DNA of 64,000 bases from Pachyseris speciosa (lineage: Eukaryota > Cnidaria > Anthozoa > Scleractinia > Pachyseridae). A program made the position numbers and the translations under genes. The notes beneath the pieces were generated by a model. That model was not told the origin of the DNA and searched no databases. It saw nothing but the letters and a program-made list of their open reading frames with translations. The stretch covers positions 1,800,001-1,864,000 of the forward strand of contig JAEMWC010000001.1 of the NCBI GenBank assembly GCA_016490735.1, in the 5' to 3' direction. Below are positions 1 through 64,000 of this stretch, piece by piece. Numbering within the stretch: position 1 is the stretch's first letter; every line of letters begins with the position of its first letter.

Positions 1-203
1 AAATTTTTTACCTTAACACCGTTGTGAAGCCATTCTGGATAGAAAATGGGAGAGTTATTGATTCTGATTAGTGAATTATACCATAAGCTCTTATTAAGAA
101 ATTGATGCTCCGAGGGTATTGTATCTTCAAAGTTAACTTCTGCCCAGATTGACAGGACCTCTTTCAAAAAAGGGTTGTTAACTTTTAAAGTCTTCCTAGT
201 ATC

Positions 204-1314
204 CTAGGTGTTAAGATTACTTGTAATTGCCATTGTGCCTCCTTGTTTGTTTAGTTCAAGGTCAAAAAAGAGCTTCAATTTTCCTTGGCTCGACCTGTCC
301 AAATATTTTTTAATCCATGTAGCTTTTAAAGATTTGCTAAAAGACTCTATGTCTATCATCTTGAGGCCACCATTTGAATAGTCCTTGATCATTATATCGC
401 GCTTTATTTTGTCACCTTTTCCGTTCCAGAGGAAAGAATAAAAAAGTTTGTTAACTTCTTTAATAACTCTCACATCTGAAGGGAGTGCTGATAGAACGTA
501 GACAAGATGGGATGCGACAAGACTCTTTAAGAAAGCTATTTTCCCAATCAAAGTTAGTCTGCGGTATCTCCAGCAACTTAAAATATTCCGAACTTTGTCT
601 AGCTTTTGGTTATAGTTTAAATTGGCAGATGTCTCCTGGACGTTTGAGAAACAAACAACTAAGGCTTTGACCTTGTATTTCGGCCATTAAAAATTCCGGC
701 CAGGAATTTCTAACTCTTGTTGTCCACAATTTGCACCAATCCAAAGGGCTTCTGTTCTTTTTATCGTTAAGCTTTTGGCCGGAGATCTCATGAAAATCAT
801 CTAAGATTTTAAGACAGGTTATCAAGGACTTCCTTGATACATCTAAAATCAGCGATGTATCATCTGCATATTGAGTTATCTTGATTTCTGTTCCGTTTAC
901 GTGGAAACCTTCAATATCTTTATTTTCAGTGATTGCCTTTGCTAACACTTCGACTGACAAAATGAATAAGTAAGGCGAGAGAGGGAAGCCTTGTTTAACT
1001 CCTCTTTGAATATTAAAAAAATTGCTAGCCCAACCATTATTTAATATACAACTTTCTGCGGAGCAATAGAAAAGATTGACCCACTTTGTTATGCTGGACC
1101 CAAATCCGAAGTATTGTAGAGTTTTACCAATAAAAGGCCATTCTATCGTATCAAAGGCTTTTTCAAAGTCAAGAAACAGGATTAGCCCCGGGATATTTTT
1201 CGCTTTAGCGTAGCAAATTACACTATGTAAAAGTCGAATGTTTTCTCCGATGAATCTACGCTTCATAAAGCCCTTCTGGTCATTGTTAATAAGGTTGGGA
1301 AGATAAGGTTTCAA
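204..1314 (-). pseudogene. L1-type ORF2 reverse transcriptase, broken
   Basis: Reverse-transcriptase part of LINE ORF2, which in this family copies element RNA at a nicked chromosomal target. The open stretch 610-1314 (234 codons) contains FLDFEKAFDTIEW (the first catalytic Asp region), RGVKQGFPLSPYLF and the YADDTSLIL catalytic box. The stretch 204-551 carries the C-terminal thumb-like part with SFLWNGKGDKIKRD and GGLKMIDIESFSKSLKATWIKKY, typical of L1/Tx1 ORF2. The two are in different frames with stops between them, so it is a pseudogene. L1/Tx1 rather than CR1 is chosen for the QxGF..RR(F/Y)IGENIRL region and the thumb motif. Confidence 0.82.
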
Positions 1315-1527
1315 GCGATTGGCGATTGCCTTGGCCGCAATTTTGTAGTCGCAATTAAGAAGAGTTAATGGTCTCCAATTATTAATAAATTAAGGTTCTG
1401 TATCTTTCTTAGGAATAAGTTTGATAATACCCCTTCTCTGAGTTATTGAAAGTTGATCGGTATTATAAGCAAAATTGAAAGCATCAATAAGGGTTGATGA
1501 TAGGTCTTTCCAGAAAACTTCATAAAA

Positions 1528-2022
1528 TTAGGGCCTCAAGGTATTCTTTTCGGTTAACAATCCGTCGCACGCTTTCATCTCAAAGTCACGAAGGACTTTG
1601 TCATTCTCATACTCAAAAAAATCTGTCGTTTCATGTGGAGAACATGGCGTTCGCCTGGCACCATAAAGATTCTTGTAGAACGATACGCATTCTTTAAGGA
1701 TATTCTCGTCTGACGTGACGAAGTCATTATCATTTAATTTAAGTTGGTTAATGGTCCCTTGTTTAAAATGTCGTTTTTCCGAATTTAAAAAAGTATGTAG
1801 TGTTTTTCTCTCCTTCATTATACCATTTAGTCTTTGATCTCAGAATAGCACCTTTAGTGCGAAACTCAATTATTGTCTCTAGTTCGCTCTTTTGTTCGGC
1901 GAGTTGCTTCTCAAGGTCGGTAAGCTGCTTATCAGTAAGGTTACTTTTGTCAAATTCCTCCTCCAATTTTGCCATTGTTTGTTCAAGTTTCTTCTCGGTT
2001 TTGCATTTGTTTGTTTTTAGCC
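1528..2022 (-). pseudogene. L1-type ORF2 linker between EN and RT
   Basis: Two overlapping open stretches (1763-1975 and 1528-1818) hold the coiled, Lys/Glu-rich linker of LINE ORF2, with the characteristic GAILRSKTKWYNEGEKNTTYFF segment seen here as RTKGAILRSKTKWYNEG. L1-like coding continues up to about 2022, where CR1-type sequence of opposite orientation begins. The stretches are in different frames, so this is a decayed part of the same ORF2. Confidence 0.75.
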
Positions 2023-4365
2023 TTACTGTTCTTAACCTTACTGGATATCATTCTTACGAACAAGGCGGATTTATTTTCATGTTCTGGAGCAGTCGATCTG
2101 GGGCTGAGTGATCACCACATGGTTTACGGCTTTCTCACTGAGAAAGTCAAACGCCACACCGCTAAGATAATCACTTTCAGAAGCACTAAGTCCTTGGACA
2201 TGGGAAATTTTAAAAAAGACCTGAGAGACTGTGAATGGCTGCTAAATAATCAATTGGCATCCGCAGAAGAGAAATATTCCCACTGGAGTGAAGCTCTAAA
2301 TAAAGTCATGGATAAACATATGCCGATCAAATCCATGAGAGTTCGCGAAAAAGACGTTCCGTTTATGACCACTGAATGGAAAGCCGCAATTAGGATGAAA
2401 CGCAGGAGTGCAAAGAAATTCAACAAGAACAAGACTAAGGAGAATTTGGAATCCATGAAAAAATGGCGCAACGAAGCCACACGCCTGAGGAGAACGGCCA
2501 TTCGAGATTATTGGCGGCAAATATCAAGTGATTCAAAATGTGACTCCAGCAAATTTTATAAGACCTTTATGCCCCTCCTCAGCAATAAAAAGCATAAAGC
2601 TAAAACAGAAATCACATTAAATATTCAGGGGACTCCGGTGCAAGACCAAACACTGGTAGCTGATGAATTTGCAAACTACTTCGCCACTGTGGGAGACAGG
2701 TCTGTTGAAAATCATTCTTCGTTCAACTTTACCTCGGAAGAATGCAGCAGGCACCCAAGTGTTCGTGCTATAAGCAGTAAATGGGAGTCTAATTTGTTTT
2801 CCTTCAGAAAGATTTCCATTCAGGAGACTCTTCTAAGCTTAAATAACTTAAATCCTAACAAAGCCGTTGGCTTCGACATGATCCCACCACACGTTTTAAA
2901 AATAGCGGCAGAGGAGCTGGCAGGTCCACTTACTGAGATTTTCAATCAATGTATTTCGGAAAAGTATTGGCCGAATTCATGGAAGAAAGGCGAGTGGATC
3001 CCAGTGTTCAAAAAAGAGGACCCGCTGGAGAAGAGTAATTATAGACCTATTACTATTTTGACAGCGGTCGACAAATTATTTGAACAGCTTTTGAGTAAAC
3101 AAATGTCAGCATTCTTTGAACCGATTTTTGATCCCTTTATGTCGGCCTACCGTAAGCTGTATAGCTGTGAGTCAACATTGGTTCGTCTAGTTGAAGACTG
3201 GAAACAAGCCATTGACACAGGGAAAACCGTAGGCATTTTATCGACAGATATGAGTAAGGCCTTCGACACTATGCATCCAACTCTACTGTTGGCTAAACTA
3301 AAGGCATACGGCTTCTCTAACGAATCGATAACATTAATGCGCTCCTTTTTCATGGACCGCAAAGGAAGAGCTAAATTAGGAACTGAGGTCAGCGACTGGA
3401 AACCAATCGATATGGGCTGTCCACAGGGTTCCAACCTGGGACCGCTACTATGGAACATCTATCAAAATGATCTTGTCTACCTGGACCGTTCATCTGGTCT
3501 CTCAATGTATGCTGACGACCACCAACTCTATTATGCTCATAGTAACATCAATGTCCTTATGGAGAGGATCAAGCATGAAGGTGAACGAATGTCTGCGTGG
3601 TACAAAGATAACCATTTGGTTGGCAACTTGAACAAATATCAAGCTATGATCATTGGAAGTAAACAAAAGCCATCGCAACTGACGTTAGACATAAACGGCC
3701 ATCTCATTAACATCACTGAGGAACTTAAATTATTAGGTGTCACTATAGATAAGGATCTGCATTTCTCAGAACATATTTCAGCTATCTGTAAAAAAGCAAG
3801 TAGGCTGATTGGCGTTTTAATGAGGCTTAGGAACCTGATCCCTACCGAAGCCAAACTTCAGATTTATAAGACAGCGATTTTACCCCATCTTACATATTGC
3901 AGTCTAGTCTGGCATTTTTGTAAGGCTTCGGATAGAAAGAAACTGGAACGCGTTAACGAAAGAGGTCTCAGGGCGGTTTTCTGTAACTGGAATTTGTCAT
4001 ACAACAACTTGTTAAAACGTGCTAACCTTACTACCTTATATAATAAGCGTCTTCAAGACATAGCGATATTTATGTTCAAGGTCAAACATAAGTTACTTCC
4101 TAAGAACATTCTGGAACTATTCAGCGGAACGCCATCTAATCACTTCCTGAGAAATTCTGATTTCTATATCCCACGATTCAACAGTGTCAGGTTTGGGAAA
4201 CATTCATTGAAGTTCTTTGGACCACGACTTTGGTCCAAACTTAGCCCAGGTGATAGAGAGAGACAGACGTTAACGGCCTTCATGGCCAATATTAGAAAAA
4301 GAGATCTCGCAAGTTTGGTGGAGAACGACCTTTGTAATGGCAACTGCCCCACGTGCAGTTGCTAG
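2023..4365 (+). CDS. CR1/L2-type ORF2, endonuclease end and RT
   Basis: One long open frame (its open stretch begins at 1969 inside flanking DNA). It starts with the endonuclease C-terminal signature (LDIILTNKADLF then LSDHHMVYGF), passes through a basic linker and then a complete reverse transcriptase: NYRPITILTAVDKLFEQLL, LSTDMSKAFDTMH (catalytic Asp), MGCPQGSNLGPLLWN, SMYADDHQLYY (YADD box), followed by the thumb and the C-terminal ELLGVTIDKDL..H region. The frame ends at a Cys-rich tail (CNGNCPTCSC). It is intact from the truncation point to the stop, which suggests a younger insertion than its host LINE. No promoter or N-terminal endonuclease is present, so it is unlikely to be autonomous. 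Confidence 0.85.
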   Translation, partial: LLFLTLLDIILTNKADLFSCSGAVDLGLSDHHMVYGFLTEKVKRHTAKIITFRSTKSLDMGNFKKDLRDCEWLLNNQLASAEEKYSHWSEALNKVMDKHMPIKSMRVREKDVPFMTTEWKAAIRMKRRSAKKFNKNKTKENLESMKKWRNEATRLRRTAIRDYWRQISSDSKCDSSKFYKTFMPLLSNKKHKAKTEITLNIQGTPVQDQTLVADEFANYFATVGDRSVENHSSFNFTSEECSRHPSVRAISSKWESNLFSFRKISIQETLLSLNNLNPNKAVGFDMIPPHVLKIAAEELAGPLTEIFNQCISEKYWPNSWKKGEWIPVFKKEDPLEKSNYRPITILTAVDKLFEQLLSKQMSAFFEPIFDPFMSAYRKLYSCESTLVRLVEDWKQAIDTGKTVGILSTDMSKAFDTMHPTLLLAKLKAYGFSNESITLMRSFFMDRKGRAKLGTEVSDWKPIDMGCPQGSNLGPLLWNIYQNDLVYLDRSSGLSMYADDHQLYYAHSNINVLMERIKHEGERMSAWYKDNHLVGNLNKYQAMIIGSKQKPSQLTLDINGHLINITEELKLLGVTIDKDLHFSEHISAICKKASRLIGVLMRLRNLIPTEAKLQIYKTAILPHLTYCSLVWHFCKASDRKKLERVNERGLRAVFCNWNLSYNNLLKRANLTTLYNKRLQDIAIFMFKVKHKLLPKNILELFSGTPSNHFLRNSDFYIPRFNSVRFGKHSLKFFGPRLWSKLSPGDRERQTLTAFMANIRKRDLASLVENDLCNGNCPTCSC

Positions 4366-4597
4366 ATGTAAATTATATAGACAAACATTATAGATTGTAA
4401 TTGAGTAAATTTTTATTATTAGATATGTTCATTATTATTGTATATAGTCATTGTAGTCTAAGGATTTTAATATTGTAAATTCTAAAGACTATTGTACGTT
4501 TTAAGTAGAATAGTGTCCCCGATTAGTAAGCCTATTATAGGCTAGCTAGAAGATTTGACACTTAAATAAAGTTATTATTTATTTATTATTATTATCG
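2023..4597 (+). mobile_element. 5'-truncated CR1/L2-type LINE
   Basis: Plus-strand LINE inserted into the minus-strand L1-type element. It starts inside the C-terminal part of its endonuclease domain, so it is 5'-truncated as is usual for target-primed insertion. It ends with a TTATT-rich microsatellite-like tail near 4576-4597, typical of CR1/L2-type elements rather than a poly-A tail. L1-like sequence resumes immediately after the tail. Boundaries are approximate. Confidence 0.82.
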
Positions 4598-5354
4598 ACT
4601 TCTCCCGTACTTTTAGCTTGATCATTTCCCAAAGAAGTGATGGGTTGACCGAGCTATCATCTTTATATTCTTAACGCGTTTTTTGGATTGTAGCTTTAAT
4701 TTGACTGACATAATTCATTTCACTTAAAAACCAGCAACCCGGCCCCCGCTGATTTGAATGCGGGGAAATATTTAATATAATCATTGAGTGATCTGTTTTA
4801 TACGCCGGAATAATATCTGCGGAGGATGTGATATTAAGAGCACTTTGGTTGATTAAGAAAAAGTCAAGCCTACGGTGAACTTTTGGATGACGCTGTCTCC
4901 ACGTATATCAGCTATTTTCCGGATGGAGTATCCGCCAGACATCTACCAAATCAAGTTTCTCGGAAAATTCTTGAATAATCTTAACACTATTTTGGTGTGT
5001 TTTGGCAAGGTCGCCTCTCTTCTCTTTTTCAAGATCGAGTACAAGGTTGTAATCGCCACCTATAACGATGTCGTCACATTTAAAATCTGTTAGGTGATCA
5101 AAGAAATTCAGGAAGAAGGCTGGGTTATCATTTGGGGCGTAGATATTAGCCGAGGTTAAATGTTTATCATTGGCTTTTATATCATAAATAATAAAACGTC
5201 CTAAGGGGTCAATGAAGAGTTTTAGAACTTGCAGATTGAAGAGAATACATACCTCCGCTTTGTTGCTCGCATACGTGCTAAAGATAGTTTGGTATCCCCA
5301 CTCTGAGGACCATATGTGATTCGTGTTTTTAGTGCAATGAACTTCTTGTAGCAT
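4598..5354 (-). pseudogene. L1-type ORF2 AP-like endonuclease, partial
   Basis: 4908-5354 translates to an apurinic-endonuclease-like domain. Visible motifs are the N-terminal LQEVHCTK (catalytic Glu region) and IVIGGDYNLVLD (the GDFN-type motif), with SANIYAPND between them. This domain nicks the target DNA in LINE insertion. The extreme N-terminus and the catalytic C-terminal SDH region are not in this frame; 4598-4907 holds weaker L1-like linker coding up to the CR1 junction. It belongs to the same L1/Tx1 copy as the RT at 0.2-2.0 kb. Confidence 0.78.
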
Positions 5355-5866
5355 GTAGATTGAGAAGCTTTTTGATCGAAGTTTCTTCCTCTCTTCGTTT
5401 CCTATTATCTCTTAGTCCCCTGACATTTATGGAGGCTATTGTCAGAGCCATAGATTTTCGCTATTTCTGATTTTTTGTAATGCAACTCCTTCACGCCTTG
5501 CTGTCAAAGCCTTGCAATTACCGCACAATACAATTAATATTCGTGGTACCGATTTACAAGGAACACACGCACAAGAGACACAGCAACAAATGAACAATAC
5601 AGAACATATAAAACACACACAAATGAATAAGAAATTACTTTGGCTAGGGACATAAGGAATTTAGGGCTTACAACTAGAAAAGATAAATGCGTTACTAGAA
5701 AAAGTTCCATCAAAAGAACAAGTTCCTTTCCCGACCACCTCTTGTTGTTAACTGGCATTAGGAAGTATAGGCGGTCTTAGAAGTCGGACGCTTGCCATCT
5801 GATAATTAACGTTATTTTGGAGCGGAGGTAAAAGTGGGAAATAGTAACAATAACAATAAACAAAGT
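5355..5866. other. L1-type inter-ORF region
   Basis: Sequence between ORF1 and the endonuclease fragment of the LINE. I see no further gene. It probably holds the spacer and the missing start of ORF2. Confidence 0.5.
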
Positions 5867-6780
5867 TTACTCTGGTAATTCGAGAGTCATACCCACTGGC
5901 CACAATTTACCTCTAATGAAAAGTTTATCCGGTTGAACCTCGCTGAAAGATGCCGGGATGTTATGTCTTCTTGCCTTTTTAAAAGTGTCCATTTGCTTTT
6001 TTCGTCTTGCAACAATCTCGTAGCGAAGATCTTGATACATTTTGAATGTGCTGCCCCGCAACCGCGATCCCAAAGCGAGTATTTCTTCACAGTTCTTGTA
6101 CCTGCGGAATCTTGCAATGATAGGCCTTGGCTTTCTTCCTTTCTTTTTCCTAAGCGGTGAACTCTTTGTATTTCCACAGTGACTGCATCTTTATAACCGA
6201 GTTCTGTCTCAAGGAAGGTGCGAAGAACTGATTCAGTGTCCTCTCTATCTGGTCCTTCTTCGATGATGTTTTCAAATTCCAAATTTTCTCGTCTAGAGTA
6301 GGCTTCTAAATAGAGGATTTTGTCTTCTAACTCCTTAACTCTGGCGTGAAAATCATCGTTTAACCCTTGTAAATTAGCGAAAGCAAGATCTGTTCTATCC
6401 TGGTACTGTTTTAAGCTCTGTGTCGTTTCTTTGCGTTCCTTCATGGCATCATTCATGTCTGCTTTTAATTTCTCTACGTCGTGGTTGGCAGTAATTTGGG
6501 CAGTTTCTAATTTCTGAATCCTTCCTTCCAGTTTACGAAGCGAAGCTTGAACTTGATTCACTGTTGTTTGAATTGCATCTAGTTTTTCCAACTTCTTGTT
6601 AATGTCTTGTAATGTTTTATGCAGGACTTCAGCCATGTTGAAAGCTGTTAAGTTTTCGTCCTCCGACTCGATATCCTGGTCGTTCTTCGGCCTTTTTGGT
6701 TCTGGCAAGCTGCTCGATTCGTCTGAAGAAGACGTCCTATTTCTTCTTTTTTCTAAAAAGTATTCCAGAAGTGTGGCCAT
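5867..6780 (-). pseudogene. L1-type ORF1 nucleic-acid-binding protein, frameshifted
   Basis: ORF1 protein of the LINE, an RNA-binding chaperone that trimerises through a coiled coil. The N-terminus is acidic/Ser-rich with a basic KRPKND patch. Then a long coiled coil runs from about residue 50 to 165, followed by LEAYSRRENLEFENI and RVHRLGKRKE, the start of the RRM-like core of L1 ORF1 proteins. The frame then changes: the C-terminal core (SRLRGSTFKMYQDLR and the rest to the stop at 5867) is in the -1 frame. The switch lies at a run of five A on the coding strand (6144-6148), consistent with a one-base deletion. The ATG at 6780 is chosen because the coiled-coil frame starts there. Confidence 0.8.
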
Positions 6781-6814
6781 TAACCATAACGTAACTTCCG
6801 GCTTGCGTTTGCAG

Positions 6815-6916
6815 ATTAGCGGGGCTTGAATTCACGTTTTGGTTTTGATCACCATCATTGTTTAGTTAGCGGGGCTTGAATTCACGTTTTGGTTTTGATC
6901 ACCATCATTGTTTAGT
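6815..6916. repeat. Tandem 51-bp direct repeat at a junction
   Basis: Two adjacent, nearly identical copies of about 51 bp, each running from TTAGCGGGGCTTGAATTC to CATCATTGTTTAG. They sit exactly where the LINE 5' end meets BEL/Pao gag. The first copy adds a stop in the gag frame. This could be a target-site duplication combined with local re-duplication. Confidence 0.85.
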
Positions 6917-8630
6917 TCATCATTTCCGCTGGAACTTGCCGCCAAGGCGTCATGTAAAGACTGCAGATGCTTTCGTGTAATAGTGCACTGATCAATGGAA
7001 CAGCCACGAGGACCCTTGTAACCATCAGCATAATGTGTGTAAGAAAGACAGTTTTGGCACAGCCTTCTATCACGAACAAACTTCAGCTTATCTTCATTTG
7101 ATTTAGTTATGAATTGATTACAGGCTTCCAACTTGTGACCACCGTCGCACAAGAAACATCTGAGGCCAGGTCTAACGGCAAAATTTGCATCTGTGTGAAC
7201 TGTAATGAGATCACGTCCATCTCCCGCTCTGTCTGAGGCTATTAGATGAATCTGCTGAAGTGGAAAAACTATGCATCACACACGAACTGGAGGGCCTGAA
7301 CTTCGACTTCACTTTGTTACGATCTTCTTTAGTAACCGCGTCTAAAATGGAACCAAAGACTGGGTCATTCTTCTCCTTAGCAACTGCTCTAATAAATTTC
7401 TTTAGATCTGCGAAACTTGGGTCTCTACCACCTTCTATGATTTCTTGCACCAACTTCTGCCAACGAGAACGCAAATAAGGTGGCACTCTTTGAAGGATTT
7501 TAATAATCCTGTCTTCATTGTTAATCTGATTCAGGCTGCCCGCTACTGTAAGGGTAACTTTACAGCTTTCTAAGTCGCCAGCAAGGTCGTTTAAGGCTTC
7601 ACGGTCGTTCAGTTTTATGGGCGGTCCATGGGACAACTTGTCAATCCACGCATTGGACACGACATATTTCTCTCCAAAGCGTTCCTCCAAAAGCTTCTTC
7701 GCCCTAGCGTAACCTTCCTTTCCATCCAACATTCCACAGCTCTTAATAGTCTCTTTTGCTGTAACAGTGCAATATTGTATCAAGAGTTGAACTGCCTCAA
7801 GTCACCATCTTCGGTTAACTTCTCCACATTGTTCTCAAAAGTCTTAATAAACAGATGATAGTTCAAAGGGTTCCCATCAAAGGTAATAATCTCAGCCTTA
7901 GGAAGTTGAAATATCCTAAAGTCAGGAAACTGAGGTGATGTAAATGGATGCAAAGATCTTGTTACTGACGCTTCAGGCACTTTAAAACGTACTTCATGAG
8001 ATGGCTTCAGTTTTGGCTATCTCAGTTTTCAATTTAAGGAACCTTTCCTGCTGTTCCAAACGAAGTTTTTCTTGGGTGAGAGAATCTTGTTCACGTAACA
8101 AGGAAACTTCTGCAATCATAGCGGCCTTCTCCGCGGCGAGCCTGACTCTTTCACTTTGAAACATTTGAGGTACCAACAGCAGAACGTGTTTGAGGAGGAT
8201 AAAAACGCCCTATGCCCCTTGACTTGGACCCAACTTGACTAACAGGATCAGATGGCTGAACAAGGTAGGTTAGCGACGGAAAACTATCACCAACTCTAGA
8301 GTCAACATGACTGACAGTGTCAAAATGTTCGGCACGATGCATCGCTGGTGTTGAAACTCTCATAGAAATTTGCACGTACCGGTCAATTTGTCTATTCAAA
8401 TCCTCGTACTTCGTAACCTGATCAACGAGATACTTGATGGACGACTGACGTTCATCCAACGTGGTCAAGATTTGATGATAATCTTCATATGCACGACGAA
8501 ATTTCTCCATTGCTTCATCTAGGTCCTTCTCTGCGGCAATCACTACGTCGAAAGTTTCAACCGCACACAACAACTCAGGAGTACCCAACGACCTTTTCTG
8601 AGAATTTTTATCGTACGATGTACTAAACAC
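6862..8630 (-). pseudogene. BEL/Pao-type gag, fragmented
   Basis: Four minus-strand open stretches read in order as one retroelement gag: 8151-8630 (N-terminal helical region), 7994-8176 (Glu/Lys coiled coil), 7780-7980 ([20 protein letters not shown], the conserved start of the BEL/Pao gag domain DUF1759), 7211-7783 (MIQYCTVTAKETIKSC, EGYARAKKLLEERFG and RVPPYLRSRWQ of the same domain) and 6862-7152 (Cys/His knuckle CQNCLSYTHYADGY and CSIDQC). Frame changes between pieces make it a pseudogene. The pol part would lie to the left but is cut off by the LINE. Gag forms the particle of the retroelement. Confidence 0.78.
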
Positions 8631-8678
8631 TAGCTGAGTGTCCCCCTGTCAATCTTCGTTAATATTTAACTTTCCTGG

Positions 8679-9360
8679 CAAAAAAATAACCGCTCTTCAA
8701 TGCCAGCGAGCAAAACTTTTGAGAAATAAAAATCCCAGCCAGCTACGAGCGTGTCGTTTCTCAACGAGCCAGCAAAGTTGAAAATGCCACAAACACGAAA
8801 TGGAATGGTGGGATCTTTCCAGTTTGCCAGCCAGCAGTCGCGTAAGGAAGAAAAATACCCAGCCAGCTAAGTATTGATTTTAACTTTATTTTTGGGCAAA
8901 ATATGTCGAATGGTTTATTTCGGATGTCAGATCGTTCCCAAGACGGGCAGTAGGCTTCTATCTGTATCCCGTGTTGTTTACTTTTAGTTTTTTCCCCGAA
9001 GTCCTATCTTCTCGCAGATAAAAATCCACCAAAATACGAAGCCAACTGACAGCACATGCTATTCAATACGTTGAGACTCTTGAAAGTTGCGTTACGAGCC
9101 CAAGGACAGTTTGTTTTTCATTAACTTTATTTTCAGTCTCACACAGATAAAAGTGCGCCCTCAGTACTCTCAGCCAGCATGAAAATTGAATTAAGACAAA
9201 CTGCCAGAAATGACGTGTTTTGATTCCTGTCAGCCAGTAAGACTCATTACGGACACAAATTCCAGCAAGATTTCGTTAAAATAACACTGCCAGCAAGATT
9301 TTTATTTCAGCAAACATTTTGCCAGCCAGCCCAAAATCAGCCTGCAGAGCGGTTATTTTG
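8679..9360. mobile_element. Putative MITE with CCAGC array
   Basis: A block of about 680 bp bounded by short inverted repeats: CAAAAAAATAACCGCTCT at 8679-8696 and the complement AGAGCGGTTATTTTG at 9346-9360. The interior contains at least ten irregularly spaced CCAGC or CCAGCCAGC words. There is no ORF of note. Imperfect direct repeats of about 30 bp flank it (8646-8675 and about 9381-9412). It looks like a non-autonomous DNA element inserted 5' of the gag fragments. No target-site duplication could be fixed. Confidence 0.55.
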
Positions 9361-11244
9361 CAGATCGGCTCCATCGAGCACTCCTGACAACTTCGTAATG
9401 TCATTAACTTTCCTCGTAACAGATGATTTTGTTGTCTTCCTTCGCTCCTTTAGACCTTCCATCGCTTCCACTGACAACAATCCGGCGGCTTGCATCCTGA
9501 AAACTTTTCTAGAACTATATATAGCCGCACGCTATATGAAAACTCGAACGCGAGCAAACGATTCTCACATATTTTCAACACTCTGAGTCTACATCTTCTG
9601 TTTAATGCTCGGTTCTAGAAAGTTTGTAAACGGTTAACGAAATAACCCGAAACTACAACAAAATCCTAATTCCAACAACACTGAAAAACAACTCCGGCTG
9701 CCATTTATAAAAAACGTAGAGAAACACATGGAATAAAATTTGAATAATGTATCACTAAAACAATAGGTGATAAACACGAAATTATAACACCTAGAACGAC
9801 ACGCGCGATAAAAATACACAATAGAAACTGTTTAAAACGTTACAAACAAACAAGTTGTTTGTACACAATTTTTTTCGCATTAGTTAATAAAAATCGTGAC
9901 GAGGTTTTCGCTAAGCGGCATGTTTGAAAATTAAGAACGTTTAGCGGCGTGTAATTCCATGTTCCAACATAATTTTTACATGGTTAATAAGGCTCAAGAC
10001 ATGTTCTATTTGAAACTGACTGAATTTTTCTACAGATGAAGTGTAAAAGCCACAAACACTTACGCGTTTAACATATGAAGTCTTCACAGTTTACCGCAAG
10101 TGCTGTGAAATAACACAGTTTTTATGCTGCGTAAAACGCTAAATCTTGAGTTGTATTTGTCGTTGAAGAATGATTTCGGTGCCTTTGAAAAGCTTAACAA
10201 ATGCAGTCTCTGTATTTTTGATGGACCGTTAAAGCATACAGAACTAATCGCGTTTCTCACCGAAAAAACATGAGTGCGGTAAATTCAAAAGGTTGTTATA
10301 ACGCGAGCAAATAATATGTAAAGGATGTAAACAACAGGTCGATCAACGCTATTTTAGCGTCTCAATAAATGTGACAGTTCTATTGTTTTTTTCTTTGACA
10401 GATAACAGATGACGTTCGCGCGTGCGCATTATCGGAACAGTGTCCCTTTAAGGGGGCGTTATACCTGCATGTTGATGAAATAAGAAGTGATTTGATGAAG
10501 AAATTAAAAAGGGAAAATAAGACACACAAACACTCGGACAGTCCACTGCAACACGGGTGCATGTCAGGTTAAGGACGAACTGTTTGGTGTTGGTCTATTA
10601 ATTTCTAATCATTTACAATTTGCATTTTCTCATCTTCCTTTTAAACACTCCCCCCCCCCCCCCCCCCTGAGCCTTTTCTCCTTCTTTAGAAACACTCTAA
10701 AAATCACCCAAAAATTCTGAGATATTTATGGGGTTATGCACTACCCAACTATGATAGCTTTTTTGGATTGCATGAAATCTCTAGAAGATAAGGAGAAAAG
10801 GTCAAAAGGTGACAAAAACGTAGCATTCAGGTGTAACTCCCCCTAAGCAGTAAAGGATGAAATAATAAAAACCAATTGTGACTGAAAAAATTCAAAAACC
10901 TGACGCGACTCGTACCCCGGGTTGACAGGAATCGTTCAAAATTTAAAGAGTGTGCATAATCTTTGTGTGATCAGTTATCACTTTTCTTGTGAGGAATCTT
11001 TTATGTTCTTTTTTGAGCTTATACATCGAAAATTTCGGCGCAACATATCAACTTATTAGCACTGCTAATTATTTACTGGAATCTCGTAATCTTACAAGTA
11101 GTACCAGTCCACCAATTTAACAGAAATCAGTTATTTTTTTCTTGAGACAAAACGTTTTGCGAGCTCCGAACAAGCTTGCAATCTCAAAACTGTGACTTGA
11201 AAAACATCAACTTGTTAACACCATTAAAAAGTACTTTTACTCAC
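9361..11244. other. No gene recognised
   Basis: AT-rich sequence with a run of 18 C at 10650-10667. Near 11080-11116 there is a degenerate copy of the WWTGTTCK-coding end of the lectin exon described below, on the minus strand. No coherent coding frame is visible apart from that remnant. Confidence 0.5.
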
Positions 11245-12881
11245 ACGTGGAAATTTCACTGTTTTGCAAGTAGTACCAGTCCACCACTGCGAAAACTGCA
11301 CCTTGCCAGCAACACCACCCACCGGGGCTCCCTGGTATGCCATCCAATCCACTGTAACGTTAGCATTTGACTTTCGCTAAAACCCGCCGCCATCACGCAC
11401 GCAGTGAAGTGTTCGTGACTCACAATTTCAACCCACGACACAGCGGCATTATGGACAGAAGACTTAGCTATGGTATTCATATGATTGACAGTGACCTGCA
11501 CTTCAACGGGTTTGTCAGGGTAGAATATGTAAGGCTTGAAATGAATTGTTTGACAATGGGAATACCCAAGGGAAGGTATATGAGGCATGTGAAGGCGGCC
11601 ATGCTGAATAGGAAATCCTACAATAGAAAGAAACAAAGTAGATGGAACCATCACGTGGAAGCCAGACTGCAGCATTTTTGTTTAATGATCGGTAAATCAA
11701 ACTGATTCAATGACTAGTACTGACAACAATTTATACATCATGTTAACAATGGATGCGGCAGAATTTCATGGTAATAATCGCTTCCGGCAATGTTTGGTGA
11801 GTGTTCTTTACATTTTACGAAACCAAAAACCACTTTCCATTGACGCATTCAACCTTACAAACGAAAATTCGCCAGTTACAGGTTTTTTTCCTCCTCTGAT
11901 GCTAAAAGAGGAAGCAGTTCTTTGGCTATGAATACCGGATGATACACAAGGCGGCAAAATTGTTGTCCTCAGTATTGTATCGTTCCAACAATGCATTACG
12001 TAATGTATAAGTAAAATGCGCTTTGGGATTTCCTCTATCATCCTCTATTTCAAAGCGGCTTCCTAGATATTTCTGGAACACTAAAAAACTTCATAATTGA
12101 TTTTTTTTTTCTTTGAAAAGAAACAAGATTTAAGAGTTTTTCCTTCAGAAGCTTAATTCATTACGTTGTGTTTTAAGAACATGATTAATTTTGTTACCTG
12201 AAGTAATGATAATATGTTTTGGTAGTATACCAGTTCTTTTCTTTGGGAGTACATATAAGATTATTGGTAATCCAAAAATATTAAGTCTGCATGACGATAC
12301 TTAAATGAGCCACGACAAAAATATGTATTTTTCGTCACTGGTCTAACTGATCTCGGGCTACGGAGCCCAAAAGTTCAAAAAGTGTCTTCCTTGCAATTTG
12401 AAATCCCTGGGTTGAGGTTGACTGTCATTGTCTGTGTACATTTCCGTTTGTTTGTTGTTGTTGTTGTTGTTTTTTCAGTTTAAGTGGAAAACTATTTACT
12501 GCACGTACAATTTTCTGCATATGTTTGCCATGAGATTGGTGTCGCTAAGAATAACTTTTACATTGATGTTGACTTCATGAATAGGCTCTACGTCTTCATC
12601 AGTACTAAAAGGGAAAGAGAAGCTTCTGTAAAATTGGTCAATTTATGAACTGTTCCGCTCACCTTCACAGCTGCCAGGATGCTGCAAGGTAAAGTTTAGT
12701 CGCAGAAGACACATATCCTGTTCGAACAAGCATTTATTGTCGTATGTTTAGCCGTTTGAGGAACATACGGGTTCTTGGTACGATGGACAACTTTCAATGC
12801 ACACACAGCGACCATCGTAAGGCCCAAAAGCCCTGCATACTCCGTGGTAAAGACATGTTACATTCAGACAAGGATCCAAAT
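11245..12881 (-). pseudogene. Follistatin/Kazal plus H-type lectin gene, two exons
   Basis: Host-type gene. Upstream exon 12663-12881 has acceptor TTTCCCTGTTAG and donor GTGAGC. It encodes a follistatin-like Cys module (DPCLNVTCLYHGVCRAF, GRCVCIE) followed by a Kazal fold (SCPSYQEPVCSSNG, TYDNKCLF). Downstream exon 11245-11617 has acceptor TTTCTTTCTATTGTAG and donor GTGAGT. It encodes FPIQHGRLHMPH and an H-type-lectin-like beta domain (VEVQVTVNHMN, VHNAAVSWVE, FTACVMA). The splice phase matches (G|GA). Two lesions are visible: an in-frame TAA at 12748-12750 inside the Kazal domain, and a -1 frame change near 11361-11384 after which the frame reads VDWMAYQGAPVGGVAG to the donor. The proteins are expected to be secreted and glycan-binding. 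First and last exons were not found; a partial copy of the lectin exon end lies at about 11080-11116. Confidence 0.68.
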
Positions 12882-15746
12882 CTAACAGGGAAACAAACGT
12901 AATAACTCTCAAAAATAATGGAAGGCTAGGGTTCTTTAGTTAGGTTTATGGCTATGCTGGTTATGTTTTTTCAGTACAATTGATCACAAGAGATTATCAA
13001 GTTTTGGTTGCTTGGGTGAATTTTAAAGTACTAAGTACTGCGTACCACGCTAAAAAGAAATTTGGATGTCAGACAGAGATTGATTTTTCTTGAGGTTAAA
13101 TCGATTTCAAGGATCACAAAACAAAATGTTATGAAATAGTGCTAGCAAGAACATATTGTACATCTATGCTACATCCCTCTACAAAAAGTTTTCTTTGTTT
13201 CACCTTAGTTATGTTACTGTGTTTTATATTAATTATCATATTTTTACTGGTAAATAAAGTTCACCAACCTCCAATCACCATGTAATCTGCTCTTATTGTT
13301 TCCTTATTGCTGGCGTTATTGTTAAAGCTTCTCGTGCACACCTCGGTATCTTTTATGGATGTATGCCGAGTACAGACAAAAATAAGGAACTGTGTTAAAA
13401 CGTAAATAAAGCCATACAAAGTGGAAATCGATCATATTCGTGACAGTTATTCCTCCATCCTTAAGGTACTCACGTACTCAAGTCAGTCACCGATTAATTT
13501 TCAAAGATACATATACATAGAAGCCAGATTTTATATAGTCCACTAATTTTAGAAGCTTCATCTCGAAAAAATATTACTTAAGATGAGACAACAGTTCAGA
13601 CGGAAAGGCTGTAACATTCACAATTTTCTAAACTTCTGATGCGGTAAGAATATTGTGAGTTATTTATGTCACCGAATTCGTTGCGGATATAAAGCACGGA
13701 CCTATATAAGCACACTAACATTGAAAAAGAGGCTCTCCTTAGTTAAAATGGCTTCAGTGGTTTTTACATTGAAACATATAAGAGGTTTCTTTATTATGGT
13801 TATTTGACTAAGTGCATTAAACTCAGTAATACAACGTAGATATTTTGAATGGACATTTACAGATCCCACACAGCCAAAATTTAGGCGGAATTCCACAAAC
13901 AATCAGGAAATATTTTAATTGTTATATATTTGTTCTCACAATATGCGGAGGATAGGTACAGAAAGTGATCTCTCGAAGGTAAAACAGCGATCACCATGAA
14001 TTGAAAAGAGTTAAATTCGTGGTTATTCTCCCCATTCATGAGGAGACGCAAGTGGGCCTAAACTGGAAGTACTTGACTTCCGAACTAATTAAAATTGCGG
14101 TTTACTCCTTAATTAAACTTCTGTCAACAAAGAGAGGTGAACACGGATCAAATAGGATTAATATGTCAGTATCAAATTTAGTCTTGACGATTGAGGTGCG
14201 TTCAGTCACGTTGTCTCGTTTCCGCAGTCATTTGAGAAAACCGAGCCACGTAGAAGTGTGTCGATGGCTCCGAGGAATATTTCTCGAGGAATATTCCCTC
14301 CGCTTTCCGGAGGATATTGTCCGAGTATTCAAGGCGAAGAACTTTACAGACGATAGATGGAGAACCGTATCGAGGAAAAGCTTCTTCAGAGGATGAAATC
14401 GTTGCCTCATCATTTGTATTAATTGCGGCATTCCTTTCTCCGTGCACGAGATTGGCAATTATATCAAGAGGAGATCTTTGAGCAGCTAAGATGCTTTTTA
14501 AACAGCCTTGTCATTAGCGTACTTTGCGAAGCTCAAGCCGACGTATAAACGAGCACTCGCACGGCCGCGAGTAGTTCGAATCCTGTGATGAAGACTCAAA
14601 CGAATCGCCGTTTGCAAATGTCAGGGTCATCATCGTTTGTTTCACAAGAAATGGATGAAGACATTGGCTGCTTATTACTAACCCTGCCACGTAGCTGCCC
14701 CAAAAAGGTAAGCTTAGAGAAATTCTCAATTTTTTTTTCTGCGAACCTTGCACTCGGAAACACTGATCAGCGGCTTTCCATTGCGAGTGGCGCGAAATAG
14801 TTCTTGTAGCACGAAAAATAAATCCCAAGGAACAGATTTCGCGACAGAGGAGTAAATACTCACTATCTGAGGACCAAAATACTACAACAGACCCCGTCAA
14901 CGAAAGGTAATTCCCGTTCCCTTTACGAAATCCGCACAATGTCACTCGTAAATTATGCTCACATTTCCTGAAACAAGTTATTTTCGTGTCTTAGGCCTTA
15001 TTGAGGGGGATAAGAGGGATTCCTAGAACAGGATAGAATTGTAGTTTGCTACTTATCAATGTTTATAAGAACAAGAGGGGGGTAACTCGGACATATTAGG
15101 ACATTTGACTTTTCAAAATAATTTTTGGTCAAAATCCCACACTAGGGCCTGAAATTTGGTAAAACTGGATGAAATTTCCCCACCTTAGGCATTAATTATA
15201 TCTCTTTATAAGTATCACAGTTCTCCACTCCCTCTCCTTTCCTACAGATCAACCGGGATACATGATGATCTTGAATTTTTGTTGGAGGAGGAGCTGAGCA
15301 GTATTCAACTCTTTCCAATGTCACACATGGAAAGACAAAATACTTAGCAGCTTCTTGATTCTTTGGCTTTGCTGCCTACAAGATTAATTCCCTGCAGGAG
15401 GCTAACTGGGCACTGAGAAGTTATGGTCCAGAGTCCTTCAATGGGACCAACTGACAGTGCAAAAGAAGACTGGACAACAAACAGAAATTGGAAAACACAA
15501 TATCCATGTTAGCTCAATTTCAGGTATGTAAAATGGTTAAGACTAAACATTAAAAAAATACTCTGGGGATGTTTCGTAACTGGAAATCAATGGCTTACAT
15601 GTATTGTTGCTAGTTGGTGTCAATGCAGTCAGCAGCTCATTTATGACAAATGGCCATTTTTTTTTCAGGTCCCACAAAAATGAATATCTTGGGAAATGTA
15701 GAAGATACTGTGGGGCATGCACTCCCCATTGAGAAGATGGCATTTT
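12882..15746. other. No gene recognised
   Basis: Upstream flank and possible intron of the lectin gene. A short palindromic patch (GAATATTTCTCGAGGAATATTC-like) occurs near 14275-14305. The open frames are short, overlap on both strands and show no family features. I see no gene. Confidence 0.5.
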
Positions 15747-15906
15747 TTCCTGAGAAATTTATTTTGTATATTTTTTGATTTTATGCTATTTGAGACTAGA
15801 TCAACAGATTGGAAAAGATGTAAACAACTTGCATCTTTTCCAATCTGTTGATCTAGTCTCAAATAGCATAAAATAAGAAAAATATACAAAATAAATTGCT
15901 CAGGAA
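15747..15906. repeat. Long near-perfect palindrome
   Basis: Two arms of about 75 bp in inverted orientation with a loop of only about 8 bp near 15824-15831. Arms include GACTAGATCAACAGATTGG and its complement plus TATTTTGTATA-type flanks. It would form a strong hairpin, and looks like a foldback or MITE relic. Confidence 0.85.
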
Positions 15907-15919
15907 TCACCAACATTAC

Positions 15920-17515
15920 CAGTAACATCCAGATGTATTGTCAGAGTGTGCTGCTGTTGCCTTCAGCAATTCTTGTTTCCATTTTAACTGTATCACCAAG
16001 TATCACCAAGGTTACCAGTGGCATTCAGATGTATTGTCGGAGTCATGTGTGCTGCTGTTGCCTTTAACAATTCTTGTTTTCATTTTCATTATAACTGATC
16101 AACTATCACCAAGGTTACCAGTGGCATCCAGATGTTTCGTCGGAGTGTGCTACTGTTGTCTTTAACAATTCTTGTTTTCATTTTCATTTTAACTGCTCAA
16201 GTATCACCAAGGTTACCATTGGCATCCAGATGTTTCGTCGGAGTGTGCTACTGTTGCCTTTAACAATTCTTGTTTTCATTTTCATTTTAACTGCTCAAGT
16301 ATCACCAAGGTTACCAGTGGCATCCAGACGTTTCGTCGGAGTGTGTTACTGTTGCCTTTAACAATTCTTGTTTTCATTTTCATTATAACTGTTCAACTAT
16401 CACCAAGGTTACCAGTGGCATCCAGATGTTTCGTCGGAGTGTGTTACTGTTGCCTTTAACAATTCTTGCTTTCATTTTCATTATAACTGTTCAACTATCA
16501 CCAAGGTTACCAGTGGCATCCAGATGTTTCGTCGGAGTGTGCTACTGTTGCCTATAACAATTCTTGTTTTCGTTTTCATTTTAACTGCTCAAGTATCACC
16601 AAGGTTACCAGTGGCATCCAGATGTTTCGTCGGAGTGTGTTACTGTTGCCTTTAACAATTCTTGTTTTCATTTTCATTATCACTGTTCAACTATCACCAA
16701 GTTTACCAGTGGCATCCAGATGTTTCGTCGGAGTGTGCTACTGTTGCCTTTAACAATTCTTGTTTTCATTTTCATTATAACTGTTCAACTATCACCAAGT
16801 TTACCAGTGGCATCCAGATGTTTCGTCGGAGTGTGCTACTGTTGCCTTTAACAATTCTTGTTTTCATTTTCATTTTAACTGATCAACTATCACCAGGGTT
16901 ACCAGTGGCATCCAGATGTTTCGTCGGAGTGTGTTACTGTTGCCTTTAACAATTCTTGCTTTCATTTTCATTATAACTGTTCAACTATCACCAAGGTTAC
17001 CAGTGGCATCCAGATGTTTCGTCGGAGTGTGCTACTGTTGCCTTTAACAATAATATTCTTGTTTTCATTTTCATTTTAACTGCTCAAGTATCACCAAGGT
17101 TACCAGTGGCATCCAGATGTTTCGTCGGAGTGTGTTACTGTTGCCTTTAACAATTCTTGTTTTCATTTTCATTATAACTGTTCAACTATCACCAAGTTTA
17201 CCAGTGGCATCCAGATGTTTCGTCGGAGTGTGCTACTGTTGCCTTTAACAATTCTTGTTTTCATTTTCATTTTAACTGATCAACTATCACCAGGGTTACC
17301 AGTGGCATCCAGATGTTTCGTCGGAGTGTGCTACTGTTGCCTTTAACAATACTTGTTTTCATTTTCATTTTAACTGCTGAAGTATCACCAAGGTTACCAG
17401 TGGCATCCAGATGTTTTGTCGAAGTGTGCTAGTATTGCCTTTAACAATTCTTGTTTTCATTTTCATTTTAACTGTTCAAGTATCACCAAGGTTACCAGTG
17501 GCATCCACATGTTGT
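15920..17515. repeat. 98-bp minisatellite, about 16 copies
   Basis: Tandem head-to-tail array. Each unit contains CTGTTGCCTTTAACAATTCT, a TTTTCATTTTCATT stretch, ATCACCAAGGTTACCAGTGG and TTTCGTCGGAGTG. Units differ by a few substitutions (TTTAACTGCTCAAG versus ATAACTGTTCAAC forms) in a way that suggests higher-order pairing of variants. The open frames in the array are by-products of the repeat. Confidence 0.93.
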
Positions 17516-17621
17516 GACTGCCAATGATAGATAGTAGTCAACTTACATGTACTTGCGTACTTAAAGTTCCCCAAAATTCGTGAGGTGGAACAGGCTTAAA
17601 TTAGGCATTTAACTTGATCCC

Positions 17622-17660
17622 GGGGAGGGGGTGGGGTGGGGGTGGGGTGGGGGTGGGGGT
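17622..17660 (+). repeat. G-rich tract, G-quadruplex prone
   Basis: At least six runs of four or more G separated by single bases (GGGGGTGGGG repeated). This meets simple G-quadruplex rules. It is followed to about 18030 by degenerate repeats of the words CCTTATTTCAGAC and CCCTATTTCAGACC. Confidence 0.85.
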
Positions 17661-18210
17661 GTACTCCCAGAAAAATTGGGTAGGGCGTGCGGCCCCCTTC
17701 CCGAAACACTTACCTTATTTCAGAACAGAAACAGCGGTTCTCCCTACCCTATTTCAGACCTGATCAAAAATTTGATACCCTGTTTCAGACTTATTTCATG
17801 TGCGCGATAAAAGATAATTAAGGACAAACAAGAAGGGCTTTTGCAAATGGTCTTATCGCCTACTGTCGAAGAAGTAGCTTCTTCTAAAAAAGTATACCCA
17901 ATCCAAGACGAATGGACAAACCATACCTTATTTCAGACCAAAATGTTCAAAATCGATAACCTATTTCAGACCAACACGGCTAAAAATCCATACCCTTTGG
18001 TGCCCCATATACCTGATATAGCGCATATAAGGGAGTACCACCTCCCCCGACCTTTTTTTTCTTTTTCATTCGCTGATAATTATTAAAAGCAAATTAATGG
18101 TACCCAGCTACGCCATTCTTTTTCTTTTTTTCTTTTTTTTTTCTTTTTTTTGTTTTTGTTTTTTGTGAATGATATATGAAATAAATCATACATGAACTGC
18201 GGAAATGAAA

Positions 18211-18295
18211 TCAAATGAAGAATGATCCTCGCAGTTGTGAACGCAAATGATGCAATTGCGAAAAGAAGCCTGAAAAAAATTCAGGACTTCAACGG

Positions 18296-18326
<31 letters not shown>

Positions 18327-18435
18327 ATGACCACGACGAAGTCGATGACCCCGTTGAAGTCCTGAATTTTTTTCAGGCTTCTTTTCGCAGTTGCATAAAT
18401 TGCGTTCACAACTGCGAGGATCATTCTTCATTTGA
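18211..18435. repeat. Long inverted repeat with tRNA-like loop
   Basis: Arms of about 85 bp (starting TCAAATGAAGAATGATCC on the left, complement at the right end) surround a loop of about 50 bp. The loop region on the minus strand carries a B-box-like GGGTTCAAACCCC. The repeated word CCTGAAAAAAATTCAGG lies in both arms. A tRNA-derived SINE inserted head-to-head, or a foldback element, would explain it. Confidence 0.78.
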
Positions 18436-18465
18436 TTTTTGTTTTATGTAGGTTATACGTTGAGC

Positions 18466-18753
18466 ACCAATTCTTCAATCAATACAAAGACCCCAAACCT
18501 GAACTATACGGTCACTACCTTGACGACGGCATCGGTGCAGTGTTTTGAGGAACTCAATGAATTTATAACCTCCGTCAATTCCTCTCATCTGGCTCTGAAA
18601 TATACCTTGGAAATTATAGAAGCTTCGCTGGCTCTTCTTGATATCAAAGTTTCTATCCGTGGCAATAACTTATGTACCAGTGTGCTCTCCAAAGTCACAG
18701 ATTCTCACAGTTATTTATTGTATTCATCTTCACATCCATCTCACGTCAAATAA
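18466..18753 (+). pseudogene. Penelope-like reverse transcriptase fragment
   Basis: Frame with FEELNEFITSVNSSHLALKYT, SLALLDIKVSI and TDSHSYLLYSSSHPSHVK, the conserved segment just after the catalytic box of Penelope-like elements. The catalytic Tyr-x-Asp-Asp (YLDDG) is present just upstream (about 18513-18530) but in a different frame. So the fragment is frame-broken as well as truncated at both ends. No GIY-YIG domain follows here. Confidence 0.8.
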
Positions 18754-19226
18754 TGAAAGCCACTGCTCCCTGTTACGTCGTAGGAAAATCCACGGAAATT
18801 TAATCAAATCAACATAGCCGGCGTTGAGTAAATTTTTCACAGACAAAGGAAAACGTGCTATAATTGTAAACGCTCACAAAATAAAAAATTAGAGTTATAA
18901 CTGAACATACATTACTTGAGTGAACTCGCCTACCAGTAAGCGAACGAGTTGTAGAGGCGTAGGCGAGTTTACCGGTATTCCTAATTCGGCCGGGTTTTCT
19001 TAATTAAAAAAAAAAAACGAATGCGTGATTTGGACTTCTGCATTATTGTTTGTTGTCTCGTCACTTTCTCACTCTCCCCGCCGCATAGAAAGTGATCCTA
19101 ATTTTCTCACGGCTCAATCACAGTGTTTCCGGTGACAAAAATTAGTTTTGACAGCCGCACTTGCGAATTTTCACGCCTTCTTCTTTACACGGGCTGACTC
19201 ACTGACAGATTGAAAGTCAAATATGT

Positions 19227-19259
19227 AAGGAATGCGGGGTCCACAACCCCGCATTCCTT
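19227..19259. repeat. Perfect 14-bp hairpin
   Basis: AAGGAATGCGGGGT and its exact complement are separated by 5 bp (CCACA). Nothing indicates a terminator or gene role. Confidence 0.85.
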
Positions 19260-19731
19260 TGTAATACTTCCAGATAGACTCCGCTGCGTCTCGTCATGTG
19301 TACAGTTTGTGAACATTTCTTCCTCAGCGTCTGCTCGATCCATAACGTGCTTGACATTGCTCACGAGGATATTACACCATGGCGAAAGTAGAAGAAACTA
19401 ACACACTAGCCTAAGAAATTAAAGCCAAAATTTCGCCAACTTTCCGCCGAAATTCGTTTGCAAACAAAATTGTTTACAAACAATTAGCGCGAACGTCCTT
19501 AATTAATCAATATCGCCATAAATGTTGTTCAATAAGGTACTTTATTATATGACTGGCTCTTTCAGCGGTCAAGATGAATCAATTCTCCTGCTGTGATTGG
19601 CTACCCGCGAAGTCAAGATGGAGCCATCTAGACCGCTCAGGATAGCCCGTTCGTCCCGCGTTTTTTACTGTCTTTTAATAGTGTCCTTTCAGTCATATAA
19701 TAAATCCTTTATTGACCAAGCTTGTTCGGTG

Positions 19732-19840
19732 AAGATGGCGGGATATTGGCCAAGTTCTTTTTTTGCGTGTTTATGGACCGAGACGACGTCGAGGTCCATA
19801 AACACGCAAAAAAAGAACTTGGCCAATATCCCGCCATCTT
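19732..19840. repeat. Near-perfect 109-bp palindrome
   Basis: Left arm begins AAGATGGCGGGATATTGGCC and runs about 47 bp to TTTATGGACC. The right arm is its complement to 19840. The loop is about 14 bp (GAGACGACGTCGA). A second inverted pair (CTTTATTATATGACTGGC near 19540 and its complement near 19690) brackets the left side. It looks like a recent hairpin-forming insertion. Confidence 0.87.
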
Positions 19841-19859
19841 GACCTCACGCTAGGCCAAT

Positions 19860-20871
19860 AACCCATATGTACGTACCTGTACCCAGGCAGTAACTGCGCT
19901 GCATCCTGAAGCAGGTCTTAGGGAAATTTTATTGCTATAGCTAATTGCTGGTGATACCACTATCACAGGAGGAAGAAAAAATGGCTCCTTGAATTTGATT
20001 TTCTGTAACATAGAAATAAAAGCAAAGTAAAGAGGATCAAATCAGACCTGGTATACCTGGAAAATCTAAGTGCAAGAAGAACAAATCATCTTTCATCAAA
20101 TAATTTTAAATTCAATTTACAAGAACATTTACTTCAACAGTAACCCATTCCAGTTTCATGGGCGATGGATGAGGTTTAGAGACATAGCGGTACCTTTGGA
20201 AGAAGTGGTCTTGCTATAAATTAAATTTGAGATGTGATTCTCGTTCTGATTACGTTTGTAATGCTGAGGTGCCGTGGTCCCAATACATGTACTTGTGATG
20301 GTGATGCGATGATGATGACGATGGCGACTGCGATCGTGATAAAGTTACTGACTGTAATTGTTGTTGTAACTGAAATAGGATTATTTAGAGTAACTCAAAA
20401 TTCTGGCGCACTGATTGGTTAAATTTTATTATCAAAAAGAGTAAAGACAGAAAAGATTTTAATTCATGGAGAAAATTTGTAGCAAGGATGGTGGTAACGA
20501 TAACTGCTGTGTACCATTTTTTGCAAAGCTTGCCAAAAATACGTTTTTGTAATCCGTTCCCAAAAAAGCTCAGGTGGTGAATCTCAAAAATCCGTATTTG
20601 GATTTGATCTGAAGAATCCATCCGGTGTTTGGATTTTATGGATTCATGATCCGTTTGGGGATTTCCACAGGAAGAAAAGAGCAAATCTGTAGTATTCAGA
20701 AATCCGGTTTGGATTTTCCCAAAACTGACGTCAATTTGTTCAATTAACAACACATAAGCTAAGTAAAACAGTTGTGCAAGATTTTAATTTCTTAAGCGGT
20801 GTTGATATGAGTTTAGTTGTTATAGCGGAGCTATGGTAGCCCCAAGGGCCACCTAGCAGAGCACCATACTT

Positions 20872-20903
<32 letters not shown>

Positions 20904-21261
20904 AAAATGGCTAGCGGTATTACTCGTGGGCGCGCACGACGACGACGACGTTGCTCAATAATTAATAATATCCTAATAATAATCATAATAATCCAAAATG
21001 GCGGCCATACTCCAGCTGATCACCTAGTTTACAGCGTACATCTTTGGTATAGGGCATCCGTGTCATGGCCAATTGACAGCTGTCAAAACAAGGTTTCCGC
21101 TGACCAGTATCACGTGACCATATCGCAGGATAGAGCTCATCGAGGTTAGCTGTTTTTTTGAAGTTCACCACTGACCAGGTAATGGTTTTCGATTGGATCG
21201 CAGGCTCAAGTCAGGTTAACCAAAACGAGGCACCCGAGCCAAAACGAGCTTTCGCGCTTTC
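19860..21261. other. No gene recognised
   Basis: Non-coding sequence between the palindrome and the nested transposon pair. It contains repeated GGATTT-type words at 20530-20720, a CGACGA microsatellite near 20937 and short ATAATA tracts. I see no gene. Confidence 0.5.
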
Positions 21262-21614
21262 TAGTCCAGGAGCATATGTCCAAAATTTGGGTCCCGTGGG
21301 AATTTCGTGAAGAAAGCAAGCAACTAGACTAGATGTGTTCAGGGGACCTTAAGGGCCCATTGAAGTATCTCGTTGCTAAGATACACGGTTGCTACCCAAG
21401 TGCAATTTCACTTCCGGTCAGCCAAATGATTTTCGCGCACTTTTTTCGGCGCCGGCCCGTCGCTGATTCAAGTCGCCGGTAACTTTTTTTTACTTCGTTG
21501 CAACAAACACAAGAAAAACTTTTTGTTTACATTTTTATTAATTAATTTTCTACTTTACGTTTACAACACGTGAGTCGTGCCTTTATTTTTGAAACTTGAG
21601 TTTTCTGCCTGAAA

Positions 21615-24600
21615 ATGTCATCCACGTACGGACGTAAACAGAAAGCTGCATCGATGGCTGCATGTCGATGGGGAAATCTCGAAAAGGTGACAGTTAAAGA
21701 TTTCCAGTGTCAGGTTGGGAATAGAAATCTCAAAGATGCAGAGACACAAACTGAAATTAGTATTGGGCTGTCATCACCTGGAAACTTTATAGGAAACTCT
21801 GTGTCCGCGGCCTTTTTGACCGCTCCGAAGCTCTCTGACATCTCTTATGATAAAACTGTGCAATCCTGTGAACCTGTGTCCGTGAAATGTCCTTCCGAAC
21901 CTGAGAAACTCCACTGTTTAGATATAACACAAATAAACGAAGCTATCGAGGCTACTAAATTGCAACCACTCTCCCAAGACAGCATGGAGCAGCAGACAGT
22001 GAGCAAGGAGGCTTGTAAATTATCCTTGAAAGCAACTCTATCAAAAAGTGCTAAGCACTCGATAGAAAACCTGACTGATAATGGTGAGCTCGAAACTTGT
22101 GATGGACAACTTCTCCTTACAACATCAGCCTCGCTTGAGAACTTAGTTAACAGTAATTTAAGTAATTTACAACACTGTGACTGTGAAAAAGAAACTGAAT
22201 TCGAATTTTGTTCGGTAAAACAAAACACAGTTGAAGAGTTGAGTTCGAATGTAGTCGATGTGGGAAAAAAGTCAACTTGAAGAGTAGCATTCCTGTCGTT
22301 AAGGCCACAACTCGTCCAAGATCAGTAATCCGTAATCTCGTTGCTCTTTCATTCCTTGTCAATGGGCAATATTTCAAAGATTACCACAAAATTCTCGGGA
22401 CTCTTGGTCTGGATCACGTCAGTTCCACTCAGTGGATCCATATTGTTGAATGGATTGCGCCGTTCGTAAAAGGGATCGCCGACTGGAGCGTGCAAGAAGC
22501 AAGAACTGAGGCAGTTCGACGTGGAGATAAGTCATCATTACACATCCAGTTCGACGGCTTTTATCTGACTCGCGGCCACTATTCGAATAACAGTTCAGCT
22601 ACCGTCCACGATGCGAAGACTGGCAAAATTATTGCGTACTCACACCGAACAAAGCGCGGCCAAAGTGCTAACTGGGAAGGAACAAGCGGTGGAGCTGAGG
22701 GGGACATGTTCGGGGAAATGCTGGAGGATCTCCTGGGTACCTTTTCGATCGACAAATGCACAATGGACAACGATTCGTCCTGCCACGAGATTCTCCTAGC
22801 AAGTCCAGAGACAGAAATTGTAATCTGTGGAAACCATCGTGCAAAAACATTCCACGCTGACCTCCAGAAAGTCAAGAACACCCCTTGTCAGGTAAGTCGC
22901 TAAGGGCTTTAGGAGGTGGGGGTGGTGTGCACGAGATGCCAAATGTAGACTTTAGCGAGGGGATAACAGCCCCTGTCAGTCTCAGTTTTACAATAAGTAG
23001 AAATAAAAAATAATATAAAAATTAAAAATTAAAAATAAATGCATATTTACTGTACCACTTTGAGTACAGAAACATATTGAAGGCCTGCAAGGGACTCCAA
23101 GCCAACACAAAAAGATACATGTATCCCTTAATGATGCAGTATGTTTGTTATGATAAAAGCAAGCAATTTGCAACCAAGTGAATAATGGGCAGATACTATA
23201 AATTATTGCCAAGGGACAACGCCTATGTTATTATTAGATATTTGGCTCATTTTCCTTTGCTCTCTTGGGTCATTTCCTGAACAACAACTGGCAATCCAAG
23301 ATGAATGTAATTATTAGAAACTGCAACCAACAATATAGGAACATTTTAGGCTGGATTGAGCAAATAATAAGTGTTACTTTACACTTAATACTGTATGTGT
23401 CTAACTTGATACAATGTACAATGTTACACCAATAATTGTGTTGTTACTGTCAGAATATTGGACCCATTTGGATTGTCTTACTGTTCAAACTTCTTAAAGT
23501 GCCAGTCCCACTCAATACACTTGAGTACATCATTGAGAGACAGGATGAATATGAAAAGGCAAAACTCCAGAGAGCAAATCCAGAGCACCAGAAGAAGAGG
23601 TAACAAAACATCTTCTTACTTCTGTGGCAATTTTTTCATTCAAATTGTATATCAATTTAATAAAAAAATATGGCTTGTTAGCCCTTAGGGGAGGGAAGGA
23701 TCAGTTAGGCATATTACCAAGGGGAGGTGTGAGTGAGACCAAATTTGTAGATCAAGACACACTATGGGGCCAGAAATAGACCCAGATAAGTCGAAGGGCT
23801 CTGATCTGATCTATTCAAAAAAGGCCACGTAGATGATGTTATGCAAGACCAAGAATCTATCATGGATAAACTGCTGTAACAGGATGTATCCAGGTCAGTT
23901 GCATGTAGCCATTTGTCACTGAACAAAATGACAGCAATTTTGTGGCACCAAATTCAGGGGGGATCCACCTTAAAATCTTTTGTTTTCTTTCTTATTCTTC
24001 CTTCAACCCATTTTAAGCTTAATTTTTGTAACTACTCCGCTCGTTTAGTTTTTACTACTCTGAGTAGATTTTTTGCTTATTTAAGTTTATCTTTTGCTCT
24101 AAGGTATCTTTTATATCTAGCAAAATAAAATGGTTGTTGTTGTTACATTTAACTTATATTTCTGGGCTAACAGGAATGCTAGTAAGAAGAGAAAACACAA
24201 GAGTCATGAACAAGAAAAACAGTTCATGAAATCACTAAAATCTGTTAGGGCAACAGCAGTGTACACTGGTGATACAGAGGTCACTGTAGAAGAAACAAGT
24301 GGTGAGGATGATGACAGTGGTGATGACCTTTCAGATGATGGAGAAGAGCCTGAATTTGCTTCCATGGAACAGCTCACTGGAACATCAACTAGTGACTCAG
24401 AAGAAGAGCTTGATAGCCTGACCCCATTATTTTTCCTGTACAACAGTGAAGGAACAGGTGGATCTGTCTACACAGACCACATCATTGAGCTTGCAGCAGT
24501 AGTTCAGCCACTACCTGAAGATATACAAATTGCCAGTCCACTACAGTTTCAGTCCTTGGTGTATACAGCAAAGAGGATTGCACCAGTTGGTAAGTTGGTT

Positions 24601-26988
24601 GGTGGCATCTTCATTCTGTTGAGGAAAGCAGTGATTCAGTAAATTGTAATGTTGGAGTCACCTTAATATCACAAGTTACATGTAGTAAGGCAAATGTGAA
24701 TGCGCAGTAATGAGTAGCGGGCCTTTCCAAACTGGAAATCCCAGTCAGTAAGCCTAATGTACGAATTGTTTTCCCCAGATTACATGAAACTTCACACTTT
24801 GCATAAAAAAGTTTGCTTTCAAGACCCCTACCCCTTCCTCTCCCCCATGAGATGGAAATAATGTTTGTTGGAACTACGTTGGACACATTGTAATGTGAGC
24901 CTTTTTATATTGCAGTAACAAGAAAGTGTGGCATTTCAAAGAGAGATATTCTCAATAAGCCTAAGCTTTCGCAAGTCATTCCAGACTTTATTAACTGGAT
25001 AAACTGTCTAATTAAGGAGGTGTCTCTGGCTACAAGGACGCAACATTTTCCAGGTATGGATACAGGGATGAAAAAAAAAGGGAAAACAAATTGATAGGCG
25101 ATTTTTTCCAAGGACAAATGAAAATGACCTCCCCCCCTCCGTTCACCCAAAACACCAACCCCCCCCCCCCCCCAACCAGCAATAATATTGTTACATTTGA
25201 GGAACTGAATTTGCCTCATTGATTGTGTATTTTTCCATGTTCATCTGTCCTTTTAAGAGCCACGACACACATAAAACCCTTGGCCATTAATGGTTTAGTT
25301 TCCTCTTGTGAAAGTATATTATTTCATTGTATTTTTGGATGACAAATTTGACCAGTAATTACCGATCACCGCCCATTATTTTGATCTCTGTGGATAATAT
25401 TACTATTTACATACATGTACACAACTTTACAACTTTATTTTCATACCATTGACAACATTGCTAAAACATTCTTTCCAAACAGTCCTGCTGGCACATAATG
25501 GATTTGTCTATGACTACCCACTGCTATATGCAGAACTCAAAAGGAGGGAACAGCTGGTAGATGCCTCTTTGTTATCAAAAGTATCATTTGGTGACACTCT
25601 TCAATTTGTTAGACAGGTAAGAAACAGTGACCTTCAGCTGTTCATATAAACTTCCAAAACTCATTAGTAATTCACAAAGGGAAAAACACAGGAAATCAAC
25701 ATGGTGATAGAGGTTTGGATATCTGGACTTAAATAGCTTAAAATTTTGCTTAAACTTTTGCTTTGAATTTCCCAAGAATCATTCATGAATAATTTGAGAA
25801 GCCATATCAAAAACTCAGGTACCAAACATTTCCAAATCTGTTAAAAAAAAACTCAGCTGTGCCTTTTTTTTTCTACCCATGTCTCAGTGTTTGGATATCC
25901 TGGTGAAACACTTTGTACATTACAGTGTACATGTAATATTCTTGCAAATATGAAAATTTTACGACAACATAATAAATAATAATAGATAATAAAATTTTCT
26001 CAATACCTTATTACTAATTCTGTGATCGTTTCAGAAATAATTATTTGTAAATAGCATGATTTCCTTTGCGTGGGTTATAATTATTTCAATTACATGTTCA
26101 GATTTTTTAACTCCCAGCTCAGAAAAACTGGAAAGTTGGAAAAAATTAACCGCAAGAGTAAAGTTGGAATGGAGGCCCTCTACTCTACATACTTCCCCAG
26201 TGAGACATACAATGGTAAATATTGTAATGAATACATTTTGCAAGACACTGTCATCATTTATAATTAAAGTCAGATTCCTATAACCAAGACCACTTGGGCA
26301 AAGTTTTTAAGTTTGGTTACAAAACTATGTTCTGAAATCAACTGATTGAGTTAGTTGCAAAATTATTTGTCTATACGTAGAAACTAGCTCAAAGTTAACG
26401 TAACTCAAGAGTCTAGTGAGACCAATAATGAAGCCAAACAAGTTTGTATGGTATATGGTACAGGTTACATGTCATGTATGGCTACATGTAAATATTGTAG
26501 AAGTTGCATTGCAACATGGGGAGTAATCATGAAATAGTTTGTTGTATACATGTACACTGTACAATGAAATTTGATATTTCCTGAAAGATATACATAATTC
26601 CAGACTTACGTGAATCTTATCTTCTGCCTAAATTATTTTTTCAGCGCACAGAGCACTTGATGATTCAATTGCCCTGAAGAGGCTAGTTTTTGAATGCGAA
26701 CTGAAGCACCACCTTCACCTCTTGGAGTTTAGATCTGCCAAACAACAAAGAGGCAAATTTGAATCAATGCTATTTGTGCGAGTACAATCAGGGCAGCTGA
26801 TTTACAAGTTGGGGAAACATATCTCATCCTCAATGGCGAAGAAAATCGTGAATGCTGGGCTCACTTATGAACTGCTCAGAAGGAGAAGTGCTCTACTTTC
26901 AAAAGAAGGATTTGTCCAAATGTTGAAAGAGAAGCATCTGTCAAAGCAGTGTTGTGACAAGCTTGTGGCTTATTTTTGCATCCACTAA
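21615..26988 (+). CDS. Kolobok-like transposase joined to DEDDh exonuclease, 7 exons
   Basis: Exons inferred from GT-AG sites with matching phases: 21615-22891, 23454-23599, 24174-24589, 24916-25053, 25483-25616, 26118-26214, 26645-26988. Exon 1 has a DDE-type core: LHIQFDGFYLTRGHYSNNSS, WEGTSGGAEGDMF, TMDNDSSCHEIL and VICGNHRAKTFH. Exons 3-7 give a 3'-5' exonuclease layout: LFFLYNSEGTGGSVYTDHIIELAA (Exo I, Asn where the first Asp is expected), LLAHNGFVYDYPLL (Exo II, AHNGxxxD) and AHRALDDSIAL (Exo III, HxxxxD). Between them is a basic then acidic Ser/Asp-rich linker. Exon 1 has a -1 frame break at a run of six A (22265-22270). The element context says the gene serves transposition. Whether both halves form one protein depends on the break and the splicing. 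Confidence 0.66.
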
Positions 26989-27507
26989 TTTTCATAAACT
27001 ATTCATTCATCTGGAGCAAAACCCTATTTAAAATATTTAAACTACGTGACATATCTGTAGAATAACGAAGTAGTGGAATAGAGTTGTGAGTTATGTAAGT
27101 GTGCATGAGGCAATGTAACGAAACACAAAAACAAGTGACAAAACGTTTATTCCAATGTTTTAATGTAATCTACATTCATGAAATCCTTGCAAAGGTGAAA
27201 GAAACAGCATAGGTATTACAACATGCTGTGTAAATGTTACCTGTCCGCTCGCGCAGAAGGTTTAAGAGGAGCAGAGGGGTGGAACGTTTATACAATGTAA
27301 TTAATTTAAATGAAACACGTTGTTGTAAATATTTTCCATACAAATGAACGCAAATCAAATCATCTCAGCTGAGTAGTAAAATTATTACATAGGCATGTTC
27401 CATGAAATGTCAATAAAATCATGTCCCCTAAGATTAGTTCGAGATGTATTAATTATTTAGGTATTGAATATGTGAATGATCATCGTAGTGCAGTAGTGGA
27501 AAGAAAA

Positions 27508-27585
27508 CCTGAAAAAATTCAGGCTTGTACGGGATTCGAACCTACGACCTCTGCGATACCGGTGCAGCGCTCTACCGAAATCAAA
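27508..27585 (-). repeat. tRNA-derived SINE-like fragment
   Basis: On the minus strand: GGTAGAGCGCTGCACCGG (A-box-like), then GGTTCGAATCC (perfect B-box) and GTACAAGCCTGAA. The tRNA 5' part is missing and the fold is incomplete, so it is a SINE head, not a functional tRNA gene. The same CCTGAAAAAATTCAGG word flanks the tRNA-like loop at 18.3 kb. Confidence 0.72.
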
Positions 27586-27653
27586 TATAAGATTTTCATA
27601 TATTCATTCTCATATTTAGGGATTGGATGAATAAATAAAATTAATACAAAAAA

Positions 27654-27902
27654 TCATGTAAACTTACCTAATAATGAAGGTTTCATGATCCACAGCATCT
27701 CCAACTGTTTGAAAAATACATTGCCGCGACCGAAATTGACAAAAATACCATTTGAAGCGTGAAGATTTACTTTTTTCAGCTCCTTTTCATCCCCATGAAT
27801 TTCGTTTTCGAAGACGAACTTTGAACGAAACAGAACGTTCGTTGCCCTAGCAGCCTGGCCTAGAATGCTTAGGCACCAGGCCGCTGAAAATTCGCTGGCC
27901 AC
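27654..27902 (-). other. Unrecognised open frame in element A 3' part
   Basis: An 82-codon frame containing GQAARATNVLFRSKFVFENE and NGIFVNFGRGNVFFKQLEML. The composition looks like real coding sequence rather than random, with no stops over its length, but I do not recognise a family. It lies on the strand opposite to the transposase gene inside element A. Confidence 0.3.
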
Positions 27903-28372
27903 TTCCGGTGGAAAAAGAACTTTTCTCCTCGAGAGATAATTGTAGTTGCTGGATTTTGAAACAATTCAAAAGAACATCATATTTTCTTGGATTTCAAGCA
28001 TGGGTTTTGCGACAAAATGAAAAACCAAAAAATTATGCTCAAAAGAGTGGTCAAAGAAACATATTTTCCTTTCTCGTTTTTTTATTTTTCATCATAAGCC
28101 AAAACGCATGCTTAAATTTCTTCAAAACGGCTTTTGAATTGTTATTATACAGAAAATGCGGAAAGAAGGCTTAAGCCATTCAGTTAAAATGCATTTTTCT
28201 GTTTCTGGTCACGTGACATTGGGCGTGGTCCGATGACGTCATGAACTGGACCATATTTGCCCCCTATGAGTATTGTCCAAATTTGGTCCAATTGAAGCAT
28301 ACATGTGTAGAGTTATAGCAAATTGATTTTTCCCTAGCAACGGCATCAAAAGATACTTTAATGGGCCCTTAA

Positions 28373-28625
28373 AGAACAACAAAAGTGATGTTGCCACTTG
28401 TGCAAACCGCACGGAGGAGTTTTAAGGAGTGTTTTAAAAAATGACGTCAAAACCCCAGCATGGGAACGAGGCTGGGAGTAAAAAACGTCTCATATCGTTA
28501 AAAATCACAATTATAATCTCACCATTTTATCAATTTTTGTCAAGAAAGTTATAATGTGCGACTTGATCTGTAAATTTCTGGTCACGTGACCTTTCGACAT
28601 GAAAACGAGGCTCTGAGGCTTATAT
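28373..28625 (+). repeat. Element B left terminal inverted repeat, inner part
   Basis: From AGAACAACAAAAGTGATG through TTGCCACTTGTGCAAACCGC, AAAATGACGTCAAAACCCC and GGTCACGTGACC to about ACGAGGCTCTGAGG. It pairs with the complement of 33250-33513. GTCACGTGAC palindromes (E-box CACGTG) lie in both arms. Confidence 0.85.
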
Positions 28626-28753
28626 CAAGTGAAATTCCTGAGGCAGAATTCCACAGGCCGAAGCGTATGAATGAGTCAGAGCGGTTGACTTCAAAAGAGA
28701 TTAGAGACGAATCAATAATGTTGTTGTAGGAGGCCGTTTCTAAAGACGACAGC

Positions 28754-31700
28754 ATGAAGGCTATCTATGACGCTGCTGCCATTTTACGAAAATGCATCAA
28801 TAAAAGCAAGAAATGGGTGTTTACAGGCCGCTTCGATGATGCAAATGACAACCATGTGCCAAAAGAGCTCTACTACTTCTTTAGATGGATTGTTCAGGAT
28901 TGTTCAGGGTCCAAAGCCATTAACGTCAGGTAAACTTAAGTTCTTTTGATACATATAAAATTATTAAGAGGCCATTGATTGCTGGTCTTCGATTGAACAT
29001 TTTCCCATGGGAAGGTTTGACCTTTAATACTGAGGCGTTATATCGGGGTGGGGGAGGGGGGATTCAACGAATTTGTTTTACATGTTTAATAAAATGTTGC
29101 AATATATTGGTGATTATGTAAAAGTAATTTTAATAAAAGGCTCATCTGTTGCTACAACAGTCGTGAAGAGACAAAGGAATAGTGATAACGTAATAAATTT
29201 GATAAATTACTTGGGTCTGAACAAAAAACAAACGCTGGGACAACTCAGTAAATGCAGTAATCGTTCTGTTCTAAAAAAGGCACGAAATTTACAAGCATCA
29301 TTTTACATTTAACTTGTCAGATGACAAAGTCTCCGAAGTGCACAAGCGGGCCAAAACCCTCGCTCAAAGTACCATTTCAATGACACTAACAGATCGTCAA
29401 GTCAAATATGCGAAGTCCGATGTACTGAGAACAACAAGAGAAATGCCCCAGCAACTCGCAGTTGGTTTGGCCATTCACCAAACTATAAGAAGCAAAGAGA
29501 TAGTGAACTTCTTGCATGGATTTGGAATGTCGGTTGAATATAACCGCATCTTAAGAGCAGAAGCCCAAATCGAGAAACATGTTCTTCAGCGCATGGAACA
29601 AAATGATGGCATATTCATTCCCCCAGACGTAGTCTCTGGACGTCGCGTTTTCTTCGCCGTTGACAGCGTGGATTTTGCAGAAGATACGCCCGACGGAAAA
29701 AGAACCCTGCACGGCACAGCAATGGCAATTTTCCAGAGAAAGCACCCTGGTGATGTAACAGCAGAACTCAGGTAGTTTACAATATATACTATTTTCTAAA
29801 ACCACCATTGCGTGCTTTAATTCTCGTTTCGTTGACCAGGTGTATTGCTATAGTATACATAAGACGTCCCTCCATATTTTTTTCACCTTTTTTAGACTAC
29901 AAGATGCAGGAAAGGTCGATCGTTCGGTACAACATCTTCCTGAGGCACGATTACTGGAATGTCCTGATCCCCCGCCCAAGCCTAAAAGTCCAACATACCC
30001 CTCGTTTTCCTTCAACACAGGGGGTGAGCTTTTAATGCTCAAAGACTTTGCTTGGCTGCTGGGACTAAATATGACCCGGTCTCCAGTAGAAGAGAGAGAA
30101 GAAACAAGCTCCGTTGATGGAAATCAACAACCACAAGTACAGCGTCAGACCCCCGTACCTGTCTGGTCTGGATTTAATTCCCTTGTACACGAAACCCTAT
30201 CAGTTGCAAGAATCGGGTCCCCTCCACTTTTAGCAGCCCCCGCTCATGAATGGAACACAATTCTTACCATCTTGATGCAGGCTCAATCGATCACTGCAAA
30301 GGTTATGGGTCCTGGTAACAAGACTGTCGTTTCACTTGATATGGGATTGTACCAGCCTGCCAAGAAACTTCAAATGGCACGTAACGACCTCAATCACATA
30401 ATTCTTCGTCCTGGCGAACTACACGTTGTCATGGCACAGTTAAGAACAATCGGTTCCTTCATTGAGAACAGTGGTATCGACCTGTGTTGGTCTGAGGCTG
30501 ATGTGTATGGCCCTACAACGGTGAAGCAAATACTCGATGGTAATCACGTTAAGAGGGGCGAACAAGCTCACACACTTACCTTGCAGGCCTTTTTTTATCC
30601 TCTATCAAAGAGCTTTCTTTTCTGGACAAGAAAGGTGCAGACCACGCCCTGGAGCAAGTAAATCGCTCGATGATAGTCTCTGGAGGACTAGTTGGTATCA
30701 CCCTCAATCCACATGCCCGTACCAAATTTTTCCTCATTGCCCCGGAGCTTGCCCGTCTGTCTGAAGATGCCAAAGAAATGTCTGGGACCACCCCGGCGAA
30801 AGAAGGTAACCATCATCACATCTTATCAGCGTCAGTAATTTCTCGTGAAGAGAAAAACCTAGAGAAGTTGGTAACTACACTGGAAAATTTCACGAATCCA
30901 TTCATTGAGAAGAGCAACGACCTCTTTAATCTTGTCACAAAGGTTGTAACGCCAAGCAAAGTAAAGGAGGATCTTTTGGAACAGTGTGAGATTGGCCAGA
31001 ATCTGTTCGAGAAGTTTGTGAAAGATCGCATCCAGTCAGGACAAATCAATCTCTGGTCCCCGATGAAGAAAAGAAAACTTCAGACTTGGAAAACCATGGG
31101 AAAGAAGATCAAGGTGTCTGGTAACGGCCAGATTCTGGAGTTACAAGAAGACAGAAACCTATTTGCACGCATGATGGTGATCTGTAAAAGCCGACTAGAG
31201 ATCGACATCCAAGTAGCAGTTGGAACATACGAATTTACAGTGGTTCCGAGATCGATGTTCGCTACTGATGGAGAAATGTTGCACTGCCCAGCCAAGAGTG
31301 TGCTGATGTCTATTCTAGAGAAGCTTCCAGCCAAAACTGATGATTGCAGGGCTGTAAGTCAAGATGCTACGAGTCAGGGGGAAAGAATGCAAGTTTGTAT
31401 CATTGATGCAATGGCTGAAGTGCAATCCTTAGACAAGCCAGATTGGATAAAGAGCTGCTCACAGCTTGCAGATCACTTCGCATGCCGCATCTTTGAGAAG
31501 TATGGAGACAATGACGAAATACGCCTCATCTTTGATCGCTACGATCTCCCGTCCTCCCTGAAAGAAGCTACTCGCAAGAAGAGACTAGGAAACCATGATC
31601 CAGTCTATTACCGTGTAACCTCCACCACACATATCGCCAAGGTCCCAATGAAGAAGCTGCTTTCCCATGCGAAAACAAAGAGTGAGCTGACCGAGTACTT

Positions 31701-32742
31701 GGCAGAAAGGACCATCGAGCACGCAGAGCGAAATGGAACACGTGTAGTGGTAGTTTACGGCTGTGAAAGCAAGGGAAACAAGAAAGACATGTCATATTTG
31801 AAGAGTGACCAAGAGGAAGCAGACACCAAGATTGTCCTGTATGCCCTGGATGCTACAGCCAGTGGAGCAACTGAAATCAGAATTCATTCCCCAGACACAG
31901 ATGTCTTTATTCTTTGTCTAAGGCGATATCCCGATCTCTGCCAGAATACAGTGTTCGTAACCGGCAAAAGTCAGAACTATCGCGAGATTAATCTGCAGCC
32001 AATCATTCGTGCGCTTGGCCCTTTGAAGACGGCAGCACTACCGACATTCCATGCCTTGACAGGAGCAGATAACACAGGCTCATTCTCGAACAAGGGGAAA
32101 TCTACGTGCTGGAATATTTTCAACGAAGCAAGTTAAGATGCAATCAGTGCATTATCGCAGCTCGGAACAAGTGATTTCCCAAGCAGTGAGTCCCAAAAAG
32201 CAGTTGAAAAGCTCGTCTGCCAGTTTTTTGTTCCCAAGACCAACATCTCCACAGTTAAGGCATTGAGATGGTGGCTCTTCACCAAGAAGCAAGCCAAATC
32301 AGAGCGGCTTCCCCCCACATTAGCAGCGTTGAGCCAGGCCATTCTTCGTGCACACTATCAGCTACTTGTATGGAATAATGATAGAACCCCCAATCCATCA
32401 TTGCCATCACCAATGGACTTTGGCTGGGAATGGAAAGAGGAAGAAAAGAAATGGATTCCTATTATGACAACACTCCTCCCAGCACCCGACGCCATCATTC
32501 ACCTTGTTAAGTGCAAATGTGTCAAGGTAAAGTGCACCACCAAACGCTGTCAGTGCAGGAAGGCTGGACTGAACTGCACGGATCTCTGTGGCTGTTCTGA
32601 CACGGGCGAAGGTTGCGAGAATATGCCAGAAGACGACAGTGGTGATAACGATGAAGAAGTCAGCGATGATGAAGATGATGATGAAGCTGACAATGAATAC
32701 ATGTCTGATACTGATGACGATGTGGATGGCGAGCTCATTTGA
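28754..32742 (+). pseudogene. Element B protein with CXC zinc cluster, 3 exons, broken
   Basis: Exons 28754-28929, 29321-29771 and 29896-32742, with GT-AG sites and matching phases. N-terminal WVFTGRFDDANDNHVPKELYYFF; then DRQVKYAKSDVLRT, RRVFFAVDSVDFAEDTPDGK; a middle region; SDQEEADTKIVLYALDA and IHSPDTDVFILCLRRYP, acidic clusters resembling PIN/FEN-type nucleases; FHALTGADNTGSFSNKGK; then a CXC-like cluster CKCVKVKCTTKRCQCRKAG and a Glu/Asp-rich tail. Breaks: a 10-bp tandem duplication at 28887-28906, a -1 shift at a T7 run (30590-30596), and an in-frame TAA at 32134-32136. It is the only gene between the TIRs of element B, so a transposition role is likely. I recognise a widespread invertebrate repeat-encoded family but no named function. 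Confidence 0.6.
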
Positions 32743-33249
32743 GGATTGCTAGTGACTTGAAAACTGCTTTCATCAATTAATACCTTATTGGTATTGTAAT
32801 GTTGTTAACAACTGAAAGATATAGTTTAAATATTTAACTACTTAACAAGAGTCTTTTAAATTAAAACATGTATAAGATGCAAGAATTCATATCAGGTATC
32901 AGCTTATTGGTATTATAATGTTGTTAACAAATGAAAGCTATAGTTTAAATATTTAACTGCTGTAACAAGAGTCTTTTAAATTAAAACATGTGTAAAGTGC
33001 AAGTATTCATATCAGGTATCAGCTCCAATAAAAAAAGGTCTTCGCGTAAAGTGTAGTTACTATTTTTCATACTAATTAAAGCTAATATTCTAAGCTCCAA
33101 TGAAAGAAAATGCCCTGACAAAAACGAGAAGAATGCGTAATATTCCTCGGTTTTCCCACAAACTAAAACATATTTTGTATTTCTTTACTTTTTCAACAAG
33201 TGAATATTTTTTAGCGCGAATTCTCGATTTTAACTCATTATAACATTCA
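32743..33249. other. Element B 3' non-coding region
   Basis: Contains an imperfect tandem repeat of about 117 bp (from about 32790 and again from about 32905: TATTGGTATT, TGTTGTTAACAA, AGTTTAAATATTTAACT, GAGTCTTTTAAATTAAAAC, TTCATATCAGGTATCAGCT). No gene. Confidence 0.75.
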
Positions 33250-33584
33250 AATCGCCTATTTTGAGCCTCGTTTTCATGTCAAAGTGGTCACGTGACCAGA
33301 TAGTTCTAGATTAGGTCGTACATAACCACATTCGTGACAAATTCTGATAATATGGCGAGGTTAACATTGTGTTTTTCAACGATATGAGACGTTTTTACCC
33401 CCAGCCTCGTTCCCATGATGGGGTTTTGACGTCATTTTTTAAAACACCCCTTAAAACTCCTCCCTGCGGTTTGCACAAGTGGCAACATCACTTTTCTTGT
33501 TCTTTTAGGTCACCTGAACATATCTAGCCTAGTTGTTTGCTTTCTTCACGATTTGCCCACGGGAGTACATATGCTCCTGGACTA
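33250..33584 (-). repeat. Element B right terminal inverted repeat
   Basis: Complement of the left repeat: GAGCCTCGTTTTCATGTC, GGTCACGTGACC, GGGGTTTTGACGTCATTTTT, GCGGTTTGCACAAGTGGCAA, then GGTCACCTGAACATATC and the outer end TATGCTCCTGGACTA. It is uninterrupted here, and so shows what the left copy was like before element A inserted. Confidence 0.85.
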
Positions 33585-46497: not shown

Positions 46498-46809
46498 GAA
46501 AATTGAGCTTAGAAGCCTTTGTGTGTGCAAACAGTGATCAACTGAGTTTCAAAGCCCCCCTCCCCCCCCCAATTCAATGTTGTCTGCGCCTCCTAACCGT
46601 TTCCCTGACAATGGTGGCTTCCCAACTTCAACATTGAAAAGGGGGAGGGGGGGGAAGGAAGCAGTTACAGTGAGGAAGCCTCGACATTAGCAGGCGGTAC
46701 ACAAAGAGCGAAATCGACAAAAGAAAAAAATCAGAAACAAAGCTCCAGTGGTAAACAGAGAAAAAACACACGTCCTGCAGCGGGTAAAAATACCGCTCCG
46801 AGGGCTGCA

Positions 46810-47328
46810 TTGACATCACGCAACTCGACATCGGAGGGCAAAGGCAGGAAAGGAAAAGCGACAAATCTTGGTGGGAAGAAAAATGCGAAGATGCTCACTA
46901 GAAAAGAGTTGGATGAGCTCATCCTCAAGCTAGAGAAAAAGCGCCCCATGTGTTGGAATTTCGTATCGGAGCGCCTGAGTGAACACTACGTTGCAAAACA
47001 TTACGCGCCGCATCGAACGCTAATTCAAGAAATACTTGATGTTCGGTACAGTGAACTTCGTAATTTAGTCCACCACATGTTTTCCGGTTACATAGAGCTG
47101 CTGTCTGGAGTTGCAGAGGACGTGAAGAAGGACAGAAAAGCGCACTTGGCAATTCGTTGGATAAACAGTTTGAACAGCTACTTTGATGGTTCATCCGAGA
47201 ATGCTAAAGCGTGCAGTCCGGTATACACGGATTTGTCTGATGAATTTTCATCAAGTACCATCCGAGCAGTGACCGGTATTTTACATTCCCTGGTGTACGA
47301 CTTCGCGCAGACAGAGTCAGTAGTATAG
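46810..47328 (+). CDS. Unrecognised basic/helical protein, possibly cut by Polinton
   Basis: 172 codons: a basic N-terminus (SEGKGRKGKATNLGGKKNAK), then LTRKELDELILKLEKKRP, LSEHYVAKHYAPHRTLIQEI, LRNLVHHMFSGYIELL and ending in DFAQTES. No family recognised. The frame closes at TAG 47326-47328, inside the AGTATAGGGG word that opens the hairpin next to the Polinton. So the natural C-terminus may have been interrupted by an insertion. G/C homopolymers at about 46557-46568 and 46640-46652 separate it from the upstream ORF. The two may be parts of one gene. Confidence 0.38.
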   Translation: MTSRNSTSEGKGRKGKATNLGGKKNAKMLTRKELDELILKLEKKRPMCWNFVSERLSEHYVAKHYAPHRTLIQEILDVRYSELRNLVHHMFSGYIELLSGVAEDVKKDRKAHLAIRWINSLNSYFDGSSENAKACSPVYTDLSDEFSSSTIRAVTGILHSLVYDFAQTESVV

Positions 47329-47397
47329 GGGTTGGGGGTACGAGACCATTTGTGAGAAAATGTTCTCGAACCAAACCCAACCCCTATCCTACTTTCC
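47322..47397. repeat. Imperfect hairpin at the Polinton left flank
   Basis: AGTATAGGGGTTGGG at 47322 and the complementary CCCAACCCCTATCCTACT near 47380-47397 form arms. CGAGACCATTT pairs with AAAATGTTCTCG in the middle. A further inverted copy of GAGACCATTTTG-like sequence lies near 47463-47478. It may mark or lie near the terminal repeat of the Polinton. The other end is outside the window, so this cannot be settled. Confidence 0.5.
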
Positions 47398-47662
47398 ATT
47401 TGATGGTAATCTATATGTTTTCCAATTTTTGGCAATTTATATATATTTAAATCTTTTTTCTACAAAATGGTCTCATACTTTTGTAATGATCGGATGATAT
47501 CAAAATTCAATGATTTTTCCCGGAAAACCAGCAAGTATGAAATTCTTGGAAAACTGGTTTTGACTGGTTTTTCTGTGCTGTGGTATAAAGGATCCTTGTA
47601 AAGAAATGGATATCTTCTTCATTAATGAATACTGATATATAACAAAGTAAAGAATAATTGAT

Positions 47663-50600
47663 TTAGTTTTTGGTTAGATAATGACCATATGCGTAACTGT
47701 TGATTCCGTCTTTTGAAATATATCTTTTGTCATCGAAACAGCTGAGTGATACTTTGTTTATTTCATAACTTCCTATTTGATGATTTTGACTTCTGATTGT
47801 TTTCATTTTGTGATGCAGCTGTTTATTATCGAATAGCGTCTCTTTATAATTTTCATGTTTGATACTCTTTTTGATTACAATCTTTTTTATTCCTTTGGCA
47901 GTCTTTCCTCCTTTTTGGTCGTCTTTCATATAGGAACACATCTTTGATCGCAAACCTACGAATTCAGTTATTGGTACACCTGCTGCTTCATCTTTCATTT
48001 TTCCAATCACTTTTTTATTTGACTTATTAAAATATGGTGAGCTTTCAGGGTAGTCACTGTTGTCAAATTTGTCTTTATCATTCCAGAAATCCCTATATAC
48101 ATCTTCAGCTTCAATTTCATAAGTTAAGCTGTCAGTATCAGTGAAGAGTAGTTTAGCTTTGCCACCATACTTTTGTTTAATGTAATTATAGTGAAAATCA
48201 TACATTAGTGTCTCACTGAGATCTAGAATACACATACCCACATATGCCGGCCTGTTTAAGGTAAGTGTTTCTTTGATCTTATGCACAGCAACTAGATTTT
48301 CATTTAATATCTTACTACTAACATAAGTGGGTTTACTAGCTAATTTTAACAGTTTCTTTTCATCAGTAACCAATCTGACATCTACTCTCTTTCTTAGATT
48401 CTCCATTGTTTTTCCAAAGACTGAATTATTCATTAGCTTGAGGAAGTCTTTCTCATAAGCATTTTTAGCATTGGTTCTTTTCTGAGTGTTGAAGTTAATG
48501 TACTGCCGGAGCCATGGGGATTGATTGTACTCTAGCACTCGATGGACTTTAGTTATTTTCAAACCAAGATCTGTGTATAATGGGAGGTTTCTATAATGGA
48601 CCACATACTTTTCTTTGTTGCTTAATGTTGGTATCAATTTGTGTACCAAACCAGTTGATATACTAAATTTATTAGCTATATTTTTGCAATAATCTGATAG
48701 CATATCCTTTGTCACTTTAATCTTTTCTGGTCCCAGTGGATAGTCATTATGAAGACTGTGCAACTCTTTGGGGTATTCCAAGTCAACTTCAAGTATCAAA
48801 CCTTTTTTACTGTCTTCTTTGTACATAGATAGGTCTAATTTGTTGATCTGTTCATTAGTCATCCATTTGAATCCACCTGTGGGTAAATATTGGCTCATAG
48901 CCCAACCGTATAAATTATTAGCATCTAGATACATGATGTACTTTGATGGCGCCTTCTCATTGTAATCTTTCATGTATTTATTGTTTGCTTTTCCATATCT
49001 GTTGGCTATATAGCTGATTCCACCACGCAACCCTTTTTCAATGAATTGAAACATATCAATTTCTGTCATCAATTCCAGTTTTATGTTAGTCATTTTTAAC
49101 ATTGCATCCCAAGATAGCCCTGGAGATGTGAAGTAGTGACACGGGTCCAGTTTGTAGTATTCTAAGCATGTTTTCCTGAAGTTTTCAAACACATCAGCTA
49201 GTAGAAGGATGTCTGATTTTAGGTACAGGTCATGATACTCACCCATATTTTTCAGAGAGAATTTATCCCAAATACTCTGAGCATGTGCATAGTCTTCATC
49301 TGATATATGTTCATTATTTAATACACTGTAAAAGTCTTCATTGGTTGGTATCTTTTCATTGAATTTATCAAAACTGTCCATATAGTCATAAGGGTAGACC
49401 CCTTTTTGTGCCATCAGATCAAGCTTTTCACCATTGAATACTTTTGAGGTATATTTCAAGGCTTCTTTTGGAAGATTACTGACTAGTTTTTCCAAACTAG
49501 AGCTCATGAATTGGAAACTATCAATAAATGTTAGGTGATTACCAAGCATGAAGGCCATGTATTTCTCCATGTTGTTGGGGATTGCATTGATTGTCATTTG
49601 ACAGTCTTCACCTTTCTTATTTTTGTAAGTATGCTTCTTGACAATGGATCCAATTTCTTGCATAATGAAATGGCTGTCATAACCTCTCAGATTGTGGAAT
49701 ATAACTGGTATTTTTATTTCTTCTGGATTTACTCTAAGTTTCAGGTTACATTCTTGATGAGCTGAGCCTCTTTATTTACCAGTGATGTGACAATGATCTC
49801 TAACTCTAATATCTTTGTCAGTGTATTTCTTATTGCAAATATGACAATCTTCAGCTTTTTGGAATTCTTCTTCATCATCTTTAGTCATTTTTAATGGTTT
49901 GTTGAATTCCTTTTTTATAATCTTCTTGCAATATTTAACTTCTTCTAACATTTTTTCCATGAATTTGTACACTGCCTTTTCACCTCTGTAAATTTGTGTT
50001 GGTTTTGTGTATTTGTCATCATAACAACAGACAACTTTATAACCATAACCACAGTCAGTATGCTTCTGATAAGCCTCAGTATATGATTTGTCATTATTTG
50101 GTTGACAACCCTGAATCTTTTCAGTAATGGCTTCAAAATGAGCATAAATCACAAATGGTATGGGTTGTTGTTTATGAAAGTTGTTGAATTTAAGAATGTT
50201 GTTATCCTTATTTGGCATTTTTATTGCTTGTGTTCCATTCACCTGAATACAATTGTCTTTGTGATCAGTTAATACTCTTTCTGAGCTGAAACACTGCAAA
50301 CAATGCATGCAGAAATGTTTTCTGTCCTTGTGTTTCGTCTGATTGAACATTAACTTATTAAAATCTTTGATTAACACATAATGCTTGTTTTCATCTTCAG
50401 TTATCAGTAGTAGATTCATACAGTCTTCATACTTTTCTTTTGAAACATAAATTGGATATGGTTGTTTATCTTCATAACCAAAAACATTGATATTGATCTT
50501 ATTTTGTTTTTCAATCTTGTTGTACTGTTTGGTGGTTACTGGGAATTCAATTCCTGAATAATCCAATTTTTCAATGTATTGTTTATCAACTTTTTTGATC

Positions 50601-51442
50601 CTCTGTGGGTATTTCTCTTGTGGGTTTAAGTGTCTGATATGACACCATCGGAAGCATTCATTATCCTCATTTTTCAAGTTAATTAAACCTTTAGCACTAT
50701 TACGCAATTCTGCTGGTAGTTTTATGTATGAGGAGCCTCTCATCGGTTCATATTTCACCACATTGAGGTAATGACTATCAACAGATTCGATTGTCCAACC
50801 AGACCCCTCAGAGACCCAAACTGCAATCTTATTTATTATTTGTTGTTTTGACTCTTGTAGTGATTCATTGATCTCTTGTTCATTCATGATTGTTTGAGCT
50901 GGACTATTGAAATATGCGGGTTTGTAAAATATTGCACCATCTGTTATCTTTGTGAATGTTACCTTTAATGTTTCAACAAATTTCAGTCCTTTCATTTCAT
51001 TCAGCAATTTTTTAATATGTGTTTCGATTGCTTTTCTTGTGTTTTGTAGTTGCTCAAGCGGGTCTTCATTATTTTTCACACCAATTTCAAAAGATTTAGT
51101 ATAACCCTTAAAAGCTTTCTCTGTTTGCTCTATCTTAGTCCTTGCTAATGGAACCGGTTTTTGAACTACCTTTTTGGTTCTAGGTGCTGGAACTGGTGTC
51201 TTTTTTAATTGTTCTATTTCTTCTAACCATTCAGAAGGTGGGGGTGGTAATCTTTTCCTCTCAAAATAATCAACCAATTCTTTCACAGTTTGTCTTGGTG
51301 CAGGTGCAGGTTTGGTATCATCTACCACTATAATCTTTGGCTTCTTGTTCTGTTGCTTCATTAGCAATTCAATTAATTGAGATTTACTCAGTTTTTCAAG
51401 ACTCTTCTTATCCATACTAATGGGGGAGATAATTTTTTCCAT
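47663..51442 (-). pseudogene. polB: Protein-primed family B DNA polymerase, one in-frame stop
   Basis: Replicates the linear element from its ends by protein priming. The frame of 1,259 codons is open except for TAA at 49772-49774. N-terminal part (before the stop): a Pro/Lys-rich tail region, a Cys/His cluster (HFCMHCLQCFSSERVLTDH), FVIYAHFEAI at the Exo I position, then CHICNKKYTD and RDHCHITGK. After the stop: YDSFDKFNEK; LDANNLYGWAMSQYLP (motif A region); KLMNNSVFGKTMENLR (motif B); LLFTDTDSLTYEIE (motif C, catalytic Asp pair). Exo I normally has Asp-x-Glu; here the Asp is His (codon CAT). The frame resumes without phase change after the stop. ACTATAG lies 16 nt before the ATG. Confidence 0.9.
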
Positions 51443-51462
51443 GATATTGAACTATAGTTGTT
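51443..51462 (-). promoter_or_regulatory. Early-type upstream motif of PolB
   Basis: The minus strand reads AACTATAGTTCAATATC directly before the ATG. The same ACTATAG word precedes the AT-hook gene (51751-51768), and TTATAG precedes the Bro-N gene (52568-52590). It differs from the TCTAA motif of capsid genes. Confidence 0.45.
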
Positions 51463-51552
51463 TTTTGTTTAAGCTATTTCAATGCTCGTTTAAATATGCT
51501 CAAGAATTCAAGTGATCCAAATTATGGATCCTTTGAACAGTTTTAAAAATCA

Positions 51553-51750
51553 TCATTTACCATTCATATTCAATTGGTGTTTATTCGTATTTATGTGACA
51601 CCATTTTCCAGCGAGTGTGTAGTTTCGTCCTGTCTTACAAATATCACAATACCATTCTTTATTTAACATATATTTTGTTCTATTTTTTCTTTTTTCTTCA
51701 GCAGGAATTTTTGGTCTGCCTCGACCTTTCTTAACATTTTGATTCTCCAT
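51553..51750 (-). CDS. Small AT-hook / zinc-finger protein
   Basis: 65 residues. Residues 9-14 are GRGRPK, an AT-hook that grips the minor groove of AT-rich DNA. The C-terminal half holds WYCDICKTGRNYTLAGKW and CHINTNKH, a C2H2-like finger with an enlarged loop. It lies between PolB and the Bro-N gene on the same strand and shares the ACTATAG upstream word with PolB. A DNA-binding regulator of early genes is the likely role; this is inference. The small size and intact frame support a real gene. Confidence 0.68.
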   Translation of the reverse strand: MENQNVKKGRGRPKIPAEEKRKNRTKYMLNKEWYCDICKTGRNYTLAGKWCHINTNKHQLNMNGK

Positions 51751-51805
51751 ATATATTCTATAGTTTTTATTTTTTTAATTGATTTTTAATTTGTTTTAAA
51801 TATGG

Positions 51806-52567
51806 CTACTGTGTGTGCTGCATCCTTCGTGATAAATATAATTTGCTTTCTTCCATGTGCTTGGTTATTTCTTGAATCAAATCTTCAAAACAATTGCTCA
51901 TAATATATTTGCACTTATTTTTTTCATATAACTGTTTCATATTTGTTTGTTTATCCGACACCTGATACACACCTGCTGGACTTTTAAATTCAAGACACAA
52001 AGCATTGAATTTTCTAGTTGGATTCATTAACATCAAATCACATTGTCCAGACATATATCCTTTGTTGTAACTTTTGATTCTCATATTTGAGCTTATTTGA
52101 TTTTCACCAAGACCTGCTATCATTAATGCATCATCGTATTTTTTTCTGATAAATGAAACAATCTTGTAGTGCAAATCATTTTCATTTTCAATCAATAGCA
52201 TATTATTGTTTTTGTCATTGAACTTTTTGTAATATCCCTCTTTTCTGATTTTTGGTAAAACCTCTTTTGTTACCCATTGTCTGAATTCTTTTGCTTTATC
52301 CATATTAGATCTTAAAATAAGGCTATATACTCCAGATTCATTTATATAAATCACATGGTCATTTTTTGGGGGTAACGAATCGTTACACCTAGATTTGAGG
52401 TTATTTAGTGTAGTTTTATCTTCAGAATCAACATGATCAAGAATAGCTTTTCGAGTGTTCGCGTACTTTAAGATTCTAGCAACAGTCTTAGCTTTGAACC
52501 AAACATCATCACCATTATTGATAATATCTATTTCAGTTTCATCATAAATTAAAATTTCTTTTTTCAT
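51806..52567 (-). CDS. Bro-N domain protein with VRR-NUC-like C-terminus
   Basis: 253 residues. Residues 1-115 fit the Bro-N fold of large DNA viruses and phages: DDVWFKAKTVARILKYANTR, LDHVDSEDK, VIYINESGVYSLILRS and EFRQWVTKEVLPKIRKEGYY. Residues 130-235 look like a VRR-NUC/PD-(D/E)XK nuclease: KGYMSGQCDLMLMNP (Asp177) and ALCLEFKSPAG (Glu193-x-Lys195), with YQVSDKQTNMKQLYEKNKC after it. Bro-N binds DNA; VRR-NUC proteins cut branched or free DNA ends. A role in replication or resolution of element DNA, or against host DNA, is possible. The frame is intact and the ATG follows a TATAG-containing upstream region. Confidence 0.75.
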   Translation of the reverse strand: MKKEILIYDETEIDIINNGDDVWFKAKTVARILKYANTRKAILDHVDSEDKTTLNNLKSRCNDSLPPKNDHVIYINESGVYSLILRSNMDKAKEFRQWVTKEVLPKIRKEGYYKKFNDKNNNMLLIENENDLHYKIVSFIRKKYDDALMIAGLGENQISSNMRIKSYNKGYMSGQCDLMLMNPTRKFNALCLEFKSPAGVYQVSDKQTNMKQLYEKNKCKYIMSNCFEDLIQEITKHMEESKLYLSRRMQHTQ

Positions 52568-52712
52568 AATACCATAATACTATAATTTATTTTTTAATTG
52601 GTTTATAATTTGTTTTAAATAATATAGCCAGGAACAATAATATTCTTGGCTACATAATAGCAAATAACAGTATGTACAACTGTATCTTCTGTTATATATA
52701 CGTTAGACAATT

Positions 52713-53668
52713 TCATATATCTTTTAAATCCTTGATGGGTATCCAACTGTTGAAGTCGTCACTATATCCCTTCCACTTTACTAAAGCTTGTTTCTTCTTG
52801 TAATCCCTCCGAACGACCTTATCAATTCTGAATACCTCTTGTTTGGCTTTTAATAATTCAGGTTCATAAAAACTCCCTTCAATATCTTCACCTCTAAGAT
52901 CCTTTATTTTGTATGTTATTGGATTAGTGTATTGGATTTTATCTATTGTGAATAATTCTTCAGTCCAGTTTGGAGTATAACCCTTGTCAAAAGTCTTTCT
53001 TTTGTATTTACTAATTCGAACCTTGTCACCAACTTTAAGTTTTGGTTTCTGTTTTAATGTTTCTATATCACCATACAAATTGAAGTAAACAGTTCCTTTA
53101 TTCTTTTTCTTTGAAGCCTCTGTGGGTGTCATCTTTGTACTTGAATGTTTTGTGTTATTGTACTGTTTTAATATTTTAGGTAATATGTCTATGTACTGTG
53201 TATTACCTTGAACTGTGAACTGTTTCCACATTTTGGACTTCATTGTTCGATTCCATCTTTCAACCACTGAGGACTTTTCTTCATTCTCGGTGGAGTACAT
53301 GTGTATCTCATTTTTCTCTAGCAAGTCCTTCAAGTGTTTGTTGTAAAACTCTTTACCTTTATCGACCCATAGAAATTGTGGTTTTCTATCTCTGAAGATG
53401 GTTTGGAATGCTTCAGTTACAGTTTCACCCTTTTTATCCTTGAGAGGAACAATCCAACCATATTTACTGAAAACATCAATAACCATCAAAAGATATTTAT
53501 AACCTTTATTCCATTTGCTGAATTTTTGCATTTCAACAAGATCAGCAGCCCATATTTCATCAATTTTATTTACAATCACACGCCGTCGAGTAAAATTGCG
53601 TTTTATGGGTGTATGTAACTCATCTGCTAATTTTTCTTGCCAGTTTTCTTCACTCGACGGCTTTTTCC
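52713..53668 (-). CDS. int: Retroviral-type integrase with chromodomain, no own ATG
   Basis: Inserts element DNA into the chromosome. The N-terminal ADELHTPIKRNFTRRRVIV leads into the rve core: IWAADLVEMQKFSKW (first Asp), LWVDKGKEFYNKHL (second Asp) and EEKSSVVERWNRTMK (Glu). The C-terminus carries LKVGDKVRISKYKR (SH3-like) and a chromodomain (FRIDKVVRRDYKKKQALVKW, GYSDDFNSWIP). The conserved start lies upstream of the first possible start codons: the frame is open from 53717 with no ATG before the rve domain, and a GTG at 53579 would drop the ELHTP region. The frame overlaps the end of the PLA2 gene in -1 phase at a slippery heptamer (53669-53675). Expression as a PLA2-integrase fusion is therefore likely. 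Confidence 0.88.
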
Positions 53669-53675
53669 GTTTTTT
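53582..53675 (-). promoter_or_regulatory. Candidate -1 ribosomal frameshift site
   Basis: Read on the minus strand, the heptamer A_AAA_AAC (53675-53669) lies in the PLA2 frame. Then a 7-nt spacer GGAAAAA (53668-53662) and a stem GCCGTCGAGT (53661-53652) pairing perfectly with ACTCGACGGC (53591-53582). Four further inner pairs include two G-U. The loop is 52 nt. A -1 slip moves ribosomes from the PLA2 gene into the integrase frame. The geometry matches retroviral-type signals. A one-base deletion in the A6 run is the alternative. Confidence 0.6.
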
Positions 53676-54904
53676 GGAACACCTAAACCTAGTTTCTCCT
53701 TTTTGTTGATTAGGAATCTAGCTGTTTGACCCCATTTTGGCATTTCACCATACGGTATTTGATCGAGAGATTTTATCATTGTTCTATCACAATCACCTTT
53801 ATCTTTTCCCATATCATAACAAATATCGTGGTAAGCTGCTATTTCATCCACCTTGTTGTAAGGTTGGACATTCCACTTCAGAACCTCACCTGTGTTTTTA
53901 TCATATTCCAACTGCTCATTAAGAGGATTGTAGGGTCCCATGTATTTATACTTTCCTGGTGTCCATCCAGCTTTTGGTTTTGGAAGCTTCCCAATAACTT
54001 TATGAATATCAATCTTTCCACCATAATAATTATTGGCAGTATCAGCAATTATTTGTCCATAAGAAGTCCAACCTTTGTTATTTTTTCCCTTAATAGCTTT
54101 CCCAAAAGCACTCATAAATTTAGGATTGGTAAAAGTTTTAGGAATAAGAACACCATATTTAAGCATACTAGTGTCAAAAACCTTATCACCCCAACCAGAT
54201 CCGAATTTTATTGGAATTGTGAATGTTGGTTTAGACCCAAAACCAGATTCAAGTATGAACTTATTATAGCTTCCCTTGTAACCATTAGCTTTTGCAGTTT
54301 CATATAATTTCTTATAAACCTTGACTCTTTCCTTAGCATCTTTAATTTCACTGGGATTTGGAAATTTAAAAAGATTTGGGTCTGTTGCTAATTCTGCTGC
54401 TTTTTTAAAATCAACTTGCCATGGGCTTCCTGCGACTCCACTCTTTAATAGCTTGTCAACATCAATAGCACCACCATGTGTATAATCCAATCCTTTGATG
54501 TCTGTTTTGTAACGAATGTTTGGTCGCACTTTTGTTGAGAGTTGATTTAAAGCTTCTGTCCCAACCTTTTGTAAAATGGGAGTTGCTTTTTTTATGCCAT
54601 AGTCAATCGCACGCCGCTGAAGTTTTGGATTTCTCATTGCTTCAGAAGCATAATATCTCCCCATTTCAACACCCTTCTTCGCTAAATAAGGGACTCCATG
54701 TTCCAAGAATCCTGTTAGCGCCATATCTGCGGCTGAATCTAGTATGCCAGCTCCTTGCTTACTAACAAATTTAGTTTTTGTGATTCCACACTCAGCACAA
54801 GTGCATTTCATCATAGTTTGACCATTTTCAGTCTTTTGATATCTTTCACTTCCCGGTACACATTCTGTTACTTTCTTCTGTTTTACACAGTATGATTTCA
54901 CCAT
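53627..54904 (-). CDS. Virion protein with phospholipase-A2-like domain
   Basis: 425 residues from the ATG at 54904, chosen because it follows the late motif (54905-54923) and because a paralogue starts the same way. N-terminus: YCVKQKKVTECVPGSERYQK and MKCTCAECGITKTKF, a Cys-rich ribbon. The middle is a long region with basic and Gly-rich stretches. C-terminus (about 320-385): YMGPYNPLNEQLEYD, NKVDEIAAYHDICYDMG (His359-Asp360) and DCDRTMIKSL. These match the YxGPxN loop and HD catalytic pair of the parvovirus VP1-type PLA2, which opens endosomal membranes during entry. The 3' end overlaps the integrase frame. PLA2 presence fits adintovirus-like particles. Confidence 0.8.
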   Translation of the reverse strand: MVKSYCVKQKKVTECVPGSERYQKTENGQTMMKCTCAECGITKTKFVSKQGAGILDSAADMALTGFLEHGVPYLAKKGVEMGRYYASEAMRNPKLQRRAIDYGIKKATPILQKVGTEALNQLSTKVRPNIRYKTDIKGLDYTHGGAIDVDKLLKSGVAGSPWQVDFKKAAELATDPNLFKFPNPSEIKDAKERVKVYKKLYETAKANGYKGSYNKFILESGFGSKPTFTIPIKFGSGWGDKVFDTSMLKYGVLIPKTFTNPKFMSAFGKAIKGKNNKGWTSYGQIIADTANNYYGGKIDIHKVIGKLPKPKAGWTPGKYKYMGPYNPLNEQLEYDKNTGEVLKWNVQPYNKVDEIAAYHDICYDMGKDKGDCDRTMIKSLDQIPYGEMPKWGQTARFLINKKEKLGLGVPKNGKSRRVKKTGKKN

Positions 54905-54923
54905 TGTATATATGTGATTTAGA
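54905..54923 (-). promoter_or_regulatory. Late-type motif of the PLA2 gene
   Basis: The minus strand reads TCTAAATCACATATATACA then ATG. TCTAA is 19 nt before the ATG, slightly further than in the other late genes. Confidence 0.55.
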
Positions 54924-54929
54924 TAAGTT

Positions 54930-55265
54930 TTATTTTCCACCTCTATAATGTTTAATGTTGTCTGTTACACCCTTGACTGCCTGACCTGCAAGTATCTTTG
55001 CCAAACCAGCAAAACTAGGAGCTGGAGTCACAAAATTAGACATTATATATGCAGCTTTATCAACGGCTGAAGGACCTCTATTTTGAATTCTTCTGATGGT
55101 TGATCTTGAAGCCCCACCTGTTTGTTTGACGAATTTAGTCTTTGTGATTCCACACTCAGCACATGTGCATTTCATCATAGTTCGACCATTTTTGGTTTTT
55201 TGATATCTTTCACTTCCCGGTACACACTCAGTGACCTTCTTCTGTTTAACGCAGTATGATCTCAT
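54930..55265 (-). CDS. Short paralogue of the PLA2 protein N-terminus
   Basis: 111 residues from the ATG at 55265 (an upstream-open frame exists, but this ATG follows the late motif at exact spacing). The first 46 residues nearly repeat the PLA2 protein: YCVKQKKVTECVPGSERYQK and MKCTCAECGITKTKF. Then comes TGGASRSTIRRIQNRGPSAV and a hydrophobic helix region, ending in RGGK. It has no PLA2 domain. The shared Cys-rich head suggests both bind the same virion partner. It ends 25 nt before the start codon of the PLA2 gene. Confidence 0.72.
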   Translation of the reverse strand: MRSYCVKQKKVTECVPGSERYQKTKNGRTMMKCTCAECGITKTKFVKQTGGASRSTIRRIQNRGPSAVDKAAYIMSNFVTPAPSFAGLAKILAGQAVKGVTDNIKHYRGGK

Positions 55266-55281
55266 ATACAAATGGGTTAGA
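55266..55281 (-). promoter_or_regulatory. Late-type motif of the short paralogue
   Basis: TCTAACCCATTTGTAT then ATG; TCTAA begins 16 nt before the ATG. The TAA of the motif is also the stop codon of the upstream protease gene. Confidence 0.65.
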
Positions 55282-56638
55282 TATTTTCGAAATAGTTTAT
55301 GATGAATCTGTGATTGACACTCACATCTGTTGGACTGAATTTGGAATTGTGTATAGTATCCAGAATTGATGTACCATTTTGTCTCTCCAGAAGATAGTAC
55401 AAACACCAATATCCACACAATACTGAATCCCTTTCTTGTATCTCATCACCAGAGTATTCAAGTTGTTTCCCACTTGTGGCCATATATATTTGAACTTCTG
55501 TCGGCATCATCAATCCGAATGAATCGAAGTATTCACAGTATGTGTCCATATTCCGATAACATACCCAATGAATACCTGGTCCAATCTGACTGTCAAGATT
55601 GACTATTCCACATTCTTTGTTTTTTATTTGTTTTGGAAGATTGTCCCGACTGAATACTCCTCTGAAATGTTTTATTCCAAGTTGTTTCACCCATTTCAAT
55701 AAATCATAGTTGGATAATGGTTTATTCACGAATCTTACAGTATTTCTCCAAGTATGGGGATTGATTTGAAGGGACTGTTTTTTCCCAGTAGAAGCCCTTT
55801 TCCTTTGGTCTTTTTTTTTCATTCCATAACCAATTGGGTTATCCCACGTACCAAAAACTGGGGGTGATCTCCATGGAAACACATCATATTTTCCACCACT
55901 TTTAGGATCTGGAACATACACAGGCAATGACCGTGTTGGACGACTGCGTCCGACTTGTAAACCAGTTCCATCACTTTTTGTCATAATTGAATCCGGAACA
56001 TGGACAGGTATTGATCGTGTTGGACGACTGCGTTCGACTTGTAAACCCTTCCCTGATAATTTTTTAACTGCTTCTATGGCTAGAGGAATTCCAATAGTTG
56101 CCATTATTGTTCCAAGACCTTTTCCATTTTGGGTTTTTGTTGGTTTGATAACAACGTCTCCACCATACTGCATTTTTTGAATAAGATCAGCCATTTGTCT
56201 TGTATTCAACAAATTTTTTACATTCAATAGCTGGGACAAGTTTTGATTAGGAATGATAAATCCTCCTTTTTGTTTCTTTCTAAACATTTTATCAATAGCC
56301 ATACTCCCAAGAGATGAAAGAGCACCTGTAGCTAATGCTGGAGCTGCTTTAGATGCTGCTTTAATTGCAAACGGCAAAAGACTTGACCAAAGAGAACCTC
56401 CATGCACAACAGCTTTTCTGATTTGTGATTTTGATATTTTGTTGTCTGAACCTTTTCCTGATCTTTTTGATTTCATCAGTTTGTTGATTTGTGTCTTAGT
56501 CAACATCAGTTCATCATTTCCAGACAATTCACTATGCGATAACCTTATTGTTACAGCTGAATTTGTTCTGTAAGCTTTTGCAAGCTTTTCTTTCTGACCC
56601 TGTGAAAGTTTCACTCCATGAGGATGATAAGTAGTCAT
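55277..56638 (-). CDS. Core-like protein fused to adenain-type protease
   Basis: 453 residues. N-terminal half (1-250): TTYHPHGVKLSQGQKEKLAKAYR, Lys/Ser-rich stretches, GGSLWSSLLPFAIKAASKAAP and several GG sites, resembling adenovirus core/pX- and pVI-type proteins. A duplicated 20-residue unit lies at 197-216 and 225-244 (RSRPTRS(I/L)PV). C-terminal half: adenain-type cysteine protease, with His357 in GIHWVCY, Asp372 in EYFDSFG, Gln401 and Cys408 in VLCGYWCLYYLL. The protease matures capsid proteins in Polintons and adenoviruses. Usually core and protease are separate genes; here one intact frame covers both. Confidence 0.82.
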   Translation of the reverse strand: MTTYHPHGVKLSQGQKEKLAKAYRTNSAVTIRLSHSELSGNDELMLTKTQINKLMKSKRSGKGSDNKISKSQIRKAVVHGGSLWSSLLPFAIKAASKAAPALATGALSSLGSMAIDKMFRKKQKGGFIIPNQNLSQLLNVKNLLNTRQMADLIQKMQYGGDVVIKPTKTQNGKGLGTIMATIGIPLAIEAVKKLSGKGLQVERSRPTRSIPVHVPDSIMTKSDGTGLQVGRSRPTRSLPVYVPDPKSGGKYDVFPWRSPPVFGTWDNPIGYGMKKKDQRKRASTGKKQSLQINPHTWRNTVRFVNKPLSNYDLLKWVKQLGIKHFRGVFSRDNLPKQIKNKECGIVNLDSQIGPGIHWVCYRNMDTYCEYFDSFGLMMPTEVQIYMATSGKQLEYSGDEIQERDSVLCGYWCLYYLLERQNGTSILDTIHNSKFSPTDVSVNHRFIINYFENI

Positions 56639-56660
56639 ATATTATATGGTTATACTAAAA
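56639..56660 (-). promoter_or_regulatory. Late-type motif variant of core-protease gene
   Basis: TATAACCATATAATAT directly precedes the ATG, a one-base variant of the TCTAA-type motif at the same 16-nt distance. Confidence 0.45.
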
Positions 56661-56679
56661 TCAATTAGTGTAAACACTG

Positions 56680-56743
56680 GTTTAATTTAATTTATTTAAT
56701 TTATTTAATTATTTATTTAATTTATTTAATTATTTTGTTTAAA
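56680..56743. repeat. TTTATTTAA tandem tract
   Basis: About seven imperfect copies of TTTATTTAA in the short gap between the major capsid and core-protease genes. The nearest gene end is the capsid stop at 56744, so it may serve 3'-end formation. Confidence 0.75.
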
Positions 56744-58030
56744 TTACATGGATCTCAGAATTAACTTCCCATCAGTCTTTCTCATCTCAACATCCTGTTC
56801 ATAGAGGACTAGTGCATACACACTGTAATCTGCATTTGTTCCAGCACTCAATGTGTATTTGAAAGTCAGTTTGGTCATCCCATCTTTAATATCCTGTTTT
56901 TGTTTCGTCAAATCAAAATAAATGAAAGGGAATATTGTGCTAAAGTTATCTCTGTTAAGCAGGGTGCTATCACTGAAGTAATTGATGACCTGAACGTATT
57001 TCAAAACATCTCTGAATACTCTTGATGGTTCTGTTGAGGGTTTATAATGAACCTCTGGATAATCATTTCCATTGCCTACTTCAAGATGGCAACTTGTCAT
57101 TGTTCGTCCATTTGCAACAGAGAATGTATTATAGAGAAATTTATTGGCTGTCTGAGACTCATCATTTGCATCATTGATAATGAAAACAAAAACGTGTCTT
57201 GGTTTGTTTATTCCTGTTGAAATACGGAAATTAGCTGTCTGTTGTCTTGTTGAATGACCTCTCTCAACCATTTCTCTCAGATAAGTCCACTTTCTGGTGT
57301 CAAGATATTTGCTCATGTATAGTGACTTTCCTGCTGCATTGAAAGTAATGCGAGGAACAAGTAGCTGAAATTTGGTTAGTACTACACGACAATTATCGGC
57401 AGCCTGCCAAACTAAATTAGCATCACTTTCAAGTTCCAAATTAACCTCTACTTTCGAGTTAGGCAAAAGTTCATCATAAAGTCTCTTGAAAAATGCATAT
57501 CTATTGAGTGCAATCTCTGGATTTGCTTTACCATTTGCACCATTCAGCAACTTTTTACGAGATGCGAATCCTTTGTTATAATTAGCTTGAGCTGCTCTGT
57601 CTTCAGCATGTCTGTTGGTGTCAAGATAGAAGAACTCATTTGTTCCTTGACTTGAAGCATAACCTTGTGAATACTCAAGTAATGATTTAATATTTGTAGC
57701 TTGGTTAGCATCTCTGCATTCATAAACATCGACGCCATTTATTTTTATATTTATGCTTTTAATGAGAGCGTGAGCTGAATTCACAATACCGTTTCTGTCA
57801 TCAGCAGCAATATCACCTCCATCTGCAAGCTTCTTTTCAATGAAATCAACATTAAAACGACCATTGAACCAATAAAATGGTGTAGTCTCTCCACTGTTGT
57901 CAACAACAAAACGGTAACCTGTTTTCTTCTGATGAGCATTGTTTGCAACTACGGTGTTTAATGGTGTCTCAAGTTCGAAAACAACATCTTCATAACGTTC
58001 GATATATTTGGATTCTCGATAGTTAGACAT
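56744..58030 (-). CDS. Major capsid protein, double jelly-roll
   Basis: 428 residues, intact. It fits the Polinton major capsid type that builds pseudohexagonal trimeric capsomers. Motifs: FYWFNGRFNVDFIEKKLADG, NGIVNSAHALIKSINIKING, DVYECRDANQATNIKSLLEY, TNEFFYLDTNRHAEDRAAQA, YNKGFASRKKLL, LNRYAFFKRLYDELLPNSKV, ELESDANLVWQA and LLVPRITFNAAG. The start is fixed by the late motif (TCTAAC 16 nt before the ATG). It sits between the core-protease gene and the small AT-hook gene, next to the penton, as in other Polintons. The call rests on remembered family features, not on a search. Confidence 0.82.
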   Translation of the reverse strand: MSNYRESKYIERYEDVVFELETPLNTVVANNAHQKKTGYRFVVDNSGETTPFYWFNGRFNVDFIEKKLADGGDIAADDRNGIVNSAHALIKSINIKINGVDVYECRDANQATNIKSLLEYSQGYASSQGTNEFFYLDTNRHAEDRAAQANYNKGFASRKKLLNGANGKANPEIALNRYAFFKRLYDELLPNSKVEVNLELESDANLVWQAADNCRVVLTKFQLLVPRITFNAAGKSLYMSKYLDTRKWTYLREMVERGHSTRQQTANFRISTGINKPRHVFVFIINDANDESQTANKFLYNTFSVANGRTMTSCHLEVGNGNDYPEVHYKPSTEPSRVFRDVLKYVQVINYFSDSTLLNRDNFSTIFPFIYFDLTKQKQDIKDGMTKLTFKYTLSAGTNADYSVYALVLYEQDVEMRKTDGKLILRSM

Positions 58031-58046
58031 ATATTATTGGGTTAGA
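58031..58046 (-). promoter_or_regulatory. Late-type motif of major capsid gene
   Basis: TCTAACCCAATAATAT then ATG, the best match to the shared motif. Confidence 0.7.
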
Positions 58047-58056
58047 TAAAAGTTAT

Positions 58057-58289
58057 TTATTTTGCATTATCTGTTTTGCGGGGCCTACCTCTCTTTCTTT
58101 TTATCAGACCCACATTCTCACTCTCACTCCCACTCCTGATCTTTCTCAAAAGTTCTATTATTTTATCACCACCTTTTTTGCCAGCGTGTTCACCAATTTT
58201 TGATGCTGCTTTTTTTTCAACTTTTTTATGACACCTTCACCTCGTTGTTCATCACTATAATTGTACTTCTTAAACTCAAATCGTTTCAT
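58057..58289 (-). pseudogene. Small basic AT-hook protein, frame broken
   Basis: Starts at the ATG at 58289 after a variant late motif: FEFKKYNYSDEQRGEGVIKK. The first frame closes at 58158 after 43 codons. The -1 frame, entered at A6 (58222-58227) or A8 (58210-58217), reads AASKIGEHAGKKGGDKIIEL and ends with KRKRGRPRKTD, an AT-hook, at the stop 58057-58059. The Gly/Lys-rich and AT-hook character suggests a DNA-condensing core protein. Both frames are needed to explain the coding look, so it is either broken or frameshifted. The start motif overlaps the stop of the penton gene. Confidence 0.55.
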
Positions 58290-58310
58290 ATACTATTTGG
58301 TTTTATAATT
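58290..58310 (-). promoter_or_regulatory. Variant late motif of the AT-hook gene
   Basis: AATTATAAAACCAAATAGTAT precedes the ATG at 58289. The CAAATAGTAT half fits the consensus; the TCTAA half is changed. It overlaps the penton stop codon. Confidence 0.4.
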
Positions 58311-59084
58311 CCACCCCTCTCAAGAATATCTCAATATACCAATCTACCCCATTTAAATTGACTGGAGTTCCTAAAGAATCTGTGATGTAAAAACGTATTG
58401 AGCTGATTGAACGTGTTGAGATAGGATTCCATGAAAGAGAGCGAGGTTTGTAGGTGAATGGTAAACTTCTGACAAGATCTGTGACTGGAATAACAGCGAT
58501 TGTATTTGTACTATTGCCATCGACAATACTATCAGTCACCTTATCACAATTGATATATATTTCATCTACTCCACGTGTTATATCAGGTAGATATGTTCCA
58601 TATTCTGTGGTTGGAATTAATTTTGAATCAAAACCAATTAATTTTCTGAATTCAAGATCTCTTAGATCTACTTGATAGTTATCATCAAGTTCGATCAAAA
58701 TACGATATGTTGATAAAACGAAAAGAATATTAATACCGTACTTAAATTTTAATTCGTCTGTTTCAGATGGATTCAGTATATGTTTTTTTTCATATACTCG
58801 TGAATGTAAATATTGATTTCATCATATGAGTACATTCCATCAACAAAAGTTATTGTTTCCCAGTTTGCACCACTGTCACGGCTGTATTTTATTTGATTAT
58901 TCCCATAAGATTGTCTGATGTTATACCAACTGTATGTCATATTAATAGTTTTCACAGCCATTTCATGTTTCAAATCATTTGATAATGAGAGAGGAGTATT
59001 AAACCTTTTTGTAAAATCATGACTCTCACTAACACCAATTTTGTCTCTGTTTTTACTGTTGAATCGTAATGATATTTCTGTCAT
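58303..59084 (-). pseudogene. Penton / minor capsid protein, frame broken
   Basis: First part 58773-59084 (103 codons): EISLRFNSKNRDKIGVSESH, INMTYSWYNIRQSYGNNQIK, YSRDSGANWETITFVDGMYS. Second part in the -1 frame from about 58780 to 58303: YQVDLRDLEFRKLIGFDSKL, LPDITRGVDEIYINCDKVTD, FTYKPRSLSWNPIS and VDWYIEIFLRG. Together the length is close to 250 residues, as for the single-jelly-roll penton of Polintons, which fills the capsid vertices. The switch is at a run of eight A (58783-58790) ending in a slippery-type AAAAAAC, but no strong stem follows. A one-base deletion is the simpler reading. The start is fixed by the late motif at 59085-59100. Confidence 0.72.
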
Positions 59085-59100
59085 ATACTATTAGATTAGA
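59085..59100 (-). promoter_or_regulatory. Late-type motif of penton gene
   Basis: TCTAATCTAATAGTAT then ATG; the TCTAA word is at -16 and TCTAA recurs at -11. Confidence 0.68.
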
Positions 59101-59123
59101 TATTTGGTGATTATTTTATTGAG

Positions 59124-59941
59124 CTAATTATTTGAAACAATACCCAATTTTCTTAATGTGTGAAGTATATTCACAAACTCATTTCTGACACCAGCACTAT
59201 TATTGCCAGCAAAAATAGACCCACCAAGTAACTGGAGTCGTGAAAGCAAGTCACCAATATTATTGTAATGAAAAACACCAGCTCCATATTTAATACCTTC
59301 ACCAATAGTTTTTGAGCCTTCTTCAATAAGATCAATTCTTTTTCGATACTTTTGTAATGTTTTGATGTCTTGTGTTAATTCATAAATTTTTTCTTTATTA
59401 TCATCCCTCTGCTTTTTGGCTTTTGATAGTCGTCCTTTTTGACGTCCAAGTTCTTGGGTTAATTTACCAATTCCCACATCATAGTCACCAATATTTATTG
59501 ATCCATCCATTTGCATATCTAAAACTTTTGATGGGGGAGATAAATTATATTTCATCAATGTTTCAATCTCGTCTTGTGTGAAACCCTTATCAACATCTGA
59601 CTTATAAGTTGACATCATTTTTGGTTTATAATCAATTGGTAATTTTGTTGTTTCCAAAGGTTTTGATTCAGGTAGTGTGTTTAAAAGCACAAAATCTTCT
59701 AATCCACTTGTCAATGCTTTTTGATTTTGTTTCAACTGTTCAATAACTTCATCCTGTTTGTTGTCGATGCTTTTTTTACACTCTTCTGAACATCAATTGT
59801 AGGTTTTAGTAATTCAAATGTTTCATCATATGCATCTTGTTTTCTGTTTTCATAAGTCTTGATAACCTCACAAACTTCTTTTGTCTTGTTTCCAGCTTCA
59901 ATTCCACTTTTAAGAAGCCTTTTCATTCGTTCAATATCCAT
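59124..59941 (-). pseudogene. Coiled-coil Polinton protein, frame broken
   Basis: First part 59732-59941 (69 codons): DIERMKRLLKSGIEAGNKTK and YDETFELLKPTIDVQKSVKK. Second part in the -1 frame, closing at 59124: ALTSGLEDFVLLNTLPESKP, KMMSTYKSDVDKGFTQDEIE, a coiled coil (GRQKGRLSKAKKQRDDNKEK, TQDIKTLQKYRKRIDLIEEG) and GGSIFAGNNSAGVRNEFVNI. Between them lies a run of seven A (59771-59777). The position next to the ATPase and the late motif suggest a virion or assembly protein; the function is unknown. It is about 270 residues if both parts belong together. Confidence 0.65.
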
Positions 59942-59977
59942 ATATAATTGAGTTAGACTAATCTAAACTATTAACAT
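59942..59977. promoter_or_regulatory. 36-bp bidirectional promoter
   Basis: It separates the minus-strand coiled-coil gene (ATG at 59941) from the plus-strand ATPase (ATG at 59978). On the minus strand TCTAACTCAATTATAT ends at the ATG; on the plus strand TCTAAACTATTAACAT ends at the ATG. Both TCTAA words begin 16 nt from their start codon. Confidence 0.68.
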
Positions 59978-60619
59978 ATGGAAATTCCAAATTATGACAT
60001 CATTCAGGATTCAAACAAGTCTTTTAGACAGTTGTATCCGTATATGCCGAAAGATACATTCAGAATGTTATTGGCTGGAAATTCAGGATCCGGAAAGACA
60101 ACACTGTTTCTGCACTTGATTATGGAACCGTTAGTCTATTATGATCAGATCCATCTCTACGCCAAAAACTTGGATCAAGATAAATATCAATATTTACAGC
60201 AAGTGATGGATAGAATAAGCAAACAAGTTGGTTACCCCGTTTTAATTTGTAGCCAAGATGAAATTTTACCTGTTGAACAAATTCAAGACACTGAATTGCA
60301 GCGGTTGGTTGTGTTTGATGATTTTGTGACGGATAAAAAACAAGATCAAATCATCAGCTATTTTATACAAGGTCGCCACAAAAATTGTTCAGTAGTGTAC
60401 CTAACACAGTCATTCTATGGATGTCCAAAATCTGTTAGGCTTAATTGTAGCCACTTCTGCCTTTATGATTTTCCATCTGCAAGAGAAAGAAACTTTATTG
60501 CCAAAGAACTTGCAATTGATGAGAAGAAGTATATCGAAGCAACTAAAAAACCATATTCTTTCTGTTATATTGACAAACCAATGAAAACTGTGAAGAGAAA
60601 CTTTTATGGAGTTATCTAA
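59978..60619 (+). CDS. Genome-packaging ATPase (FtsK/HerA type)
   Basis: 213 residues, intact. Walker A GNSGSGKTT at 34-42, Walker B RLVVFDDFVTD around 109-119 with the acidic pair Asp114-Asp115, and a sensor-like VVYLTQSFYG near 145-155. The size and motif order fit the A32-like packaging ATPases of Polintons, virophages and adenovirus-like elements, which pump DNA into the preformed capsid. It is the first gene of the plus-strand block and is followed after 11 nt by the fibre gene. Confidence 0.88.
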   Translation: MEIPNYDIIQDSNKSFRQLYPYMPKDTFRMLLAGNSGSGKTTLFLHLIMEPLVYYDQIHLYAKNLDQDKYQYLQQVMDRISKQVGYPVLICSQDEILPVEQIQDTELQRLVVFDDFVTDKKQDQIISYFIQGRHKNCSVVYLTQSFYGCPKSVRLNCSHFCLYDFPSARERNFIAKELAIDEKKYIEATKKPYSFCYIDKPMKTVKRNFYGVI

Positions 60620-60630
60620 TCTAATAATAT
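60614..60630 (+). promoter_or_regulatory. Late-type motif of fibre gene 1
   Basis: TCTAATCTAATAATAT ends at the ATG 60631; it overlaps the ATPase stop codon (TAA within TCTAA). Confidence 0.68.
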
Positions 60631-63051
60631 ATGGGAATATTCAATTTTTTACCACATCAATATGATACAACTGGTGGTCAAGGTACAAGAGGTCCAGTTG
60701 GTCCAAAAGGTGATAAAGGTGATAAAGGTCCAAAAGGTGATAAAGGTAATAAAGGTGATAGAGGTCTAACTGGTCCAGTTGGTCCAAAAGGTGATAAAGG
60801 TGATAGAGGTCTAACTGGTCCAAAAGGTGACACAGGTCTAATTGGTATAAAAGGTGATAGAGGTCTAACTGGTCCAAAAGGTGATAAAGGTGATAGAGGT
60901 CTAACTGGTCCAAAAGGTGATAAAGGTGATAAAGGTGATAAAGGTGACAAAGGTGATAATGGATTCAAATTGACACAAGATGGGAAATATGATATCGAAA
61001 ACAAAAAGTTGACTAATTTAGCAATACCTACAAATTTAAAAGATAGTGCAAACAAATCATATGTTGATAATCTTGTTTTTTCAGCATCAGGTTCTCAACG
61101 TAACCCATTCGCTTTTCTGTTAAAAGACAAATCTAAGTCTTCTGGAGTCCAAGGTGTGGAAAACCTTCAAATTGAGAATTTTGACAAATCACCTTATCAC
61201 ATAAACAAGTCATCATTGTCTTTTTTCATTAAAAGAAGTGGCAACTTTACATCCAAAATTCGTTTTGATGTTTCATCTTTGAGTAAGGGTGAGTATACTT
61301 TTGTGGTCGAGTTTTTCTCACCATCAAACCCTCAAAATGCAACAATCGGATTATTCCTTCCGACTGTAAACATGCGCGACGCGGGACAGCAGTTTTAAAA
61401 ACCTTTTCCTAAAACTCCACACGTTGATGGTTACATGAAGAAGCTTTTTACAATTCAAAAAACAAGTGGTGGTCAAGCGGCAATACAGGTTGATCTAAGT
61501 AGCACAGCTCCAGTGTCTAACACCAAAACACATCTCATTGTTTATGGAGCCTTTGGATATCATACAAATTTGTCTTACTTTGTGCACGACCCAGCGTATG
61601 AAATTGAAAACGGCAATGTTGCGTTTGGTGGTAATATTGACATGAAATTAAACAAAATCCTCAACCTGCAGGATAACCCCTCAAACCCACAAGATGCTGT
61701 GAACAAAAGTTATGTCGATACACAAGTTGCTAGCATTGATGTTTCATAATTTGTTAAAAAAGATGGAAGTGTTGCAATGTCTGGAGATTTGGACATGGGT
61801 GGAAATAATGTGATAAATATAGCAGATGTGGTGAATGAGGGCGATGCGGTGAATTTCAGAGTTTTGAATCGTGCTTCTCAAACCATTCGAGCGGCAACCT
61901 TATTATTGAATGGAACAAATGCGATGATGGCGGATATGAAACTTGGAGGGTATAAAATCATTGACTGTGCAACACCAACAGAAAATTCTGATACTGCAAC
62001 AAAGGGGTATGTTGACTCAACTCACGTTGAAGCTTCAGGGACAGGTAAGCAAGAAAACCCTTTTAAATACCTCATGGAAGACGTTAACGAATCTTCTTCT
62101 GAAAATAACATAACTGTGCTTAGTATTACTAGCTATTCAACATCACCTCACCAAATAAACAGAAACGCGTATAATTTTACACTCATTGATGATAAAGATG
62201 GAACTGAACAGTATCGCTCCAGAATTGGTTTCAACCTTTTCAGACTTCCAATAGGTTTTTATACCCTTGTTGTTGAGTTTTTCCCTCCGGAAATGCGAAA
62301 TGTTAGTGTTCATGCTACTGCCGACTCGCTATCATTTGGTGCACAAACCTCGAAAACATTCCAAGCAACGGCAACCATTGCTGCATATGTCAAAACAATA
62401 CTGCACTTCGAAAAAACACAGACAGGTCAACGAGAATATATCTACCTTGATCTACATGGAAAAACCGCGTTTCCCAACCCCACTGGGCACATGGTTGTTT
62501 ATGGTGTAAATGGCACTGTTGCAAAAGTTCCATCCACTGTGTTTGATCAGATCTTCTTCGTCAATAATGGGAAAATGCAAATGGAAACCGATTTGGATTT
62601 AAATAATTACGGGGTTTACAATAACAATGTAGCTTTATACAATTACTTAAATGGGGCTGTCAGATTTTCAAAACCTTTAATTTTACCAGGGTTAGTTTAT
62701 AAAATAGCAAGTTCTTTGTTAACCGGCTCTTCCGCATCAGAAGATGTTTTTTCTATACCAACGTTTTGGGCTCCATATACACCGTTTTTTAAAGAATTGA
62801 TTCGCACCGATTTACATTTTTATGACCGCACTTCCATGCCACAAAATGGTTCTTTTCGTGTTTATGTTACCGTTGGAGGAAAAGAACAACGGCTTACATC
62901 TCACAATATTTCCAAAGGGGAAACTGGCTGGGTAGTTTTCTCAAACATTAGGACACACTTGTATTTTCCAACAGCTACTGCATTAACGTTTAAAATTACC
63001 GGACTTAACCAGAGAACAAGAGTAACGCTTACTGCTGAGTTTCTTGCATAA
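60631..63051 (+). pseudogene. Collagen-like fibre protein 1, two in-frame stops
   Basis: One phase of 807 codons interrupted by TAA at 61396-61398 and 61747-61749; coding continues in frame after both. Residues 1-14 are a tail starting MGIFNFLPHQ. Residues 15-110 are about 31 uninterrupted Gly-X-Y triplets (GPKGDKGD, GDRGLTGP), a collagen triple helix. Then come repeated modules: KLTNL...DSANKSYVDN, a domain with YTFVVEFFSPSN, phage-fibre-like repeats (MSGDLDMGGNNVINIAD, GGYKIIDCATPTENSDTATK) and a second copy of the domain (FYTLVVEFFPPE). The C-terminal head has FRVYVTVGGKEQRLTSH. The product would be a trimeric attachment fibre on the penton. The stops suggest decay of this copy. Confidence 0.72.
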
Positions 63052-63111
63052 AATTTTATTTTTAAAAATATGATGGGGGAGGATATTGACCATGATCCAT
63101 TCACACTTGAA

Positions 63112-63131
63112 TTAATCTAAATTAATATTAT
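63112..63131 (+). promoter_or_regulatory. Late-type motif of fibre gene 2
   Basis: TCTAAATTAATATTAT ends at the ATG 63132; TCTAA is at -16. Confidence 0.62.
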
Positions 63132-64000
63132 ATGGGTATATTCAATTTTACACCAAATCAAAATAGTATAAGAAATGGTAAAACAGGTCCAAAAGGTGAT
63201 AAAGGTGATAATGGAAATGGATTTAAAATGACACAAGATGGGCATTATGATCTTGAAAACAAACTTTTAACTAATGTAAAACCTGGCAATGATGTCAATC
63301 ATGTCGTTATCAAATCACAAGTTTCTGATATTGTCAGAGATAGTTTTTTAGATTTATGGGTTTCTGAATTTATCAGATTATACTCAAAATGTGTTTATCA
63401 AATCGATAGAGCGAATAATAATTTTTTAGATATGAATGCAAATAGAAAAGTTGAAACATTATACGATCTCTCAAATGAAGAAAATAATGCAACTCAATCA
63501 ACTTCAAATATAAGACCCACAGTTTGTACCAAGGCTGAGAAACATAATGGGCGTTATTTTTTAAAGTTTAATGGATCACAGAGAATGATAAGTCAAATTA
63601 ATTTAAATAATAATGCTGTTAATATTTTCATTGTTTACAAATTAAATTCAAATACAGGTGGAAATCCATGGAAAAATGGGTTTTTGGTCATGACGATGGA
63701 GGTTATGATAAGTTTGTCAGCTATTACAATGGTTCAAATTTAGCAATAAGTGGTGTTGATCAATCAAATTGTGTATATTTTGGCCCAGCAGCATCTATAC
63801 AAAATTTCACAAAATTAGCAGATTATTCCGTAAATAATTTAGGTCAAATCAATGTTTGGCACTGTTTATCTGTTCATTGGGATAATTTATCTTCTCCAAA
63901 TACGGATAAAAGTAAAATCTATTGGAACAAAAAACATATGGGAAGTTTTGCATCTGCTAATAGAACCGGTAGTCAACAAATGACTTTTGGTGATTTAAAC
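63132..64000 (+). pseudogene. Collagen-like fibre protein 2 with lectin-like domain, partial
   Basis: The start repeats that of fibre 1 (MGIFNFTPNQ), followed by a short collagen stretch (GPKGDKGDNGNG) and KMTQDGHYDLENKLLTNV, also shared. The rest differs: EFIRLYSKCVYQIDRANNNF, RYFLKFNGSQRMISQINLNN and NIFIVYKLNSNTGG look like a concanavalin/LamG-type beta sandwich. The frame changes by -1 near 63672-63685 (short A, G and T runs). The second frame (HDDGGYDKFVSYYNGSNLAI, NVWHCLSVHWDNLS, KIYWNKKHMGSF) runs to the window edge. The gene is cut by the window. A carbohydrate-binding alternative fibre is likely. Confidence 0.65.

What the first reader, a model, noticed from the sequence alone, without database searches (positions are those of the whole stretch)
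53582..53717. Polinton integrase reached by -1 frameshift from the PLA2 virion gene
Seen: the integrase frame has no ATG upstream of its conserved ADELHTP start; it overlaps the PLA2 gene in -1 phase; the overlap holds an in-frame A_AAA_AAC heptamer, a 7-nt spacer and a 10-bp perfect GC-rich stem in AT-rich DNA. Known: this is the layout of retroviral and coronaviral -1 signals. Inference: a minor PLA2-integrase fusion would carry integrase into the particle, as gag-pol does in retroviruses. I know of no described case in Polintons. The caveat is that other A-runs in this window show -1 breaks without a stem. Even if the A6 run is under-called, integrase would still be made fused to PLA2.
Basis: partly seen in the sequence, partly recalled or inferred. 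Interest (0 to 1): 0.88.

Follow-up and report, generated by a model that had tools for sequence, protein, structure and literature searches.

The report
Transposon integrase made by ribosomal slip
In a virus-like mobile element whose junction signal occurs more than 1,300 times in this genome, the enzyme that inserts the element lacks a usable start codon and is predicted to be made by ribosomes slipping back one letter at the end of the neighbouring phospholipase-domain gene, which would yield a fused protein much as retroviruses do.

Summary
On the minus strand, A_AAA_AAC (53669-53675) lies in the PLA2 frame. A 7-nt spacer and a 13-pair hairpin (one G-U) follow. The integrase frame is -1 to it and has no ATG before its core. 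Other copies answer the raw-read worry: all 127 places scored in an integrase search of the host genome were read, and 116 keep the -1 phase with the heptamer in register. Four are in one frame, each by a different lesion. The exact 30-nt signal occurs 1336 times with A6, 15 with A7 and 9 with A5. In 81 distinct junctions that carry the unit, the heptamer has no variant, and the 3' arm changes mostly by pair-keeping substitutions. Of 162 PLA2 relatives (database) that keep the C-terminal linker, 143 end in peptides compatible with A_AAA_AAY or U_UUA_AAY. Programmed -1 frameshifting is therefore the best explanation; no experiment was possible. Delivery of integrase inside particles remains inference. 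Against: 35 of 120 listed database integrase clusters (3.3% of members) have PLA2 in the same protein. I found no earlier description among the papers listed; the main adintovirus paper is not held.

The parts
53627..54904 (-). PLA2-domain gene (0 frame), from the ATG at 54902-54904 (my choice of start; the frame is open to 54964) to the TAG at 53627-53629
53759..53968 (-). Phospholip_A2_4 domain (PF08398)
   Evidence: E 1.1e-07, 32.5 bits against a cut-off of 23.9
53669..53675 (-). slippery heptamer A_AAA_AAC in the PLA2 frame
   Evidence: in register in 147 of 161 copies with -1 phase
53662..53668 (-). 7-nt spacer
53649..53661 (-). 5' arm of the 13-pair stem
53595..53648 (-). 54-nt loop; synonymously free beyond the overlap
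53582..53594 (-). 3' arm of the stem
   Evidence: pairs kept in most copies
53627..53717 (-). stretch in which both the PLA2 frame and the integrase frame are open
52713..53669 (-). integrase as read in the -1 frame after the slip: 318 codons and the TGA
53295..53561 (-). rve integrase core (PF00665)
   Evidence: E 2.6e-10
52719..52829 (-). chromodomain (PF00385)
   Evidence: E 2.6e-08
53550..53579 (-). single-coded stretch past the stem with few synonymous changes (0.014 per site)

Best explanation
The PLA2/integrase junction of this Polinton is predicted to be a programmed -1 ribosomal frameshift site at which some ribosomes would slip on A_AAA_AAC, before a 13-pair hairpin 7 nt downstream, and read on into the integrase frame. 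Shown: the frames, the heptamer, the spacer, the complementary arms, and their retention in more than a hundred copies. Inferred: the hairpin forms in the RNA; most ribosomes stop at the PLA2 stop codon and make PLA2 alone, while a minority make a PLA2-integrase fusion. This would be the main source of integrase that keeps its first catalytic Asp, because the first Met of the integrase frame lies after that residue. The fusion linker also stands where distant Polinton integrases have their own N-terminal part and ATG. Untested: the PLA2 part may carry integrase into particles, as Gag does in Gag-Pol.
For: Anatomy. All 41 junction-spanning copies of the DNA search keep A_AAA_AAC in register and -1 phase. 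Of the 127 copies of the integrase search 116 do. Exact 30-nt signal: A6 1336, A7 15, A5 9. The 30-nt bin from the heptamer on has 0.9% mismatch; 63 of 136 indels elsewhere are not multiples of three, while the overlap has one 3-nt deletion. Synonymous change is near zero over the overlap and high in the loop. Stem pairs are kept in most copies by wobble changes, and the stem exceeds a protein-preserving null. In database relatives the PLA2 C-terminus keeps xKN (123 of 162) or GLNxxRR (20 of 162), and 85 of the 123 stop exactly four residues after KN. Integrase M41 follows the invariant D37. Four of four distant integrases have an N-terminal extension with an ATG.
Against: No translation data. 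35 of 120 listed integrase clusters in the databases contain PLA2 in the same protein, one with 98 members, and 7 of 161 host copies read are in one frame, three of these picked for their long frame. No two-sided covariation; the 5' arm is fixed by dual coding, which alone explains much of its conservation. The heptamer types of other families are inferred from peptides only. Copies share descent, so counts are not independent. In a 141-nt piece the folding energy is not unusual (z -1.64). Low synonymous change also extends past the stem, which the model does not explain.
Confidence: 0.85

Rival explanations
1. Decay or sequence error: the working element has one continuous PLA2-integrase frame, and the -1 phase is a lesion or an under-called A-run.
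For: One-frame proteins exist in databases: 35 of 120 listed clusters, one with 98 members. Copies in this genome carry other lesions, and the window's PolB-like frame has an in-frame stop.
Against: 116 of 127 copies are -1 at the same place, and the 4 one-frame copies have four different lesions. A6 1336 against A7 15 and A5 9. The PLA2 stop and C-terminus recur in other genomes.
Confidence: 0.03
2. Internal initiation: integrase starts on its own AUG or a near-AUG codon inside the PLA2 gene.
For: A -1-frame ATG in AAAATGGGG is open into integrase in 12 of 161 copies. Database integrases beginning MG.. or MD.. in this stretch include clusters of 164 and 75 members.
Against: In the window that ATG meets a stop after five codons. 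147 of 161 copies have no Met before the core in the sequence read (the 241-base stretches reach only about 66 nt upstream of the heptamer). It does not explain the heptamer, spacer and stem.
Confidence: 0.05
3. Splicing joins the PLA2 frame, or another upstream exon, to the integrase frame.
For: Two coral gene models skip the junction residues, as if an intron had been predicted there.
Against: The two models leave out different stretches, so they give no common splice site. Splicing does not need an in-register heptamer or a stem. No RNA was available to test it.
Confidence: 0.04
4. Transcriptional slippage: RNA polymerase adds one A in the A6 run, and the altered RNA encodes the fusion.
For: The site is a homopolymer run and an added A would give the same fusion.
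Against: Relatives with GLNxxRR ends (20 of 162) keep a stop at the same distance apparently without an A-run (peptide inference). The stem is not needed for this. A6 is short for slippage by the nuclear polymerase (recalled).
Confidence: 0.03

Closest known systems
Retroviral gag-pro / gag-pol -1 frameshift sites (A_AAA_AAC class; recalled)
   Same: In-register heptamer, short spacer, downstream stem, enzyme in the -1 frame after a structural gene
   Different: Here a DNA element with no reverse transcriptase found by the family searches run on its genes, and the upstream gene is a phospholipase-domain protein, not Gag
IS3-family transposase OrfAB frameshift (recalled)
   Same: A DDE transposase of related fold made by -1 slip; the window integrase matches NF033516 IS3 below its cut-off
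   Different: Bacterial, A_AAA_AAG, and the upstream frame is part of the transposase, not a phospholipase
Possible -1 slippery site in adintovirus Penton genes (PMC11071296, passages)
   Same: A predicted -1 slip near the 3' end of a virion gene in related viruses
   Different: Another gene; it gives an alternate Penton C-terminus, not integrase
Insect Maverick CAP (PLA2) and INT genes (PMC5803895, passages)
   Same: A PLA2-domain capsid-like protein and an integrase with a chromodomain in one element
   Different: Described there as separate ORFs; no frameshift in the passages seen

Membership tests
Programmed -1 ribosomal frameshift sites | Heptamer X_XXY_YYZ in the 0 frame | tested here: met
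   A_AAA_AAC at 53669-53675
Programmed -1 ribosomal frameshift sites | Downstream RNA structure after a spacer of about 5-9 nt | tested here: met
   Predicted only: 13-pair stem after 7 nt; no pseudoknot found
Programmed -1 ribosomal frameshift sites | Long conserved frame in -1 phase overlapping the upstream gene | tested here: met
   318 codons; -1 in 150 of 161 copies, 147 with the exact heptamer in register
Programmed -1 ribosomal frameshift sites | Measured -1 product | not testable with these tools
   No reporter, ribosome profile or proteomic data
Polinton/Maverick elements | rve integrase (here with chromodomain) | tested here: met
Polinton/Maverick elements | Packaging ATPase | tested here: met
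   Pox_A32, E 2.5e-17, at 59978-60619
Polinton/Maverick elements | Double jelly-roll major capsid protein | tested here: inconclusive
   PF21738 23.5 bits, below its cut-off of 27
[quoted passage not shown]
   No PolB family hit for 47663-49663 or 49772-51442; called PolB-like from recalled motifs only
Polinton/Maverick elements | Adenovirus-type cysteine protease | tested here: inconclusive
   Peptidase_C5 E 0.1 within 55277-56638
Polinton/Maverick elements | Terminal inverted repeats | not tested
   Element ends were not sought
Gag-Pol-like enzyme packaging | Enzyme fused to a structural protein by a -1 frameshift | tested here: inconclusive
   Signal present and conserved; that PLA2 is structural is inferred
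Gag-Pol-like enzyme packaging | Fusion found in particles | not testable with these tools
   No particle data

The most novel reading that the evidence does not exclude
A lineage of animal Polintons packages its integrase as retroviruses do: a -1 frameshift hangs the integrase on a minor virion phospholipase at a fixed low ratio, so that the enzyme enters the new cell with the genome. The slip signal has been kept through exchange between two heptamer types (A_AAA_AAC and U_UUA_AAC).
Probability: 0.45. Interest if true: 0.9.

Novelty: new variant of a known kind. Interest (0 to 1): 0.82.

Why it matters
Whether Polintons form infectious particles, and how their integrase would reach the genome of a new cell, is an open question. 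A conserved translational coupling of integrase to a phospholipase-domain gene would favour a virion route and gives a short, portable signal that can be tested in a reporter. It would extend the Gag-Pol logic to a DNA element and may explain why two coral gene models misjoin these genes.

Tried and rejected
Collections without relatives: viral contigs by protein, by two alignments and by two DNA patterns gave nothing related (one search gave four chance matches, read). The first genome-contig scan gave none; phages and plasmids gave none. The second genome-contig scan gave four distant Polinton-type contigs in prokaryote MAGs, used only for the independent N-terminus. A pseudoknot was sought: no second helix was kept in all 108 ungapped copies; the best was a 5-pair one kept in 104, and the longest, of 8 pairs, was kept in 68. 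The P0230 query was meant to find another integrase clade in the host genome, but the hits listed were again at 69-74%, much of them the window's clade (125 scored of 4530 candidates, 4 of 125 with long frames). Arginine codons in the stem are all CGN (5 of 5) against 41% CGN in four genes together: too weak to use.

Full report
OBSERVATION. The two frames were read directly. On the minus strand the PLA2 frame ends ...VPKNGKSRRVKKTGKKN-stop (TAG 53627-53629). The integrase frame is open from 53717 down to its TGA at 52713-52715 and lies in -1 phase. AAAAAAC at 53669-53675 is in the register A_AAA_AAC; the spacer is GGAAAAA; the arms are 53649-53661 and 53582-53594. The hairpin has 13 pairs, one of them G-U, and a 54-nt loop. 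Alone it folds at -21.2 kcal/mol, z -4.61; in a 102-nt piece z is -2.99, in a 141-nt piece only -1.64. AAAAAAC as such is as common as chance predicts, so position and conservation carry the weight. Keeping the integrase protein and the overlap fixed and drawing synonymous codons from the element's usage, a stem of 13 or more pairs arose in 10 of 5000 draws and the energy was matched in 4 of 1500.

WHAT THE GENES ARE. The upstream protein has a Phospholip_A2_4 domain (E 1.1e-07), the downstream one an rve core and a chromodomain; the core matches PFV integrase chains. Neighbours include an A32-type ATPase, a weak double jelly-roll match below its cut-off and a BRO-N gene. Calling the element a Polinton follows from these; no polymerase family was hit. 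Calling the PLA2 protein a virion component is inference from the parvovirus VP1-type domain and from published insect Mavericks (PMC5803895, passages). Four of four distant integrases (38-47% identical) have a longer N-terminal part with an ATG. In the window the integrase begins, in effect, at the block that follows that part, and its first Met (M41) follows the invariant D37; that D37 is the first catalytic residue is recalled knowledge.

OTHER COPIES IN THE HOST GENOME. The window lies in a 984-Mb assembly. A DNA search gave 74 matches, of which 41 including the window span the junction; the 40 others were fetched. All 41 have A6C in register, -1 phase and nearly the same PLA2 C-terminus; 39 of 41 have no Met in the integrase frame before the core. 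An integrase search scored 127 of 4809 first-look candidates. All 127 were read: the window, 24 already among the 40, and 102 fetched as 241-base stretches. By, 116 of 127 are -1 with the heptamer in register, 3 are -1 without the exact heptamer, 4 are in one frame and 4 are +1. With 16 further copies and 18 (three of these picked because their frame was long) the total is 161: 147 canonical, 3 -1 without the exact heptamer, 7 in one frame, 4 +1. The one-frame copies show different lesions: run expansion (L057), one extra base in the spacer (L058, L157, L158), A7 (L060, L159) and a deletion (L061). A second PLA2 subtype in the same genome reads CAA AAA AAC and so keeps the heptamer with another preceding codon.

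WHOLE-GENOME COUNT. The exact 30-nt string YC-A6-CGGAAAAAGCCGTCGAGTGAAG occurs 1336 times (695 + 641), with A7 15 times and with A5 9 times; the reversed controls are 0. This disposes of a mis-called run. It is not by itself proof of selection after insertion: copies share descent, and indels in a short stretch of young copies are few anyway.

SELECTION. Across 40 copies the 30-nt bin that starts at the heptamer has 0.9% mismatch to the window; other bins have 1-39%, and two bins just past the stem (+90 to +149) are as low, at 1.0% each. Outside the overlap there are 136 indels, 63 of them not multiples of three; inside (-60 to +80) there is one 3-nt deletion. Synonymous change per site is 0.008 and 0.000 in the two PLA2-frame bins from the heptamer to near the stop, 0.37 in the loop bin, 0.15 in the bin that holds the 3' arm and 0.014 at +96..+125, which is coded once only. 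Among 108 ungapped copies that carry the unit (81 distinct) the heptamer has no variant, and the spacer and 5' arm vary in 0-4% of rows per site; this set was selected by the unit, so the exceptions above are the fair denominator. In the stem, 132 of 147 canonical copies keep all 13 pairs, 12 keep 12 and 3 were not matched by the script; the commonest changes are U-A to U-G (85 of 144) and G-U to G-C (61 of 144). These are one-sided; no two-sided change that keeps pairing was found.

OTHER GENOMES. Two protein searches with PLA2 queries (909 and 1443 hits, 120 listed each) gave 204 distinct PLA2 proteins. 42 lack the C-terminal linker. Of the 162 that keep it, 123 have xKN with x = Q, T, S, P, A, L or K, all residues that can have A-ending codons (the script asked for this, but none of the 12 left over has another residue before KN); 20 end GLNxxRR; 12 are other; 7 run into integrase in the same frame. 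In 85 of 123 the stop comes exactly four residues after KN, in 23 thirteen residues after it, as in the window. xKN fits A_AAA_AAY and GLN fits U_UUA_AAY, but these are peptide inferences: no DNA of those families could be fetched. Against: in the integrase search (7464 hits, 120 listed) 35 of 120 clusters contain PLA2 in the same protein, 216 of 6510 member sequences, including a cluster of 98; longer fusions would fall outside that search's length limit. So one-frame versions exist and may work in some lineages. Coral names among the hits (Stylophora pistillata P0020; Oculina patagonica P0195; Porites lobata P0244) hint that the host is a cnidarian (inference); the models P0195 and P0244 skip the junction.

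ALTERNATIVES. Internal start: a -1-frame ATG in AAAATGGGG meets a stop after five codons in the window and is open in 12 of 161 copies; the database list also holds integrases that begin MG.. or MD.. there, in clusters of up to 164. Splicing and transcriptional slippage cannot be excluded without RNA, but neither explains heptamer, spacer and stem together.

MECHANISM. Most likely, ribosomes translating PLA2 meet the hairpin while their tRNAs sit on A_AAA_AAC; a minority re-pair one base back and continue for 318 codons through integrase (frames shown; slip inferred). The ratio is unknown. An integrase fused to a minor particle protein would reach a new cell with the DNA; this last step is untested.

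LITERATURE. Six searches of the PMC library (20, 20, 10, 20, 15 and 15 rows listed) showed no title or abstract start about a PLA2-integrase frameshift. PMC11071296 (passages) suggests a -1 slippery site in some adintovirus Penton genes. PMC5803895, PMC8363768, PMC12567637 and PMC8097293 mention none for this junction in the passages seen. The main adintovirus paper (PMC8502044) is not held, so an earlier mention there cannot be excluded.

Noticed in passing
49772-49774 (-): An in-frame TAA interrupts the PolB-like frame, so this copy is probably not fully intact.
   Followed up: no
54930-55418 (-): The neighbouring ORF repeats the Cys-rich N-terminus of the PLA2 protein; window 55129-55264 matches query bases 41-176 at 90%.
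   Followed up: no
53550-53579 (-): Synonymous changes are rare just past the stem, where only one frame is coded; unexplained.
   Followed up: partly
60631-61398 and 63132-63743 (+): ORFs whose N-termini hold GPKGDKG-type collagen-like repeats.
   Followed up: no
51806-52567 (-): A BRO-N domain gene lies between integrase and the PolB-like frame.
   Followed up: no
P0195 (Oculina patagonica), P0244 (Porites lobata): Annotated coral proteins leave out the junction residues, as if an intron had been predicted across the frameshift.
   Followed up: partly
P0137 and related database clusters: Clusters with PLA2 and integrase in one protein, one with 98 members: possibly a lineage that has lost the frameshift.
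   Followed up: partly
L001-L004: Polinton-type contigs sit in GTDB bacterial MAGs (Nomurabacteria, Ignavibacteria), probably eukaryotic contamination.
   Followed up: no
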